A stretch of 64,000 nt of DNA from Chloroflexota bacterium (GTDB lineage: Bacteria > Chloroflexota > Anaerolineae > Anaerolineales > Anaerolineaceae). Below are positions 1-64,000 of the stretch, in pieces (positions within the stretch are counted from its first letter, which is position 1; each line of letters starts with the position of its first letter). The DNA is taken from positions 2,170,001 to 2,234,000 of the forward strand of contig CP069394.1 in NCBI GenBank assembly GCA_016887485.1, in the 5' to 3' direction. The notes beneath the pieces were generated by a model, which ran no database searches, was not told the DNA's origin, and saw only the letters and a list, made by a program, of their open reading frames with translations. Position numbers and translations under genes: made by a program.

Positions 1-475
1 TGACCAGGTATAGGGCATCGGGGAGTTCTCCGGATTGGCCTTGCTCACCCCGTAATAACCGCAGGGCGCGCATTTTGATCTGGCGCTCGGATTCCTCACC
101 GGAAACATAGAGTACCGTGTTGCCACCCGCCATCTGCATGGTCATTTGCAGCATCAGGGTGGACTTTCCGATCCCGGGGTCACCGCCAATCAGCACAATG
201 GAGCCAGGTACGACACCGCCGCCCAGCACACGGGAAAATTCCTCGATCGGCACCGAGATGCGTTCTTCACTGTCCCCATCAATTTCGTTAAGGCGTTTGG
301 GCGTTGAAAATCCGCCCAGGCCAGGCAGAACCTGACTCAGGGCGGATTTGGATTCATCTACAACGATCTCTTCGACCATGCTGTCCCATGCACCGCATTG
401 CGGACAGCGACCCAGCGCTTTAGGTGCGGTTCGGCCGCATTCCTGACAGACGTAACGGGTCTTGGCCTTTGCCAT
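1..475 (-). CDS. radA: DNA repair protein RadA/Sms, N-terminal part (cut by window edge)
   Basis: RadA is a RecA-like ATPase that helps process recombination intermediates during DNA repair. The reading frame begins with ATG at 475 and runs off the left edge, so only about 158 residues are visible. They show the RadA zinc finger (CQECG ... CPQCG) at residues 9-28, a linker with FSTPKRL, then the ATPase core with Walker A GGDPGIGKSTL near residue 95 and the downstream LYVSGEES segment, both typical of RadA. The start lies only 3 nt after the clpC stop, so the two genes are almost certainly co-transcribed. The lid and the C-terminal Lon-like domain are outside the window. Confidence 0.95.
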   Translation of the reverse strand, partial: MAKAKTRYVCQECGRTAPKALGRCPQCGAWDSMVEEIVVDESKSALSQVLPGLGGFSTPKRLNEIDGDSEERISVPIEEFSRVLGGGVVPGSIVLIGGDPGIGKSTLMLQMTMQMAGGNTVLYVSGEESERQIKMRALRLLRGEQGQSGELPDALYLV

Positions 476-478
476 GGA

Positions 479-3013
479 TTAGAGCTCCACGGTAGCTAGA
501 TCGGGTTGCTCCTGGTGATCGCCATTTTTATCGTTCTTCAGGACGATCTTCTTCACTTCTGTGCCGTCCTCCATAACGGTTTCCACATCCACCAGGATGT
601 TCTCACCCTCTTTGAAGGTGTTGGCAAGCAAGGCATCGGAGAGTGTATCTTCCACATTTTGCTGGATCACCCGGCGAAGCGGGCGGGCACCCATCTCTGG
701 GTTATAGCCCTCATCCGCCAGTAGGTCCAAAGCGGCTTCACTGGCCCGCAGTTGGATATTATTCTCTTCCAGACGGGAATTGACTTTATCAAGTTCGAGC
801 TTGACGATCTTATGGATGTCTTCCTTATTCAATGAGCGGAAGATGATCACCGAATCCAGCCGGTTGATAAACTCGGGCCGGAAGGTGCGTTTGAGCGCAT
901 CGGTCAGCTTCTTGCGCATTTCCTTGTAGGATTGCGCTTCTTCCTGGGCTTCATCCACGGTCAGCGAGAAGCCGAAGTTGGATTGACGCTGGATCATATC
1001 GGCGCCCACGTTGGTGGTCATGATGATGATCGCGTTACGGAAATCCACCTTGTGGCCCCGGGCATCGGTGAGATGGCCTTCTTCCATGATCTGCAGCAAC
1101 ATGTTATGTGCTTCAGGATGGGCTTTTTCGATCTCATCAAAGACGACGATCGAGTAGGGGCGGCGGCGGATCGCTTCGGTGAGCTGGCCTGCTTCTTCAT
1201 AGCCAACATAGCCGGGAGGAGCGCCAACCAGGCGGCTGACGCTGTGACGTTCCATGAACTCGGACATATCCAGTTGGATCAGCGCTTCTTCGCTGCCAAA
1301 CATGAACTTTGCCAGGGCTTTGGTCAGTTCGGTCTTGCCGACCCCGGTGGGACCAAGGAATATGAAGGAACCAACTGGGCGGTTGGGGTCTTTCAACCCA
1401 GCTCGCGCCCGACGAATGGCCTTTGAAATGGTCTCGATGGCTTCATCCTGACCGATGATGTGGTCTCTCAGGCTGCCTTCCATATTTAGCAGGCGAGCAG
1501 ATTCTTCCGTCTTGAGCTGCATCAGAGGCACACCAGTCCACATTGAGATCAGCTCGGCAATATCTTCGGAGGTAACGTGAGGGCTGTTGCTGCGATCCCA
1601 AACGGTCCGCATTTTTTCAATCTGACTTTCAAGGTCGTCAATCTGATTTTGCAGTTCTTCAACCCGGTCAAATTGTTCTTCATCTTTGGCTTCTTCAAGC
1701 GCTTTGCGGCTATCCCGCAGGGTGGTGATGATTTCTTTGGCATCAAATGAGGTTGGGCTCTTATACATCCGCACGCGGGAGGCTGATTCATCGACCAGGT
1801 CGATGGCCTTGTCGGGCAGGAACCGGTCGCTCACATAGCGAGCAGAGAGCTTGGCCGCGGATTCGAGGGCTTCATCTTCAATGGTCAGCCGGTGGTGGTC
1901 TTCATAGGCGGAGCGGATCCCATGCAGGATTTGAATGGTCTCTTCCACGGAGGGTTCTTCCACCACGATAGGCTGGAACCGGCGCTCGAGGGCGGCATCA
2001 CTTTCGATGTTCTTGCGATACTCGTCCAGGGTGGTTGCACCGACCACCTGCAGCTCACCCCGTGAGAGGGCGGGCTTGAGGATGTTGGCGGCGTCCACGG
2101 AGGAACCGGCGGAACCGGCACCCACCAGCATGTGCAATTCGTCTATGAACAGGATCGCATCGGAGGATTTGAGCTCGTCAATCACCCGTTTGAGGCGTTC
2201 CTCAAATTGGCCGCGGTACATCGTGCCGGCGACCAGTGAGCCCACATCCAATTGGAGCAGGCGTTTATTTAATAATGGAGCGGGGACATCGCCTTCGACG
2301 ATCCGTTGGGCCAGACCTTCCACAATAGCGGTCTTACCCACGCCGGGTTCACCGATCAGGGCGGGGTTATTCTTCGTGCGGCGGGCCAGGATCTGGATCA
2401 CGCGCTCGATTTCCTTCTGGCGGCCGATCACTGGGTCCAGTTTGCCCTCTTCTGCCAGGGCGGTCAGGTCTGTGGCGAGTTGATCCACCAGCGGGGTTTT
2501 TTCTTCGTCTTTCTTTTCCGATTTCCGACGGCGTGAACCGGTCCGACCGGCAAGGGATGCCTTGGATTCGGGCTGCTGTGTCTCCCGCAGGACCCGATCG
2601 ATCTGTTTGCGGATCTGTTCCGGGGTGACGCCAAGCTTGCCAAGGATGTTCATGGCTTCGCAGTTGCTCAGGCGGATCAGACCCAGCAGCAAATGCTCTG
2701 TGCCGACTTCCTGTTTGCCTTTTTGGCGAGCTTCATCATAGGCATATGGGATCACCTGTTTCATCCCGGGGGAGAGGGTGATCTGACCTGTATAATCGCC
2801 AAAGCCGATCTCTTTTTCGATAACCTCTTTGACGTTTTCTGATTCCAGTCCTAATTCTCGTAAGACACGACTGGCAACGCTGCCATCCATATCAATCAAC
2901 GCAATCAGTAAATGTTCGGTGCTGATCTGGGGCTTGCGTAAGCGCTCAGCCTCCTTTTGAGCCAGGCTGAGGACTTGACGAGCTTTGGGGGTGAAATTAT
3001 CAATTCCAGCCAC
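479..3013 (-). CDS. clpC: ATP-dependent Clp protease ATP-binding subunit ClpC
   Basis: This 844-residue Hsp100 unfoldase would feed substrates to ClpP. Two N-terminal Clp repeats occupy about residues 4-145, followed by a basic linker rich in Arg and Lys. The first AAA+ module has Walker [10 protein letters not shown] near residue 222 and Walker B LFIDELH. A UVR-type coiled middle segment with [17 protein letters not shown] near 430, shorter than the ClpB M domain, marks it as ClpC. The second AAA+ module has GPTGVGKTE near 555 and [10 protein letters not shown]. Translation starts at a GTG with AAGGAGG seven bases upstream. radA follows after 3 nt. No CtsR operator or mcsA/mcsB partner is visible here. 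Confidence 0.96.
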
Positions 3014-3307
3014 GGCTTACCTCCTTAATTTATTTGGTATTGCCTTAAATAGTAATCTGGATTGAGTCAAGCGTGTTTTCTTGAAGTGAATCCAGGGGGA
3101 AGTTGGAGACCCAGACAACTTCAAACGATACGGAGGCCTTTACAGGCCTTTTCATTTTCTTTTCCAGGGTCTGAACTGATTCTACCAAATTTTATCCGAA
3201 AGGGTACTACCTGGAGGGCTTTATAATAGAATGTTAATAAAATCGGTGAGTAGGTGAATTGGGGATTGTATATAACGTGCCGCACAGCGCACGTGACTTT
3301 TTATTTT

Positions 3308-3360
3308 GTAGGGTGCGCTCCGCGGTTGAGCGCACCAAATGGCTCAATATTCCAGCTTCC
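3308..3360. repeat. GTAGGGTGCGCTC hairpin repeat, copy 1
   Basis: A 53-bp unit that starts GTAGG and folds through GGTGCGCTC / GAGCGCACC. It is repeated at 3469-3522 with a single extra A. The same stem recurs at 7688, 8446, 20777 and 49855. Confidence 0.8.
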
Positions 3361-3468
3361 CGTTGGGGCGGGTCTGCCTGCCTCCTGTGGGAGTTGTGCC
3401 CGCCCTTTTTTGGAGAGGTATCTCCACCTCATCAGTCTGCTCCGCAGACAGCTTCCCCTCAAGGATAT

Positions 3469-3522
3469 GTAGGGTGCGCTCCGCGGTTGAGCGCACCAAA
3501 TGGCTCAATAATTCCAGCTTCC
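3469..3522. repeat. GTAGGGTGCGCTC hairpin repeat, copy 2
   Basis: Direct repeat of the unit at 3308-3360, identical except for one inserted A. The extension past the hairpin (about 24 bp) is shared only by these two copies, which suggests local duplication. Confidence 0.8.
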
Positions 3523-3523
3523 A

Positions 3524-3598
3524 GTAGGGTGGGTCGCCGACCCACCAAAACGCAGATTAAAAGTCACGTGCGCGGCAAAGCCGCGGCACATGACCTAC
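3524..3598. repeat. Two adjacent hairpin repeats (GTAGGGTGGGTCG and GTCACGTGCGC types)
   Basis: At 3524-3546 a GTAGG-bounded stem pairs GGTGGGTCG with CGACCCACC. At 3563-3598 a second stem begins GTCACGTGCGC and ends in TGACCTAC. Both share the GTAGG/CCTAC edge with other intergenic hairpins in this window. Confidence 0.65.
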
Positions 3599-3618
3599 GA
3601 AATTGTTTGTGAATTGAT

Positions 3619-4485
3619 TTAAAAATCCAACTTCCAGGGAAATTCTTCTCCCGCGGCCAGCCAATGCTCATCCGGGACGAAATCAATTTCCGCCAAGCTT
3701 GCCGCTTTGGCACGATTGAACGCGGATTCGATCAGGAAGTATGGCGTATCTTCACCAGTTTGGATACTTTCCCAAAAGGCCCGGCTGAAGGGATAGGCGG
3801 CTTCATAAAAGCCGGTCTCCACAAAGGACGATTTAATTGCCTCATAGTCCGGCTGGAGGGTGTGAATGGTGGGCTGCCAGGCATCGCCTTCCCATTCCAG
3901 ACTGGCATAACTGATCTGGGATCTCCCCATCAGGTTATTGCTGAGCGCGCCGGCATTCACCGCCAGTTTCCCGTTCACCCGGTAGATTCCCGGCTGGTGG
4001 ATATGCCCGAGGATCAGCACCTGTTCTTCGATGGCATCCAACGCTCGCTGAAGCAGATCGGGGTCGCGGTCCGGGTACATCAGCTGGCTGGTGCTCCAGG
4101 GGGTGGCATGCACCACTCGGATCGGGTCTGCGCCATTGAATTTGAGATGAAGCTGCTCGGGAAGGGTGGAGATGAAGGTCAGGTCATCTTCGGTCAGCTG
4201 GTTGAAAATAAAACGGCCCAGGTCAAACTGGCGATAGGTCCACCAGGCTTCCGGGGCTGTCCGATTGTGCATTTGCAGCATACGGATCTCGCCATTACCC
4301 AGAATGAAATGGCAGTTGAGTTCTCTCAGGCGGGTAAGGGTTTCGTGGCTTTGAGGGCCACCGACGAAATCGCCGGAGACGATGATCTCGTCCGGTGGGT
4401 CACGTAAAATTTCGCCCAGGGCAGTATTAAGGGAGGCCAGGATCCCGTGGATATCAGAAAGGATCACAATTCGATGAGAGGTCAT
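3619..4485 (-). CDS. Calcineurin-like metallophosphoesterase
   Basis: A 288-residue cytoplasmic metallophosphoesterase. The two-metal motifs appear in the expected order: SDIHG near residue 10, GDFVGG near 39, LGNGE near 60 (the usual GNHD/E with Gly in place of His), VHATP near 125 and GHIHQP near 160. The fold resembles the YfcE/MJ0936 group, which cleaves phosphodiesters in vitro; the substrate cannot be told. An in-frame ATG lies 39 codons upstream, but that extension runs through a hairpin repeat (4580-4600), so I prefer the ATG that directly precedes TSHRIVILSDIHG. It is a stand-alone gene with no clear partner. Confidence 0.85.
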   Translation of the reverse strand: MTSHRIVILSDIHGILASLNTALGEILRDPPDEIIVSGDFVGGPQSHETLTRLRELNCHFILGNGEIRMLQMHNRTAPEAWWTYRQFDLGRFIFNQLTEDDLTFISTLPEQLHLKFNGADPIRVVHATPWSTSQLMYPDRDPDLLQRALDAIEEQVLILGHIHQPGIYRVNGKLAVNAGALSNNLMGRSQISYASLEWEGDAWQPTIHTLQPDYEAIKSSFVETGFYEAAYPFSRAFWESIQTGEDTPYFLIESAFNRAKAASLAEIDFVPDEHWLAAGEEFPWKLDF

Positions 4486-4579
4486 AGGTATCAAGGGTTG
4501 ATAGTGGTTGGTCTCGATAACTGTATCACGATTCACTGGTTTGTATAGCCGGTCAGTTATATATGGGCACCTTTTCATA

Positions 4580-4636
4580 GGGCGGGTCTCCGAGCCCGCC
4601 AATTAAAAATGGGCGACCACAGAGGGTCGCCCCTAC
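4580..4636. repeat. Paired short hairpins (GGGCGGGTCT and GGGCGACC types)
   Basis: Two inverted repeats lie side by side: GGGCGGG / CCCGCC at 4580-4600 and GGGCGACC / GGTCGCCC ending in CCCTAC at 4611-4636. The CCTAC edge matches the other intergenic hairpins. Confidence 0.55.
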
Positions 4637-4666
4637 ATGTTTGTATAGTTAGGCGGGTTAACCCCG

Positions 4667-4695
4667 TTGACAGTGCCCCCGGATTCCTTTAGACT
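4667..4695 (+). promoter_or_regulatory. Predicted sigma-70 promoter for the carrier and GH51-like operon
   Basis: A perfect TTGACA (4667-4672), a 17-base spacer and TAGACT (4690-4695, four of six consensus bases) lie about 50 bases upstream of the carrier start. The predicted start of transcription is near 4702. Confidence 0.55.
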
Positions 4696-4744
4696 TTAAC
4701 CAGTTTGGGTTTATCACTCACCTCCCTTGAAAGGAATGACCATC

Positions 4745-6070
4745 ATGGAAAATCGCGCCACCCCTGCTGCGCCAAAGAAACGCCTCTCACGTCCTCTTTG
4801 GATCGCCCTGCTCATGCTGGGCTTTGCCGGCCAATTGGCCTGGGCCGTGGAAAATCAGTTTTTCAACACCTTTCTCTATAACGAGATTACACCCGACCCA
4901 CGCCCAATCAGCTGGATGGTGGCAATCACAGCATTGGTTGCCACGGTGACGGCGATCCTGATGGGCGCGCTCAGTGACCGGATGCGGACCCGCTGGGGAC
5001 GGCGCAAACCCTTCCTCGTGATTGGTTATATCGCCTGGGGGATCATTACGGCTCTGTTCCCCTCCTCGGCTAATTTCAGCACGGTTTCCGCTGGGGTGTT
5101 CATGGCTATTTTGCTCGATTCCCTGATGACCTTCTTCGGGTCCAGCGCCAATGATGCGGCCTTCAATGCCTATGTTGCCGATGTGACCACGGTGGAAAAC
5201 CGCGGCAAGGTGACCGGTGCGTTGGAAATAATGAAATGGGTCGCCATCCTGATTGTTTACGGCGGTGCAGGGATCGTGATTGACCTGGTGGGATACCCGG
5301 TGTTCTTCTATTTCATCGGTGGGATGGTGCTGTTGGTTGGGCTGGTCTGCGCGCCGTTGATCAAAGAGGAACTGCCCGAGGAAAAACCGCAAGGTTCCTA
5401 TTGGCAACACATCGTCAGCACTTTCAAGGTCAAGAACCTGCGCGAGAACCGGGACTTCTTCCTGGTGATGGCTGCGGTGGCCTTGTTTGGGCTGGGACAG
5501 AATGTCTTCTTCCCCTACTTGCTGGTTTATTTAGAGCATTATGTCCATTTGGAAGCTCTCCAATATTCAATCCTGGTGGGTGGTGCGATTCTGATAGGTG
5601 GGATTGGTGCGGCCTATCCCCTGGGCATTTTGGTGGATAAATGGGGGCGCTACCCGGTTGCCGTGCTGGCTGTGATTTTGGAGGCGGTTGGTTTGGTAGC
5701 CTTTTCGCTGACCAATAACTTCATCCTGCTGATGGTCACGGGCATTATGTGGCTGGCGCCGATGGCCGCCTGGACGATTGCCGCGCTGACCTGGAGCAAG
5801 GACCTTTTCCCCGCCGAAAGTCGGGGACTTTATGCCGGGTATTATGTGCTATTCATGGTGGCGCTGGCAATGATCCCTGGACCATTAATCGGTGGGTGGC
5901 TGGGATCAAGTTTTGGTTTGCCGATCATGCTGAATGGGCAATCGGGCTTTGTCCCCACATCCCTGATCTTCCAGGTGGCAGCGGGAATCACCCTGCTGGC
6001 ACTGATCCCGCTCTTACTCACCAAACGTAAACCAGTTCAAAATGGTAAACAAGCGGAGCAAGCGGAATGA
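4745..6070 (+). CDS. MFS sugar-type transporter (SLC45/GPH-like)
   Basis: A 441-residue inner-membrane carrier with about twelve hydrophobic segments. The loop after helix 2 has GALSDRMRTRWGRRKPFL, a cation-symporter version of the MFS GxLxDRxGRR signature that is typical of glycoside/disaccharide carriers. The frame is open from a TTG at 4727, but GAAAGGA sits 9 bases before the ATG at 4745, which I take as the start. Its stop overlaps the next start by 4 bases (ATGA), so it is translationally coupled to a GH51-like protein. That suggests uptake of an arabinose- or xylose-containing oligosaccharide, but the substrate is inferred from context only. Confidence 0.87.
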   Translation: MENRATPAAPKKRLSRPLWIALLMLGFAGQLAWAVENQFFNTFLYNEITPDPRPISWMVAITALVATVTAILMGALSDRMRTRWGRRKPFLVIGYIAWGIITALFPSSANFSTVSAGVFMAILLDSLMTFFGSSANDAAFNAYVADVTTVENRGKVTGALEIMKWVAILIVYGGAGIVIDLVGYPVFFYFIGGMVLLVGLVCAPLIKEELPEEKPQGSYWQHIVSTFKVKNLRENRDFFLVMAAVALFGLGQNVFFPYLLVYLEHYVHLEALQYSILVGGAILIGGIGAAYPLGILVDKWGRYPVAVLAVILEAVGLVAFSLTNNFILLMVTGIMWLAPMAAWTIAALTWSKDLFPAESRGLYAGYYVLFMVALAMIPGPLIGGWLGSSFGLPIMLNGQSGFVPTSLIFQVAAGITLLALIPLLLTKRKPVQNGKQAEQAE

Positions 6071-7500
6071 CGCCAGAACGTGCAATAAACCCAGAGGGCA
6101 GCGAGAAAGTCCAAAGGGTGAATCGCTATCCCAAAGGCAATTTGTTCAAACGCTTATTCCAGATTGAACTGCGGGCTGAAGCCGTGGTCAACCTGGATGA
6201 TGTGGTCGGTGAGATTGATCCCCGGATCTTCAGCCAATTTATTGAGGATATGGATACTTGTGGCCGGGCTGGGCGTGAACAAGGTGGGGATGTTGCTGAA
6301 TTATTTCAGGCGCTTCAGCCAGCTATCATTCGATTCAAGGTTGGTGCGTTTGACAGCGATTCAGCTCAGGCGGAACTAAAAGCCTTTTTGTTTTATTGTG
6401 AGCGGGTTGGCGCCGCGCCATACCTGAGCCTGGACCCTGCCGCCATGACCGAGGACGAGGCTGCCAAATGGGTGAATGCCCTTGAGCCTCGTAAGGACCT
6501 GCTTTGGGGGTTGGCTGCGGGACAGCAAGACACTTCCAGTGCTGCAGCGTATGTTGAGGCGATTAAACCTTTTATTGCGGCAATGCGGGCTGCTGATCCT
6601 GAGATCCAGCTTGCAGTGGCCGGGCTGGCAATCTTGCCTGGTGACCCTGAGGACGCGGAAGCTTGGAACCGGACTGTGCTGACAGCTCTTGGCGACCAGG
6701 TGGATTATCTCGCTTTCAGCCTTTATCAGCCGGATGAAGTCGGGAGAGAAGAGGTTCTCAACGCTGAGCAGCGGCATCACAGTATGCTTTCCGCGCCGCA
6801 TAGTGCGGAAGAGGTGATCCAGCGGTTGGGGGCGCTTGTTCAGGAATTGGCCCCGGAACGGGAAATTGGATTGGTGTTGGACGGGTTCAACGTCATGCCG
6901 CCCACTGGTGACCTTCATCCAGCCGCCACCTTGCAGGATGGCCTCTATATCGCCGGGATGTTGAACGTGTTTCAGCGGCAGTGTGAAGTGCTGAAGGTGG
7001 CCTGCCTTGCGCAGGGAGCGGGTCAACTGCCGTTGATCGTGAAGCCCGAAGGAAAAGCTGCTTTTGCAACCCCGCTGTATTTCCCCTATCAGCTCTACCG
7101 TAAGATGGAATCTCAACTGCTCACATTGGCCTATTGGTCGCCTGTGTTCCAGGCGCAAGCCCTGGGGGGGAATATCAGCGAGCGTAATCAGGTGCCCTTT
7201 ATTGACATTACCGCCACGCGTTCACCGGAGGGCCAGCGGGTGGTTTTAGGAATCACGAACCGGAGCCCATTGCGGAAGGCGAAGGTGATGGTTAACCTCA
7301 AAGGGGAAGGGAATCGAAAATTCCGGGTGGCGGAGGCCCGGTTGATGCGAGGGCTGGATGTCCTGGCGGCTAATACAGTTGATGCACCGGAGCAGGTGTC
7401 TGCCCGACCGACCCGAGCACCCAAGCTGCGGTTTGCCTGGCTGGACATAGATTTACCGCCCGCCTCGTTGATGGTGGTGGTGTTGGAGAAGAAGGGATAA
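6067..7500 (+). CDS. GH51 alpha-L-arabinofuranosidase-like protein lacking both catalytic glutamates
   Basis: This 477-residue protein keeps the GH51 layout. The N end has VVGEIDPRIFSQFIEDM (about 47-62), the barrel follows with FYCERVGAAPYLSL (109-122) and LYIAGMLNVFQRQ, and the C-terminal beta domain has FIDITATRSPEGQ and ITNRSPLRKAKVMVNL. The usual GLGNEMDG acid/base motif reads WGLAAGQQD (147-155), so the Glu is replaced by Gly152. The usual DEWN nucleophile motif reads LDGFNV (271-276), so that Glu is Gly273. The SLHYY histidine is also lost. It has no signal peptide. It overlaps the upstream sugar carrier by 4 bases. I infer a non-catalytic, perhaps sugar-binding or regulatory, derivative. 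A wholly different activity cannot be excluded. Confidence 0.75.
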   Translation: MTPERAINPEGSEKVQRVNRYPKGNLFKRLFQIELRAEAVVNLDDVVGEIDPRIFSQFIEDMDTCGRAGREQGGDVAELFQALQPAIIRFKVGAFDSDSAQAELKAFLFYCERVGAAPYLSLDPAAMTEDEAAKWVNALEPRKDLLWGLAAGQQDTSSAAAYVEAIKPFIAAMRAADPEIQLAVAGLAILPGDPEDAEAWNRTVLTALGDQVDYLAFSLYQPDEVGREEVLNAEQRHHSMLSAPHSAEEVIQRLGALVQELAPEREIGLVLDGFNVMPPTGDLHPAATLQDGLYIAGMLNVFQRQCEVLKVACLAQGAGQLPLIVKPEGKAAFATPLYFPYQLYRKMESQLLTLAYWSPVFQAQALGGNISERNQVPFIDITATRSPEGQRVVLGITNRSPLRKAKVMVNLKGEGNRKFRVAEARLMRGLDVLAANTVDAPEQVSARPTRAPKLRFAWLDIDLPPASLMVVVLEKKG

Positions 7501-7880
7501 AAAGGCGTCACGCTGGAAGCGTGACCTACAAATTTCAAGAATTATATACATCGGGGCGGCTCTCTCTGGCCGCCCTTCATTTTTGTCACTTGCCGTCCAG
7601 CGCACATGACCTACAGGAGTTGGACCAAAACTGTTCTTGGCTCCCTTCTCCTTCATTGATGGGAAGGGCCGGGGATGGGGTGGAAATGGTGCGCTCAATG
7701 GCGGAGCGCACCCTACGTTCTTATGAAGGTCACGTATGGTGGCCACAACCACATAAGTGGCATATTCAGTAACTTGGGAAGAAATACGCTCCATTTGACC
7801 CATCATTACACTTATTCATTTTAGGGAGGGTGAAAAGGTTATTTTAACCGGTAAAATGACCTGATATCTCCATTATCTTG
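7501..7880. other. Intergenic region with hairpin repeats
   Basis: No gene is supported here. It holds a GTCACGC / GCGTGAC hairpin ending in CCTAC at 7507-7529 and the first copy of a 74-bp repeat at 7643-7716. From about 7800 the sequence turns AT-rich and leads into the broken gene at 7881-8276. Confidence 0.6.
7643..7716. repeat. 74-bp direct repeat, left copy
   Basis: Two hairpins in tandem: a CCCTTCTCC / GGGAAGGG stem, then GGTGCGCTC / GGAGCGCACC ending in CCTAC. It matches the copy at 8401-8474 at 71 of 74 positions. The two copies bracket the AT-rich patch with the broken gene. Confidence 0.85.
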
Positions 7881-8276
7881 TCAATTTCCAAGGCGATTAA
7901 CACAAAAAACGACTTGTTTTGTCTCTGGACCATATTTATTTGTGTAAACCGTGACTGAATACTTACCAGACTGAACCTTAATAATGGCGGTATCTGCTGA
8001 GGTGATATTTCCAACAAGAATACCTTTGTTGCCAACCATAATTTCCCCAGACACACATAAAGCATATTCAAGATCATTTTAATTTGTTTTAACAGTCACG
8101 TCAATTAATTGATCGTTTGCTGTCACAACAACAACACCATGCGATCCGAACACAATGGTCTCATCACCGGTTTTCCATTGTGGGTAAGCCTCTTTATTTT
8201 CATTGTCCAATAGTGCCACTTGGAAATATGATGAATTTATTTTTCCATGAAACAGAATTCTGTCATCATCATTCAT
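7881..8276 (-). pseudogene. Small hypothetical gene split by one in-frame TAA
   Basis: The ATG at 8276 has an excellent ribosome binding site (GAGGAG, 6 bases upstream) and opens 65 codons, then TAA at 8079-8081. The same frame stays open for another 65 sense codons to a TGA at 7881. Both halves have the same character: alternating hydrophobic and polar residues typical of beta strands (for example IVFGSHGVVVVTA, then GKYSVTVYTNKYGPETKQVV). I take this as one protein of about 131 residues interrupted by a single nonsense codon. No frameshift is needed. The region is much more AT-rich than its neighbours, which suggests recent acquisition. I do not recognise the family with confidence; it has the size and feel of a small beta-sandwich protein such as the ComJ-like or immunity-protein type. 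Confidence 0.6.
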
Positions 8277-8400
8277 TTCATTCTCCTCATTTTATTATTA
8301 CATTAAATTTATCCCCATCTACTATATTAAATTTACTATAAAATTGCGCTAAAGTCCCCCTGAATCCACTGTTCTTTAATTGGTACTATCTGTACAAATG

Positions 8401-8474
8401 CCCTTCCCCTTCATTGAGGGGAAGGGCCGGGGATGGGGTGGAAATGGTGCGCTCAATGGTGGAGCGCACCCTAC
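8401..8474. repeat. 74-bp direct repeat, right copy
   Basis: Same orientation as the copy at 7643-7716, with three substitutions. It carries the CCCTTCCCC / GGGGAAGGG and GGTGCGCTC / GGAGCGCACC stems. Confidence 0.85.
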
Positions 8475-8550
8475 TTAATGGCGCATTGTGTGAAATGTGG
8501 TTCATATTGTCACGTGCGCTTCGCGGCTCGTAACCTACTTAATCAAAAAA

Positions 8551-8572
8551 GAGACGCCCAATTGGGCGTCTC
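8551..8572 (-). terminator. Rho-independent terminator of the MFS gene
   Basis: A perfect 11-bp inverted repeat, GAGACGCCCAA / TTGGGCGTCTC, is followed on the minus strand by a run of six T residues. It lies 25 bases past the stop of the MFS gene at 8598. Confidence 0.85.
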
Positions 8573-8597
8573 TTTGCTATTGGATGATTATCGGCAT

Positions 8598-10073
8598 TTA
8601 TTCCGGTTCCACGCTGGCAGCGCCAACAGGAGGCTCCCCAGTTCCCTTGGGCTGGTCCTTGACACCGAACAGCGCCAGGGTGGAAATCAGGAAGAGCAGG
8701 CCGAAGATCCCCATCAGTACGGTAAATCCCACGCCGTCGCCAATCGGGCCGCCGATATAAGCGCCTATAGCGCCCGCACCCGCTCCGGCCAGGTTTTGAA
8801 TACCGAGGTAACGTCCGGCTTCATTCTTGGGTACCATCGAAGTGCCCAGTGCCCAGCTGGCGGAATAAAAGATGCCGATGGCGACACCGACCATCAAGCC
8901 ACCGATGTAGAGCATGGTCATGCTGACCGAGGCAATTACCACGACTGTCCCAACAGTGGCGATGACGCCGCTGAGTGCGCAAAGCAGTTTTCGTCCAAAT
9001 TTATCCGTCAACCAGCCGGCGGGGATGCTGGAGATCAGAATCGCGATTCCCACAAACATGACCAATTTGGCTGTTGGGCCGGCAGCGGAAGCTCCTTGCA
9101 GTTCGGGGAAGCGTTCCTGTAGGAAGTAAAGCACAAATGAAGCCAGGTTGGTGGAGCCGACCAGGAAGGCCAGGCGGTTGATCACCCACCAGGTGAAGGA
9201 TTTCTTATCCGTAGTGCTCTTTTCACCACCACCCAGGCTGATGCGAACGCTGGTCCAGACGCCCAGGATGACGGCAATCGCCATACCCACCACGCCCATC
9301 GCAGCGGTGACGATCAGAGCCGTTGTGTCCGGCAGATCAACCGCCAGGCCGTTGACGAACTGCACCAGTTCACCCGATCCGAGGATGATGATGGTGAACA
9401 CCGCGGTCATTGCCACCAGACGCAGGATGGGTTTCCAATCCATCTTCTCAGGCGGCTGTTTAATTGGCTTTTCGGGCACCAGCATCGTGATCAGGGTGCA
9501 GGCGAGTACGACACCGCTCAATACCAGCAAGGCTCCCCAAATATTGCCGGCTTCAACCATCTTGGTGATGACAAAGGAGACAAAGATCAAAGGTGCAGGG
9601 AGTTCAAAGAAGGCTTTAATTCCGGAGAAGATCCCGTGTTTGCTTTCGGGGATCAGGTCGGGGATCAGGCCTTGGGCCGCCGCGTGACCCGTGTTGGAGG
9701 AGAGCATCGAGAGGATATAGGTCCCAAACAGGACCCAATAGCCTGTTGGCCCTTCCAGGGTGGCGGCGATCACGCCGATTCCAAGGAAGACCAGCACTTC
9801 GGTCACGCCGCCAATCAGAATGAAAGGCCGCCTTCGGCCCATCCGGGAGGTGCTGCGGTCCGAAAGGATGCCGATCAGGCCCTGCATAAGTACAGCAATC
9901 ATCAAGGCCCATAAGCGCAAATTACCATAAGCCGCGCCCTTAACCTCATCACCCATAAAAGCCTGCACCAGCAATGGCAGAATCAGGGGCGTGAGGGTTT
10001 GTGACCGGGCGGTCAGTGCGAAGTAGAAGATGTTGACGGTTATATAGTCGTACCAGCGGATCTTACGTTCCAT
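8598..10073 (-). CDS. MFS transporter
   Basis: A 491-residue membrane protein with about twelve hydrophobic segments. The first inter-helix loop carries GILSDRSTSRMGRRRPFIL, again the expanded DRxxxxxGRRRP form found in sugar-cation symporters and SLC45-like carriers. The second half has the matching GWLTDKFGRKLL motif between helices 8 and 9. The ATG is preceded by GGAGG 9 bases upstream. It is monocistronic, ends in its own terminator, and has a TATAAT-like box on the minus strand at 10115-10120. It resembles the carrier at 4745 in style but is clearly a separate paralogue. The substrate is unknown. Confidence 0.87.
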   Translation of the reverse strand: MERKIRWYDYITVNIFYFALTARSQTLTPLILPLLVQAFMGDEVKGAAYGNLRLWALMIAVLMQGLIGILSDRSTSRMGRRRPFILIGGVTEVLVFLGIGVIAATLEGPTGYWVLFGTYILSMLSSNTGHAAAQGLIPDLIPESKHGIFSGIKAFFELPAPLIFVSFVITKMVEAGNIWGALLVLSGVVLACTLITMLVPEKPIKQPPEKMDWKPILRLVAMTAVFTIIILGSGELVQFVNGLAVDLPDTTALIVTAAMGVVGMAIAVILGVWTSVRISLGGGEKSTTDKKSFTWWVINRLAFLVGSTNLASFVLYFLQERFPELQGASAAGPTAKLVMFVGIAILISSIPAGWLTDKFGRKLLCALSGVIATVGTVVVIASVSMTMLYIGGLMVGVAIGIFYSASWALGTSMVPKNEAGRYLGIQNLAGAGAGAIGAYIGGPIGDGVGFTVLMGIFGLLFLISTLALFGVKDQPKGTGEPPVGAASVEPE

Positions 10074-10258
10074 GGGCTTTCCTCCAGGCGATCATTTGCG
10101 ATCAGTTGAATATCATTATAGCTATAAAAGTTAACCCAAAAGGGGTTGAAAGGACACAATTCAGTCCAGCAACAGGATACTGTAGATATCCAGATTGAGT
10201 GTTAGGTTCTCACCTTCCAACTCAAAGATTTCATCCTCATGCGCTCTGGCAGCAAAAT

Positions 10259-10286
10259 CCCTGCCCGGTCAGAAACCGTGGCAGGG
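10259..10286 (-). terminator. Likely terminator of the phosphoribosyltransferase operon
   Basis: CCCTGCC and GGCAGGG form a stem with an inner GGT/ACC pair, followed on the minus strand by ATTTTG. It lies about 50 bases past the stop at 10333. The T run is short, so termination is uncertain. Confidence 0.4.
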
Positions 10287-10332
10287 GAATTCGCATTGTT
10301 TTCATCAATAAGTTGTGTCCATCAGAATGGGC

Positions 10333-10839
10333 CTACAGGTCATGCAGCAGGGAACCTTTGGGGTCGCGGTCCATCTCCCAGGGATAAACAATGTAGGCAT
10401 CGGTGATGGCGGCAAAGTAATCCGGCCGGTTGGTCCCAAAGAGGTTGCGATAGGGGTTGAAGTGCAGCACACAGGTATAGGGGAAGCCGCCCGCCGCTGC
10501 CACCCGGTTTTTCACCGAGGTGATTGTCCGACCCGAGCCCCAGACATCATCCACAATCAGGATTCTTTCACCATCCACCAGATCATCTTCCGGGAACATC
10601 AGGAAATTGGGCCAGGCCAGCAGGCGGGGGCGTTCCATCTCGGTCAATTCCGAGGGGAAATCCACGGCTGCGATCAGGATCTTTTGAATGTTCATCGCTT
10701 CGGCCAAAAGCCCGCCGGGGACGATCCCGCCGCGGGAGATCATAATCATGCCATCGAAGGTTAATTCAAATTGGGGAAGGAGATGATCGATGATTTGATC
10801 AACATCATTCCAGGTGAGCACTTCTTGTCGTTGAACCAT
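10333..10839 (-). CDS. Phosphoribosyltransferase domain protein
   Basis: A 168-residue type I phosphoribosyltransferase. The PRPP-binding loop reads ILIVDDVWGSGRTI near residues 93-106. The SRGGIVPGG segment near 35 matches the pyrophosphate loop seen in xanthine/hypoxanthine phosphoribosyltransferases. A conserved LAEAMN follows. It is close to the Gpt/HGPRT-like group, so purine salvage is likely, but the base specificity cannot be read. The ATG has AAGGA about 11 bases upstream. The preceding membrane-protein gene ends 12 bases before it, so the two are probably one transcript. Confidence 0.82.
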   Translation of the reverse strand: MVQRQEVLTWNDVDQIIDHLLPQFELTFDGMIMISRGGIVPGGLLAEAMNIQKILIAAVDFPSELTEMERPRLLAWPNFLMFPEDDLVDGERILIVDDVWGSGRTITSVKNRVAAAGGFPYTCVLHFNPYRNLFGTNRPDYFAAITDAYIVYPWEMDRDPKGSLLHDL

Positions 10840-10851
10840 TTCGTTTATTCC

Positions 10852-11736
10852 TTATTTACGTACCGTTCCGAGTACCTGAGCCAGGATCGCAGGCGGTTGG
10901 GATTTGTTTTTATCATCTCCTGCACGGGCTTCGGCGACATTGCTGGCCCATTGATAAAGGGCGGTGGCATAGCAGGCTCGGGAGAAGCTGCTGAACATGA
11001 TGCCGATGATGGTCAAGGCCCAGGCGATCAGCATGGCGATTCCGGCGGCAAGTATTCGCTGCCAGGGATCGGCGGAAGCCGGATCAGAGATCTTTAATCC
11101 GACCACAAAGCCGAGGACAATCCCCCCGGCAATCAGTAACACCTCGACCAGGCCGGCAGCAAACCGTACCGCAACCAGATCCTCGCGGAAACGCATTAAA
11201 TTCTCGCTGACGATCTGGCGGAGCCGCTCCAGCGTGCCCTGGAAGGAGGTCCCTTCCACAGCGGTGATGGGCAGGGCCAGGGTTCGGGCTGCCAGCCAGC
11301 GGTTTTTCTCATCCGGAACTGCATCCGGCTTGCAGAACAGGTTCTTGAGGCTATTCCCCAGCGAAAGCAATGGCAGGGTGAGTGCCAACAGGATAACTGT
11401 ACCGGTTTGTGAACTGAGGTATTTGAGAGTGGAAGGTTCTTCTGCGGGTTCGTCTGAATCGAGGGTGGCAAAGGTGCGGGAGGTGAGCAGGGAGGTGATT
11501 TCGCCCCAAAGCATCAGGTCCACCAGGGCTAAAGCTGCTAATGTCCCGATCAGGATCAGCCCAAGCGGTCTCAGCCCGATCAGGCCAACCACAGCACCGA
11601 TCGGCAGGAACCAGAAGAACAGGATCACCAAGCCGCCCAAACCGAGTATAAACCAGGGCTCCTGTAATTTGACCTTCTTGAGGGCCAGCGATAAACTGGC
11701 GCCGATGAACCGGAAACCGTTCTTGATTGCTTGCAC
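10852..11736 (-). CDS. Multi-pass membrane protein of unknown function (DUF6159-like)
   Basis: A 294-residue integral membrane protein. Paired hydrophobic segments lie near residues 28-70 (FILGLGGLVILFFWFLPIG), 112-130, 190-215 and 235-260. A short GTS motif and a conserved FSRACYATALYQWA segment near the C end are reminiscent of the DUF6159 family, whose role is unknown. Translation starts at GTG with AGGAAA upstream. It sits 12 bases upstream of the phosphoribosyltransferase. I cannot assign a function. Confidence 0.7.
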   Translation of the reverse strand: MQAIKNGFRFIGASLSLALKKVKLQEPWFILGLGGLVILFFWFLPIGAVVGLIGLRPLGLILIGTLAALALVDLMLWGEITSLLTSRTFATLDSDEPAEEPSTLKYLSSQTGTVILLALTLPLLSLGNSLKNLFCKPDAVPDEKNRWLAARTLALPITAVEGTSFQGTLERLRQIVSENLMRFREDLVAVRFAAGLVEVLLIAGGIVLGFVVGLKISDPASADPWQRILAAGIAMLIAWALTIIGIMFSSFSRACYATALYQWASNVAEARAGDDKNKSQPPAILAQVLGTVRK

Positions 11737-11833
11737 GGGATTTTTCCTGTTGAGTTCTGTTTAATAGGTTGGTTCTATTATAACGTGAGGCGGCTTGTTA
11801 TGTGTCCCGCCAGGGTTGAAATTTGGATGGATG

Positions 11834-14350
11834 TCAGAGCAGGCTGGATGGGTCCACTTCGATCATCCAGTCCGTCAGGGGGCGGTTACGGAGCAGGCTG
11901 GTGGGGTCCTGCCCCTTCAGAATGATCTGCCAGCGGTAGCGTCCGTAGAGCCGGGTGAAGAAGCAAGGTACAGGTCCGATCATCTCGATCCGGCTGTTCT
12001 CCTGACGGATCCACTCTCGCAGCTTGGCGGCCAGGGCTTCCGCGGTGCTTTCCGCCCTGCGAGGGTCCGTGTTTTGATATTCCAGCTTGACCAAACGGCT
12101 GAAGGGTGGGTATTGGGTTTCCCTTCGGAAGGCCAGCTCTTTTTGATAGAAGCCGGCAAAGTCATGCTGGGCTGCTGCCTGGATGGCGTAGTTATTCGGC
12201 TCATAGGTTTGCAGCACAACCTGCCCGCCCAGGGGGCTGCGACCGGCTCGTCCCGCCACCTGGGTCAGCAACTGGAAGGTGCGCTCACCCGACCGGTAGT
12301 CCGGCAGGTTCAGGCCTACCTCGGCCAGGATCACGCCGACCAGCGTCACCAATGGCAGGTCCAATCCCTTCGCCAGCATCTGTGTGCCGATCAGAATGTC
12401 GGCCTTGTGGTTGGTGAAGAGGTTGAGGATCACTTCATGAGCGCCTTTTTTACGGGTGGTCTCTGCATCCCAGCGCAGTGTACGGGCTTGGGGAAATTGT
12501 TCCCGCACCATCTGTTCCACTTTTTCAGTCCCCGTGCCCAACTGGCGGATTTGGTTGCTGCCGCACTCCGGACAGGTCTTGGGCATCTTGCGTTGATACC
12601 CACAGGTATGGCAGATCAACTGGTCGCCATGGCTGTGATAGGTGAGTGGTTTGTCATCCCGTGGGCATTTGACCACATAACCGCAGTTGCGGCAGAAGAC
12701 ATAAGTGGCGGTTCCCCGGCGGTTGAGGAACAGGATCGCCTGCTGGTGGGTTGCCAGGACGTGTTCGATCCCGCTTTTCAGCTCACGGCTGAAGATGCTG
12801 CGATTTCCTGCAACCAGCTCCTGGCGCATATCCACAATGGAGACCTTTGGCAGTCCCAGGTCGGCCGTCTCGCCCTCGCCCGTGAGTTTAGGCAGCTCAA
12901 TCCCCAGCCGTTGGGCGTGATGAGCAATGGCTTCCCGGTGGGCGAGGATCCGGTGGGGCAGTTCGATCAGCGACCAGTTACCGCTGGCTGCCTGGAAATA
13001 TTGGGTCACACGGGGGGTGGCGGAACCCAACAGGATCGCAGTCTGGGTTAGCCTGGCAGCGGCCACGGCGGTCGGCACGGCGTGGTAATAGGGCAGAAAA
13101 TCCGACTGGTCATAGGATTCGTGATGGCATTCATCCACCACGATCAAACCCAGGTTTTCCAGCGGCATGAACAGTGCGCTGCGCGGGCCGACGATCACTG
13201 AAAGATCGCCATCACGCACACGCCGCCAGGTGTCGTAGCGTTCCCCTTCGGAAAGCTGTGAATGGATCACACCGACCTGGTCGGGGAAGCGCGAGAGGAA
13301 GCGCTTGATGGTCTGAGGGGTGAGGGAAATCTCCGGTACGAGGATCAGGGCAGTTTTCCCGGCTTCGAGCGTTTCTCGTACGGCACGCAGGTAAAGTTCC
13401 GTCTTGCCGGAACCGGTCACGCCGTGCAGCAGGAAGGGGGCTGGGGTTTGTTCTTGTTGGGATTTCTGCAGTCCCTTAAGGATCTGATCCCAGGCCAGAG
13501 TCTGGTCATGGGTCAGTTCGGGGGCTTTTTCGGGGACGTAAACGGTGTCCTCCAGGGGGTCCCGCATGACCTCGGCCTGGCGCAGGGTGATGAGCCCCGC
13601 TTCCGAGAGCATTTTTAGGTCGCCATTGTTTGCACCGGTCTGGGCGAATATCCAGCTGGGTTCCACCAGTCCAGCTTCCCCGGAGAGGAAGCGCAGGACA
13701 TGCAGTCGGCGTTCATGAACTTTAGCAACCTTGCTGAGCGGGGCCGGTAGGGTTTCGATGTTCTCAGGGGGAATGTTTAGCGCTACCTTGCGGACTGTCT
13801 TAGGCCGCACCCGGGTAGGTGGCAGCACCGCGTGGGTGTGGACGATGCCTTTCCTGGCCAGTTTGCGCACCACACCACGCCATTCGACATGCCGCAGAGA
13901 GGCGTTTAATTGGCGGCCGCGCAGTTCACCGCGTTCCTGCAGCAGGTTGACGATTCGTTTTTCCAAAGTTGAAAGGTCTGCTTCATCTATCGCCAGATCT
14001 GGGTTCAGCCGCACCAAAGTGTCGGTGCGCTGGCTCAGCCCGGTGGGCAGCATCAGGTTGATGCAGGCGCCCAGCGGGGAGAGCGTTTCCTCCGCCATCC
14101 ATTCCGCCAGGGCGATCTGGGCAGGGGTGAGGGCCGGCTTTTCATCCACCAGATCCTCAATATCCTTGAGCTTTGCAACATCGGGCTGTTCCACACGCCG
14201 TAATACTACACCCTGAGCACGCTGTTTACCAAAAGGCACAATCACCAGCGAACCGGGCCGGACAGATCCTTGCAGGTCTTCAGGCAGGTTGTAATGGTAG
14301 GTATCGGAAATTTGCGGGAGGTTGATTGCTACTTCAACAAAGGAAGCCAT
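11834..14350 (-). CDS. priA: Primosomal protein N' (replication restart helicase PriA)
   Basis: PriA reloads the replisome at stalled or repaired forks. At 838 residues it is about 100 longer than the E. coli protein. The N-terminal 3'-DNA-binding domain begins FVEVAINLPQ and includes VIVPFGKQRAQGVVL. Helicase motif I is GVTGSGKTE near 307. Motif II reads DECHH instead of the usual DEEH. The zinc region has paired CxxC motifs (CRNCG, CPRD, CHTCG, CPECGS) around 540-600. Motifs V and VI follow with GTQMLAKGLDLP and QVAGRAGRSPLGG. The DEEH to DECH change keeps Asp and the first Glu, so ATPase activity is probably intact. Confidence 0.95.
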   Translation of the reverse strand: MASFVEVAINLPQISDTYHYNLPEDLQGSVRPGSLVIVPFGKQRAQGVVLRRVEQPDVAKLKDIEDLVDEKPALTPAQIALAEWMAEETLSPLGACINLMLPTGLSQRTDTLVRLNPDLAIDEADLSTLEKRIVNLLQERGELRGRQLNASLRHVEWRGVVRKLARKGIVHTHAVLPPTRVRPKTVRKVALNIPPENIETLPAPLSKVAKVHERRLHVLRFLSGEAGLVEPSWIFAQTGANNGDLKMLSEAGLITLRQAEVMRDPLEDTVYVPEKAPELTHDQTLAWDQILKGLQKSQQEQTPAPFLLHGVTGSGKTELYLRAVRETLEAGKTALILVPEISLTPQTIKRFLSRFPDQVGVIHSQLSEGERYDTWRRVRDGDLSVIVGPRSALFMPLENLGLIVVDECHHESYDQSDFLPYYHAVPTAVAAARLTQTAILLGSATPRVTQYFQAASGNWSLIELPHRILAHREAIAHHAQRLGIELPKLTGEGETADLGLPKVSIVDMRQELVAGNRSIFSRELKSGIEHVLATHQQAILFLNRRGTATYVFCRNCGYVVKCPRDDKPLTYHSHGDQLICHTCGYQRKMPKTCPECGSNQIRQLGTGTEKVEQMVREQFPQARTLRWDAETTRKKGAHEVILNLFTNHKADILIGTQMLAKGLDLPLVTLVGVILAEVGLNLPDYRSGERTFQLLTQVAGRAGRSPLGGQVVLQTYEPNNYAIQAAAQHDFAGFYQKELAFRRETQYPPFSRLVKLEYQNTDPRRAESTAEALAAKLREWIRQENSRIEMIGPVPCFFTRLYGRYRWQIILKGQDPTSLLRNRPLTDWMIEVDPSSLL

Positions 14351-14411
14351 AGCATGATTTTACCTTGAAAGCCATCCGGCACAGGCTCCCGTGAGGCGCA
14401 CAGAATTGAGT

Positions 14412-15389
14412 TTAGTTGCCTTCGATGATGATCAGGGTCTGGCTGCTGTAGGCATATAACCCGGCCGGAATATCCACGCCATCGAGGATGTGATCGGTCA
14501 GGGCTTCGGCAAACGCGCTTTGATCAATCAGGCGGTCGTAATCGTCAATTTCAAAGAAGGGTTGGTAACGGGCAGCCAAATAGCTGACCCGGCTCATATC
14601 GAGTTTGACCTGCGGCCAGTCATCCTGCGGGAAGAGGATTGGATGGTCGGCCAGCAGGATAATTTCATCCGGCAGGGAGGGCAAAAGGGCCTGCAGCTCC
14701 TTGAGGAAGTACAAGGGGTAGCTTTCGTCGCTATATTCATAAGCCCGGTTCGCATCCCGATGGGTGACATAAGGGGCGAAACTTTGCCACGATTCGCGCA
14801 CCTGTACCTGAATATAAGCTGACCCACCGGCGGGGATATCTTCGATAGCGACATCCTTGCCAGGGGTGCCGCCCAAAACAAGCTGCATTTGGATCATATC
14901 ACCGTTGAATTCATGGGCAACATTGAGATAATAGACCGTGATGTCCTCGCCAAGGAATTCCAGGTTCCTGTGATAGATCGCCCTGTCCAGCAACTGGAAG
15001 CTCATGAAAGCCCAGAGATCGTTGACCTCGTCAAACTGGTTATAGTCGATCTGAGTGACGTGGATATAAGACCAATCCACGGTTTTCCCGTTGATATCCC
15101 GATAGGGGAAAAGCACCGCAGGCCGATCAGGCACCGGACTGGGTTCCGGCGTGGGGGTGAGGGTGTTAAAGGGGGTGGCGGTGATGGTTGGTGTAAGTGA
15201 AGGCTGCGGGGTGATCGTGAAGGCCGGCGTGGAGGTCTGGGTGGGGGTTGGCGTGTTGGTGATGGTGGCGGTGGGCGTGCTGGAAGCCTCAAGGGACGCC
15301 CTGGCAGACCCATTGCAACCGGTCAGACCTGCCAGAATGAGGGCAAAGAGCAGCAGGAGCAACCGTTGAGTGGGTGTTTTGAAGGTCAT
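14412..15389 (-). CDS. Predicted lipoprotein with Thr-Pro-rich linker
   Basis: A 325-residue secreted lipoprotein. Starting at the ATG at 15389 gives a basic N end, a Leu-rich signal and the lipobox LTGC. An upstream in-frame start would overlap the Memo-family stop, so I reject it. Residues about 30-90 are a Thr/Pro/Ser tether of repeated TPT units. The remaining 230 residues form an acidic globular domain with no family that I recognise. The tether and lipobox show that it is displayed outside the membrane. It follows the Memo-family gene by 16 bases. Confidence 0.75.
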   Translation of the reverse strand: MTFKTPTQRLLLLLFALILAGLTGCNGSARASLEASSTPTATITNTPTPTQTSTPAFTITPQPSLTPTITATPFNTLTPTPEPSPVPDRPAVLFPYRDINGKTVDWSYIHVTQIDYNQFDEVNDLWAFMSFQLLDRAIYHRNLEFLGEDITVYYLNVAHEFNGDMIQMQLVLGGTPGKDVAIEDIPAGGSAYIQVQVRESWQSFAPYVTHRDANRAYEYSDESYPLYFLKELQALLPSLPDEIILLADHPILFPQDDWPQVKLDMSRVSYLAARYQPFFEIDDYDRLIDQSAFAEALTDHILDGVDIPAGLYAYSSQTLIIIEGN

Positions 15390-15405
15390 GGGCGGATAAT
15401 TGGCC

Positions 15406-16257
15406 TCAGATGGGACGGGTGATGGCGGCCGCACCGTATCCGACTACGGAGGAGCGGTCACCGGTGATGGCGCCGGAGGTGTTGTAATCCAGCAGGGTCA
15501 CCTGGTTTGCACCCCATTGTTCAGTGGCCCAAAGTACGGCAGCGATGGGTGAAAGCCCGCAGGCCTGACCTAACCCCCGATTGTTTAGGTCAAACAGGGC
15601 GTCAGGTGAGAATTTCGCCAGGGTTTTCATGAAGCGGCCATCCAGTTGGTTGGCCTGGGCTTCCGGGTAGAAGTGGGAGAGGTCGCTGCTGGCAACCAGC
15701 AGAGTTGTGTCGGGGTCCAGCGCCTCAGCCAGGGCCAAGCCCAGGTCATGGGCGACCTGGCGGGATTGGTCGCGGATCATGATCGGAATGAGGTCATATT
15801 CCCCGGCAAGGGTCCTTTGAAGGAAGGGCAGCTCAATTTCAAGGGAATGTTCCCGGTCTTTGACGACCGTTGAGATGTTGAGGCCCGTTTTGGCAATGAA
15901 GGCTGAATCTACGGCTGCCACGAGGTCCTTATTGATCGGCAGGATGCCGAGGGGTGTTTCGTAGGCACTGTGGGCGCTGGTCAGCACGGGATGGGAATCA
16001 AAGGGGTGCAGCGGGGAGAGGACGGCCACATGGTCATAATGGCGGCCCATGACTGTCTTGAAGGCATAGGCCGCAACCGGCCCGGAATAGATATGGCCGG
16101 CATGGGGCGCGACCAGCCCCACCACCTCACCAGGCAGAGTTTGCGGCTCCGCAGCCCTCAGGTAGGCATCAATTGTCATAGCCAGTTCCTGAGGATCGCT
16201 GCTGTACCATGAACCCGCAATGGGTGAAGGACGGACAGAATCTATGTTTTTCATCAT
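15406..16257 (-). CDS. amrB: AmmeMemoRadiSam system protein B (Memo family)
   Basis: A 283-residue Memo-family protein. The family signature is clear: RPSPIAGSWYSSDP at the N end, then LVAPHAGHIYSGPVAAYAF near 45, VLSPLHPF, REHSLEIELPFLQ near 140, SSDLSHFYP near 195 and CGLSPIAAVLWA near 235. These His and Cys positions line the metal site of human MEMO1. The reading frame extends 60 codons upstream without family similarity, so I start at the Met pair just before NIDSVRP (16254/16257). The usual partners, AMMECR1 and the radical-SAM protein, are not in this window. Confidence 0.87.
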   Translation of the reverse strand: MMKNIDSVRPSPIAGSWYSSDPQELAMTIDAYLRAAEPQTLPGEVVGLVAPHAGHIYSGPVAAYAFKTVMGRHYDHVAVLSPLHPFDSHPVLTSAHSAYETPLGILPINKDLVAAVDSAFIAKTGLNISTVVKDREHSLEIELPFLQRTLAGEYDLIPIMIRDQSRQVAHDLGLALAEALDPDTTLLVASSDLSHFYPEAQANQLDGRFMKTLAKFSPDALFDLNNRGLGQACGLSPIAAVLWATEQWGANQVTLLDYNTSGAITGDRSSVVGYGAAAITRPI

Positions 16258-16500
16258 GATTAATTCTAGCATATCAACCGGTTTAGGAATATTAGAATCG
16301 TTATCTGGCTTTTGATATAAACCGTCTGAAGTGATGGATAGACCGTACATCCGGCTTTGAAGCCTGGTATATCTATAATTTAATAGTAAATCCGAGGTAT
16401 ATCCCCGGTGGGAAAGATATGATCTTTGATAATTCACCGTCGGAGTATTTCAGGGGATAAATATTCCCTCGTGGTTTGAATGGGTGGATTCGGACATTCA

Positions 16501-16530
16501 GTAGGGACGCGGTGTGCGCTGCGTCCCTAC
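16501..16530. repeat. GTAGGGACGC perfect hairpin
   Basis: GTAGGGACGC and GCGTCCCTAC form a perfect 10-bp stem around a 10-base loop. It is a further member of the GTAGG-bounded hairpins and lies just upstream of the NUDIX gene. Confidence 0.7.
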
Positions 16531-16599
16531 TGTTATTAACCGCTATAATTGGATTGGCTGTCAAAAAAGCTATCACCTAATATTCACTGGAGGATACCC

Positions 16600-17136
16600 A
16601 TGGAATCCTGGAAAACGATCAAACGCGAACAGGTTTTAGATCTCTCACCCTTTCTCAAAGTTGAACAGCATACTGTTGTCCTGCCGAATGGGCAGGTGAT
16701 TGAAAAGTGGCCCTGGATTATCACGCCGGATTTTGTCAATATCGCCGTGATCACAATCGAGGGGGAGTATCTCGTATTCCGCCAAACCAAATACAGCATC
16801 ACGGGAACTACGCTGGCACCCGTTGGCGGCTATATTGAACCGGGCGAAGAGCCCCTGGCCGCAGCCAAGCGTGAACTATTGGAAGAAACCGGTTTTGTGG
16901 CGGAACATTGGGAAAACCTGGGCGAATTTGCGGTGGATGGCAACCGGGGTAATGGGATCGCGCATTTCTTTCTGGCACGAGAGGCTCACCCGGTGGCTCA
17001 AATTGACGCCGATGACCTGGAAGAGCAGGAATTACTACGCTTATCCCGGGCGGAAGTGGAAGCGGCTGTTGCCCGAGGCGCATTCAAAGTGCTGCCCTGG
17101 CAAACTGTGATGGCTCTGGCCTTATTACGCTGGTAA
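16600..17136 (+). CDS. NUDIX hydrolase
   Basis: A 178-residue NUDIX enzyme, close to the ADP-ribose pyrophosphatase group. The NUDIX box is complete: GGYIEPGEEPLAAAKRELLE, then ETGF, at about residues 84-107 (GX5EX7REUXEEXGU). The N end (WKTIKREQVLDLSPFLKVE) is the beta-rich dimerisation strand set common in ADP-sugar hydrolases. The frame is open from a TTG at 16549, but GGAGG lies 8 bases upstream of the ATG at 16600, so I use that. A TATAAT box is at 16544-16549. The substrate is most likely a nucleoside diphosphate sugar; this is inference. Confidence 0.9.
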   Translation: MESWKTIKREQVLDLSPFLKVEQHTVVLPNGQVIEKWPWIITPDFVNIAVITIEGEYLVFRQTKYSITGTTLAPVGGYIEPGEEPLAAAKRELLEETGFVAEHWENLGEFAVDGNRGNGIAHFFLAREAHPVAQIDADDLEEQELLRLSRAEVEAAVARGAFKVLPWQTVMALALLRW

Positions 17137-17152
17137 GAACGCAATAATCGTC

Positions 17153-17158
17153 TATAAT
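17153..17158 (+). promoter_or_regulatory. -10 box feeding the ykkC riboswitch
   Basis: A perfect TATAAT. Transcription would start near 17165, at the very 5' end of the aptamer. No good -35 hexamer is seen at normal spacing. Confidence 0.5.
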
Positions 17159-17164
17159 GGGGGC

Positions 17165-17268
17165 ACCACCCTGAGTGACTAGGGTTCCGTCGCTTTGCGA
17201 GTCTGGACCGAGCGTCACAAAAGCCGGATGGCGTAGCACCTGGTCGGATAAAAGCCGGGAGGGATGAG
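17165..17268 (+). ncRNA. ykkC-class riboswitch (guanidine-I or related subtype)
   Basis: The two most conserved blocks of the ykkC aptamer are present in order and at normal spacing: CTAGGGTTCCG at 17179-17189 and GGATAAAAGCCGGGAGG at 17246-17262. Between them lies CTGGACCGAG at 17203-17212, matching the conserved CTGGTCCGAGAG. Downstream, ATGAG (17264-17268) can pair with CTCAT (17296-17300), next to the AAGGAG ribosome binding site (17304-17309) of the EamA gene, so control of translation is plausible. ykkC RNAs include guanidine, ppGpp, PRPP and nucleotide-sensing subtypes. The exporter downstream favours guanidine, but the ACGR signature of that subtype is not obvious in my reading. Confidence 0.82.
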
Positions 17269-17314
17269 GATGGCTGATGTTTAACTGTGCCTATTCTCAT
17301 TTCAAGGAGCTGCG

Positions 17315-18217
17315 ATGAAAAAATCCCCACAAACCCGAGCGATTTTCCAGGCCTTATTTGTGACCTTCCTCTGGTCCACTTCCTGGGTGCTGATTAAAAT
17401 TTCCCTCAATGACATTCCCCCTTTAATATTCGCAGGCTTGCGCTACAGCCTGGCGGCTTTGTTACTTCTGCCTGCCATGCTTAAGCAGCGGGGGGCTTTT
17501 GCCTCGCTCACTCGCAAGGATTGGCGGAATCTCGTGCTGCTTGGGATTGTGTTCTATGCGCTGACGCAGGGCGGCCAGTTCGTAACGATGAAATATCTGG
17601 ACACGATCACATTCAGCCTGCTGCTCAATTTCTCGACAGTTGTAGTGGCTTTGCTGGGGATCGTTGGGCTGCGGGAGTCTCCTTCGCTTTTGCAATGGGG
17701 CGGGATCGCCCTTTTTATTGGTGGCGTATTGCTCTATTTTCTGCCCCAGGGCAGTCTTGCAGGTTCAACTTTGGGTTTTCTCCTGGCAGGGATGAGTATT
17801 GTTTCCAATGCAGTGGGGTCTTTGATGGGCCGAAGTGTGAACCGTGAGAAGCGAATCCCACCGATGATCGTCACGGGGGTCAGCATGGGGATTGGGGCGG
17901 TCCTGATGTTGGGAGTGGGCGTGGCTGTTGAACCTTGGCCGAAGCTCAGCCTGGCGAATATTCTGGTGATCCTCTGGCTGGGGGCGGTCAACACGGCCTT
18001 TGCCTTTTACCTTTGGAATATCAGCCTGCAGCACCTCACAGCGATGGAATCCAGCATCATCAATAACACAATGATGATCCAGATCGCCGTCCTGTCCTGG
18101 ATCTTCCTGCACGAACGCCTCAATTGGATGGAGATTGTGGCTCTGTTGATTGCGGCCGTTGGGATCTTCCTGGCGAATATCCGCAGGCAGAAAACCATCA
18201 AGGTGCCGGAATCCTAA
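17315..18217 (+). CDS. EamA/DMT-family exporter under ykkC riboswitch control
   Basis: A 300-residue, ten-helix member of the drug/metabolite transporter superfamily with two EamA repeats. The first repeat starts FQALFVTFLWSTSWVLIKISL, the second near residue 150 with STLGFLLAGMSIVSNAVGSLMGR. The C-terminal helix IVALLIAAVGIFLANIRR is typical. AAGGAG lies 5 bases upstream of the ATG. The long leader contains the ykkC-class riboswitch, so the cargo is presumably linked to its ligand. Guanidine riboswitches usually control small SMR exporters, and EamA proteins belong to the same superfamily, so guanidine export is my leading guess. It ends 4 bases from the convergent MFS gene. Confidence 0.86.
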   Translation: MKKSPQTRAIFQALFVTFLWSTSWVLIKISLNDIPPLIFAGLRYSLAALLLLPAMLKQRGAFASLTRKDWRNLVLLGIVFYALTQGGQFVTMKYLDTITFSLLLNFSTVVVALLGIVGLRESPSLLQWGGIALFIGGVLLYFLPQGSLAGSTLGFLLAGMSIVSNAVGSLMGRSVNREKRIPPMIVTGVSMGIGAVLMLGVGVAVEPWPKLSLANILVILWLGAVNTAFAFYLWNISLQHLTAMESSIINNTMMIQIAVLSWIFLHERLNWMEIVALLIAAVGIFLANIRRQKTIKVPES

Positions 18218-18221
18218 AGGG

Positions 18222-19505
18222 CTATTCCTTAGTGAGTGTTGGCTTTACACCCTTTTTCTTCTTAAGAAAGTAGGAATAATACATCGCGATGGCAATGGTA
18301 TACATGGTGATCGTCCCGATGAAAGGGGGGCCGAAGCCATAGGATACCTGCATCCAGCCGCTGATGGTTGGGCTGAAGGCGCGCCCAAAGGATTGAACCA
18401 TGCTGTTCAGGCTGGCGACCATGGCTCGGGATTCGCTGTTTACCTGTTCCATCACAAAGGTCTGATAGACCGGGGAACTCATGTTCATCAGGATCACCCG
18501 GAAGAAATAGGCGACCAGGCTCAGGCTGAACCATGGGGAGAAGCCCAGCAGGATCAGGAAGGGGATCGAGAGCGCCTGGGTGACCACCACGACCTTGATC
18601 TTGCCATACTTGTCGGCAAAGGCCGGGGCCATGATGAAGCCTATGCCCATTGCCAATGATCCCCAGGCGAAGATCGTGCCGATCACATGATCCGGCTGGT
18701 GGTGAACGGTGCTGAAGAAGATGTTCATGAAGGGCATAATCAGGCCGGCGCCAATTGAGGTCATGAACATGGGCAGGAGGAGTTTACTCAACTTGCCCGG
18801 GTTCTTTCGGACAAAGGTGATTGGGGCGAAAGCGGTCTTTTCTTCCGAGGGAAATTTATTCCGCTTGAGCATCAGCCGGGGGATGACCGCAAAAGCGACC
18901 AGAACACCAGAGGCGCCGATGGCCCAGGTATAGGCGTTGGGGCTGGTTGCGGGCGTGTCGAGGAGATTGCCAAACCAGGTGGGAAGATATCCACCGATCC
19001 AGTTGCCGACAGAAAGCGCAGCCATCCTTAGCCCGGAGGCAATGCTGAAGAGATAGGTGCGTTCCAGTTCTTCGCTGTTTTCCATCAGGAACGGTCCGGT
19101 GGTGACGCCGCCCAGGCTGGAACCGATGCCCAGGGTGATATTCATTGCGATCATCATTGCTGAGCTGGGGAACGCGACCATCAACACAATTGAGGGGCCG
19201 ATCAGGAAGCTGGAGATGACCAGCGAGCGTTTGCGCCCGAGGATATCCGCCAAATAGCCCATCGGCAGGGCGGCAATCAGCACCGTCATGCTGCTCGTGG
19301 TCGCCACGAGGCCCATGAAGGTCTCATCATAGCCCAGGCTGCGGAGATAGAAATTCAGGAGGATGTTGTAGACGCCGTAGCCCATCCCAAAGATCAGGAT
19401 GCTGATCAGGTATTTCCAGGCATTGGGCTTGAAGGCCCGCACCCGGGCGATATAGGTTTTCAGCACGCCATTGGCGGCTTCCGTGTGTTTCTCGTGTAAG
19501 GACAA
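18222..19505 (-). CDS. MFS transporter, partner of the ArsR-type regulator
   Basis: A 427-residue twelve-helix MFS protein. The loop motif PMGYLADILGRKRSLV after helix 2 and the matching PAFADKYGKIKVVVV in the second half are canonical. ENSEELERTYLFSIASGLRM resembles multidrug or YjiJ-like efflux carriers rather than sugar symporters. The start is a TTG with AGGAG 11 bases upstream. The ArsR-type gene ends 6 bases before it, so the pair is one operon and the regulator probably senses a compound moved by this carrier. Which compound cannot be told. Confidence 0.85.
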   Translation of the reverse strand: MSLHEKHTEAANGVLKTYIARVRAFKPNAWKYLISILIFGMGYGVYNILLNFYLRSLGYDETFMGLVATTSSMTVLIAALPMGYLADILGRKRSLVISSFLIGPSIVLMVAFPSSAMMIAMNITLGIGSSLGGVTTGPFLMENSEELERTYLFSIASGLRMAALSVGNWIGGYLPTWFGNLLDTPATSPNAYTWAIGASGVLVAFAVIPRLMLKRNKFPSEEKTAFAPITFVRKNPGKLSKLLLPMFMTSIGAGLIMPFMNIFFSTVHHQPDHVIGTIFAWGSLAMGIGFIMAPAFADKYGKIKVVVVTQALSIPFLILLGFSPWFSLSLVAYFFRVILMNMSSPVYQTFVMEQVNSESRAMVASLNSMVQSFGRAFSPTISGWMQVSYGFGPPFIGTITMYTIAIAMYYSYFLKKKKGVKPTLTKE

Positions 19506-19511
19506 GGCGGT

Positions 19512-20570
19512 TTAATCTCCTGACAGGAAATCCTGAAAATTAATCAGGGTGGCATCGAGGCCTTCCTGGCGGATGGTGTAACGGCGTTCCGTTTTGGGGG
19601 CAACAGTCACCAGCACCAGCCCTGCCAGACGCAGGATGTGCAGGTGGTGGACAACGGTGGGGGGGCGCAACCGCAGGCTCTTGGCCAGGTCGCTGGGGGT
19701 CGAGGGCCCTTCCAGCAGAGTGCGCAGGATGCGCAAGCGGGTGGGGTCTGCCAGGGCCTTGAGAGCATTCAGCAGTTCCTCCGGCACCAGTTCGCCGGGG
19801 ACGAGGGGCGTCCCTTTTGGGCGAGCGCCAAAGGCGACATAGCTGGTTGCAGCGCTGCGGGAATCGAAAAACACGAAGGGTGATCCCCAGAAGGCGGGGA
19901 CCAGCACCAATTCTTCAACTTCACGGACCCAGTCCATCCGCACCCCATTTGAGATGTCTTCCAACACTGAAACCAGGTCTTCCTGTTCAACACGCACTGT
20001 TACGTCGGCAAGCGCTATTTTCTGGGCAGGCAGGATTCGGGTTTCTTCCTCGTGAAAGAAATTCTCCACATAGGCCGTCAGGGCCTGATAAAGGGCTTCG
20101 CCGAAGGCGGCGGGGTCAGACCAGGCTGTGAAGATGGCCCGAACGAAGGGTTTGCCGGGGTTTCCTGGCTTAGGGTAAAGAGTTTTAATATGTTCTTCGT
20201 TTGCCTCGGTCAGGCTTTCTGCTCCCACCAATGAATGCAGGTAGGCCAAGGCTTCGCGGCTTTCTTCATCGTCCGCGCCGGTGAACATCAGCGCTGCAAG
20301 CCGTTCTGCTGCCGGGATGTCAGCAAGGGCATTTAGCACGACTTGGGCGTCTTTGGGTTCGGGCAGGGTGTGGATCCAGCGCATCGGCACCCGGATGATC
20401 TGGGCGGCCTGCTCCAGCGTTTCGCGAAGGGAGAGGGGAAGTCGAGAGCGAACCCCGGCGGCCCAGGAGGGACGCAGGCCAAACTCGTTCGGCTTGTGCA
20501 GGATCCGGAGGCTGATGAAGAGATCATAGGCGCTGCCCTGATCCCAGATGATGTGTGGTTTTTGGCTCAT
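19512..20570 (-). CDS. ArsR-family winged-helix regulator with a large N-terminal domain
   Basis: This 352-residue protein has a C-terminal ArsR-type winged helix at about 265-330. ALADPTRLRILRTLLEG is the first helix pair and PPTVVHHLHILRLAGLV the recognition helix and wing. Ordinary ArsR proteins have about 100 residues. The first 260 residues here are a separate domain (IIWDQGSAYDLFISLRILH at the start) of the DUF5937-like kind found in actinobacterial and chloroflexal ArsR proteins, and probably bind the effector. No metal-binding CVC motif is present, so a metal sensor is unlikely. It is followed after 6 bases by an MFS gene. A palindrome at 20638-20653 is a candidate operator. Confidence 0.82.
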   Translation of the reverse strand: MSQKPHIIWDQGSAYDLFISLRILHKPNEFGLRPSWAAGVRSRLPLSLRETLEQAAQIIRVPMRWIHTLPEPKDAQVVLNALADIPAAERLAALMFTGADDEESREALAYLHSLVGAESLTEANEEHIKTLYPKPGNPGKPFVRAIFTAWSDPAAFGEALYQALTAYVENFFHEEETRILPAQKIALADVTVRVEQEDLVSVLEDISNGVRMDWVREVEELVLVPAFWGSPFVFFDSRSAATSYVAFGARPKGTPLVPGELVPEELLNALKALADPTRLRILRTLLEGPSTPSDLAKSLRLRPPTVVHHLHILRLAGLVLVTVAPKTERRYTIRQEGLDATLINFQDFLSGD

Positions 20571-20637
20571 AGCTTTGACAGGCTTTCGTCTTTGTTTTAG
20601 CTTATCCTCGGATTTTGAGTAAACAAGAGGATTGATA

Positions 20638-20653
20638 TTAGATAATAATCTAA
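20638..20653. promoter_or_regulatory. Candidate ArsR-type operator
   Basis: TTAGAT-AATA-ATCTAA is a perfect 6+4+6 palindrome 68 bases upstream of the ATG of the regulator. Size and AT richness fit ArsR-family operators. Autoregulation is inferred from position. Confidence 0.45.
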
Positions 20654-20776
20654 TTGAGGTACAGAGTCAAGCTAGCCTTTTATATCGTTTGATGGGTCTC
20701 GTGTTTGTCTAGATATAGATTATTCCACAATACTTATTGGCGCGCAGAAGAACACTGCACACCCTACAATGAAGAT

Positions 20777-20806
20777 GTAGGGTGCGCTCCGGTTTTTGAG
20801 CGCACC
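20777..20806. repeat. GTAGGGTGCGCTC hairpin repeat
   Basis: GTAGGGTGCGCTC and GAGCGCACC pair across a short loop. It is the same stem as at 3308, 3469, 7688, 8446 and 49855. Confidence 0.75.
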
Positions 20807-21065
20807 ACACCACCCAATGTCTGTCAATCAAATCAAATAGTTATCCGGATTGCGTTGTACAATAGAAATAAGCACACAGGGGTCAGGAGAGAAGTGTTTC
20901 GTGAGTGGATACCATTTATCTATCAACTGGATTTAACCGGTTTTATCGAAAAGACACAAAATTCATTGTAGCAACGCTAATAGCGCGAAATATGCCTCTA
21001 TTTATTTTCATGGAGTTGGATGTTAGAATCGAAAAAAGCAAGTTTTCCTGAATTTGGAGTGAAAA

Positions 21066-22463
21066 ATGCGATTTTTTGAATCGATAAAGCAGAATTTCCC
21101 CAAGGATTGGGCCACCCGGATCATATTGGCGCTGGTTTTGGTTGCATCTTTGGTGGGCGCATACTTTGCCCATAACCTGGTCAGCCGCCTGCTGGCCGGA
21201 ACCACAGCTTTTACCCTGCCGGGAGATCCGGTGGTTTCCACCACCGAGGAACCTGGAGAGGAGGCTGTGCCTACCAGCGAACCCGTAATCAACCTACCTG
21301 ACCCAGACCCCTGGGATGGCACCAGCCGGATCAATATCCTGATCATGGGATTGGACCTGCGGGATGCGGAGGGGGAAGACGCCGCCCCCCGATCGGACAC
21401 GATGATCCTGCTGACGATGGACCCACTCAATAACACAGCCGCAGCAATTGCGATCCCTCGTGATATGTGGGTGGGAATTCCCGGCTATGGCTATTACAAG
21501 ATTAACACGGCCTACCGTTTAGGTGAGCTGAATGACCTGCCCGGTGGCGGCCCTGCCCTCGCGGTTCAGACGGTGGAGGAGTTCCTGGGGGTACCGATTG
21601 ACTTCTATGCCCAGGTGGATTTCCAGGCTTTTGTGGATTTTATAGATCACATCAACGGCATCAAGATCACCTTTGATGAGCCCTACACTATTGACCGGCG
21701 CGGCAAGTGGAACACGGAAGTACTGGAGCCGGGGACCTATGTCCTCGATGGCGAATATACCCTCGCCTATGCCCGTGACCGACACTCAGAGGGTGATGAC
21801 TTTGATCGGTCGGCCCGTCAGCTGGATGTCATCATGAAGATCCGTGACCGTATCCTGGAATTTAATCAGCTTCCCAGTTTGGTGATGAACGCTCCGGCGA
21901 TCTATGAAGACCTTTCCACCGGCATCCGCACCAATATGTCCCTGAACCAGATCATTCAGCTGGCCTGGAAAGCTATGGATATCCCTTATGAGAATATCCA
22001 GATGGTTGTGATTGGGCCTTCCTATATCACCATCGAAACCTCACCAGACGGCCTCAATATCCTCAGACCGATTCCCGACAAGATCCGTTTGTTGCGCGAT
22101 GAGGTCTTTGGCATTGGCGGATTGATTGCCCCTGTGACGGAAGGCGACCTGGCAAGCCGGGTGGCTGCGGAAGCACCGACCATCACCGTACTCAACGGCA
22201 GTTACCAGACCGGCCTGGAAGAGACCACCGCAGAGTGGCTCCGGCAGCAGGGTTTTGTCGTGCTTGAAACCGGGGTGGGCCCGACGACTGCGATCACCGA
22301 AGTGACTCTTCAAGGCTACGCACCTTACGGGCTGAGCTGGATAGCGGAGACCTTTGGGATTGCAGCCGGACAGCGGGATTATGATTTCACCAATGACCGA
22401 ACGCAGCCGGATTTAATTTTGATCCTTGGGGATGATTGGGCCTATTCTAACCCTATGCCATAA
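21066..22463 (+). CDS. LytR-CpsA-Psr (LCP) family protein with LytR_C domain
   Basis: LCP proteins transfer polymers from lipid carriers to the cell wall or other envelope acceptors. This one has 465 residues: a short cytoplasmic tail, one membrane anchor at about 18-40 (IILALVLVASLVGAYFA), a Glu/Pro linker, then the LCP core at about 95-310. Core motifs include NILIMGLDLR, RSDTMILLTMDP, IAIPRDMW, KINTAYRLG, and YARDRHSEGDDFDRSARQ, with the acidic and Arg residues that hold pyrophosphate. A LytR_C domain at about 370-455 starts TITVLNGSYQTG. TTTGGAG precedes the ATG. It is followed after 8 bases by a DUF1232 gene. Confidence 0.92.
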   Translation: MRFFESIKQNFPKDWATRIILALVLVASLVGAYFAHNLVSRLLAGTTAFTLPGDPVVSTTEEPGEEAVPTSEPVINLPDPDPWDGTSRINILIMGLDLRDAEGEDAAPRSDTMILLTMDPLNNTAAAIAIPRDMWVGIPGYGYYKINTAYRLGELNDLPGGGPALAVQTVEEFLGVPIDFYAQVDFQAFVDFIDHINGIKITFDEPYTIDRRGKWNTEVLEPGTYVLDGEYTLAYARDRHSEGDDFDRSARQLDVIMKIRDRILEFNQLPSLVMNAPAIYEDLSTGIRTNMSLNQIIQLAWKAMDIPYENIQMVVIGPSYITIETSPDGLNILRPIPDKIRLLRDEVFGIGGLIAPVTEGDLASRVAAEAPTITVLNGSYQTGLEETTAEWLRQQGFVVLETGVGPTTAITEVTLQGYAPYGLSWIAETFGIAAGQRDYDFTNDRTQPDLILILGDDWAYSNPMP

Positions 22464-22471
22464 GTGATACG

Positions 22472-22885
22472 ATGAAAAAACTACTTGAAAAACTGAAAGA
22501 AAAAGCCCGCTGGATGAAACAGCAGGCGTATGTCCTTTTCCTGGCCTATAAGGACCCTCGAACGCCCTGGACGGCGAAGGTTTTTGCCGCTGTGGTTGTG
22601 GCTTATGCCTTCAGCCCCATTGACTTGGTCCCGGACTTCATCCCCGTTCTCGGCTATCTGGATGATCTGCTGCTGGTACCGCTGGGGGTTGCTCTGGCTA
22701 TGAAGATGATCCCGGAGGAAGTGCTGGTGGATGCCCGCGCAGGGGTGGATACCGCATTCCCGGATGGCAAGCCGAAGAACTGGGTTGCCGGTGCGATTAT
22801 TGTCGCCATTTGGGTGGTCATCCTGGCGTTGGTAGTGTTTTGGATGGTGCGCTGGATTGGTGACCTGAGGGCAGGTGCTGTCTAG
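22472..22885 (+). CDS. YkvA/DUF1232 family membrane protein
   Basis: A 137-residue protein with the DUF1232 signature AYAFSPIDLVPDFIPVLGYLDD at about residues 45-66. This motif folds as a re-entrant hydrophobic hairpin. A strong C-terminal membrane helix (AIIVAIWVVILALVVFWMVRW) follows at 107-127. The basic N end is probably cytoplasmic. The function of the family is not known. It starts 8 bases after the LCP gene and its last 4 bases overlap the stop of the convergent GNAT gene. Confidence 0.85.
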   Translation: MKKLLEKLKEKARWMKQQAYVLFLAYKDPRTPWTAKVFAAVVVAYAFSPIDLVPDFIPVLGYLDDLLLVPLGVALAMKMIPEEVLVDARAGVDTAFPDGKPKNWVAGAIIVAIWVVILALVVFWMVRWIGDLRAGAV

Positions 22886-23298
22886 AGCGCTTTCGTCAGG
22901 AAATGGCGGGTATGGCTGGTGGGAAAATTCTCCAGGCGGCCAAATTCCTGATAGCCCAATTTTTGATAGAAGGCGGGCGCTTGAAAACTGAAGGTGTCCA
23001 GATAGGCATGGCTGGCGCCGCGCTGACGGGCTTCCGCTTCGGCCGCTTCCAGCAGCTGGCAGCCGTAACCCTGGCCGCGCAGGTCTTCCCGCACCCACAT
23101 CAAGTTGACATAGAGCCAGTCCCAATAGGTGGCGCCGATCACCCCTCCCACGATCTCACCCTCGGGTGTCTCCAGCACGAAACAGAGGTTCTGACCGCGA
23201 TCGTCCCCGGCCTGTTGGGTGTTGAACTCGGACAGCGCACCGCCGATGATTTCCCAGGGCGGCTCTTTTCTGGGATTGATCTGAAGGGGAGTTGACAT
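22882..23298 (-). CDS. GNAT-family N-acetyltransferase
   Basis: A 138-residue GNAT protein, close to the usual minimum for the fold. The acetyl-CoA site is VREDLRGQGYGCQLLEAAE at about 73-91 (motif A, R/QxxGxG/A). The following TFSFQAPAFYQKLGYQEFG is motif B and is typical of small GNAT enzymes of the YhbS or streptothricin-acetyltransferase-like type. AGGAGA lies 6 bases upstream of the ATG. The substrate is unknown. It is convergent with the DUF1232 gene and overlaps it by 4 bases. Confidence 0.88.
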   Translation of the reverse strand: MSTPLQINPRKEPPWEIIGGALSEFNTQQAGDDRGQNLCFVLETPEGEIVGGVIGATYWDWLYVNLMWVREDLRGQGYGCQLLEAAEAEARQRGASHAYLDTFSFQAPAFYQKLGYQEFGRLENFPTSHTRHFLTKAL

Positions 23299-23452
23299 AT
23301 CTGTTCTCCTTCTGAAAAGGTTAACTTACTTAATGAGTATATCGTGAAGTTGATCACAGTTGGGTGAACGAATGGGCGTGATAAACCGTCTAAAGCATAA
23401 AGCGAATTCATGTCAACGATAATTTTGGATGGATTAAATGTTAACAACCGAT

Positions 23453-23480
23453 TTGCAATAAAAAAGGGAAGCGATATAAT
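23453..23480 (+). promoter_or_regulatory. Predicted promoter for a leaderless C39-TPR transcript
   Basis: TTGCAA (23453-23458), a 16-base spacer and a perfect TATAAT (23475-23480). The ATG begins 7 bases after the -10 box, so transcription and translation would start at the same base. No Shine-Dalgarno sequence fits before this ATG. Confidence 0.5.
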
Positions 23481-23486
23481 CCGGTT

Positions 23487-24812
23487 ATGTCCAAGCTATG
23501 GAAAAAGTTCAAGAATTCGAAATATAAAATACTTTGGATCCTTTTGATCCTTATCGTCGGTGTGGCGTTGCTGGTGGGGGTCTATCACCTCCCACCTGTT
23601 CACTCCCGTTTGGCCTGGCGTGTCTCCAATCTACGGGCGAAAATTTACTATTTCTTTAACCCGCCAGATCAGGAGGCGTTCACCCCCGCTCAGCAGGCTG
23701 AGATGGATGACATCGTCCTGCAGACCATGACGGCGTTGCCCCCTGTGCCAACAGCGACCCTGCAGCCCAGTCTGACGCCAACGAACTATGTCCCACCGAC
23801 GCCGACGATCACTGCCACCCCCACGGCAACACCCACGCCCATTCCGGACGAGGTGCGGCTGGAGGGGACGATCCATGAATTTGAGACCTTTAATAACTGC
23901 GGCCCTGCGACCCTTTCCATGGCCCTATCCTATTGGGGTTGGGAGGGCGACCAGTCTGTGATCGGGTCGGTGCTCAAACCCAACTGGCGGGACCGCAATG
24001 TGATGCCCTATGAGCTGGTTGACTATGTGGAGGATTTCACTGACTTTAAAGCTGTTCTGCGCTATGGGGGCGATGTTGACCTGCTCAAGCAGTTGATTGC
24101 CGCGGGGTACCCCGTGGTGATTGAGAAGGGCTTTGAGGAAGAAGTACCCGATAGGGGCTGGATGGGTCATTATGGCCTGCTCACAGGTTATAACGATGAG
24201 AAGGGCTGGTTCTTGATCCAGGATTCCTATGTGGCGGCAGATTACGCCGTGCTTTATGATCGGGTGGCGCGTCACTGGCGGTCCTTCAATTACCTCTACT
24301 TTGTGGTTTATCCAGCGGAACAGGAAAGCGATGTGATGGCAATCCTAGGTTCGAATGCGGATGAGACCGCGAACCTGCAATACGCCGCTCAGAAAGCCTT
24401 GAATGAAATTTATGCCCTGGATGGCCGCGAACTTTTCTTTGCCTGGTACAACTATGGCACCAGCCTGATGTATTTGGGCGATTACTACGGTTCAGCCCAG
24501 GCCTATGACCAGGCCTTTGCCATCTATGCCAACCTCAGCCCGCGTCCCTGGCGGATGCTCTGGTATCAGACCGGGCCCTATTTCTCCTATTATTGGACGG
24601 GGCGCTACCAGGATGTGATCAGCCTGGCCAACAAGACCTTTGATGACTCTTCTGAACCCGCGATTGAAGAAAGCTGGGTCTGGCGGGGCCGGGCAAAGGC
24701 CATGCTGGGTGATATTGATGGCGCGATCGAGGATTTTGAGACCGCGCTCGAATGGCATCCCGGTTGGTGGGTGGCCCGGAGTGAATTGGAAAGCCTCGGT
24801 GTCACGCCATAG
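23487..24812 (+). CDS. Secreted C39-like cysteine peptidase with C-terminal TPR repeats
   Basis: A 441-residue membrane-anchored protein. The N-terminal helix (ILWILLILIVGVALLVGVYH) is followed by a Thr/Pro tether at about 90-125. The peptidase_C39_2 domain at about 130-275 has the Cys in NNCGPATLSMALSYWGW and the His in GHYGLLTGYN, with the Asp in LIQDSY. The last 140 residues are TPR-like (FAWYNYGTSLMYLGDYYGSAQAYDQAF, then a second pair near the C end). Known C39-like domains act as bacteriocin-processing or general papain-like peptidases. Substrate binding through the TPR part is inferred. It appears to be expressed from a leaderless transcript. Confidence 0.85.
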   Translation: MSKLWKKFKNSKYKILWILLILIVGVALLVGVYHLPPVHSRLAWRVSNLRAKIYYFFNPPDQEAFTPAQQAEMDDIVLQTMTALPPVPTATLQPSLTPTNYVPPTPTITATPTATPTPIPDEVRLEGTIHEFETFNNCGPATLSMALSYWGWEGDQSVIGSVLKPNWRDRNVMPYELVDYVEDFTDFKAVLRYGGDVDLLKQLIAAGYPVVIEKGFEEEVPDRGWMGHYGLLTGYNDEKGWFLIQDSYVAADYAVLYDRVARHWRSFNYLYFVVYPAEQESDVMAILGSNADETANLQYAAQKALNEIYALDGRELFFAWYNYGTSLMYLGDYYGSAQAYDQAFAIYANLSPRPWRMLWYQTGPYFSYYWTGRYQDVISLANKTFDDSSEPAIEESWVWRGRAKAMLGDIDGAIEDFETALEWHPGWWVARSELESLGVTP

Positions 24813-24867
24813 GTGTGTATTCCAGTTCAGATTTATTGATTGAAATTATGAAGGGAAGTTTCCGACT

Positions 24868-25761
24868 TTGACAGCAGACCTCCTCTTGCTCTTGACGGCT
24901 GCCATCTGGGGTTTTGCCTTTGTCGCTCAGCGGCTGGGCAACCTCTATATGGGGCCGTTCACCTTCAATGCCATCCGGTTCAGTCTGGGGGCCTTGGCTT
25001 TGGTGCCGCTGCTCCTTTGGCAGCGTCGCAAAGGTGTTGACCGGCCGGCAGTGCCCCTGCGCAAGCTGGCCTTGCCGATGCTGGCGACCGGGCTGGTGCT
25101 GTTTGCCGGGGCGTCGCTTCAGCAGGTGGGTCTGCTGGGGACGACGGCGGGCAAGGCCGGGTTCATCACCGGGCTGTATGTGGTGCTGGTGCCGCTGTTA
25201 GCGCTCACCTGGGGTCGCCGCACGCACCTGGCGCATTGGGTTGGTGCATTGCTGGCGGTGGTCGGCCTCTATCTGCTGTCGGTCACCAGTGGTTTTTCCA
25301 TCTCACCCTATGACCTGATTGTGCTGGTTGGAGCGTTCATCTGGGCCGGACATGTCCACTTGATTGGCCGTTATGCCGGCCAGGTAGGGCCGGTCCGGCT
25401 GGCGATTGTTCAGTTTGCCATCACGGGGCTGCTCAGTGGTATTGTGGCGCTGTTTTTTGAGACGGTGACCTGGGCGGATATTGTCTCCGGGATTGGGCCG
25501 ATCCTGTTTGGCGCATTCTTGTCGGTTGGCCTTGCCTACACCCTGCAGATTGTTGCTCAGCGCACGGCAGACCCTACCCACGCCGCCATCATCCTCAGCT
25601 TGGAGGGGGCTTTTGCCGCTCTGGGTGGATGGCTGGTTTTGCAGGAGGTGTTGAGCTTGCGGGGGTTACTGGGCTGCGGGTTGATGCTGGCCGGAACGTT
25701 GATCTCACAGTTTGCCGTCAAGCCGCGTACAGATCAAATTGTGTCAGAAGAGGCTGGCTGA
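24868..25761 (+). CDS. EamA/DMT-family transporter
   Basis: A 297-residue ten-helix DMT protein with two EamA repeats. The first starts LLLLLTAAIWGFAFVAQRLG; the AGASLQQVGLLGTTAGKAGFI segment is typical of the group. The second starts SPYDLIVLVGAFIWAGHVHLI. No ATG is in frame near the start; a TTG at 24868 with AAGGGAAG 9 bases upstream fits well and gives the normal N end. It is not closely similar to the riboswitch-linked EamA protein at 17315. The substrate is unknown. It lies downstream of the C39-like gene on the same strand with a 55-base gap. Confidence 0.86.
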   Translation: MTADLLLLLTAAIWGFAFVAQRLGNLYMGPFTFNAIRFSLGALALVPLLLWQRRKGVDRPAVPLRKLALPMLATGLVLFAGASLQQVGLLGTTAGKAGFITGLYVVLVPLLALTWGRRTHLAHWVGALLAVVGLYLLSVTSGFSISPYDLIVLVGAFIWAGHVHLIGRYAGQVGPVRLAIVQFAITGLLSGIVALFFETVTWADIVSGIGPILFGAFLSVGLAYTLQIVAQRTADPTHAAIILSLEGAFAALGGWLVLQEVLSLRGLLGCGLMLAGTLISQFAVKPRTDQIVSEEAG

Positions 25762-25819
25762 AAGAAAAAACCGCGCTGGTATATTCGCGCAGCGGGGGAA
25801 AAGGACTAAGTTTAAAGGC

Positions 25820-26467
25820 TTAGGATAAGTTAACTGTAGAGACTGAAATGCTTTCCAGATAGGCTTTGATTTCCGGGTAGAACTGGATCAGGATGTTATC
25901 CAAAAAAGTCACGCCCTGAAAGCTGGTGTAGAACACATGGATATCCTCAACCATGTCTGGCGGAAGGGTTAGTGAGAGCATCTCGAGGTCAGATTTTTGG
26001 GGCGGTTTGGACAGGTAGTGCTGGAGCATGGCATGCCAGTCCTTCACGGCTTGTTCGCTGGCGCCAAAAGTCAACTCTTCGGGAAGGATAACTTTCATTT
26101 CAGATGTAATGGAGTCCCAATGGTCCAGCTGGTTATAAAGATAGAGGTCCTGCAGGATCTTCAAAGTATGGAAAGTTGGCCGGCGTTTGGGAACCAAATT
26201 GTAGAGGCGCGCTTTATATTGCCCAATGTAGTCATTCCAGTAATCGTCAACATAGGTGTGGAAGAGTAGTCCGGCCCGGAACCCTGTCTGGGTTTGCATT
26301 TCTTCAATCGTCACATTGTGGATATGAGTCAAATCCCGTTCAATTTGAGCGGGGTAACGGATATCCGGGTAACAGGTTCCGATGATAAAGGCTTGGTGGT
26401 CAAGGTGTTTGAAATAGAGCGGATAGGCTGTTTCAGCAACCAGGACATGTGTGGCTGGCCAGGGCAT
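25820..26467 (-). CDS. Zinc-dependent phospholipase C-like / hypothetical protein
   Basis: A 215-residue soluble protein rich in His and Tyr. The pattern PATHVLVAETAY at the N end, FIIGTCYPDIRY near 28, THIHN near 47 and GLLFHTYVDDYWNDYI near 65 gives a spread of His and Asp residues that resembles the all-helical zinc-dependent phospholipase C / S1-P1 nuclease fold. That assignment is tentative. I start at the ATG at 26467; the frame is also open from a TTG at 26503. Neither has a clear ribosome binding site. It is divergent from rsmG. Confidence 0.6.
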   Translation of the reverse strand: MPWPATHVLVAETAYPLYFKHLDHQAFIIGTCYPDIRYPAQIERDLTHIHNVTIEEMQTQTGFRAGLLFHTYVDDYWNDYIGQYKARLYNLVPKRRPTFHTLKILQDLYLYNQLDHWDSITSEMKVILPEELTFGASEQAVKDWHAMLQHYLSKPPQKSDLEMLSLTLPPDMVEDIHVFYTSFQGVTFLDNILIQFYPEIKAYLESISVSTVNLS

Positions 26468-26576
26468 GAGGTTTATTTTACTTATTTCGGTTATTCGTTG
26501 CAAGTCTGCTGAATCTATTCACAATAAAGTTGGCTATAATTAACCCAACCTCTATTGAATGGATAGAAAGATCGGT

Positions 26577-27293
26577 ATGAACTTTTTGGAAAATGCCGCA
26601 ATGTCCCTGGTCGGACTAAAACTCTCCCAGGATCAACTTGCCAGGTTTCAGGTTTATGAAAATGAGCTTGTAGAGTGGAATGAAAGGATAAACCTGACGG
26701 CAATCAGAGATGTGGAAGGCATTCGCACTAAACACTTCCTTGATTCGCTCACCGTCCTGCTGGCCTGGGAACGCCAGAGCCCACCTGGCCGAATTATTGA
26801 TATTGGGACAGGCGCAGGTTTCCCTGGGTTGGTCCTGAAATTGATCTGGCCATCCTCGCAGGTCACCCTGGTGGAATCGGTTCATAAAAAAGCAGACTTC
26901 TGCCGGCATATGGTGGAAAAATTAAATCTGCAGCAGGTGACGGTCCTTTCGGAACGGGCGGAAACCGTTGGACAAGACCCGGAGCATCGCCAGGCTTATG
27001 ACCTGGCTGTGGCGCGGGCGGTGGCGAGGATGCCGATTTTGATGGAATATCTATTACCCCTGATCCATCGCAATGGGATTGCCATGGCGATGAAAGGGGA
27101 GAGCGCACCTGCGGAAACCCAATCCGCTGAGAAAGCCATCCACCTTTTGGGTGGCAAGTTACACAAATTGATTCGAGTTGAACTGCCTGCCGTTGTTGAG
27201 GAGCGGTTCATTGTTGTGGTGGATAAAATTGCCCGGACGCCGGAGGAATACCCCAGAAGGACAGGCGTTCCAGCGAAAAACCCCATCCAATGA
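26577..27293 (+). CDS. rsmG: 16S rRNA (guanine527-N7)-methyltransferase RsmG
   Basis: RsmG (GidB) methylates N7 of G527 in 16S rRNA. The 238-residue protein has the family N-terminal helix LVEWNERINLTAIRD, then HFLDSL, the SAM-binding motif I DIGTGAGFPGLVLKL near 83-97, VESVHKKADFC, and the basic catalytic stretch VARAVARMPILMEYLLPL. The frame also has an ATG at 26559. A TATAAT at 26535-26540 lies so close that the leader is only about 12-30 bases. Neither ATG has a strong ribosome binding site. It is followed after 36 bases by a HEAT-repeat gene on the same strand. Confidence 0.93.
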   Translation: MNFLENAAMSLVGLKLSQDQLARFQVYENELVEWNERINLTAIRDVEGIRTKHFLDSLTVLLAWERQSPPGRIIDIGTGAGFPGLVLKLIWPSSQVTLVESVHKKADFCRHMVEKLNLQQVTVLSERAETVGQDPEHRQAYDLAVARAVARMPILMEYLLPLIHRNGIAMAMKGESAPAETQSAEKAIHLLGGKLHKLIRVELPAVVEERFIVVVDKIARTPEEYPRRTGVPAKNPIQ

Positions 27294-27329
27294 ACCTTAA
27301 AATTTCTCTCTTAAATGTAGTAAACTTAT

Positions 27330-28730
27330 ATGACAATGGTAGATCAATTTAAAAGAAATAAAAATAAACAAGAAGAAGTCGATCGCTGCCTTAAACTGAT
27401 TCAGTCCAGAAATCCACGAGACCGATCTTATGCAGCAAAACGCTTGGGGGAGTTAAAAGCAAGGCCTGATATTCTGATGTCCCTGATGGACGATCCGAAT
27501 GGATTTGTGCGCTCTGCCTCAGCCGAGGCTTTGGGGCGTTCTGTGGAGCTGCCCGCTCCTGAGGTTGTCTCTTGTCTGCTCGCTGCCATTGATGACCCTA
27601 ATAATTATGTCTGCGCTGCGGCGGTGAACTCACTGGGCTTGCTCCAGGCCAGCCAGGCGCTGGAACAGATCGAAGCCTGCCTGGATGACCAGCAGCCAAT
27701 TGTGGTGCAGGCGGCAATCCTGGCGATGGCTCGGATTGAGCCTGAGCGAATCCAACCCCGCTTGATTGAATTCCTGCATTCAGATGAATACCTGATCCAT
27801 TTGGCCTCCACCCGCGCTTGTGGGTGGTTGTGTTATGGGGAGTGCAGCGCGGATGTGTTGCAAGCGTTGAAGAACTTCATGGAGACCAACGAAGAGCAGG
27901 ACCTCAAGCTGCCAAAGCTCTATATTGAGGTGCTGGCGCGTTTGGATAAGAAAGACGCCATTCCTCTTCTGGTGGATATTGCCGAGAAGGAAGTAGGGTT
28001 GCGCGGGGTGGCTGTGGAAGCCCTGGTGGAGATGAACGCGGAAGAAGCCGCCTCCATCCTCTCTCCGCTGCTCAGTGACCCAAGCAACCGGCTGCGGCGG
28101 AATCTGATTGAGATGATGATGCAGGCTAATTATGAGGCCGCATTGCCATTGGTCCGCCCCTTGCTGCGAGATAGTGCCATCACCGTCCGGGAAACAGCCC
28201 TGGCTGCCGTTTCCAAATGGGGCGATATGGTCTCAATTGACGAAGTTCGCAATATTGCTTATAACGACCCCAACCCCTTTGTCCGTCCCCAGGCAGTTAT
28301 CACCCTGACCCGGCTCCTTGGGCAAGATGCGATGCCTGATCTGGTAGATCTGGCGGATGACCTAAATTTGCATGTCCGTCGGGCTGTGGCTCAGTGCATG
28401 GCCAAGATGGATTTCCTTACACCGGAATCTCGCCAGGTTTTGCTCCATTTGGCCAGTGACCTGGATACGGCTGAATTTGCGCAGGAAGCCCTTTCAGCGC
28501 ATGACCTGATGGGAATTCAGCCAATGCCGTCCCCCAAACCCTCCATCAAGGTGCCCGTGCCGGAACAAATCGTCACAGACAGCCAGCCTCTGCTGAATCT
28601 ATTGGAGACCTGGCAGGAATCTTTACCGGAGCTGCAGCGTGGATTTAACCTGGAAACCCTTTCCGAGGTGGACCAGGCGCTCTCGACCTTGATCCTATAT
28701 CTGAGGGAGCTGAATAACGGCACGGACTAA
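27330..28730 (+). CDS. HEAT-repeat protein
   Basis: A 466-residue soluble alpha-solenoid. HEAT-like units of about 31 residues run from about 30 to 395, for example LMDDPNGFVRSASAEALGRS, AIDDPNNYVCAAAVNSLGLL, LSDPSNRLRRNLIEMMMQ and YNDPNPFVRPQAVITLTRLLG. The repeated DP(N/S)xxVR pattern is the inter-repeat turn. The C-terminal 70 residues are Pro-rich and then helical. No catalytic residues are seen, so it is probably a protein-binding scaffold. Its partner is unknown. The start lacks a Shine-Dalgarno sequence; MVDQF two codons later is an alternative. Confidence 0.83.
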   Translation: MTMVDQFKRNKNKQEEVDRCLKLIQSRNPRDRSYAAKRLGELKARPDILMSLMDDPNGFVRSASAEALGRSVELPAPEVVSCLLAAIDDPNNYVCAAAVNSLGLLQASQALEQIEACLDDQQPIVVQAAILAMARIEPERIQPRLIEFLHSDEYLIHLASTRACGWLCYGECSADVLQALKNFMETNEEQDLKLPKLYIEVLARLDKKDAIPLLVDIAEKEVGLRGVAVEALVEMNAEEAASILSPLLSDPSNRLRRNLIEMMMQANYEAALPLVRPLLRDSAITVRETALAAVSKWGDMVSIDEVRNIAYNDPNPFVRPQAVITLTRLLGQDAMPDLVDLADDLNLHVRRAVAQCMAKMDFLTPESRQVLLHLASDLDTAEFAQEALSAHDLMGIQPMPSPKPSIKVPVPEQIVTDSQPLLNLLETWQESLPELQRGFNLETLSEVDQALSTLILYLRELNNGTD

Positions 28731-28821
28731 TCCGGTTTGCCATAGGGTAGGAGGAGGATAATCGTTGATCATTTGGCGGGATGAATGAATCAGCGGTTTT
28801 TTATAACCATAGGAGAATAAA

Positions 28822-30696
28822 ATGCAGACCTCAAGTCATTGGTTCCTTGATGCAGTTGGCCGACGATTGCTTTTACGGGGGGTGAATCTCAGCGGTGCTT
28901 CAAAGGTGCCGGTGGAACCAAACGGTGCAACACATTTGCGTGAGGGCTTTTTTAGTCACCGTGAGGTGAGTTTCGTTGGGCGACCATTCCCACTGGCGGA
29001 GGCGGATGAACACTTTCGGCGGCTGCGTCACTGGGGGCTGACAACTTTGCGGCTCCTGACGACCTGGGAAGCGATCGAACATGCTGGCCCGGGGATTTAT
29101 GACAAGGCATATCTCGATTATCTGACAGCAGTGGTAAATAAGGCCGGGGAACATGGCCTGCGGGTGTTCATTGATCCGCACCAGGATGTCTGGTCGCGCT
29201 TCTCCGGTGGTGATGGCGCGCCGGGCTGGACCTTGGAATCGGTTGGCTTCAACCTTGAAAATTTGCACGATACCGGAGCAGCCTTTGTGCACGCGATGGT
29301 GGGCGATGACTATCCCCGGATGATCTGGTTCACCAATGGTTATAAATTGGCCTCCGCCACGATGTTCATGTTGTTCTTCGCAGGGAATGAGTTTGCTTCC
29401 AAGACGATGATTGATGGCAAGCCAGCCCAGGAATTTTTACAAACACACTATATTGCTGCCATCAAACAAATCGCCAGCCGATTGAAGGGCTTGCCCTGGG
29501 TGATCGGCTATGATTCGCTCAATGAGCCTTCGGAAGGTTGGATTGGGATGGCGAACCTGGCCGCCCACGAGACCGAAAATATGCTGGGCGATACTCCGAC
29601 ACCCTTCCAGAGCATGATGTTGGCGGATGGGATTCCTACTGAAGTGGATTTCCTTGAGCTGAAAGGCCTGGGTATCAAAAAGACCGGCACTCGCCTGCTC
29701 AATCCGAATGGTTTACGGGCCTGGCAGGGCAACCAGGTCGGTGTGTGGCGCGCCAATGGCGTTTGGGACTATGATAAGCAGGGGCAGCCTAAATTGCTGC
29801 GCCCGGATTATTTTGCTCAATTTATGGGGCGGCCTGTGGAATTCAATAATGACTTCCTGAAGCCCTTTATCAACCGTTTTGGCGAAGAGATTCGCCAGGC
29901 AGATCCCGGTAAGCTGATCTTCATTGAAAGCGTGCCGCACAAGACGATGCCCACCTGGACCGAGGAGGATATCAGCGGGATTGTTGATTCCTCGCATTGG
30001 TATGATGACCTGACCCTGATCACTAAACAATACCGCTCTTTCGCAGGCTTTGACCTGATCACAGAGAACGTTGTTCTGGGCCCCGGGCGGGTCAAGAAGA
30101 TGTTCCGCCAGGTGCTTGGCGGCATTAAAAACCGAACAGTGGAAAAATTAGGTGATATCCCCACCTTGATTGGTGAGTTTGGCATTCCTTTTGACATGTA
30201 TGCCAAGAAGGCCTATGAAACCGGTGATTTTAGCAAACAAGAGCAGGCTCTGGATAGATCTTTCCAGGCTCTGGAAGCAAACCTCCTGCATGCCACGCTT
30301 TGGAATTACACGCCGGATAACTCCAATGCACATGGCGATCTTTGGAATGAGGAAGACCTTTCTATCTTCAGCCGGGACCAGCAAACCAACCCAATGGATA
30401 TCAATTCCGGTGCCCGGGCGCCAGCTGCCTTTATCCGGCCCTATCCACTGGCAACCGCCGGTGAGCCGCTGGCCTTTTCCTTCGATATGCGCAGTAAGCA
30501 CTTCAAATTCAGCTTTCTGGGGGACGAGCAACTGACTGCACCGACAGAAATTTTCGTGCCGGAATATCACTATGACGCCGGGATCAAGATTACGGTGTCC
30601 GATGGGACCTATGATTACCAGCCGGAGATCGAGCGGTTATTTTATTGGCCTGAAGGCCCCGCTGGTGAACACTGGGTGCAAATTAAACCCGCCTAG
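28822..30696 (+). CDS. Glycoside hydrolase family 5 protein (glucocerebrosidase/endoglycoceramidase-like)
   Basis: A 624-residue GH5 enzyme. The N end has LRGVNLSGASKVP and LTTLRLLTTWEAIEHAGPG, followed by FIDPHQDVWSRFSGGDGAP near 113-131, a signature of the GH5 group that holds fungal steryl-beta-glucosidases and glucocerebrosidases. The catalytic acid/base is in YDSLNEPSEGW near 233. The nucleophile is the Glu in TLIGEFGIPFD near 452. A C-terminal beta-sandwich domain follows from about 530. It has no signal peptide, so it acts inside the cell or leaves by another route. AGGAGA lies 5 bases upstream of the ATG. The likely substrate is a beta-glucosyl lipid or similar glucoside; this is inference from the subgroup. 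Confidence 0.88.
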   Translation: MQTSSHWFLDAVGRRLLLRGVNLSGASKVPVEPNGATHLREGFFSHREVSFVGRPFPLAEADEHFRRLRHWGLTTLRLLTTWEAIEHAGPGIYDKAYLDYLTAVVNKAGEHGLRVFIDPHQDVWSRFSGGDGAPGWTLESVGFNLENLHDTGAAFVHAMVGDDYPRMIWFTNGYKLASATMFMLFFAGNEFASKTMIDGKPAQEFLQTHYIAAIKQIASRLKGLPWVIGYDSLNEPSEGWIGMANLAAHETENMLGDTPTPFQSMMLADGIPTEVDFLELKGLGIKKTGTRLLNPNGLRAWQGNQVGVWRANGVWDYDKQGQPKLLRPDYFAQFMGRPVEFNNDFLKPFINRFGEEIRQADPGKLIFIESVPHKTMPTWTEEDISGIVDSSHWYDDLTLITKQYRSFAGFDLITENVVLGPGRVKKMFRQVLGGIKNRTVEKLGDIPTLIGEFGIPFDMYAKKAYETGDFSKQEQALDRSFQALEANLLHATLWNYTPDNSNAHGDLWNEEDLSIFSRDQQTNPMDINSGARAPAAFIRPYPLATAGEPLAFSFDMRSKHFKFSFLGDEQLTAPTEIFVPEYHYDAGIKITVSDGTYDYQPEIERLFYWPEGPAGEHWVQIKPA

Positions 30697-30706
30697 AATC
30701 CTTCGG

Positions 30707-30922
30707 TCAGAATCCATACTTTTTGAGCAGATCCTGCAGATCCTTGGGGTCATCCGCCCATTCTTCCATATAGCCGCAAATTGTGCAGCAATACTTTGTG
30801 GTGTGGATGGATTTAAAGCTGGAGGGTGGTTTCGCGCCGCTGAACATAGCCGGAGGCTGGAATTCGCCGGGAATGCGGATGATCTCATTTGAGCGGCATT
30901 TTGGGCATTGTAAGTTTTTCAT
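30707..30922 (-). CDS. Small zinc-ribbon protein
   Basis: A 71-residue protein with two CxxC knuckles: CPKC near residue 6 and CTIC near 46. Together they form a zinc ribbon. The spacer contains PPAMFSGAKPPSSFKS. The C end is acidic and helical. I start at the ATG before KNLQCPKC, with GGAAG upstream. An upstream in-frame Met adds 10 residues unlike a zinc ribbon. It is convergent with the GH5 gene, 10 bases apart. No function can be given beyond probable metal binding. Confidence 0.7.
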   Translation of the reverse strand: MKNLQCPKCRSNEIIRIPGEFQPPAMFSGAKPPSSFKSIHTTKYCCTICGYMEEWADDPKDLQDLLKKYGF

Positions 30923-31007
30923 CTCGCCACTTCCTGTCAGTATGGTTTGCAAGATGAATTTATTTTAGGGGGAGAATCCTCTCAAAACCTCGCGGGTTGG
31001 ATGTGAT

Positions 31008-32363
31008 TCAGGGCAGCCAAACCGGACGGGCGGCATCCTCGATAATCCGCTCGCTTTCAGCCCTTCCCCATTGCCAAAGCCAGACAGCGGTAGGGAAGCC
31101 TGTACTGCCGGTATCCAGGCTTTGATAGATCAGGCGCTGACCGGAAGGACTCCAATGATAGGAGCTGAAGGTCACGGCGGGTATGTTGGCAATTAGTTGG
31201 ATCTCGCGGCCATCCAGTTTGAGCACCCATAAGGCTTTGCTGTTGGTGGAATTGACCGCCCGCAGACTGACGGCGATCCATTCGCCATCGGGGGTATATC
31301 GGGGTTGGCTGAAAATGGTGCCTTCCGAATCCTCTTGCAGGACTCGTTCAACGCTTTGATCGGTCAGGTCTGCGATGAATAACGCAGCTTCAGGTTCCAG
31401 AGCGGAAGGGATTAGATCGGTGAACAGCAGCTTGTTTCCGTCAGATGACCAGTCCCCCATTTCTTCCACTTCGGTGGGAATCAGCGTTTCCTGGGCTGTT
31501 TCCAGATTCAGGATTTGAATGGCGCGCTGATCGAAATTGTAGAACGCTAGATGTTGACCGTCCGGCGAGAAGGAGGGCAGCTCTCCTGTGACGGCTGCCT
31601 CAGGGTAAAGGGGAGTCGTCTCAAGGGTCTGTGTGTCGTAAAGCCAGATTTGGGGGGATTGTAACAGGCCGGTCACCTCGTTGCGATCTTGCCGGGCATA
31701 AGCGATCAAGGCACTTTCCGTTGACCAGGCTGGCTGGCTGCAGTAATCCGACCCGCAATCGACGATTAAGGTCTGGACTGCGCCGTCGCGGTCTATGGTC
31801 CAAAGGTCGCTGCCGCCCTCATCGTTCTCGGCTGCGTAAACAATGACCTCACCGACCCGGTTAGGGGCATAGTCAATGATCTTTCCGCCGGTATCCGTCA
31901 GGACTACACCTGCTTGATCAGTAAAGCTCCAGCGCCAAAGGTCACCGCCATTCTGGGCCAGGACGAGATATAGAAGTTCCGTGGAACGGATGGAGAGGTT
32001 CCACTCCATTTTCAAATTTAGAGTTTCGCCATCCGAGGATTTCGCACCGGATCGGAGGGAAAGGGATAGCCCCTGCATCGGATCGATGGGCTCATCCGGG
32101 TAGAACCAGAGGGTGTTTTGCTCCCACACAAAACGCCCCGGGGTTTTTGGTGTGAACGAAATCCGATCTTCAACTGAAGATTGGTCCATGGGGCGGTCGA
32201 ATTGCAGTCCAACCGGGCCATAAACACCAACCTGTCCGTTTTCGGTCAGGGTGACCGCATCAACTTGAATGTCGCCTTGCCTATTGTTGAATTGCAAATA
32301 GATCAACGTTGCAGCGAGGAGGACAACAACCAGAATGAGTAAGATTCGGAGATATGGTTTCAT
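31008..32363 (-). CDS. Membrane-anchored Ig-like/TolB-type beta-propeller protein
   Basis: A 451-residue exported protein. An N-terminal membrane anchor (ILLILVVVLLAATLIYLQF) is followed by an Ig-like domain at about 30-125 that includes VGLQFDRPMDQSSVEDRISFTP, typical of Big_5 modules. Residues 130-450 are a TolB/WD40-like propeller: repeats such as SQPAWSTESALIAYARQD, LPSFSPDGQHLAFYNFDQ and SSYHWSPSGQRLIYQSLD contain the conserved SPDGxxLAF motif. It is probably a sensor or binding protein at the cell surface. It is monocistronic, with the LysM gene upstream on the same strand. Confidence 0.8.
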   Translation of the reverse strand: MKPYLRILLILVVVLLAATLIYLQFNNRQGDIQVDAVTLTENGQVGVYGPVGLQFDRPMDQSSVEDRISFTPKTPGRFVWEQNTLWFYPDEPIDPMQGLSLSLRSGAKSSDGETLNLKMEWNLSIRSTELLYLVLAQNGGDLWRWSFTDQAGVVLTDTGGKIIDYAPNRVGEVIVYAAENDEGGSDLWTIDRDGAVQTLIVDCGSDYCSQPAWSTESALIAYARQDRNEVTGLLQSPQIWLYDTQTLETTPLYPEAAVTGELPSFSPDGQHLAFYNFDQRAIQILNLETAQETLIPTEVEEMGDWSSDGNKLLFTDLIPSALEPEAALFIADLTDQSVERVLQEDSEGTIFSQPRYTPDGEWIAVSLRAVNSTNSKALWVLKLDGREIQLIANIPAVTFSSYHWSPSGQRLIYQSLDTGSTGFPTAVWLWQWGRAESERIIEDAARPVWLP

Positions 32364-32473
32364 AATTTCGGAAGACGGATCGACTTGCCCCTCTCAATGA
32401 TACGATCCGGTAAGGTAGAAGATGTTGTATTGGTATTATACCCAGAACGAAGCTTTTTGCTGGGAAATAAAAA

Positions 32474-32506
32474 ATCAGCGGCCTTTGATTTATGAAGGCC
32501 GCTGAT
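32474..32506 (-). terminator. Rho-independent terminator of the LysM gene
   Basis: ATCAGCGGCCTT and AAGGCCGCTGAT form a perfect 12-bp stem, followed by a T run on the minus strand. It lies just downstream of the stop at 32531. Confidence 0.87.
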
Positions 32507-32530
32507 TTGAATTGCGTGTATGTGCTTTGA

Positions 32531-33256
32531 TTAAGGCGTCGGTGTGGCTGTGGCAGTGGGTGTGCTGGTGGTTGTGGGTACAGGAGTGACGATGTTCACT
32601 GGAATGACAACGACATCGCCGACATAGAGGTCGCCTTCATCTTCCATCACATCCAAATCATTTGCCTGACGGTATTTGTTGGTCTCCGAAAAGATGCGAT
32701 CCACGGTGCTATTGAAGCGTTCAGCCAGGTCATAAAGATTGTCGCCGGCTCGAACGGTATATTCAATCAAAGTGCCGGGAGCGATATCGGTTGGCAATGG
32801 GGTTACAGTAGGCAATATCTGGCCGGGAGCGGGGATCATGATCGTCTGGCCCGGTGTGATATAGCAGGAACTGTTCAAACTGTTGAGTGCAAGCAATACG
32901 TCCACATCAACATCAAATTGTCCAGCGATCGATGTACAGTTATCGCCTTCCTGAACAACATATTCAAATGGACCGGATGGTGTTACTGTAGCTGTGATGG
33001 TGGGCGTCATGGTGATGGTTGCTGTCATCGTAGGTGTGGATGTCGGTGTCACCGGCGTCGGTGTTGGGGTTTCGGTAGGGATCGGTGTCTTGGTCTTGAA
33101 GAGGGTGATGCCGCCACCACCGCCGGTCAGATAGACGACCAGCAAGACGATCCCGGCAACAGCCAAGAGGATTGCCAGGCCGCCAAGGATATAAGGACCC
33201 ATTTGTTGTTTTCTTCGGTACGATGAAATGACGTTCTTCGCGTTTTTATTGCGCAT
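32531..33256 (-). CDS. Membrane protein with two LysM domains
   Basis: A 241-residue protein with a cytoplasmic N end, one membrane helix at about 22-45 (ILGGLAILLAVAGIVLLVVYL), a Thr/Pro tether and two extracellular LysM domains. The first, YVVQEGDNCTSIAGQF to TPGQTIMIP, spans about 96-140. The second, YTVRAGDNLYDLAERF to VGDVVVIP, spans about 160-215. A second TPT-rich tail ends the protein. LysM domains bind N-acetylglucosamine polymers such as peptidoglycan. The ATG at 33256 has AAGGA 7 bases upstream, which I prefer to the open extension. It has its own terminator. Confidence 0.88.
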   Translation of the reverse strand: MRNKNAKNVISSYRRKQQMGPYILGGLAILLAVAGIVLLVVYLTGGGGGITLFKTKTPIPTETPTPTPVTPTSTPTMTATITMTPTITATVTPSGPFEYVVQEGDNCTSIAGQFDVDVDVLLALNSLNSSCYITPGQTIMIPAPGQILPTVTPLPTDIAPGTLIEYTVRAGDNLYDLAERFNSTVDRIFSETNKYRQANDLDVMEDEGDLYVGDVVVIPVNIVTPVPTTTSTPTATATPTP

Positions 33257-33396
33257 AAGGTTTCCTTTTTCAAATGAGGATCGGCCCATAATCCCGCGCA
33301 GGGCTGTCCCAACATTGAGTTTTGGTGGCTATATTTTAACCGATAATCAAAATGAGGTCGAGTCTGTTAAAAATACCCTTAATTGCATAAAAAAGG

Positions 33397-36318
33397 TTAA
33401 GATCGCGCAGTTTTTGTGCAGTCCAGAATCTTCTTCATGAATTGACCGGTATAAGATTGTTTGACCTCGCAGAGGTGTTCGGGGGTACCAGTGGCGATGA
33501 TCTCCCCGCCGGCGTCCCCGCCCTCGGGACCGAGGTCTATGATCCAGTCTGACACTTTGATGATATCCAGGTTATGCTCAATGATCACGACTGTGTTGCC
33601 TTCATCCACCAATCGCTGGAGCACTTCAATCAGGCGGTGCACGTCTGCGGCATGCAAACCCACCGAGGGCTCATCCAGGACATACAGTGTGCTGCCGGTG
33701 GAGCGACGGGATAGTTCCTTTGAGAGTTTGACCCGTTGTGCTTCGCCGCCGGATAGGGTTGTGGCGGCCTGTCCCAATCGAATATAGCCCAGGCCGACAT
33801 CCTGCAGGGTCTCCAGCCGGCGGGTGATCTTGGGATGCGCTTTGAAGAATTCAGCGGCAGTGTCAATGGTCATATCCAGGATCTCTGCGATGTTTTTATC
33901 CTTGAAGCGGATTTGCAGGGTCTCGCGGTTATAGCGGCTGCCGTGGCAGACATCACAGGGGACATAGACATCCGGCAGGAATTGCATCTCGATCACGAGT
34001 TGTCCCTGCCCGGCGCATGCCTCGCACCGTCCCCCTTTAACATTGAAGGAGAAGCGTCCTTTTTGATAGCCGCGCATCTTGCTTTCCGGCAGCTCTGCGA
34101 AGAGGTCCCGGATCGAATCAAACACACCGGTGTAGGTGCCGGGGTTGGAGCGCGGCGTCCGGCCGATGGGGGATTGGTCAATATTGATGATCTTGTCTAG
34201 ATGCTCCACACCTTCCAGCGATTGAAAATCGCCTGGGCTGGTATGTGCGCCGTGAAGCTGTTTGGCCAGGGTTTTATAGAGTGTATCGATCAGCAGGGAG
34301 GACTTGCCTGACCCCGAGACACCAGTGATGCAGACGAACTTGCCTAGAGGGATATCCAGGGTGACATCCTTGAGGTTGTTTTGGGTCGCACCTGTCAGCA
34401 CAAGGTGCTTGCCGTTGCCATCCCGTCGTTTTTCCGGGACGGGCACATATTTCCGTCCGGAGAGGTAGGCGCCGGTCAGGGAGTTGGGATTGTTGATGAT
34501 ATCTTCCGGCGGGCCTTCTGCGATCACTTCGCCGCCCAGATCACCGGCGCCCGGCCCAAGATCCACGATCCAGTCAGCGCGGCGGATGGTTTCTTCGTCG
34601 TGTTCAACGACCAGCACGGTGTTACCGAGGTCGCGCATGCCTTCCAGCGTGACCAGCAGGCGTTCGTTATCGCGGGGGTGCAGGCCAATTGAGGGCTCAT
34701 CCAGCACATAAAGCACGCCCATCAGCCGGGAGCCGATCTGGGTTGCCAGGCGGATGCGTTGGGCTTCGCCACCGGAAAGTGACCCGGCAGAACGCTGCAG
34801 GGTGAGGTAATCGAGCCCCACATTGACCAGGAAACCCAATCGGGCCTTGATCTCCTTGAGGATTCGCTCAGCGATCAGGGTGTCTCGATGGTTGAAGGGG
34901 GTATCGTCGCTGGTTAATTTCTCCACCCAGTCCAGGCTTTTATGCACTGGCCATTTGGTGACCTCGACGATGTTCTTGCCATCCACGGTGACGGCCAGGG
35001 CTTCTTTTCGCAGCCGATCGCCGCCGCAAGTCGGGCAGGGCCGGTCGCTCATGAATTCTGCGATCCTGCCGCGCTGATGTTCTGAATTGGTCTCTCGGTA
35101 GCGGCGTTCAAGGTTGGGGATCACACCCTCAAATTTAGCTTTGAAGGAGCTTTTCCGTCCATTTCGGCCGGTATATTCAACGGTCATCTCCTCATCTCCG
35201 GTGCCATATAGGATGACATGAAGTTTTTCTTCCGGAAGGGAGGAAACGGGCGCTTCCAGGTCAACATCATACTTATTGGCGGCGGCTTCGAGCATCTGCC
35301 AGTAGTATCCGCCATCTTCCTTGGGCCCGCTCCAGGCTGAATCGATGATTGCGCCATCTTTCAGCGAAAGGGAGCGGTTCGGGATCAGCAGGTCCGGGTC
35401 AATCTCACGATAGCTGCCGAGACCCTGACAGGTGGGGCAAGCGCCGTGGGGTGTGTTGAAGGAAAAAGTGCGGGGTTCAATCTCAGTGATCACGCTGCCG
35501 TGTTCCGGGCAGGCCAGATGTTCCGAGAACTGAATATCGCGGGGATCGTCCTGTGAGAGGATCTGGACAGTGATATAACCATCGCCAAATTTGAGCGCAG
35601 TCTCTACCGAATCGGTCAGTCGGGACCGGGCAGCCTGGGCGTCCTCGTCATTTTCGGTCTCGCGCAGGATCAACCGGTCAACCACTGCTTCGATGGTGTG
35701 CTTTTTGTAGCGATCGAGGTCAAATTCCTCATCCAGGGGGTAGGTTTCGCCATCTACCCGGGCGCGGACGAACCCTGCCTTACGGATTTCTTCGAAGACA
35801 GCCTGGTAAGTGCCTTTACGCTCCCGAACCAGAGGGGAAAGGATCTGCAGGCGACTGTCTTTGGGCAGTGCTTCGATATCTTCCACGATCTCCTGGGCGG
35901 ATTGTTTCTGGACCACTCGCCCGCAAATTGGGCAGTGGGGGATGCCGACGCGGGCATAGAGCAGCCGCAGATAGTCATACACTTCTGTGACCGTGCCAAC
36001 AGTGGAACGCGGATTATGGGAAGTGGCCTTTTGATCAATAGAAACCGCGGGGGAAAGCCCTTCAATGCTGTCCACATCCGGTTTGTTCATCTGACCGAGG
36101 AACTGACGGGCATAGGCCGAAAGTGATTCCACATAGCGGCGCTGCCCTTCAGCGAAGATCGTATCGAATGCCAGGGAACTTTTACCGGAACCTGAGAGAC
36201 CGGTGATCACCACGAATTTATCCCGAGGGATTTCAACGGTGATGTTTTTTAGGTTGTGCTCACGCGCGCCAATTACGCGCAGGTTGTCTCTTGCCATCAT
36301 GTTAATATTTTCGCTCAT
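33397..36318 (-). CDS. uvrA: Excinuclease ABC subunit A
   Basis: UvrA finds DNA damage and loads UvrB in nucleotide excision repair. This 973-residue protein is full length. It has two ABC ATPase modules: Walker [10 protein letters not shown] near 40 and GVSGSGKSS near 665, and signatures [17 protein letters not shown] and [16 protein letters not shown]. The zinc modules have CPICG near 128, CPEHG/CPTCQ and [21 protein letters not shown] box lies 7 bases before the ATG on the minus strand and no ribosome binding site is seen, so it may be made from a leaderless transcript. MMARDNLRV is an alternative start. It is monocistronic. Confidence 0.97.
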
Positions 36319-36570
36319 TCTGCTAAGTATAGTACAAATGGTCTAAGAATTGAAGTTCAGATGCGCTTCGGAGGCCATTACGCAAACTTTAATTATACCT
36401 GCCGGAGATTGAGTCCGGCGAGTCCCATTTATGAGAAGAAGATGATTTTTTACCCCTAAATTTAGATACTAGCCTGAGGCTTGCTGTTTGTTATACTCAA
36501 TTGTGAGCTTAATAACCATTATTGTATTTCTACTTAGTAAGCTACCGTTATTGGTAGTCCCTTGAGAACT

Positions 36571-38229
36571 ATGACCTGTCTCCGAAGTAACTCAAAGTTA
36601 GTCACTCTCGGCAAGCTTTTTCTGCTTGCTGGTTTAATCGCGGCTGTTTATTTTTTGGTCCGGATTACTGGGGGAATCAAGTATGTCTTTTCCCATACGA
36701 TGTATCTCCCAATCTTATTGGCGGCATATTTCTTTGGGCCCTTTGGTGGAATATTGGCGGGGATGATTGGAGGCCTGGTCTTAGGACCGATAATGCCCAT
36801 CTCGGTCAGCACAGGTGAAATGCAGGACTTGATGAACTGGCTGTACCGGTTGGTGATGTTTACCGGTGTGGGCGGAATCTCCGGCTTTCTTTTTACAGTG
36901 GTCAATAAAAGGACGGATGAGGTTTCGTGGATGGCGACCCATTCACCCGAAACGGGACTGCCAAATTACAATCACTTCATCGATGCTCTAAATTGCGAAA
37001 AACAGGACGCTGAACCTGGGACGCAGATTGCTCTGGTGGCGATCCGGATCAATAATTATTCAGAGGTCACGGCGATTTTTAATGTGGAAGAGACGCGTGC
37101 CCTTTCCGTGAAGTTTTCCCAGATGATTCGTTGTTTGATGCCTGTTGAAACTAATATTTATCATTATTTTTCCCACACCTTTTTCTTTTATCTCAATTTG
37201 AACGAATTTTCTCTGGATGAGATAAGAGATTATATCGAGCAGAATTTCTACAAGATTGAGAAACCTATCCAGATCAACCGGATTCCCCTGTTCTTTAAGA
37301 TCAGTGTTGGCATCGCGGTTGACTCGGTTGAAAACCTGGCGCCCTCTTCACTTTTCCGCAAGGCAAATTGGGCCGCCAATTTGGCAGCGGATCAAAAACT
37401 GAATTGTGCGTTGTATGAACCGGAAACGGATCAATCTTCCCGGAAAACTCAGCGGTTGCTAGGTGAGATCAAAGCTGCTGCAAACAAGGATCATTTTGAA
37501 CTCTTTTACCAACCGATCATCAAACTCCAGTCTTCGGAAGTGGTTGGGGTGGAGGCGCTTATCCGCTGGAATCACCCTGATTTGGGCTATCTGCAGCCGA
37601 TGGATTTCCTGCCCTATTGTGAAAATACTTCATTGATTTTCTTGATTCACGACTGGGTGATGAAAACGGCGATCAAGAAGATCAGCAATTGGCCGGATTA
37701 TGAAGGCTTTGTATCCATCAATCTTTCCACACGGCTGCTGATCGACGGGCAGTGGATTGATACATTGGTGAAACTACTGGAAGCTTATAAGGTTGATGCC
37801 TCGCGCCTGGTCTTTGAAGTGACGGAATCATCATTGATTGAAGATCAGGTGGAATCTATTAAGACTGTCATGGCCTTGCGTGACCTGGGAACGAAGATCG
37901 CAATTGATGACTTCGGCACGGGGTATTCCTCATTTGAATATGTCTATATGCTGCCGGTTCAATACCTAAAAATTGACCGCTCATTTGTTAAAGAGGACAT
38001 TGAAGCCTCAAAAAGCCAAGCCATTATCAAAGCTATCATTCAATTAGCCGAAGCACTTGAGATCCAATCCGTTGCCGAAGGGGTGGAAACACAGGAGCAG
38101 TTGGATTGGTTGACAGAGCATGGTTGTGACTATGTTCAGGGCTTTCTCCTCAGCCGGCCACTCCCCAATGACCGGATCGGGTTGTGGATGGATACAGTTC
38201 AATCCGGCCTTGCCCCTAGATTCCCCTGA
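36571..38229 (+). CDS. Membrane c-di-GMP phosphodiesterase (EAL) with degenerate GGDEF
   Basis: A 552-residue signalling protein. Residues 15-110 form several membrane helices (LFLLAGLIAAVYFLV, MYLPILLAAYFFGPFGGILAGMIGGLVLG), a MASE-like sensor. Residues 125-290 have the GGDEF fold, but the signature is HTFFFY, so no cyclase activity is expected. The EAL domain at about 300-540 keeps the catalytic residues: VEALIRW, EVTESSLI, DDFGTGYSS, LKIDRSF, AEGVET and QGFLLSRP. It should degrade c-di-GMP, with the dead GGDEF as a possible GTP sensor. The frame opens at a TTG; I use the ATG three codons on. It is monocistronic. Confidence 0.9.
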   Translation: MTCLRSNSKLVTLGKLFLLAGLIAAVYFLVRITGGIKYVFSHTMYLPILLAAYFFGPFGGILAGMIGGLVLGPIMPISVSTGEMQDLMNWLYRLVMFTGVGGISGFLFTVVNKRTDEVSWMATHSPETGLPNYNHFIDALNCEKQDAEPGTQIALVAIRINNYSEVTAIFNVEETRALSVKFSQMIRCLMPVETNIYHYFSHTFFFYLNLNEFSLDEIRDYIEQNFYKIEKPIQINRIPLFFKISVGIAVDSVENLAPSSLFRKANWAANLAADQKLNCALYEPETDQSSRKTQRLLGEIKAAANKDHFELFYQPIIKLQSSEVVGVEALIRWNHPDLGYLQPMDFLPYCENTSLIFLIHDWVMKTAIKKISNWPDYEGFVSINLSTRLLIDGQWIDTLVKLLEAYKVDASRLVFEVTESSLIEDQVESIKTVMALRDLGTKIAIDDFGTGYSSFEYVYMLPVQYLKIDRSFVKEDIEASKSQAIIKAIIQLAEALEIQSVAEGVETQEQLDWLTEHGCDYVQGFLLSRPLPNDRIGLWMDTVQSGLAPRFP

Positions 38230-38306
38230 TAAATCAAATTCTGTACCAAATCCGACTTTAATCGGTTATATTATTAGCTGACACTCTGAATCAGGAGGAT
38301 TTCCCT

Positions 38307-39617
38307 ATGGAGCAAAAAGAGAAGAAACGCGCAATATTTGGCTGGGTGATGTATGACTGGGCGAATTCCGCCTTTGTCACCACAATTACGGCCGCAGTGT
38401 TGCCGGTGTACTATGCAAGCGTTGCGGCAGCGGATTTAGCGCCGAACATCCGCACAGCTTATTGGAGCTACACGACCACCATTGCATTGCTGATTGTGGC
38501 GCTGATGGGGCCTGTGATGGGTGCTATGGCGGATTTCAGCGGTTCAAAGAAGAAATTCTTGACGATCTTTGCGCTACTTGGGATTGCCGGTGCGGCGCTT
38601 CTTTTCTTCATCAAAGAAGGCGACTGGCTGCTGGCTTCGGTGTTCTATATCATCGGTAATGTTGGTTTTGCGGGGGCGAATGTCTTTTATGACTCTTTGT
38701 TGCCCCATGTGGCCGATGAGGAAGAACGTGACGAGGTTTCTTCCCGGGGTTATGCTTTTGGTTACTTTGGCGGCGGAATCCTGCTGGCGATCAACCTGGC
38801 CATGATTATGACGGCCAAAGACGGTGCTGCATCAGCGCTGATGAGCCGGATCAGTTTCCTGATGGTAGCCGGCTGGTGGCTCATCTTCACCATTCCGCTC
38901 TGGCGCTGGGTGAAGGAACCAGCCCGGCGAATCTTAAAAGGCGAAGAACATTTTAACCCGGTGCAGGCCAGCTTTAGCCGCCTTGCTCACACCTTCGGTG
39001 AGATTCGCAAGTTTAAGGAATTGTTCAAGTTCATTATTGCCTTCTGGCTGTATAACAACGGCATTGGCACGATCATCGTGATGGCGACGATTTACGGGAC
39101 GGAATTGAATTTCGGCGCTACGACCACCATCGGCACCCTCCTGATGGTGCAGTTTGTGGCCATCCCCTTCTCGTTGCTGTTTGGCTGGCTGGGGAAGAAA
39201 TTTGGAACGAAACGCTCAATCCTCCTGAGCCTGCTGATCTATACCATCATTGCCATTGGTGGCTACTTCATGACCAAAGAAATCCACTTCTGGATTCTGG
39301 GCTTTGGTGTGGCGACCGTTCAGGGTGGCAGCCAGGCGCTTTCCCGCTCCCTCTTCAGCCGGATGGTGCCCAAGAGCAAATCGGCCGAATTCTATTCCTT
39401 CTTCAGCGTAAGTGAAAAGGTTGCCGGGACAGTTGGCCCCCTGTTGTTCGGTGTGGTCAGCACCCTGATGGGTGGCAGCCGACTTTCCATCGTTTCTCTG
39501 ATCATCTTCTTCATCACCGGCGGCTTCTTGCTTTCCCGGGTGAACGAGCAGAAAGGTATGGAAGTGGCGAAGGCTGAAGAGGCCCGCTTGGTTAGTGCAT
39601 CGGCGCTGGATGAATAA
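38307..39617 (+). CDS. MFS transporter of the UMF1 (Atg22-like) group
   Basis: A 436-residue, about twelve-helix carrier. The N end FGWVMYDWANSAFVTTITAAVLPVYY is diagnostic of the UMF1/Atg22 branch of the MFS. The loop GAMADFSGSKKKFL after helix 2 and FGWLGKKFGTKRSI in the second half are also typical. Atg22 exports amino acids from the yeast vacuole; bacterial members have no proven substrate. CAGGAGG lies 9 bases upstream of the ATG. The AT-rich three-gene island begins directly after this gene. Confidence 0.88.
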   Translation: MEQKEKKRAIFGWVMYDWANSAFVTTITAAVLPVYYASVAAADLAPNIRTAYWSYTTTIALLIVALMGPVMGAMADFSGSKKKFLTIFALLGIAGAALLFFIKEGDWLLASVFYIIGNVGFAGANVFYDSLLPHVADEEERDEVSSRGYAFGYFGGGILLAINLAMIMTAKDGAASALMSRISFLMVAGWWLIFTIPLWRWVKEPARRILKGEEHFNPVQASFSRLAHTFGEIRKFKELFKFIIAFWLYNNGIGTIIVMATIYGTELNFGATTTIGTLLMVQFVAIPFSLLFGWLGKKFGTKRSILLSLLIYTIIAIGGYFMTKEIHFWILGFGVATVQGGSQALSRSLFSRMVPKSKSAEFYSFFSVSEKVAGTVGPLLFGVVSTLMGGSRLSIVSLIIFFITGGFLLSRVNEQKGMEVAKAEEARLVSASALDE

Positions 39618-39646
39618 AGGGATTTCTTTTCTTGAAAAACTACGTG

Positions 39647-40561
39647 CTATTTGTCCAGAGATTCCTTTATATTGTTTCTTACCTTTTGAAATTCAAGTTT
39701 ATATTGGAGTAAATCTCGTCGGATTTTTTTTCCGATAGAATCATTGTAAACAAATTGTTTTTTTTGAAATTCAAAAATTACATCATTGCTTGTAGCTGAT
39801 TTTTTAGGTATTCCATGAGCAAGGAAATTTCTAGGTTTAAGAACATCTTTAGGGTAATCACCATTAAGATTGTAACTCATTATTTCGTTGTGCTTTTTAA
39901 TTAGACGTCGGAAATTCTTCCATCGTTTATTGCTATCGCATAGTGGAACTAAATTTCCGAGGGATTTATTTTCTTTGAAATTTGCTAATGATTTTATTTG
40001 GTCGATTAAATGATCCCTTTTATCGTCAAAAAAATCATTATAAAATTCTTCCAATTCATCTGAAGATGATATATTGATTGCTAATTCAGTAATTTCATCG
40101 AAGGTCTGATCAATTTCACCTACTTCGGCCATAACAATTCCACGCATATTTTCAATATCAAGAATTTTATTTAATGATTGGTAACCAACTTCTTTTAATT
40201 TAGACAATATACTTTGTCTGTCGGAGACATAAACACCTTGTAGTCGCTCTTCATATATTGATTTCCACAAAGAATCAATTTCAGATGCTGAATAGAAAAT
40301 TACTTCGGTATACACATTGCTATTTCTAAGCTCTGAAATGAATTTTTCTCCCTCCTGAGAGTGTTCTATATGCTTATCAATTACAAGCAGGTCAAATTCG
40401 CGAAAGGGGGAAAGTGATCCGAATTTTTTCGGATCGGATAAATATAAAATATTTGGCTGAAATCCCCATTCTTTAATTATTTTATCAATCTCATCTTTAT
40501 CGAGAGAATCAATATAATCTTCATTGTCATCAAACCAAATAATTGAGTAAGTTAGTCTCAT
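39647..40561 (-). CDS. Receiver-like protein with C-terminal HEPN-type domain (candidate effector)
   Basis: A 304-residue protein in two parts. Residues 1-120 look like a divergent response-regulator receiver: the acidic pair D11/D12 in IIWFDDNEDY, the candidate phospho-acceptor D62 in LLVIDKH and S91 in VIFYSASE. The conserved Lys near 110 is replaced (GVYVSDR). Residues 150-304 are helical and Lys-rich, with PRNFLAHGIP at 243-252. R244 to H249 is an RX4H motif, the hallmark of HEPN RNases. There is no DNA-binding output domain. Its ATG overlaps the kinase stop by 4 bases. I infer that the kinase controls an RNase-type toxic output. Family identity rests on motif reading only. Confidence 0.65.
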   Translation of the reverse strand: MRLTYSIIWFDDNEDYIDSLDKDEIDKIIKEWGFQPNILYLSDPKKFGSLSPFREFDLLVIDKHIEHSQEGEKFISELRNSNVYTEVIFYSASEIDSLWKSIYEERLQGVYVSDRQSILSKLKEVGYQSLNKILDIENMRGIVMAEVGEIDQTFDEITELAINISSSDELEEFYNDFFDDKRDHLIDQIKSLANFKENKSLGNLVPLCDSNKRWKNFRRLIKKHNEIMSYNLNGDYPKDVLKPRNFLAHGIPKKSATSNDVIFEFQKKQFVYNDSIGKKIRRDLLQYKLEFQKVRNNIKESLDK

Positions 40562-42918
40562 CTAGTTAATTCCACTCTAATTTCCAGCCCTTTTGGTTGG
40601 TTTGGTATAGCGGTTATACTTCCATCTAATTTATTTACTATATTCTTAGCATGATATAAACCTAATCCCGAACCGGTGGTCGTTGTTATCCCTGGCTCAA
40701 AGATCGATTCAATGTTCGGTAGTTTTTGGGAAAGTCCTTTGCCATCATCAATAAAAGAAATTCTAATAGTGTTTGATGAGACCATAAACATTTGAATAAT
40801 TAAATTCTTTGCAGATGACTTCTTAGAGTTACTAATGAAATTATCAATTAGCATTGATAGTTCAACCCTGCTTATCTCCATTTCAAAGAGTTCATTAATT
40901 TCGTTATTTATAGTTATGTTAATATCATGGGCTATATGGTTTTTCGAAACATTGTAGATATATTGTTCAATGTATGCAGGTATGTCTGTTGGTTCTTTTG
41001 CGAGACCGGAACTAAAATTTGCTTTTGTTGCAAACTGAGAAATTGTAGATATTCTATTAGTTATGAATATTGCTTTTTGGAGTAAATCAATTACATTTTT
41101 CTTATCAGATTTTTCACGAAGCGCTTTGATTGATCTAGATAAGTAATTATTGACAATATTTGTATCAAGATCTATTTGGTGATGAAATTCTAATAATTGC
41201 TCTACATCAATAGAAGTAACATGTCGGAGGAATATTGTCTGGGCTTTGTAAATTTCCTGTTTTTCTTCAAGTTCAATGATTTTATTTTGTTGTTCAGACA
41301 CCTCAACTCGTAAATCTGCTGCTTCTGAGCGGGCTTTTTGAGCGTCGCTCTCTTTTTGTTCAATAATTTTATTTATTCTGGATAGATTTCGTAAAAGCCT
41401 TTGATCAATATTTACGGGGTTTATATTATTGATTTCTGCTAGCAGTTTCTTTACTTCTTCTTGTTTGGTTTCATATACTCCTTCTAATAACGCAGGATTA
41501 AACCAGAATTCAATTATTTTATCTGGAGATGATCCAATTAACGTCATCAAAGAAGATATTGTTCTTTGCTTTTTAATATCCCAAGATTCTTTATATTCTT
41601 CTTTATTTCCCTTCCAATCAATGCCATCTTCGCTTATAAGTTCTTGCCTAATGTGAGATGGAACGCTATCCCATTGTAAATCTTCAACAACGAATTTTTC
41701 GAGTTTTCGTAAAATATCAATGAAAAATTTCTCACGCAATTGTCGAAACTCAGGAGTTTGTTTTAACCCTTCCCTACTGGAGACTGGTTTATATTGGTCC
41801 TCATTTCCGAAAATTTCAATTCGACCGATAATATCTCGGCTACCCAAAAAACGGCGAGTACCTTGGGATTTTCTAACATCAATTTCTAACCAATCATCAC
41901 CACGATCACCATATGGAGAAATTCGGAATCCATTTAAAAATAGAAAAACTGATCCAAAATTTATTGTTCGGACACCGGTTTGTCTTTTGAAATATGCCTT
42001 TTTATATGGGTTTAGGAAATAAATAATTACATAAGTATCAGGAATTAATGGATATGAGTCGTTTTTCTCAGTTAATTCAAAAACTTTCTCACCTTCGTGC
42101 CACAATTTTGTTGTGACTCTATCTCCGGTTGTAGATATCATAGATTCAATATAGGTTGTGTTAAATTTTAATTTCTCAAAAATTTGATTTCTAATTTTCC
42201 CGGTGATTCTCTCGTTATATTCCTTCCCCTTCTCGGTATTTTCTATTTCAGGAATTGATAAATAAATATTTATTTTTTCTTTTTGAAATAATTGATTTGG
42301 ATTAATGAATTTCTCGAGAGCGGTTTTTAATTTACTTAAGGTCTCGCTATCCCAGCTATTTCGTAATCTTGATATGATTAATATTGTTCCGCTTTTAGGG
42401 AAGGTATTAATTTTCAAAAAATCAAAATCAAGTTCATCCTTAATCACTTCAACATCAATTGGGATTTCCTGAATGGTGAGGTCTTTATTATCATCTATTT
42501 CAAAATCTTCCCAATTTATATGAAGATGCAGTAATTCCCCATTTTCCTTTCGGGTTATAAGATCAAGATCCTTCCCAAGCCTATCACAAGAGAAGCGTCC
42601 TATACCTTTATTTCCAGCATAGAAACGTTGATTCTCCGGTCTTGTATTTTTTTTATCGGAATAGGCAATATTCAACCACTTATCACGAATATCATTTAAG
42701 TCCATCCCAATTCCATTATCAGAAATGATTAATTGGCTTTTGGTAGTGGATCCTTCGTCGGGAAAATTTGTAAATTTTATTATTATCTCACTTGAATCAG
42801 CATCAATACTATTTTTAACCAGTTCAATTACCGCAATCTTGTCGTCGTTGATTAAATCTTTTCCCACAAGATTCTTAAGAAGTGTATTTGTTCTGAAATG
42901 ATAGGTATCATTTTTCAT
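40558..42918 (-). CDS. Dual GHKL ATPase: MORC/Hsp90-like N domain fused to histidine-kinase-like C domain
   Basis: A 786-residue protein with two ATP-binding GHKL folds. The first has IELVKNSIDA (about 31-40), ISDNGIGMD (about 67-75) and NKGIGRFS (about 103-110), followed by a transducer-like domain with LNGFRISPYGDRGDDW near 330. This matches MORC/paraMORC and Hsp90 types. A coiled coil covers about 490-565. A DHp-like segment (FLRHVTS and FHHQI) precedes the second GHKL fold: LIDNFISNSKK near 690, IDDGKGL near 723 and GSGLGLYHAKNIV near 749. The second fold is that of sensor histidine kinases. I start at the ATG at 42918; a TTG at 42924 is open. It overlaps the methyltransferase gene and the receiver-like gene. 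Confidence 0.8.
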   Translation of the reverse strand: MKNDTYHFRTNTLLKNLVGKDLINDDKIAVIELVKNSIDADSSEIIIKFTNFPDEGSTTKSQLIISDNGIGMDLNDIRDKWLNIAYSDKKNTRPENQRFYAGNKGIGRFSCDRLGKDLDLITRKENGELLHLHINWEDFEIDDNKDLTIQEIPIDVEVIKDELDFDFLKINTFPKSGTILIISRLRNSWDSETLSKLKTALEKFINPNQLFQKEKINIYLSIPEIENTEKGKEYNERITGKIRNQIFEKLKFNTTYIESMISTTGDRVTTKLWHEGEKVFELTEKNDSYPLIPDTYVIIYFLNPYKKAYFKRQTGVRTINFGSVFLFLNGFRISPYGDRGDDWLEIDVRKSQGTRRFLGSRDIIGRIEIFGNEDQYKPVSSREGLKQTPEFRQLREKFFIDILRKLEKFVVEDLQWDSVPSHIRQELISEDGIDWKGNKEEYKESWDIKKQRTISSLMTLIGSSPDKIIEFWFNPALLEGVYETKQEEVKKLLAEINNINPVNIDQRLLRNLSRINKIIEQKESDAQKARSEAADLRVEVSEQQNKIIELEEKQEIYKAQTIFLRHVTSIDVEQLLEFHHQIDLDTNIVNNYLSRSIKALREKSDKKNVIDLLQKAIFITNRISTISQFATKANFSSGLAKEPTDIPAYIEQYIYNVSKNHIAHDINITINNEINELFEMEISRVELSMLIDNFISNSKKSSAKNLIIQMFMVSSNTIRISFIDDGKGLSQKLPNIESIFEPGITTTTGSGLGLYHAKNIVNKLDGSITAIPNQPKGLEIRVELTR

Positions 42919-44119
42919 TATCAAGCACTTTCATTATGGCCATTCCCAACTGTTCAGCGAATAAGGGAGGAACAGCATTGCCAATCTGAGAATATCTTGG
43001 AACGATTTGAGTTCTTTTCTCTCCGCCAGATGTATACGGTCCTTTAAATTCAAACCAATCTGGGAATGTCTGTAAACGAGCACACTCTCTTGGTGTCATC
43101 ACTCTAGGCTCGGAATAATGAACAAAATCATCTGGAATAGTTGTGATGGTTGGCGATGGCTGACCGCGGTCAAGAATCGTAACACTTCTTTTCTTGATCC
43201 CAAACTTTTCGCGTACTTTTCCTAAAATTGTTGTTCCACGAGGAGCCTCCGCTAAGAGTTTATTGAACAACTCTACCGTGTCTTCTCGATGGTTTACATA
43301 ACGATGGCTATCAGGCGTGTAATTGCCTTTACTCGGTATTTGGAGAAATTTTTGTAGATCACTTTCGGCTGATGATGTGATTCCCGCCTTAAATTTTCTT
43401 GAGTCGGCGCAGTTTGTGGTTCCGTGTCTTTTTTCTAAGTCTGAGATAGCGTCAGAAACGCTATTGGTTATTGGTAAATGTTTACTTTGTAGAAATTGTT
43501 CCCGACCTTGATCTAAATTCTCAAAAATGGCTTTTGAAAAGTCTTCGCGACTAGCAATGACAATAAACCTTTTCCTTTTTTGAGGTATTCCATAATCTGA
43601 AAAGTCGATAGTCTTTCCTGTTGCATCAGAATAACCTATTTTTATTAATTCATCTATTACTAACTCAGAAAAGTTTATTTCCTCTTTTGATATTCTATCT
43701 TTCATAGAATACGTGAAGCCAGAAACATTCTCAAATACTAAAACTCGCGGTTTTATGGCTTTAACGAAATTCAAATACGAGTGGATAAGTTTATTCCTTG
43801 GGTCTAGAATATTTCGCTTGCCAGCAGTCGAAAATCCTTGACATGGTGGTCCACCCACAAGTAGATCAACTTTACCTTCTAATGATTCAATTTCCTCTCG
43901 TTTTTGTTGTAATAAATCCTTGATATCCCAACTTTGAATGGTTAACCAATTTGGCCAATTAAAATGAGGGTTTTCATCAATTAGATTATGTCTTAATGTA
44001 GCAAAGGCGTCTGGTGATTTCTCAACCGCAAAAACACCTTTCCAACCCGAATTGAATAATCCTAGACTAAGGCCCCCACAACCCGAAAATATGTCAATAT
44101 AGGAGTATTCAGCTTTCAT
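42908..44119 (-). CDS. DNA (cytosine-5-)-methyltransferase
   Basis: A 403-residue C5 methyltransferase that would mark a defined DNA sequence. All core motifs are visible: I DIFSGCGGLSLG near residue 9, IV GGPPCQGFS with the catalytic Cys near 93, VI FENVSGF, VIII QKRKRFIVIA, IX RECARLQTFPDWF and X QIGNAVPP. The target recognition region lies at about 205-320. The start is uncertain: the frame opens at TTG 44161; I use ATG 44119, with GAGGA 12 bases upstream. No restriction endonuclease or Vsr gene is nearby. It is the first gene of the island operon, overlapping the dual-GHKL gene by 11 bases. The target sequence cannot be read. Confidence 0.93.
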   Translation of the reverse strand: MKAEYSYIDIFSGCGGLSLGLFNSGWKGVFAVEKSPDAFATLRHNLIDENPHFNWPNWLTIQSWDIKDLLQQKREEIESLEGKVDLLVGGPPCQGFSTAGKRNILDPRNKLIHSYLNFVKAIKPRVLVFENVSGFTYSMKDRISKEEINFSELVIDELIKIGYSDATGKTIDFSDYGIPQKRKRFIVIASREDFSKAIFENLDQGREQFLQSKHLPITNSVSDAISDLEKRHGTTNCADSRKFKAGITSSAESDLQKFLQIPSKGNYTPDSHRYVNHREDTVELFNKLLAEAPRGTTILGKVREKFGIKKRSVTILDRGQPSPTITTIPDDFVHYSEPRVMTPRECARLQTFPDWFEFKGPYTSGGEKRTQIVPRYSQIGNAVPPLFAEQLGMAIMKVLDNEK

Positions 44120-44352
44120 TTGTTTAATCTTATCCTCGTATAAAGGAGTATTTACTTCCAAGTTAGTTAATCAATAATAACGTACTTGATAATCTTTTAA
44201 TAGAATAGTGAAAAGCGATTATTCGTCCCCAAATGTGACCGACGCATTTTGAGTTGATGCCCTTGAAAATAATAATATTGATTGTATCAGAGAATTAAGA
44301 TAGGATATGCTTTTTTCTACACTATTATGGATGAGGATAAAAATAGCAAAAG

Positions 44353-44386
44353 GGTTGTTCCGTTACCAGAGCAGCCTCTTTGTTTT
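44353..44386 (+). terminator. Possible terminator between island and CotH operon
   Basis: GGTTGTTC (44353-44360) pairs with GAGCAGCC (44369-44376) using two G-U pairs, followed by TCTTTGTTTT. Read on the plus strand this is a good terminator, but no plus-strand gene precedes it. On the minus strand, where it would end the CotH operon, the stem has two mismatches. Its role is therefore unclear. Confidence 0.4.
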
Positions 44387-44414
44387 ATAAATTACCTTGG
44401 TTGGGGAAAGTAAT

Positions 44415-45998
44415 CTAATTGCTCAAATAAGTTTGGACAGCTTCGTAACGGCTGTAGACATGCGTGACCAGCTCCGATACGCTATTAGCGAAAGTACCTT
44501 CTGAGGATTGACGAATACCATTATCTATCTCAGCAAGGACCGAGGAGGTAATTAGGTCATGATAATACTGATAGGTTTCTGCCATTTCCTCCGGCACGAA
44601 GACGGTGTTGACCACGGCTTCAACATAGGAATCGTATTGAGCTTGGTAAAGGGGGTCCTCCATCAGATAGCTGATCAGCGGCCAATTATCCGTGACCTCG
44701 TCCAAGCTTATGGATAGGGCTCTGCTTCTTCTATTTCCATTGAGGGCTTCGTTGTTATCCCAGGGGATCCAGGTGATCAGACCATCCTCGGGGTCGGTGT
44801 AGAGAAAATAGTTATGGCTCATATTGCCATAGGTATCCCAGTTCTGGACGACAGTGTTCACGGCCAGCCAGCGCAGGAAGGTTTCAACGTTTAGAACGGA
44901 TTCCAACTCACTGCGCCAGGAAGCTGGATCGGTCAAGCGGGATTCGTCATGGAGCACGGCAAACAGGGCTTCAATATCGGAATAATCATCTTCGTCCTGG
45001 TTAGTTTCTTTATCGAAGGAGGTCTCGTTGAGTGTCCCTTCGGCAAAGGTGGCGCCGCTGCCTTCAGGCTTATAGAGGTTACCTTCGTCACTTTCGAATT
45101 GCTGTGAGATGACCGTATCCTCAACCATTTCCACCATGGTGTAAAGCCCAAAATAGACCGGTCCTTCGCCATAATCGACATAGACTTCGTAGAAGGCGGT
45201 GTGGGCTGAGGGGACACCGAAATCCCGGAAGATATCTGCCGCTACCTTCTCATGGAGATAGGAATCGTCACTGTAATTACTGGACAGAGAGAGCTGTTTG
45301 AAGCCATAGAACCGCTGATCTTCTGTTTCCGGGTAATCGTCTTCAAATTGATCAAAATCTAATTTAATAGGGAGTTTATAGCTGCCGGAAGACCAGGTTT
45401 GCTTAAGGGAGGAATTACCTTTAAAGCGGATTCCGACATAATCCCAAGTTTCGCCCTCGAAGGAGATGGTGGCTGTGACCCAGATGGGGTTGGTGGAGTC
45501 GGCCGAGAGGTTATTCGCGGATAACCCACCGCCCGCATTAGCGTCCCTATCCGGCATCTGCCCAGCTTCGGGAAGATCTTGAGGTACATTCTGACCATCT
45601 CCGGGGGCCTGGCGATTACCTGGTGGGTTGGCTTGGGTACGGTCTTGGGGGGTGTCAGCAAAGGCCATCATCCCATCGCTCTGACCGAATTCACCATAGA
45701 GTTCGGTCATATCCGCCAGCATAGCATCCCAGTTTTCCTCTGAAATGGTGATGTCAATTCGGTTGACTTCGTCCTGGGGAAAGACTGTGTCGTAATCCGG
45801 ATCAGCGTCATTACTGTGGGCGGCATCGGTCATTGAAGCCGAATTATCGGAATCTTCGTCAATATTTGCTGTGCTCATCGAAGTTTCGTTTGATAAAACG
45901 TTATTCGCTTGTTCATCAGATTTGGTGACAGTTCCACAACCAGATAAAGCAATAATGGTTGTGAAGATCACAATTAAATAAACCATTTTTCTTAACAT
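44415..45998 (-). CDS. CotH-family kinase-like lipoprotein
   Basis: A 527-residue secreted lipoprotein with lipobox LSGC after the signal MLRKMVYLIVIFTTIIA. A disordered Asp/Ser/Asn-rich stretch follows, then a CotH-like domain: ISEENWDAMLADM, VGIRFKGNSSLKQTW near 205-220, KLPIKLDFDQF, FKQLSLSSNYSDDSYLHEKVA, VYFGLYTMVEMV and ITWIPWDNNEAL. CotH of Bacillus is an atypical protein kinase of the spore coat. The Q/P/G-rich loop at 100-160 is low-complexity. The ATG at 45998 has GGAAGGA upstream. It is the third gene of the VTC-DUF4956-CotH operon, 4 bases after the previous stop. Confidence 0.87.
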   Translation of the reverse strand: MLRKMVYLIVIFTTIIALSGCGTVTKSDEQANNVLSNETSMSTANIDEDSDNSASMTDAAHSNDADPDYDTVFPQDEVNRIDITISEENWDAMLADMTELYGEFGQSDGMMAFADTPQDRTQANPPGNRQAPGDGQNVPQDLPEAGQMPDRDANAGGGLSANNLSADSTNPIWVTATISFEGETWDYVGIRFKGNSSLKQTWSSGSYKLPIKLDFDQFEDDYPETEDQRFYGFKQLSLSSNYSDDSYLHEKVAADIFRDFGVPSAHTAFYEVYVDYGEGPVYFGLYTMVEMVEDTVISQQFESDEGNLYKPEGSGATFAEGTLNETSFDKETNQDEDDYSDIEALFAVLHDESRLTDPASWRSELESVLNVETFLRWLAVNTVVQNWDTYGNMSHNYFLYTDPEDGLITWIPWDNNEALNGNRRSRALSISLDEVTDNWPLISYLMEDPLYQAQYDSYVEAVVNTVFVPEEMAETYQYYHDLITSSVLAEIDNGIRQSSEGTFANSVSELVTHVYSRYEAVQTYLSN

Positions 45999-46002
45999 AA
46001 CT

Positions 46003-46608
46003 TTATTCCTTCCGTGATGCGAGGATTGGTTTTGAGCTTTCGGACAGATAGTAGATCTTGATGTCTGCGACATCATGTAGGAAATCTATCTTGCCGATTT
46101 CGGCCCGTTTGATCGGCAGCCCAGTGCGTTCACGCAGGTCAGCAAGCAGGCTTTCATAATGCTCGGGTTTGATCAGCTCAATCTTTTCATAGGTGATGGA
46201 TTTTCGCACTTCATAGCGCAGGCCCATTGTCTTTTCGATGACGAAGAACATGGCCAGAATAGCCAGGTTCGCGACGATGGTTTCGATGATCATATCCTCA
46301 TCCAGCATGATGACATCAATCACCGGCAGGGTCATCAGGATAAAGAGATAGGTCATCTCCCGTACGGGGAGCGGATCGGACCGGTAACGAAGGATGGAGA
46401 AGATGGCGAACAGGCCAAACCCCAAACCGAGACTGATCTCAACCTGACTGAAGAGGGTCGCGATCAGGAATATACTGATATTGAATGCGAAAAAGGTTAG
46501 GACATAGCCTTTATCTTTCTCCGTGGGGAAATAGATCCCCAGCACGATGATGCAGGAGACGATCAGGTCGATAAAAAGCGCCAAAGATAAGCTTCCGATA
46601 TTATCCAT
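46003..46608 (-). CDS. DUF4956 membrane protein
   Basis: A 201-residue protein of the DUF4956 type. Helices cover about 7-26, 34-55, 58-75, 88-100 and 106-125, with the family motif GLGFGLFAIFSILRYRSDPLPVREMTYLF in the middle, which is its clearest mark. The C-terminal 75 residues are soluble (a ferredoxin-like fold is usual). Its ATG overlaps the VTC stop by one base and CotH starts 4 bases after it, so the three proteins must be made together. The function is unknown; the link to VTC suggests a membrane partner of polyphosphate or related polymer synthesis. Confidence 0.88.
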   Translation of the reverse strand: MDNIGSLSLALFIDLIVSCIIVLGIYFPTEKDKGYVLTFFAFNISIFLIATLFSQVEISLGLGFGLFAIFSILRYRSDPLPVREMTYLFILMTLPVIDVIMLDEDMIIETIVANLAILAMFFVIEKTMGLRYEVRKSITYEKIELIKPEHYESLLADLRERTGLPIKRAEIGKIDFLHDVADIKIYYLSESSKPILASRKE

Positions 46609-47441
46609 TAATAACTTCCTCCTAATACAAGTCTTTCTAAGTTCAAAAGCAGGGGTTTGAAGGCATTCCTCTTGAGGTGAGGATAGGCCAGCGCAACCCC
46701 GATGCAGTATTTGCTAAATTGGGTGGGGTGGTAACCAGCTTGGCGCATTTCCGCAACAAAGGGTGATTGGAGTGAGAAGTGGGGCTGTTTGATCTCAGCA
46801 ATCACGATCCCAGGAATGGAGAAGGTGCCTGAGGGACTGAAGAACCGCAGGTTCAAATCCAGCGTGAGACGTTCGATCCCCAAGCGGTTCACCAGGGAGA
46901 TGCGGAAGAACTGGTTGGTGATCTTTGGCACCATGGGTAGGTCGGACATGGGAAAGGTTGTCTTGAGGAAGGATTGGATATCCGATGACTGTCCATTGAG
47001 TGGATAGGGTGTCTCCACCCGTGATTTTCGGGTGATATTTTGGTTATCTTTCTTCTTAACTTCCAGATAGTTGATCTCGGAATTGAGGTAGGACCTCACC
47101 CGTAATTTATAACGATCACGCTGCTCATTGTGGTGCTGCTGGTAGAGTTGAAAGTCCTGGGTATCAAAATAGAGCGTTTGATAATGCTGCAAACGGACAT
47201 TGTTATCCACTTCAAGAATCCGGTAGGTAGGGCTGAGATTATCCAAAATCACCGGGAGCAGGATGCTGGGGAAGACAAATTTCATGTCGGTCCGCTTCAT
47301 CAGCTTGGCACCGGTGGATTCTTCAAGGGTAATAGGGTCCATTTGGCTGAGAATCTTCTGCCACTTCTGTTCGAAAGCCATTTGCTCGGTGGAGAGCCGG
47401 GTTTTGGTTTCTAATTCGTAATTTTGGTTATTGAGGATCAT
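46608..47441 (-). CDS. VTC-domain polyphosphate polymerase-like protein
   Basis: A 277-residue VTC domain (tunnel fold), related to the catalytic subunit of the yeast vacuolar polyphosphate polymerase. Visible motifs are LMKRTDMKFVFP near 45, HYQTLYFDTQDFQLYQQH near 85, RDRYKLRVRSY near 108, INYLEVKKKDNQNITRKSR near 125 and IVIAEIKQPHF near 225. These Lys/Arg/Glu residues line the tunnel and hold phosphate and metal. It has no membrane helix of its own; the DUF4956 partner supplies one. I start at the ATG at 47441 with GAAAGGA upstream rather than at the 14-codon extension. It is the first gene of its operon. Confidence 0.87.
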   Translation of the reverse strand: MILNNQNYELETKTRLSTEQMAFEQKWQKILSQMDPITLEESTGAKLMKRTDMKFVFPSILLPVILDNLSPTYRILEVDNNVRLQHYQTLYFDTQDFQLYQQHHNEQRDRYKLRVRSYLNSEINYLEVKKKDNQNITRKSRVETPYPLNGQSSDIQSFLKTTFPMSDLPMVPKITNQFFRISLVNRLGIERLTLDLNLRFFSPSGTFSIPGIVIAEIKQPHFSLQSPFVAEMRQAGYHPTQFSKYCIGVALAYPHLKRNAFKPLLLNLERLVLGGSY

Positions 47442-47604
47442 AGTGTGGTCCTTTCCTGAAGTGTTTTTATAATAGATGGTCAAGATTTAGTTTTGATAAA
47501 GACTTTGTAAAATCGTTAACGTGATTTGGGATGTTTTAGCGGGGGAGAAAACAGTTATAATTTGGTTAATCACCCCCCTTTTTTATAGGAGACCCCTAAG
47601 ACAG

Positions 47605-48669
47605 ATGAATAAGTTTAAAGTTGCGCTTCTGGCGAACTTAAAGGTTAACGGCCCTCATTGGGAGGGCATGCCTGCTGACCAATGGGATGATCTGGATAGT
47701 GAAAAAACTGTTCAGGCCCTGGTTGAAGCGATCCGCGCCGGCGGCCACGAATGTGAATTCCTTGAGGGAGATATCACTATCGTGGATACCGTGCGGAAAT
47801 ATGATCCTGATATCTGTTTCAATATTTGTGAAAGCCATTTTGGGGATGCCCGGGAAGCGCAGGTGCCTGCGATCCTGGAGAAACTGCAAATTCCATATAC
47901 CGGCTCAAAGGTGCTTTGTCTGGCATTAGGACTGGATAAACCGATGACGAAGCGCGTTTTGGCCTACCATGACCTGCCCACACCGGATTTTCAAACCTTT
48001 GAGCGGGTGGATGAGCCGCTGGACCCGAAGATGTCCTTTCCGCTGTTCGTCAAACCCAGCCGAGAAGGCACCGGCATGGGCGTATCGGCCAAGTCGATTG
48101 TGAATACGGAAGAGGAGTTGCGCGAGCAGGTGGGGCAAATGATCGACCGCTATCATCAGGCCGCCTTGGTCGAGACATTCATTGAAGGCCGCGAGGTGAC
48201 TGTGGGTATGGTTGGCAACCTGGTTGGCCCTGTGGCGCGGCGGCTGCCCCATAACGAGGAAGCACCCCGAATTCAGGCGGGTTTGCGGTTCTTCCCGCCG
48301 ATGGAAGTGGATCTAACCGACTATTTGGAGACGGACGCGGTCTATGCCAACCGGTTAAAAGTGGCTCTGGCCGATCAGTTGAATTACCTCTGTCCGGCGC
48401 CGCTGGATGACGACATGGTGGATGAACTCAATTGGCTGGCAGCGGCTGTCTTCCGGGTGACCGGTGCGTTGGATGTGGCCCGGGTGGATTTCAGGTTGAA
48501 TGCCAAAGAGGATTGGAAGCCGTATATTCTGGAGATCAACCCGCTGCCTGGGCTTTCCCCCGGCATTTCGGATATTGTTATGGAAGCGGCGGCGGAGGGC
48601 GTGGGTCACACGGAATTGGTCAATATGATCCTTGAGACAGCCCTCAGGCGCTATAGGATGATTGAATAG
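47605..48669 (+). CDS. D-alanine-D-alanine ligase-like ATP-grasp enzyme
   Basis: A 354-residue ATP-grasp ligase. It starts KVALLANLK, carries PYTGSKVLCLALGLDKPMTKRVL near 98-120, the ATP loop FVKPSREGTGMGVSAKSIV near 149-167, VETFIEGREVTVGMVG near 195 and the metal site LEINPLPGLSPGISDI near 322. This matches the Ddl superfamily, but the ligand-binding end (NPLPGLSPG rather than NTMPGMT) differs from true D-Ala-D-Ala ligase. A peptide-ligating role other than cell-wall Ddl is likely. I use the ATG at 47605, with GGAG 13 bases upstream. A TATAAT is at 47556-47561. Confidence 0.85.
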   Translation: MNKFKVALLANLKVNGPHWEGMPADQWDDLDSEKTVQALVEAIRAGGHECEFLEGDITIVDTVRKYDPDICFNICESHFGDAREAQVPAILEKLQIPYTGSKVLCLALGLDKPMTKRVLAYHDLPTPDFQTFERVDEPLDPKMSFPLFVKPSREGTGMGVSAKSIVNTEEELREQVGQMIDRYHQAALVETFIEGREVTVGMVGNLVGPVARRLPHNEEAPRIQAGLRFFPPMEVDLTDYLETDAVYANRLKVALADQLNYLCPAPLDDDMVDELNWLAAAVFRVTGALDVARVDFRLNAKEDWKPYILEINPLPGLSPGISDIVMEAAAEGVGHTELVNMILETALRRYRMIE

Positions 48670-48699
48670 AAGAGCCAATGAAATCCGGGCGTAGTTGAG

Positions 48700-48813
48700 C
48701 CTTCCCCCTTTGGGGGAAGGTGGCACGCAGTGCCGGATGAGGGGAGTGTGGTTCCACCGCATCAGCTTGTTACACGACCAACTGAAGGTCACATGCCGCG
48801 CAGCGCATGTGAC
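48700..48813. repeat. Two hairpin repeats downstream of the ATP-grasp gene
   Basis: At 48700-48744 a CCTTCCCCC / GGGGGAAGG stem is followed by TGGCACGCAGTGCCGGATGAG, a repeat type seen widely in bacterial intergenic DNA. At 48787-48813 GGTCACATGC and GCATGTGAC form another stem of the GTCAC class found elsewhere here. Confidence 0.65.
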
Positions 48814-48840
48814 AACTTTTTCAACCTGAACCGATAACAA

Positions 48841-48870
48841 AAAGCGGTACCAGTTTGCTGGTACCGCTTT
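48841..48870. terminator. Bidirectional terminator
   Basis: AAAGCGGTACCA and TGGTACCGCTTT form a perfect 12-bp stem with A and T runs on its two sides. It lies between two convergent genes ending at 48669 and 48897 and can serve both. Confidence 0.85.
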
Positions 48871-48896
48871 GATATCTACTCTTGGAATCTCTTGGG

Positions 48897-49589
48897 CTAA
48901 AAGATTTTCCACCAGATCCCGGTACATTCCGGCACGATCACGCCCTCATCGGTCTCCCACATCGGCATGGGATCTTCGCCAAAGAAGAAGGTGGTCAGAG
49001 CGGTGGCTTCTTCCTGATCTTTGAAGCGGTAATCGGTACGAATCCAGTCGGGGATGAACCCGTGGAGGTCCAGATACTTCAGATAGTCCACCAGGACATC
49101 GGGGGCCTGCGGGTATTTATGTCCGGTTCCCAGGGATTCGATCAGGATCAATTTGCCTCCGGGGCGCAATACCCGTTCAACCTCGGCCAGGGCGTCTTCC
49201 AGGGCAGGCTGCCAATCTTCACCTGAATCGAGGGCAGCATAGCAGAAACTCCAGCCGGCGATGATGACATCGGCGCTGTTATTGGCAAAGGGGAGAGCCA
49301 AGTGAGATTCCAGAGTGGCGGACCAGTTCTTTTGTTCGAGTTTGGCCAGCCGGTCACGGCCATAGACCAGCATGTGATAGGAGATATCGGAGATGACCAG
49401 GTTTTTGACATGGGGAAGGATCAGACAGCTGACCCGACCGGTGCCTGCGCCCAGTTCGATCACGTCCTTGCCTTCCAGGCTGTCCGCGGAGAGGATGGCA
49501 GGCAGCAGATTGCGCTGGTAGTCCTCCCGGCCGACTAAGGCCTGGTAACGTTCAGCTTCACTTTGATAGATCAGTTTCAGGTCAGGCAA
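48897..49589 (-). CDS. Class I SAM-dependent methyltransferase
   Basis: A 230-residue class I methyltransferase. Motif I is VIELGAGTGRVSCLIL near 43-58, then ISDISYHMLVYGRDRL as the acidic loop, DVIIAGWSFCYA near 109, and the post-motif VLRPGGKLILIESLGTG near 140. It resembles UbiE- or YcgJ-like small-molecule methyltransferases. The start is TTG with AAGGAGA 5 bases upstream; no in-frame ATG is near. It is unrelated in sequence to the methyltransferase at 50238. The substrate is unknown. Confidence 0.87.
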   Translation of the reverse strand: MPDLKLIYQSEAERYQALVGREDYQRNLLPAILSADSLEGKDVIELGAGTGRVSCLILPHVKNLVISDISYHMLVYGRDRLAKLEQKNWSATLESHLALPFANNSADVIIAGWSFCYAALDSGEDWQPALEDALAEVERVLRPGGKLILIESLGTGHKYPQAPDVLVDYLKYLDLHGFIPDWIRTDYRFKDQEEATALTTFFFGEDPMPMWETDEGVIVPECTGIWWKIF

Positions 49590-49894
49590 GATCTTTCTCC
49601 TTAGGCCTTTTTGTTCATAAATCCAATACTAATATTGATCAGCGCCGGGTATTTTGAGGTAACCCCGGTGATTTCTTCTGTCGAAGTGAAATTATTTTAT
49701 CATTTAGGCGTTTAATTGAAGTATTAGTTGGTGGTTTGCGGGTCACGTAGGTTCGACCTGTGGCCTCACCATGCATGACCTACTACGTACAAGGAGAGTG
49801 ATGGCGGCGTATGTTATTTTGTCACGTGCGCTGCGCAGCACGTGACCTACACCTGTAGGGTGTGCTCCGATTTTGAGCGCACCAGAAAATAAGA
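49590..49894. other. Intergenic region with two hairpin repeats
   Basis: Contains a GTCACGTGCGC-type palindrome ending in CCTAC (49821-49850) and a GTAGGGTGTGCTC hairpin (49855-49883) just past the stop of the alkyltransferase-like gene. No gene or clear terminator is seen. Confidence 0.6.
49821..49883. repeat. Two adjacent GTAGG-class hairpins
   Basis: GTCACGTGCGCTGCGCAGCACGTGAC with CCTAC at its end (49821-49850), then GTAGGGTGTGCTC / GAGCGCACC (49855-49883). They lie in tandem, as at 3524-3598, so the two stem types tend to occur together. Confidence 0.7.
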
Positions 49895-50230
49895 TTAATC
49901 CATTTCTTCCGGGCCCAGCCAACCAAACCGCTCAAAGTCCACTCGGCCATCAGCTTCAAAGATGACCCCCTCCTGCTCCAGAATATCGCGTTGCATGGCA
50001 TTGCCAATCCCGTCACCGTGGACGCTGATCTTACCCTTGGCATTGATCACTCGCTGCCAGGGGACGTCCGGTGCGGTACCGCGTTTGAGCGCGGCCATCG
50101 CATAGCCCACCATTCGAGCTGTGCAGCCCCCGACCAGGGCGGCGATCCGGCCATAGGTAGTTACCCGGCCGGGCGGTATCCGGCGGACCATGGCATAAAT
50201 TTGTTGGTAGAGAGGTTCCTGAGCGTTCAA
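49895..50230 (-). CDS. Alkyltransferase-like protein (ATL; MGMT fold without the active Cys)
   Basis: A 111-residue protein of the MGMT C-terminal fold. The helix-turn-helix region has PPGRVTTYGRIAALVG near 19-34. The active-site motif, PCHR in true alkylguanine transferases, reads PWQRVIN near 76, so the reactive Cys is Trp. That is the mark of ATL proteins such as E. coli YbaZ, which bind O6-alkylguanine and hand the lesion to nucleotide excision repair. It lies 7 bases after a methyltransferase gene that itself follows rpoD, so it may share the dnaG-rpoD transcript. Confidence 0.88.
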   Translation of the reverse strand: MNAQEPLYQQIYAMVRRIPPGRVTTYGRIAALVGGCTARMVGYAMAALKRGTAPDVPWQRVINAKGKISVHGDGIGNAMQRDILEQEGVIFEADGRVDFERFGWLGPEEMD

Positions 50231-50237
50231 ATTGACC

Positions 50238-51059
50238 TCATTGGTCTTTATGTGCCTTCAGGGAGAAGACGATAGGCAGGGGCACTGGCATGTCGGGGTA
50301 GGTGTAGAGGCCGCTTTCCTGCTTAATCATTTCCGGGAAGACTGGATCTTCCAGCGCATCGAACTCGTGGAAGAAATCCAGCTTTAGCCCGGCATTCAGA
50401 ATGGCATTGATGATATCACTGACAGCCCATTGCCATTCAAAGCTGGGGTTGCTGATGATGTATTTGCCGTCACTATAATCGGGGCCTTCATCGTCCCAGA
50501 TATAGGGGGCATGGTTGTGGAAGTAGGACAGCGTAAATTGGTATTTTCCGCGCTCATCAAAGGTGGTGATCAGCGGATGGCCTTCCATGATATAGAAGAA
50601 TCCGCCCGGTTTAAGATAGTCAGCGATGATCTTTGCCCAGGCATCCAGATCCTTCAGCCAGCAGAGCACCCCGATGGAAGTGAAGACGATATCGAACTGC
50701 TCATCCAAAGCATCCGGCAGATCGTAGACATCCGAACAGATGAAACGAGCTGGCAGATTCGCATGTGTGGAAAGTTTCTCGGCGGCCTGAATAGCTGCAG
50801 GGGAAAAGTCCACCCCTGTGATAATTGCACCCTCTCTGGCCCAGGCCAGAGTATCCAGTCCGAAATGGCATTGCAAATGGAGCAGGGTTTTGCCCTGAAC
50901 ATTGCCGACCTCTTCGAGGATTCTTTTGGGCAGCCAAGGCTCGCCTGCCAGGAACCGTTCCACACCATAAGAGCGGAGATGGACGGGTGTGAGTTCATCC
51001 CAGAGCAAGCGGTTGCCGTCCCGGGCTTGTTGATATGAGAAAGGTTCTTGTTCGTGCAT
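50238..51059 (-). CDS. Class I SAM-dependent methyltransferase
   Basis: A 273-residue class I methyltransferase. Motif I reads LLHLQCHFGLDTLAWAREGA near 57-76, followed by ITGVDFSPAAIQAAEKL, FDIVFTSIGVLCWLKD near 125 and LKPGGFFYIMEGHP near 150. The LQCHFG form of motif I is typical of a common uncharacterised UbiE-like group. The ATG at 51059 has AGGAA 8 bases upstream. A longer open frame runs back into the rpoD end and I reject it. It sits between rpoD (16 bases) and the ATL gene (7 bases). The substrate is unknown. Confidence 0.86.
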   Translation of the reverse strand: MHEQEPFSYQQARDGNRLLWDELTPVHLRSYGVERFLAGEPWLPKRILEEVGNVQGKTLLHLQCHFGLDTLAWAREGAIITGVDFSPAAIQAAEKLSTHANLPARFICSDVYDLPDALDEQFDIVFTSIGVLCWLKDLDAWAKIIADYLKPGGFFYIMEGHPLITTFDERGKYQFTLSYFHNHAPYIWDDEGPDYSDGKYIISNPSFEWQWAVSDIINAILNAGLKLDFFHEFDALEDPVFPEMIKQESGLYTYPDMPVPLPIVFSLKAHKDQ

Positions 51060-51075
51060 GGGGATTCCTAAAGAT

Positions 51076-52551
<1,476 letters not shown>

Positions 52552-52638
52552 CTTTTCTTTCGATTTAATCGTTTTTGATAGAGCTTTAATGTTATCGATT
52601 GAAACATTCGTGCGTTTATTTTAACACGGGACACGCGT

Positions 52639-54555
52639 TCAGAGCTTCCCTTGTGAACGATTTAGTTGCAAGGCGCGGTCCAGTTTGGCGCGGGCCTGGA
52701 TAAACTCCAGGGCAAGCTTCCCGAAGTCCTGAGGGGGATTTTCCTCATCTTCAGAGGCTTGTTGGGATTGCAGGTAAGTTATTTGGTCCAAGCTCTCATC
52801 CACCCGAATGCGGCGTAAGCGGATGAAGTCGTTCGAGGTGCTTTCCAGGATAGAGGCGTTGGGTTGCAAGCGCCAATCCGGATAGGGGTTTTGGTCAGCT
52901 TCGATCAGGAAACTCTCCTGCATCTCATCCGGGATCCGAGTGCGGACATATTCAGCTGGGTCCTCATCGTCCTGATCCAGGGCTTCACTGACGATTTTGA
53001 AGAGTTCCCTGAAATCTGTCTGGGTGAAATCTTCAACATTCAGGCAGACCAGTTCCAGCTCCCGCAGGGTGCGGTCTATGAAGTGTACCAGGGTGGGATC
53101 GCTGACGAGGGCCTTGATGCAGTTCTCTTCCAGTTTCCGGTGGGTGTTGGTCAGAGGGGATGTGATGGCTGACACCTGTGGCATCTGGCGGTAGGATCGG
53201 CGCCGGGGACGGGATGGGCCGCCGGATGCCTGACGCACCAGGGCACGCTCATCCACTCTCAGGAGCCGCGCCAACTGCTGCCGGTAGGCTTCCCGCTCAA
53301 CACTGCCCTTGACGTCTTCGATCAACGGCAACACCTGGTTGGCAATCTGCTCCTTGGTCTTGGGGTCATCGATGTCTGCATGGGCGGCGAGGGTTTCCAT
53401 CACATGGACAACCACGGGTTTGGCCTCACGCACAAGCTGATCCCAGAGGTCCGGATCATCCAGGGCGATTTCATCCGGGTCCAGTCCATCCGGCAGAGTG
53501 GTGACTCGGATATCCGCTTTCAACCGTCCTTCCACTTGCATCAGGCCGCGGGCATCAAAGACCATATCGCCTTCGCGTTCCATCACTTCACGGGCCGTTT
53601 GCAGACCGCGCAGCGTAGCTTTTTCACCGGCAGCATCCGGGTCCAATGCCAGGACTATCCGGCGGGAATAGCGTTTGATCAACCGGAATTGGTCCTCGGT
53701 GAGTGCTGTGCCCATCGGTGATACACAGTTTTTAAAACCGGCCTGATAGGGGCCGATCACGTCAAGGTAGCCTTCCACGATCACGACCTGGTCCTTGGCT
53801 CGGATCTCTCGCCGCGCCATGTCCAGTCCATAGAGCAAGCGTCCCTTATCAAAGAGAGCAGTCTTGGGTGAGTTTAGGTATTTTGGTACGTCATCCTTCC
53901 GCAGCACGCGTCCGCCGAAACCGGCCATCTTGCCGCGCGCATCCTTGATTGGGATGACCAGGCGGTGGCGGAATTTATCATAGACGCCACCCGAATCCCG
54001 CTGGGAGACCAGCCCCGCATCCAACAAGTCCTGCTCGCTGATGTTGCGGGAGGCCATATACTGCGTGAGGGTGTCCCAGGAATCGGGAGCATAACCAAGG
54101 GCAAAGGCGTCAATCGTCTCATCGTTCAGCTTGCGGCCATAGAGGTATTCGAGGGCTTCTTTACCGGCTGGGGTGTTACGCAGCTGGTGCTGGAAGAAAG
54201 TGACAGCCATGCTCAGTACTTCCCGCAGGTGTTCATTCTCTTCGACCTTTTCCTGCTGCTCAGGGGTATATTCGTGGAGGGTGACACCGGCGCGGTCGGC
54301 CAGGTTGCGGAGGGTTTCCTGAAAATCCCAACCTTCGCGCTTCATCACGAAGCTGAACAAGTCACCGCCCTCATTGCACTGTCCAAAGCAGCGCCAGGTC
54401 TGGGAATCGGGAAAGACCACGAAAGCCGGGGTTTTCGTGTTGGTGTGGAAGGGGCAGAATCCTGTATAGTTCTTCCCGGAATGGCGTAATTTCACCGTTT
54501 CCGAGACGATATCCACGATATCCAGCCTGGATTTGATCTCATCAACTGCAGTCAT
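52639..54555 (-). CDS. dnaG: DNA primase
   Basis: DnaG makes RNA primers at the fork. The 638-residue protein has an N-terminal CHC2-type zinc finger with CPFH near 34 and CFGQC near 56. The last pair is CX3C, one residue longer than the common CX2C. The catalytic TOPRIM core has EGYLDVI near 262, SPMGTALTEDQ and LALDPDAAGEKA near 310. The RNAP basic motif (KFRHRLVIPIKDARGKMAGFGGRVL) precedes it. The C-terminal helicase-binding domain is short. The ATG has only a weak GAG upstream. It is followed by rpoD. Confidence 0.95.
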   Translation of the reverse strand: MTAVDEIKSRLDIVDIVSETVKLRHSGKNYTGFCPFHTNTKTPAFVVFPDSQTWRCFGQCNEGGDLFSFVMKREGWDFQETLRNLADRAGVTLHEYTPEQQEKVEENEHLREVLSMAVTFFQHQLRNTPAGKEALEYLYGRKLNDETIDAFALGYAPDSWDTLTQYMASRNISEQDLLDAGLVSQRDSGGVYDKFRHRLVIPIKDARGKMAGFGGRVLRKDDVPKYLNSPKTALFDKGRLLYGLDMARREIRAKDQVVIVEGYLDVIGPYQAGFKNCVSPMGTALTEDQFRLIKRYSRRIVLALDPDAAGEKATLRGLQTAREVMEREGDMVFDARGLMQVEGRLKADIRVTTLPDGLDPDEIALDDPDLWDQLVREAKPVVVHVMETLAAHADIDDPKTKEQIANQVLPLIEDVKGSVEREAYRQQLARLLRVDERALVRQASGGPSRPRRRSYRQMPQVSAITSPLTNTHRKLEENCIKALVSDPTLVHFIDRTLRELELVCLNVEDFTQTDFRELFKIVSEALDQDDEDPAEYVRTRIPDEMQESFLIEADQNPYPDWRLQPNASILESTSNDFIRLRRIRVDESLDQITYLQSQQASEDEENPPQDFGKLALEFIQARAKLDRALQLNRSQGKL

Positions 54556-54718
54556 AAATTTCTCGGTATCATGAATTATACGGGATATTAGTCGCCAGAG
54601 AGGATGGAATTGGCCGGTTTGGGTGAAAATGGTTCTGCAGTAGGGGAAACTTACCTTGCTTCCAATTTAATCACGGAAGGGGCAGGGATGAATAATGGGC
54701 GATTTGTTAGTATCAAAA

Positions 54719-54746
54719 TTGACAGGAACCTGGGGTTTGGTATAAT
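54719..54746 (+). promoter_or_regulatory. Perfect-consensus sigma-70 promoter
   Basis: TTGACA (54719-54724), a 16-base spacer and TATAAT (54741-54746), all twelve bases matching consensus. The predicted start is near 54753, about 350 bases upstream of the ABC permease. Confidence 0.7.
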
Positions 54747-54769
54747 CGCGGCAGTTTGGAATTTAGAAG

Positions 54770-54868
54770 ATGATATTCTTAGTTCCAATCAGGATGGGGA
54801 CTATCGCACTTCAGCCCCAAACGGAGAAGAAACTAAAAAAGCCACTAGCAATAAATCGTGTTTTCTGA
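54770..54868 (+). CDS. Possible 32-residue leader peptide
   Basis: An ATG 17 bases after the predicted transcription start opens a 32-codon frame (MIFLVPIRMG at the N end, Lys-rich later, ending NRVF). AGAAG just upstream is a poor, too-close ribosome binding site. The position in the leader of the ABC operon is the main support. It could equally be chance. Confidence 0.25.
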   Translation: MIFLVPIRMGTIALQPQTEKKLKKPLAINRVF

Positions 54869-55102
54869 TTCTGTTGGGTTGAATCAAAAAGCAAACCTTG
54901 TTTTAAGCATTTACACCTGATAAATCTAAATAATTTGTTCTAGATCGCTGACCATACTTAACTTGAAGCGGTGTTTACCCGTTTACCTAGATGTTGATAT
55001 GGCACGCAATGGGCTTGCCATTGAAAATATTTAGGGATTGCGGGACCGGGCTGCATTACACATCATAAATCCAATCCTCTTGGTAGTCCAAAGGGAGGTA
55101 CA

Positions 55103-58100
55103 GTGCTCATTCGTAACAGTTTACTCAGTCTGGTTCGAACCAAAGGGAAAACACTTCTATTCGCGCTGCTGATTTTTGCGCTCACGTTGACGCTTTCGCT
55201 TGGGGTCAGTGTTTGGGCGTCCATCACTCAATTTTTGAATGATGCCGATGAATTTTATAAGACCATCGGATTGATTGAGTACATAGGTCAGGCTTATCCT
55301 CAGGATGATATTGTTGACGCTGAAATGGTAGCGGATCTGGCGGAATTGGATCTATCGGGGATTGCGGATGATCCTGCCACTTTGCTTTGGGATCAATCCT
55401 CTCGTTATTTCGGATATGTAGAGGGTTTCAAGCGGGATGACCGAGTTGCTCAGGCGTTTCAGCCCGCATTGCTAGTTGTTAGCCGGGCGACATATAACTC
55501 GAGTTATAACACCTATACAGCTGTTGTTGCCAATAGCTTGTATTCAAGCTTCATTGAAAATGATGATATGGTCCTTTTGCTAACTAGTTATGGCTATCTT
55601 GAGAGTGATCGCTTCTATGCGGTCTCGGGGATGGGGTATATCGATTGGTCTCCTTATGGCATTCTCAGTCCTTCCGATTTTTCCAATGAGGCGGCTGAAG
55701 CCAATGGAATTGATATTCCCTACATTCTGGACATCACGGTTGAGACTGATTCGGGCATCACTTATGACCTGCCTGAGGTTTATGAAAAAGCAGGGGAATC
55801 TCTTCGGGTTAGTCAGAACTATGTATTGGTCAATAGTACGGATGATTTGATGAGCCTTTACTCTTTCCATCAGGAAGAGGAATATCTGTTGGAAGGTCGT
55901 GAGTTTTCGGAGGAAGAATATCAGAATGGCGACCGGGTGGTCATCATTCCTGAATTCATGGCCGCCAGGTTGGAAAAGACCGTAGGAGATACGATCACAA
56001 TAGGCTTTGTTGAGCCTGACTCGACAGGGGAAAACCCAAAGTATTGGGCGGGAAATGGCTTCAGAAATGAAGCGGATTTCAAAATTATTGGCATTACTAA
56101 CACCGTAAAAGGCAGAGAATGGTACGTCTATGTACCAAAATCCGTGGGGGTACCAGCGTCAACAATACCAATTGGTTATACTGTTGGTCAGGCGGTTGTT
56201 CGAAACAGCGAAGCCGGTGAATTTGCGGCCCGTATTGATCAATTGATGCAAGGCCGATTTAATTTGACGATTTATGATCAGGGCTATGCGGATGTGGCGA
56301 TTCCTTTTATCACAATCCTGAACATCGCCAAAATTCTAACGGGAATCGTTGCAGTTGTGGAACTAGCCGTGCTGATCTTCTTTGGCTATATCTTTGTCTA
56401 TCGCCAGCGTGAAACGGGCGAGACTTTGCTCCTGTTGGGGGCCGGTAAACCCTGGGTCAGTGGCTATTTTCTGTTGAGCGCGGGGGTGATTTCTCTGATA
56501 GCGACGCTGATTGGATCCTGGATAGGCTATCAATTCCATGACCGTGTGCTTCAAATGGTGGCCGATGCAGCCCTCAGCCAGACCTTAATTGATGGCCGGT
56601 ATAGCAATGGTAACCTGAGCATTTCCCGGGTGCTGGAATTTGCGCCTCAACTGGATTTGGCGTTCTTCCTAAAATTTGGATTGATCGTTTTTGGGGTTGC
56701 GTTGCTCTCCTGTTTGATTTTTCTAACCGTTGCATTCCAGGTCACCCGCTCAAAAAAACAGCGAACCACCGGACCTCGCCGGGAACGGAAGACTTCCCAC
56801 CTGCGGGGCGGCAGTGGGAAATATGCGCTCCTGTCCATCTTGCGGGGTGGCACCAGGACGACTGTCGTGCCGCTGCTGGCCTTCACGGTGATTTTCTTCC
56901 TGGGACAGCTTTCCACGACCACCAACCGCTATCAGCAGCAGTTGCAAGATGTTTATGAAAATACTACGCTCACCGGCCGATTTACCGATATCAAGGGTAA
57001 ACAGGTTGGGGGACAGGTGATCGATTCTCAATTGGTGATGGACCTGTACCGTTCCGGTGCGATTGATTCACTCTCTGTTTCTCTTGACCAGACTTCGTTA
57101 TATACAGGCACGATCATCCATGTTGATGGCACAGTGGAAGATGTCCCGCCCATGAGAGTGCCCACAAATTCTTTTACCATTGACAATTTTATGGCGAAAT
57201 TTGGTCGGGAAGGCGTGGGTATCAGGTTAATCGCCACCAATGATTTCCAAAATGCGCCAGCGTTTTATTACCTGGATGAAGTCCCCATCACTTTCCTGGA
57301 AGGGTACGATGCCTCTTTCCTGGCGGAAGCGCCAGGTGAATCGGATATCGTGAATGCACTCATATCCACGCAATTGCAGGACAGGCTTGAAGTTGACCTG
57401 GGAGATGTCATTCGGATTGCCCTTAACTCTGTACGGGGCGGACACACGCCTCGGGGAGGAGACGAGCTTGATTATTTTGATTTACGGATTGTGGGCAGCT
57501 ATGAGCAGCAAGGGATTATGGAGACCATCTACATGCCGCTGTACATGATGTTCGACAACAGCTTGATCTGGGATGAAGGCCAGCGGACGGATGAACCGGC
57601 ATCGCTCACATTTGAAGAGGGTTATACTCCCACTGAAGAGCAAATGGACCAACTCTACTCGGTTGATTTTGACAGTGCGACCTTCAAATTGACGGAAACG
57701 AAAACATTGGAACATCTCAAAGATTATTTGAGTGAGTATGGCTATTCTCAGGTCAATAACATCAGTAAATTGCGCACATTTATTGTCCTGGATGACGCGA
57801 TCTTTAATAATGCCGTAGCCAGCCTCAAGCAGCAAATTCGCTATGTCAATACACTCTATCCCTTCCTATATTTGTTGGTGGGCGTGATCGCATTTGTGGT
57901 CTCCTATCTATTGGTCATCAGCCGCCGAATGGAGCTGGCAACATTGCGGGGAATGGGCGCTTCACCGATCATTACCTTCATGAGCTTCTTCCTGGAACAG
58001 AGTTTGCTTTGTGTGGCCGGTGTGGGCTTGGGTATGGCGGCCTGGCGAGTTCTTCGCGGTCCGTTTATCGCGCTGCATCTCTGGCTCATTTTGGGATTCA

Positions 58101-58186
58101 TCATTTGTTATTTTGTGGGGAGTGCACTTTCCATTGGAATTATGAACAGCAGGAATCTGCTGGCAATCCTGACGGATAAGGATTGA
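55103..58186 (+). CDS. FtsX-type ABC transporter permease
   Basis: A 1027-residue permease with two FtsX modules, of the MacB/LolE-like exporter type. Helix 1 is at about 15-40. A large extracytoplasmic domain spans 45-400, then helices at about 405-430, 450-475 and 520-545. A basic loop (SKKQRTTGPRRERKTSH) and a helix near 585 lead to a second external domain, and the final three helices (YPFLYLLVGVIAFVVSYLLVI, FLEQSLLCVAGVGLGMAAW, LWLILGFIICYFVGSALSIGI) end the protein. It starts at GTG with GGGAGG upstream. The ATPase gene follows after 10 bases. Confidence 0.88.
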   Translation: MLIRNSLLSLVRTKGKTLLFALLIFALTLTLSLGVSVWASITQFLNDADEFYKTIGLIEYIGQAYPQDDIVDAEMVADLAELDLSGIADDPATLLWDQSSRYFGYVEGFKRDDRVAQAFQPALLVVSRATYNSSYNTYTAVVANSLYSSFIENDDMVLLLTSYGYLESDRFYAVSGMGYIDWSPYGILSPSDFSNEAAEANGIDIPYILDITVETDSGITYDLPEVYEKAGESLRVSQNYVLVNSTDDLMSLYSFHQEEEYLLEGREFSEEEYQNGDRVVIIPEFMAARLEKTVGDTITIGFVEPDSTGENPKYWAGNGFRNEADFKIIGITNTVKGREWYVYVPKSVGVPASTIPIGYTVGQAVVRNSEAGEFAARIDQLMQGRFNLTIYDQGYADVAIPFITILNIAKILTGIVAVVELAVLIFFGYIFVYRQRETGETLLLLGAGKPWVSGYFLLSAGVISLIATLIGSWIGYQFHDRVLQMVADAALSQTLIDGRYSNGNLSISRVLEFAPQLDLAFFLKFGLIVFGVALLSCLIFLTVAFQVTRSKKQRTTGPRRERKTSHLRGGSGKYALLSILRGGTRTTVVPLLAFTVIFFLGQLSTTTNRYQQQLQDVYENTTLTGRFTDIKGKQVGGQVIDSQLVMDLYRSGAIDSLSVSLDQTSLYTGTIIHVDGTVEDVPPMRVPTNSFTIDNFMAKFGREGVGIRLIATNDFQNAPAFYYLDEVPITFLEGYDASFLAEAPGESDIVNALISTQLQDRLEVDLGDVIRIALNSVRGGHTPRGGDELDYFDLRIVGSYEQQGIMETIYMPLYMMFDNSLIWDEGQRTDEPASLTFEEGYTPTEEQMDQLYSVDFDSATFKLTETKTLEHLKDYLSEYGYSQVNNISKLRTFIVLDDAIFNNAVASLKQQIRYVNTLYPFLYLLVGVIAFVVSYLLVISRRMELATLRGMGASPIITFMSFFLEQSLLCVAGVGLGMAAWRVLRGPFIALHLWLILGFIICYFVGSALSIGIMNSRNLLAILTDKD

Positions 58187-58196
58187 GGAGGAACCG

Positions 58197-58865
58197 ATGT
58201 CACTTTTGGAAGTTAAGGATGTCTCTTTCAGCTATCAGAGCCGATATCAGACCAACAGGGTGTTAAATAATGTCAGCTGTGAATTTGAGGCTGGTAAAGT
58301 CTATGCTGTTGTCGGTAAATCCGGCAGCGGGAAAAGCACCATGCTGTCGCTGCTGGGTGGGTTGGATCTGCCTGATGAGGGTGAGGTGCTGTTCAAGCAG
58401 AAACCCACTTCGAAGATGGACCTTTCCCGTTACCGCCTGGAAAGCGCAGCGATGATCTATCAAAGCTTTAGGTTATTACCGCTGTTGACGGTCTCTGAGA
58501 ATATCACCCTGCCGATGGAGCTGCGAGGATTCAGGGGGAAACCGGCGCGGGATAAAGCCAAAGAGCTGGTCTCCCGGGTTGCATTGCCTGATTCCGTGTT
58601 GGACCGCTTTCCAGGCATGCTCTCGGGCGGTGAACAGCAGCGGGTGGCTATTGCGCGATCTCTGTCGATGGATACCAACCTGCTTTTAGCGGACGAGCCG
58701 ACCGGTAACCTGGATGAAGAAAACAGTCAGAATATCGTGGATATCCTGGTCAGCATTGCGCATCGGGATGGCTATTGTGTGGTGATTGCCACCCATGACC
58801 TGGCGATCCTGCCAAAAATGGATGTGGTCTATCACATGAAATCCGGCAGTCTGGTTGAAGAATAG
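58197..58865 (+). CDS. ABC transporter ATP-binding protein (LolD/MacB-type)
   Basis: A 222-residue ABC ATPase, the usual length for partners of FtsX-type permeases. Walker A is GKSGSGKST near 39, the Q-loop [17 protein letters not shown] near 88, the signature [15 protein letters not shown] near 142, Walker [18 protein letters not shown] near 161 and the H-loop ATHDLAIL near 200. It provides power for the permease immediately upstream. GAGGA lies 6 bases before the ATG. A lipoprotein gene follows after 28 bases on the same strand. Confidence 0.94.
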
Positions 58866-58893
58866 ATATACCTAACAGGCGATTGGTAGTGAG

Positions 58894-60180
58894 ATGATGA
58901 AAAATCAGTGCATAAAACGCAATGTCATAGGTGCTTTGTTGCTGTTGGCAATTACCCTGCAGGCCTGTTCTTTCCTGGGGGAGAATACCCCGGATATGGC
59001 AGCCAGGGCAACCTGGACCCCCCAGCCCCAGATGACGGATGAGCCTTATCATGTTGAAGTGGAGAAAGTGTCCTATTTCGGCGACGATACGGTCGTAGCC
59101 ATCTTTGGCAGCCAGGACCCGGAAGATACTGCTCCCCTCCAGATGTTCAACCTGACGACAGATGATTTTTATGATGTCTCTGCGCTCATGCCGGGCCCGA
59201 TCAACACCTGGTCCAGGCCGATCATGACAGCAGAAAAGCAGCTATTTATGCAGATTGGGAATATGCTCTACAAGCTTTCACCCGGAGGCGGCGTGGCTTC
59301 CATTGTAGTCCCCTTTAACGAAGAGGACCCTATTTTCTGTAATTGGAGCTGGCAGGGGCAGCTGGTTTGCGTCAATGATTTGTTGACTGAGGGACTCCTG
59401 GTGGATCAGGAACTGAATGTGACGGAGATGTCGCTTCCGGACTATACGATCGCGAATGACACCATCGAGTTCTATGCTCCTTACCGGGTTGGTGAGAACA
59501 CGATGCGCATTCTCCAGACGACAACCAACTCCGTTGGCTCGCGGTTCGCGGTCCATTACAGGGATTTGGACCTGACCACGCTGACGGTCTCGGATCAACA
59601 GCTAATCATGCCGTTTGATTTCAGACGGAAGATGCACATGAATGAATACGGTGCTTTTGAGACGCCAAATGTCTATGAACTGGGCGATGATTATCTGAAT
59701 GTTTTGGGCATGACGGATGATGGTGAGCTGATTTTTCTCGAATATACCATTGTGAGCAAGGATGATTTGGGCAACACAGTCGCTGGCAAATTATGGGGAG
59801 AGATAGCCACCCCACAGGTTGAAATACCGGCTGCGGTTAAATTGCCACACTTTGTCGGTCGTTCCATAAACTGGTTTTATCACGACCATATGATATCGCC
59901 CTGGCAATATTATGAAGGTTACAGAGCCAGGGTGTGGCCTGAGGTTTATGACCTGAGAACGGGCGATTTGTTATTTAGTTCATCAAATGCTTTTGGCAGC
60001 AGCAGAATAGTCTCAGAGATCTTGCCTTATAGAGAGAATTGGCTGGTGTTGGTCAATTATGGCGCGAGTTTCATGAATGAATATGGATTTTATATGACGA
60101 CTTATTATTGGCCGGATGAAATCCTTGAGGCCTTTACCGAGGATGGCTCATGTACCATCACCCAACCAATGGAGCCATAA
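58894..60180 (+). CDS. Predicted lipoprotein of the ABC operon
   Basis: A 428-residue lipoprotein: a basic N end, hydrophobic signal LLLLAITL and lipobox LQAC. The mature part is Asp/Glu-rich with beta-propeller-like strands (VVAIFGSQDPEDTAPLQMFNL, FYDVSAL, RFAVHYRDLDL). I do not recognise a named family. Its place right after the FtsX-type permease and ATPase suggests an outer partner or substrate-related component. The operon would be transcribed from the promoter at 54719 or from one nearer the permease. Confidence 0.75.
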   Translation: MMKNQCIKRNVIGALLLLAITLQACSFLGENTPDMAARATWTPQPQMTDEPYHVEVEKVSYFGDDTVVAIFGSQDPEDTAPLQMFNLTTDDFYDVSALMPGPINTWSRPIMTAEKQLFMQIGNMLYKLSPGGGVASIVVPFNEEDPIFCNWSWQGQLVCVNDLLTEGLLVDQELNVTEMSLPDYTIANDTIEFYAPYRVGENTMRILQTTTNSVGSRFAVHYRDLDLTTLTVSDQQLIMPFDFRRKMHMNEYGAFETPNVYELGDDYLNVLGMTDDGELIFLEYTIVSKDDLGNTVAGKLWGEIATPQVEIPAAVKLPHFVGRSINWFYHDHMISPWQYYEGYRARVWPEVYDLRTGDLLFSSSNAFGSSRIVSEILPYRENWLVLVNYGASFMNEYGFYMTTYYWPDEILEAFTEDGSCTITQPMEP

Positions 60181-60232
60181 TAGGCTACCTTTCTTAGTGG
60201 ATCGATTACTCAATCTAAAGGTTAAAAACAAA

Positions 60233-60254
60233 AAGGCCGGTAGATACCGGCCTT
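60233..60254 (-). terminator. Rho-independent terminator of the DHOD-like gene
   Basis: AAGGCCGGTA and TACCGGCCTT form a perfect 10-bp stem with a 2-base loop, followed by a T run on the minus strand. It lies 20 bases past the stop at 60275. Confidence 0.82.
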
Positions 60255-60274
60255 GATCGTCATACACGGTCTAA

Positions 60275-61279
60275 CTACGGCAGTTTATTATCATAGCTCT
60301 GCAGGGCCTTCATGTAATTGGCTCGTTCAAATGCACCGGGGCTCTTGAGGTTCTTGGCGTTCAGCACGCCGCGCAACTTCTCCGTGGAATCATATTCGTA
60401 GGCGGTCATCCAATTCTGGAATTCATTCAACATCTCAGCGCCGCGGCCTACGCCGTTGGCCACAAATTCAGAAGCCACTTCGACGACCGTTGCCCCGGCC
60501 ATGACCGCTTTGACCATATCCAAACCGGTGTGCACGCCCGTGGTCAGGGCCAGGTCTACTTTGGTTTGCCCGGAAAGCAGGGCCATCCAGCGCAAGGGGA
60601 GCAATAATTCCGCTGAGGTGGAAAGGTGCAGGCTGGGGTCCACTTCCAGTTTCTCAATATCCAGGTCGGGTTGGATGAAGCGGTTGAAGAGCACAATCCC
60701 GTCCGCGCCGGCTTCAACCAGGCGGGCGACGAGGTTCGGCAGCGCCGTGAAGAAGGGGCTCAGTTTGACGGCAACCGGGATCTTGACCTTGGCTTTGACC
60801 TCTTTCACCAAATCGACATAGTTCTGTTCCAGATCGGCCGCTGTCATCTTGGGATTGGTTGGGATGTAATAGGTATTCAGCTCAAGCGCATCCGCACCGG
60901 CCTGCTCAATATCGGCGGCGTATTCCACCCAGCCGCTGTTGGAGACGCCGTTCAGACTGCCGATCACCGGAATCGAGACAGCTTCTTTATTTTTGCGGAT
61001 CTGTTCGAGGTAGTTATCGGGACTGACATTATAGCGGTCCAGTTCAGGGAAATAATCCAGGGCTTCAGCGAATTGTTCTGTGCCGCGTTCCATGAAGTAG
61101 TCAAAGGCCAGGCTGTCGTGCACGAGTTGTTCTTCAAACAGGGAATACATCACAACGGCACTGATCCCGGCTTCTTCCATCTGTTTGACACGTGAGATTC
61201 TTTTGGATAGTGAGGAAGCGGATGCCAACAGGGGGTTCTTCAATTCCAGGCCAAGATACTTGGTTTTGAGATTGATCAT
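60275..61279 (-). CDS. Dihydroorotate dehydrogenase-like protein
   Basis: A 334-residue TIM-barrel flavoprotein of the DHOD superfamily. It starts LKTKYLGLELKNPLLASASSLS, like class 1 enzymes, and has the FMN-phosphate motifs ALTTGVHTGLDMVKAVMAGATVVEVASEF near 245-273. The class 1 signature NxSCPN that carries the catalytic Cys reads NTYYIPTNP near 135, so the usual base is absent. Such proteins are often found beside nifJ, as here (108 bases downstream of nifJ on the same strand). It is therefore probably not the pyrimidine enzyme. Its true substrate is unknown. A separate terminator precedes it. Confidence 0.84.
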   Translation of the reverse strand: MINLKTKYLGLELKNPLLASASSLSKRISRVKQMEEAGISAVVMYSLFEEQLVHDSLAFDYFMERGTEQFAEALDYFPELDRYNVSPDNYLEQIRKNKEAVSIPVIGSLNGVSNSGWVEYAADIEQAGADALELNTYYIPTNPKMTAADLEQNYVDLVKEVKAKVKIPVAVKLSPFFTALPNLVARLVEAGADGIVLFNRFIQPDLDIEKLEVDPSLHLSTSAELLLPLRWMALLSGQTKVDLALTTGVHTGLDMVKAVMAGATVVEVASEFVANGVGRGAEMLNEFQNWMTAYEYDSTEKLRGVLNAKNLKSPGAFERANYMKALQSYDNKLP

Positions 61280-61325
61280 TGGTCCTCCAATGAAAATGTA
61301 TATTGTAGGAAAGCTACGAATAAAA

Positions 61326-61357
61326 AAGTGGTGATGGACAATTGCCCATCACCACTT
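61326..61357 (-). terminator. Terminator of nifJ
   Basis: AAGTGGTGATGG and CCATCACCACTT form a perfect 12-bp stem around an 8-base loop, with a T run on the minus strand. It lies 30 bases past the nifJ stop. Confidence 0.86.
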
Positions 61358-61387
61358 ATTATACTTGTCGGGACTGCAGAAACCAAA

Positions 61388-64000
61388 TTAGGCTTCGGTT
61401 TCCTCGTCGTCGCCGTAATGCATCTTTGCCATCTGTGAGTAGAGGTCCCACCGGCTGGAAGCGTCGTGCTTGGCTTTCTTCATCAGCATCTCAGCGCGTT
61501 CCTCGTTGCTTTGCAGCAACATCCGGTAACGGGTCTCGTTGTAGGCATATTCTTCCACCGGGATTGTCGGGTCTTTGGAGTCGATCGAGAGCGGGTTGGC
61601 GCCCTGAGCGGCCATTTCAGGATTGTAGCGATAGAGCGGCCACACGCCGGATTTGACGGCGAGGTCCTGCTGTTTCAGACCGTATTTCATGGTGATACCA
61701 TGAGCGATACAGTGGGAGTAAGCGATGATCAGGGAAGGTCCATGATAGGCTTCGGCTTCGCGGAAGGCCTGGAGGGTCTGCCGGTCGCTGGCGCCCATCG
61801 CCACCCGAGCCACGTAGACATAACCGTAGGACATGGCGATCATACCGAGGTCCTTCTTGGGGAGGTCCTTACCATTGGCGGCGAATTTCGCCACGGCTGC
61901 CCGGGGGGTCGCCTTGGAGGACTGACCACCGGTGTTGGAGTAAACTTCGGTGTCGAGGACGAGGATATTGATGTCCCGGCCGGAAGCCAGAACGTGATCC
62001 AGACCGCCGTAACCGATGTCATACGCCCAGCCGTCACCACCGAGGATCCAGACACTCTTGCGCACCAGATAGTCAGCAACGGAAAGCAGGTTGCGGGCTT
62101 CGGGGGTGTCGATCTTCTCAAGTTTCTTCTTGAGTTCCACCACCCGGGCACGTTGTTCTGCCAGGTCGGCTTCGGTCTTTTGGCTGGCGTTCACCAGGTT
62201 ATCGGCAAGTTCTTTGCCGATCTTGTCGGAGAGTTTGACGACCAGTTCCTGGGCCATTTCGACGAATTTGTCGATGGTCAGGCGCATACCGAGGCCGAAT
62301 TCAGCGTTATCCTCGAAGAGGGAGTTGGACCAGGCGGGGCCGCGTCCGTCAGCGTTGAAGGTGTAAGGCGTGGTGGGCAGGTTGCCGCCATAGATGGAGG
62401 AACAACCGGTTGCATTGGCGATCACCATGCGGTCACCGAAGAGCTGAGTGGCCAGGCGGATGTAGGGGGTTTCACCACAGCCAGCGCAAGCGCCGGAGAA
62501 CTCGAAGAGCGGTTCAAGCTGCTGAGAGTTCTTGACGGTGTGGGGCTCGAAGGACTTGCGATCCGGGTAAGGAATATCGTTGAAGAAGGCCCAGTTTTCA
62601 GCTTCCTGCTCCCGAATTGGGGGCTGGGGCATCATATTGATGGCCTTATGTTCTGGGTTCTCACGGTCCTTGGCGGGGCAGTTCTCAACGCACACTCCAC
62701 AGCCGGTGCAGTCTTCAGGAGCGATCTGGACAGTGAATGACCAGCCATCACGGAACTCACGGAATTTGGCATTGGTGTGTTTGAAGGTTTCCGGTGCATT
62801 TTCCAGATAGGAGTCTTCGTAAGCCTTGGTGCGAATAGTGGCATGGGGGCAGACGAAGGCACATTTACCGCACTGGATACAGAGGTCGGGGTCCCAAACG
62901 GGGATCTCGAGAGCAACGTTGCGCTTTTCCCATTGGGTTGTGCCGCTGGGGAAGGTGCCGTCCACAGGCATTTCGCTCACGAGGACATTGTCGCCATCGC
63001 GGTCGATGATCTTGCCAAGGACATCACGGACATACTCAGGGGCCTCGGCAGGAACTGCTGGGCGCATTGGGATGTCGCTGGTGACTTTGTCGGGCACGGT
63101 GATCAGATTCAGGTGCGAAAGGGCGTTGTCAACAGCATCGTAGTTTTGCTTCACAACGGCTTCACCACGCTTGCTGTAGGTCTTCTTGATGGATTTCTTG
63201 ATTTCGGAAATCGCCTCATCTTTGGGCAGGATGCCGCTGATGGCGAAGAAACAGGTCTGCATGATGGTGTTGATGCGCTGACCCATGTTGGTCTTGCGGG
63301 CAACTTCGTAAGCATCAATCGCATAGAATTTGAGGTTCTTCTTGATCAGGGTTTCCTGAACCTTCTTGGGCAGGTGATCCCAGATCTCATCCGGACCGTA
63401 AATGCTGTTCAGCAGGAAGATGCCACCGGGTCGGGAGAATTTCAGCATGTTGTATTTTTCGAGGAAGCTGAATTGATGGCAGGCCAGGAAGTTGGCTTCG
63501 TTTTCAGCGATCTGATAAGGGGCACGGACCGGGTTGGGGCCGAAGCGAAGGTGGGAAACGGTCACTGCGCCGGATTTCTTCGAGTCATACTGGAAGTAGC
63601 CCTGAGCGAAGTTGTCAGTGTCGCCACCGATGATCTTGATGGAGTTTTTGTTTGCGCCCACGGTGCCGTCTGCGCCGAGGCCGAAGAACATAGCCTGAAC
63701 AACGTCGTCGCCGAGGATTTCAAAGGAGGGGTCCCACTCGATGCTGGTATTGCTCACATCGTCATGGATACCGATGGTGAAATGGGTCTTGGGTTTGGCT
63801 TTGGCCATTTCATCGTAGACACCCTTGACCATAGCGGGGGTGAATTCCTTGGAGGAAAGACCATAGCGGCCGCCGATGATCTTGGGGGTATTTTCGAAGG
63901 GGGCAATGTCGGTTTCCATAGCTTCTTTGACCGCATTGACGATATCGAGATAGAGCGGTTCGCCGCCGGCACCGGGTTCTTTGGTGCGGTCGAGGGCAGC
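61388..64000 (-). CDS. nifJ: Pyruvate:ferredoxin (flavodoxin) oxidoreductase, C-terminal part
   Basis: PFOR converts pyruvate and CoA to acetyl-CoA, CO2 and reduced ferredoxin in anaerobes. The frame is open to the right edge (LDRTKEPGAGGEPLYLDI at 63920-64000), so about 870 of roughly 1170-1200 residues are seen and the start is missing. The visible part has the gamma-domain region KNSIKIIGGDTDNFAQGYF, two 4Fe-4S motifs (CIQCGKCAFVCPH and CTGCGVCVENCPA), the CAGCGETPY cluster motif and the TPP motif GDGWAYDIGYGGLDHV. The single-chain form is intact. Confidence 0.96.
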   Translation of the reverse strand, partial: AALDRTKEPGAGGEPLYLDIVNAVKEAMETDIAPFENTPKIIGGRYGLSSKEFTPAMVKGVYDEMAKAKPKTHFTIGIHDDVSNTSIEWDPSFEILGDDVVQAMFFGLGADGTVGANKNSIKIIGGDTDNFAQGYFQYDSKKSGAVTVSHLRFGPNPVRAPYQIAENEANFLACHQFSFLEKYNMLKFSRPGGIFLLNSIYGPDEIWDHLPKKVQETLIKKNLKFYAIDAYEVARKTNMGQRINTIMQTCFFAISGILPKDEAISEIKKSIKKTYSKRGEAVVKQNYDAVDNALSHLNLITVPDKVTSDIPMRPAVPAEAPEYVRDVLGKIIDRDGDNVLVSEMPVDGTFPSGTTQWEKRNVALEIPVWDPDLCIQCGKCAFVCPHATIRTKAYEDSYLENAPETFKHTNAKFREFRDGWSFTVQIAPEDCTGCGVCVENCPAKDRENPEHKAINMMPQPPIREQEAENWAFFNDIPYPDRKSFEPHTVKNSQQLEPLFEFSGACAGCGETPYIRLATQLFGDRMVIANATGCSSIYGGNLPTTPYTFNADGRGPAWSNSLFEDNAEFGLGMRLTIDKFVEMAQELVVKLSDKIGKELADNLVNASQKTEADLAEQRARVVELKKKLEKIDTPEARNLLSVADYLVRKSVWILGGDGWAYDIGYGGLDHVLASGRDINILVLDTEVYSNTGGQSSKATPRAAVAKFAANGKDLPKKDLGMIAMSYGYVYVARVAMGASDRQTLQAFREAEAYHGPSLIIAYSHCIAHGITMKYGLKQQDLAVKSGVWPLYRYNPEMAAQGANPLSIDSKDPTIPVEEYAYNETRYRMLLQSNEERAEMLMKKAKHDASSRWDLYSQMAKMHYGDDEETEA

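Follow-up and report, generated by a model that had tools for sequence, protein, structure and literature searches.

A GH51-derived protein without its catalytic glutamates, encoded in overlap with a carrier gene in Brevefilum

Introduction

GH51 arabinofuranosidases carry a catalytic pair of glutamates, the acid/base residue of a GNE motif and the nucleophile of a DE(W/Y)N motif. The bacterial enzymes often form hexamers. In the T. xylanilyticus enzyme the nucleophile is Glu298 (PMC4686458, PMC7604909), and arabinose is contacted by Glu28, Asn175, Tyr242, Gln347 and the backbone of Cys74 (PMC7604909). Exchanging the nucleophile glutamate of a fungal GH51 for glycine lowered activity in culture broth tenfold and left negligible hydrolysis of pNP-arabinofuranoside, which formate restored (PMC4686458).

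Comparable glycosidase-like proteins have been described in several settings. Clade II GH51s of grasses and other monocots have their acid/base glutamate replaced and are called potentially inactive (PMC9964162). The pseudoglycosidases YKL-39 (GH18) and klotho are non-catalytic glycosidase descendants that bind sugars or proteins (PMC7828330), while 4F2hc and rBAT are amylase-family-like subunits of vertebrate amino-acid transporters, with which a complex has been demonstrated (PMC8537225). Within the part of the open-access literature surveyed, we found no case of a bacterial GH51 pseudoenzyme.

Here we analyse a window of 64,000 nucleotides, the whole stretch of DNA under study, from a Chloroflexota genome of the genus Brevefilum (Anaerolineaceae; contig CP069394.1). 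A preliminary description of the window had pointed to a GH51-like protein that has lost its catalytic residues and whose gene is translationally coupled to a sugar carrier, and had proposed a pseudoenzyme with a binding or transport-linked role.

Results

A GH51 descendant with an open frame and a predicted GH51 fold

The open reading frame (Table 1) starts with ATG and spans 477 codons with no internal stop or frame shift. Its product matches the Pfam domain Alpha-L-AF_C, the GH51 C-terminal domain (2e-17), and a HMMER comparison with solved structures returned 16 distinct sequences with E-values no higher than 1, each of which bears the name arabinofuranosidase or arabinosidase. Against the NCBIfam ArfA model it scores 106 bits where 625 are required, far under the cut-off. 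A structure model built from the window protein and 31 relatives (pLDDT 88.6, pTM 0.90) contains a closed barrel, with eight strands on our reading of its secondary structure, and its best fold matches are GH51 arabinofuranosidases (VIA-align Z of 39.4 to 3ug3, RMSD 2.2 Å over 412 residues). The prediction thus retains a (beta/alpha)8 barrel, followed by the beta domain at the C-terminus. Because the relatives steer the model towards GH51, its evidence is limited to fit: the model shows that the sequence suits the GH51 fold, rather than proving that the protein folds. Domain content and tree placement mark the window protein as a GH51 descendant and, together with the predicted fold, bear out the earlier view that the overall GH51 pattern is kept.

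Table 1. Features of the window and members of the second GH51-derived family
Feature	Position	Strand	Basis
Sigma-70-like promoter TTGACA-17-TAGACT, candidate operon promoter	4667..4695	+	Consensus match only
MFS carrier MFS1, GPH-like	4727..6070	+	Pfam MFS_1 2.2e-43, MFS_2 2.7e-16
GH51-derived pseudoenzyme, 477 aa	6067..7500	+	Pfam, HMMER alignment, predicted fold
ATGA, 4 nt shared by the carrier gene (stop) and the pseudoenzyme gene (start), with GGAG 9-12 nt before ATG	6067..6070	+	Sequence
Approximate junction of missing N-terminal domain, in frame	6076..6081	+	Alignment with intact relatives
Arg89, kept; subsequent YPGG of relatives is FKVG here	6331..6333	+	Alignments
Approximate junction of deleted substrate loop (YHWEDGIGP...AW in relatives)	6355..6360	+	Alignments
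AAG (residues 150-152), in or next to the position of acid/base motif GNE	6514..6522	+	Sequence, alignments
Ser218, where relatives have the active-site His	6718..6720	+	Alignments, conserved columns
DGFN, residues 272-275; Gly273 at the nucleophile Glu place	6880..6891	+	Alignments, conserved columns
Terminator-like hairpin behind pseudoenzyme	7553..7576	+	Consensus match only
Second MFS carrier MFS2	8598..10073	-	Pfam, locus comparison
g17 family member	L053:6614-8395	+	
g17 family member	L054:2432-4252	-	
g17 family member	L055:6833-8611	-	
g17 family member	L057:6996-8750	-	
g17 family member	L059:5070-6758	+	
Further g17 family members (G031, G080, G090)			

Loss of the catalytic pair and of the active-site face

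In an alignment of the window protein with seven intact relatives, a gap stands opposite their GNEVW, next to AAG; an ungapped reading (WGLAAG against WGLGNE) puts AAG in place of GNE. On either alignment the acid/base glutamate is absent. At the other site, Gly273 falls on position 298 of T. xylanilyticus chain 6zt6 (HMMER alignment, counted by hand), the place of the nucleophile. Neither glutamate of the catalytic pair is present, and the window protein is almost certainly a catalytically dead GH51 descendant, a lack of activity that we infer from its residues. The preliminary description had read AAG for GNE, DGFN for DEWN and the loss of the active-site histidine, and each of these readings recurs in our alignments, its span of 271-276 for DGFN being right within one residue. 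It had also named glutamates shifted by a local insertion as the finding that would speak against it. We reject such a displacement: short stretches around both sites, read in all three forward frames, show neither GNE nor DE(W/Y)N.

The losses extend to features that the preliminary description had not noticed. An N-terminal domain of about 115 aa, present in six of the seven intact relatives, is missing, as are about 25 aa of the loop YPGGNxASxYHWExGIGP, together with IYGGI(W/F) and about 18 aa ahead of the fourth barrel strand. Since aligned sequence lies between all gaps, each deletion is in frame. Sixty-eight alignment columns are conserved in 90% or more of 31 intact relatives; of these the window protein keeps 29, substitutes 22 and deletes 17, whereas each of the relatives keeps 56-68. 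The losses are denser on the active-site face, where 4 of 27 columns remain, than elsewhere, where 25 of 41 do (Fisher 0.00017 under the strictest definition; p 0.007, 0.014, 0.003 and 0.044 under four wider ones), the split into face and elsewhere being our own and drawn from the strands of the predicted model.

An assembly or sequencing error that mimics active-site loss is a very improbable source of this pattern. The listed completeness of 95.5% and contamination of 4.6% leave some room for error in the genome, but the frame is unshifted, the missing motifs are unseen in the other frames of the stretches read, and the losses are scattered over many sites that aligned sequence keeps apart.

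Three of the five arabinose contacts of the T. xylanilyticus enzyme have counterparts in the window protein: Glu28 corresponds to Glu60 and Gln347 to Gln316, both placed by count along the HMMER alignment, and Tyr242 to Tyr220, placed by conserved column and its spacing from the histidine. Asn175, Glu176, Glu298 and the loop around position 74 have no counterpart, so the set of contacts is incomplete. The remaining pocket, with Glu60, Tyr220, Gln316 and Arg89 present but the loop and the Asn-Glu pair gone, may bind sugar. These polar residues and the predicted fold would also suit a barrel that has acquired a different catalytic activity through other residues such as Glu60 or Asp272. We consider that improbable: the substrate loop and most conserved face residues are gone, and ordinary GH51s likewise conserve Glu60 and Asp272, which so give no sign of a new site.

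The operon plan is shared with intact GH51 loci

The pseudoenzyme gene overlaps the carrier gene MFS1, whose product is 56-62% identical to carriers adjoining GH51 genes in other genera. The promoter and terminator candidates of Table 1 belong to sets of 10 promoter-like sites against 3.5 expected on both strands of 4600-8600 and 7 terminator-like hairpins against 4.8 expected in the region. Five loci of the family (L042, L047, L050, L051 and L052) have a related carrier next to an intact GH51 gene, at distances from a 1 nt overlap to a 7 nt gap; in a sixth, L046, a GH31 gene stands between the two. The coupling of carrier and GH51 is therefore older than the catalytic loss and inherited from intact operons. 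Because intact operons share the arrangement, it does not speak for a role in transport, and we discard it as an argument for a new role or against decay.

The neighbouring carrier MFS2 is 82% identical to a gene lying tail-to-tail with the intact GH51 at the corresponding place of the sister genome. Four homologues of MFS1 occur in the genus (43-45% identical), none with a GH51 match beside it in the surrounding sequence covered. Two of the four adjoin a GH127 gene, in one case with GH2 beside GH127; for the other two the sequence ends with the contig about 0.8-0.9 kb past the carrier on one side. GH127 beside these distant Brevefilum carriers makes arabinose-containing sugars a fair guess for the carrier substrate.

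Short G+C-rich repeats with the core TGGTGCGCTCAATGGCGGAGCGCACCCTAC lie on either side of the operon, at 3307-3535, 7643-7716 and 8401-8474, and face in opposite directions. A query of 161 bases found 21 places in the genome including itself, 20 of them over the core; a REP-like element or the remnant of a mobile element is a candidate identity.

The loss is placed within Brevefilum

Among the 16 Brevefilum genomes searched, eight of them more than 90% complete, a GH51 domain scores over the cut-off in two, the window genome and that of Brevefilum sp. CSSed162cmA_390 (G002), and the dead form was found in the former only. A weak domain hit in a third genome (G003) lies in a reading frame with ParA/AAA matches and was taken as chance. 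The intact gene of CSSed162cmA_390 (L041/L090) is the sister of the window gene with a support of 100/100, on a branch of 0.32 against 0.77 for the window protein.

The preliminary description had asked whether homologues share the losses, and they do not. Of 87 named-genome relatives caught by two peptide patterns, the best 80, which overlap with the family-level genomes, comprise 78 with Glu, Glu and His and two fragments. In the family, 46 of 147 genomes have a GH51 match. The class-level search added 14 further loci, all 14 with Glu, Glu and His; it drew on 396 genomes, and the order-level search on 400, from larger groups in which many drafts are incomplete. A genome-contig search with the window protein alone and a viral-contig search with the alignment returned no relative. 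Since the sister and the other relatives are intact, the loss, seen in the window genome only, is placed as a recent event within the genus Brevefilum.

A search of the window genome found no second GH51, which leads us to reject a heteromer with an active paralogue of the same genome, and GH43 was likewise not found. The genome holds two GH127-like genes, for which reason the lost arabinofuranosidase activity may have become needless.

Three further observations concern the intact GH51s. L044:7415-9019 (-) and the partial L048:6926-8410 (+) have intact motifs yet lack the N-terminal domain of their close relative L045, so this domain seems dispensable. In L041:2669-4600 the N-terminal domain (residues 12-119) matches Pfam PF25653, named after HMG-CoA reductase, at E 1.4e-11. 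In G435 (L073), G139 (L021) and G193 (L080), intact-motif GH51s contain one stop inside the match; these are draft assemblies, and the stop is either an error or a real break.

Constraint on the window branch and the case for decay

In a codon model of five relatives of our choice, joined as a polytomy, the branch-specific omega of the window gene is 0.051 and omega = 1 is rejected (2dlnL 26.9), while a difference from the sister branch is unsupported (0.26). As dS is saturated (5.7 on the window branch, 187 in the window-sister pair), omega is rough. It shows constraint over much of the window branch rather than today; it is silent on present-day constraint because of that saturation and because the branch includes time before the loss. 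In simulations, 15 stop mutations arise on the window branch if all replacements are neutral. The probability of no stop is 0.22 when 10% of the branch dN is neutral and 0.02 at 25%, and no run stayed open at 50% (0 of 300) or when all of it is neutral (0 of 150).

These results bear on the main rival reading, in which the gene is in decay: its activity was no longer needed, selection slackened, and the frame has so far survived by luck or for want of time. We regard this as a serious possibility, though an unlikely one. It would account for the dead form being found in one genome only, for the long branch, for the several deletions with loss of the N-terminal domain, and for the presence of two GH127-like genes. 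The dN between the window gene and its sister is 0.46, against 0.10 for the neighbouring MFS2 pair. Codon adaptation is 0.559, the lowest of six genes, although the other five (0.62-0.71) are themselves the reference set and hence flattered; the two wrong frames give 0.457 and 0.478. The open frame would also be unremarkable under recent relaxation if only a tenth of replacements are neutral. Set against decay are 477 codons without a stop, gaps that keep the frame, the rejection of omega = 1 on the branch, albeit with saturated dS, and a complete predicted fold. The preliminary description had excluded a decayed pseudogene on the grounds that the gene is intact and coupled to the carrier; the first ground stands in the open frame and predicted fold, but the second falls, since the coupling predates the loss.

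A second GH51-derived family without the catalytic pair

At least eight genomes of the genus g17 (G031, G079, G080, G081, G082, G086, G090 and G091) encode GH51-descended proteins without the glutamate pair, the PGGN loop or the histidine at its place, G091 having a histidine one residue further on. The proteins are about 560-610 aa long where whole (G080 and G090 have interrupted copies in their drafts) and share a conserved C-terminal motif, MDHVxLDI. In four scanned members the Pfam GH51 domain is below the cut-off or has no match; compared by hhalign with a GH51 profile, built from 31 intact members together with the window protein, the family reaches 99.9%. For two pairs omega is 0.19 and 0.16 (dS 1.1 and 1.3) and omega = 1 is rejected (2dlnL 173 and 172); an intact GH51 pair gives 0.11. 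The family shows that in Anaerolineaceae selection can preserve a GH51 barrel that has no catalytic residues, independently of the window case. An elongation factor P gene lies near the members in L053, L055 and L057 but not L059, and no MFS1 homologue stands beside the family in the loci read. G566 and G696, considered as similar members outside the genus, have intact motifs where covered and are not counted.

The missing glutamate pair, histidine and PGGN loop could suggest one old loss common to this family and the window protein. The tree makes that highly unlikely: it joins the window protein to the intact Brevefilum gene (100/100), while six of the eight g17 members stand apart in a clade of their own (100/100), and we reject a shared loss.

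Discussion

What is established by observation is the descent of the gene, the loss of residues, the open frame and the gene overlap. We propose that the ancestor was a GH51 arabinofuranosidase of the carrier-plus-hydrolase type whose catalytic site was lost within Brevefilum. In-frame deletions took the N-terminal domain and barrel loops, and both glutamates and the histidine went, with the predicted barrel and C-terminal beta domain staying. The product, made alongside the carrier, would fold but have no catalytic role; its likeliest function is that of a binding or regulatory partner.

On balance, we infer that the window protein is probably maintained for a non-catalytic function. Pointing this way are the open frame, the rejection of omega = 1, the predicted fold, the intact sister with its MFS2 neighbour, the bias of losses to the active-site face and the selected g17 family; pointing the other way are the single genome, long branch, high dN, low codon adaptation, saturated dS and the inherited nature of the coupling. 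As to the partner, our first guess, held with low confidence, is the carrier; the imported sugar, bound through the remaining pocket, and another protein are fainter guesses, one as doubtful as the other. It also counts against maintenance that a search of the genome found no active GH51 for the window protein to regulate. Of the role first proposed, the GH51 pseudoenzyme stands by sequence, while the inherited coupling loses its value as a sign of transport.

An intact enzyme and its dead orthologue in two species of one genus make losses and retentions directly readable. The g17 family shows that the family name alone would wrongly label such GH51 proteins arabinofuranosidases. With the GH51 enzymes of known structure (T. 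maritima 3ug3/3ug4, T. xylanilyticus 2vrq and G. stearothermophilus 1pz3) the window protein shares the predicted fold and several pocket residues, and its operon follows the plan of intact GH51 relatives; unlike them it has lost both glutamates, the histidine, the asparagine before the acid/base residue and the substrate loop. The CSSed162cmA_390 sister is 48% identical and has the same tail-to-tail MFS2 neighbour, but it retains GNEVW, DEYN, the histidine, the PGGN loop and the N-terminal domain, and it neighbours a GH127 gene with no MFS1, whereas the window gene adjoins MFS1. The g17 family resembles the window protein in GH51 descent and in lacking the glutamate pair and PGGN loop; it differs in keeping an N-terminal region, in having no adjacent MFS1 homologue in the loci read and in forming a separate clade.

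Beyond bacteria, 4F2hc and rBAT offer an analogy for a glycosidase-like protein that works with a transporter. They belong to another fold family, are membrane-anchored and act in a complex, whereas what links the window protein to its carrier is a gene overlap; on reading its sequence, the window protein has no long hydrophobic stretch at its N-terminus. Speculatively, GH51 barrels have turned non-catalytic at least twice in Anaerolineaceae, and the window protein might serve the carrier co-translated with it as a gating or stabilising subunit, a bacterial parallel to 4F2hc and rBAT caught soon after its origin with the active form still in a sister species; we hold this larger picture to be doubtful. 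YKL-39 and klotho are animal proteins of other GH families, and the window protein a bacterial GH51 descendant (PMC7828330). The plant Clade II proteins, as described in PMC9964162, show a single Glu-to-Gln exchange with the nucleophile and pocket kept, whereas in the window protein both glutamates, the histidine and the loops are gone. Pseudoglycosidases and potentially inactive plant GH51s were thus already known; what is new here, against the literature surveyed, is the depth of the loss and its setting in a bacterial operon.
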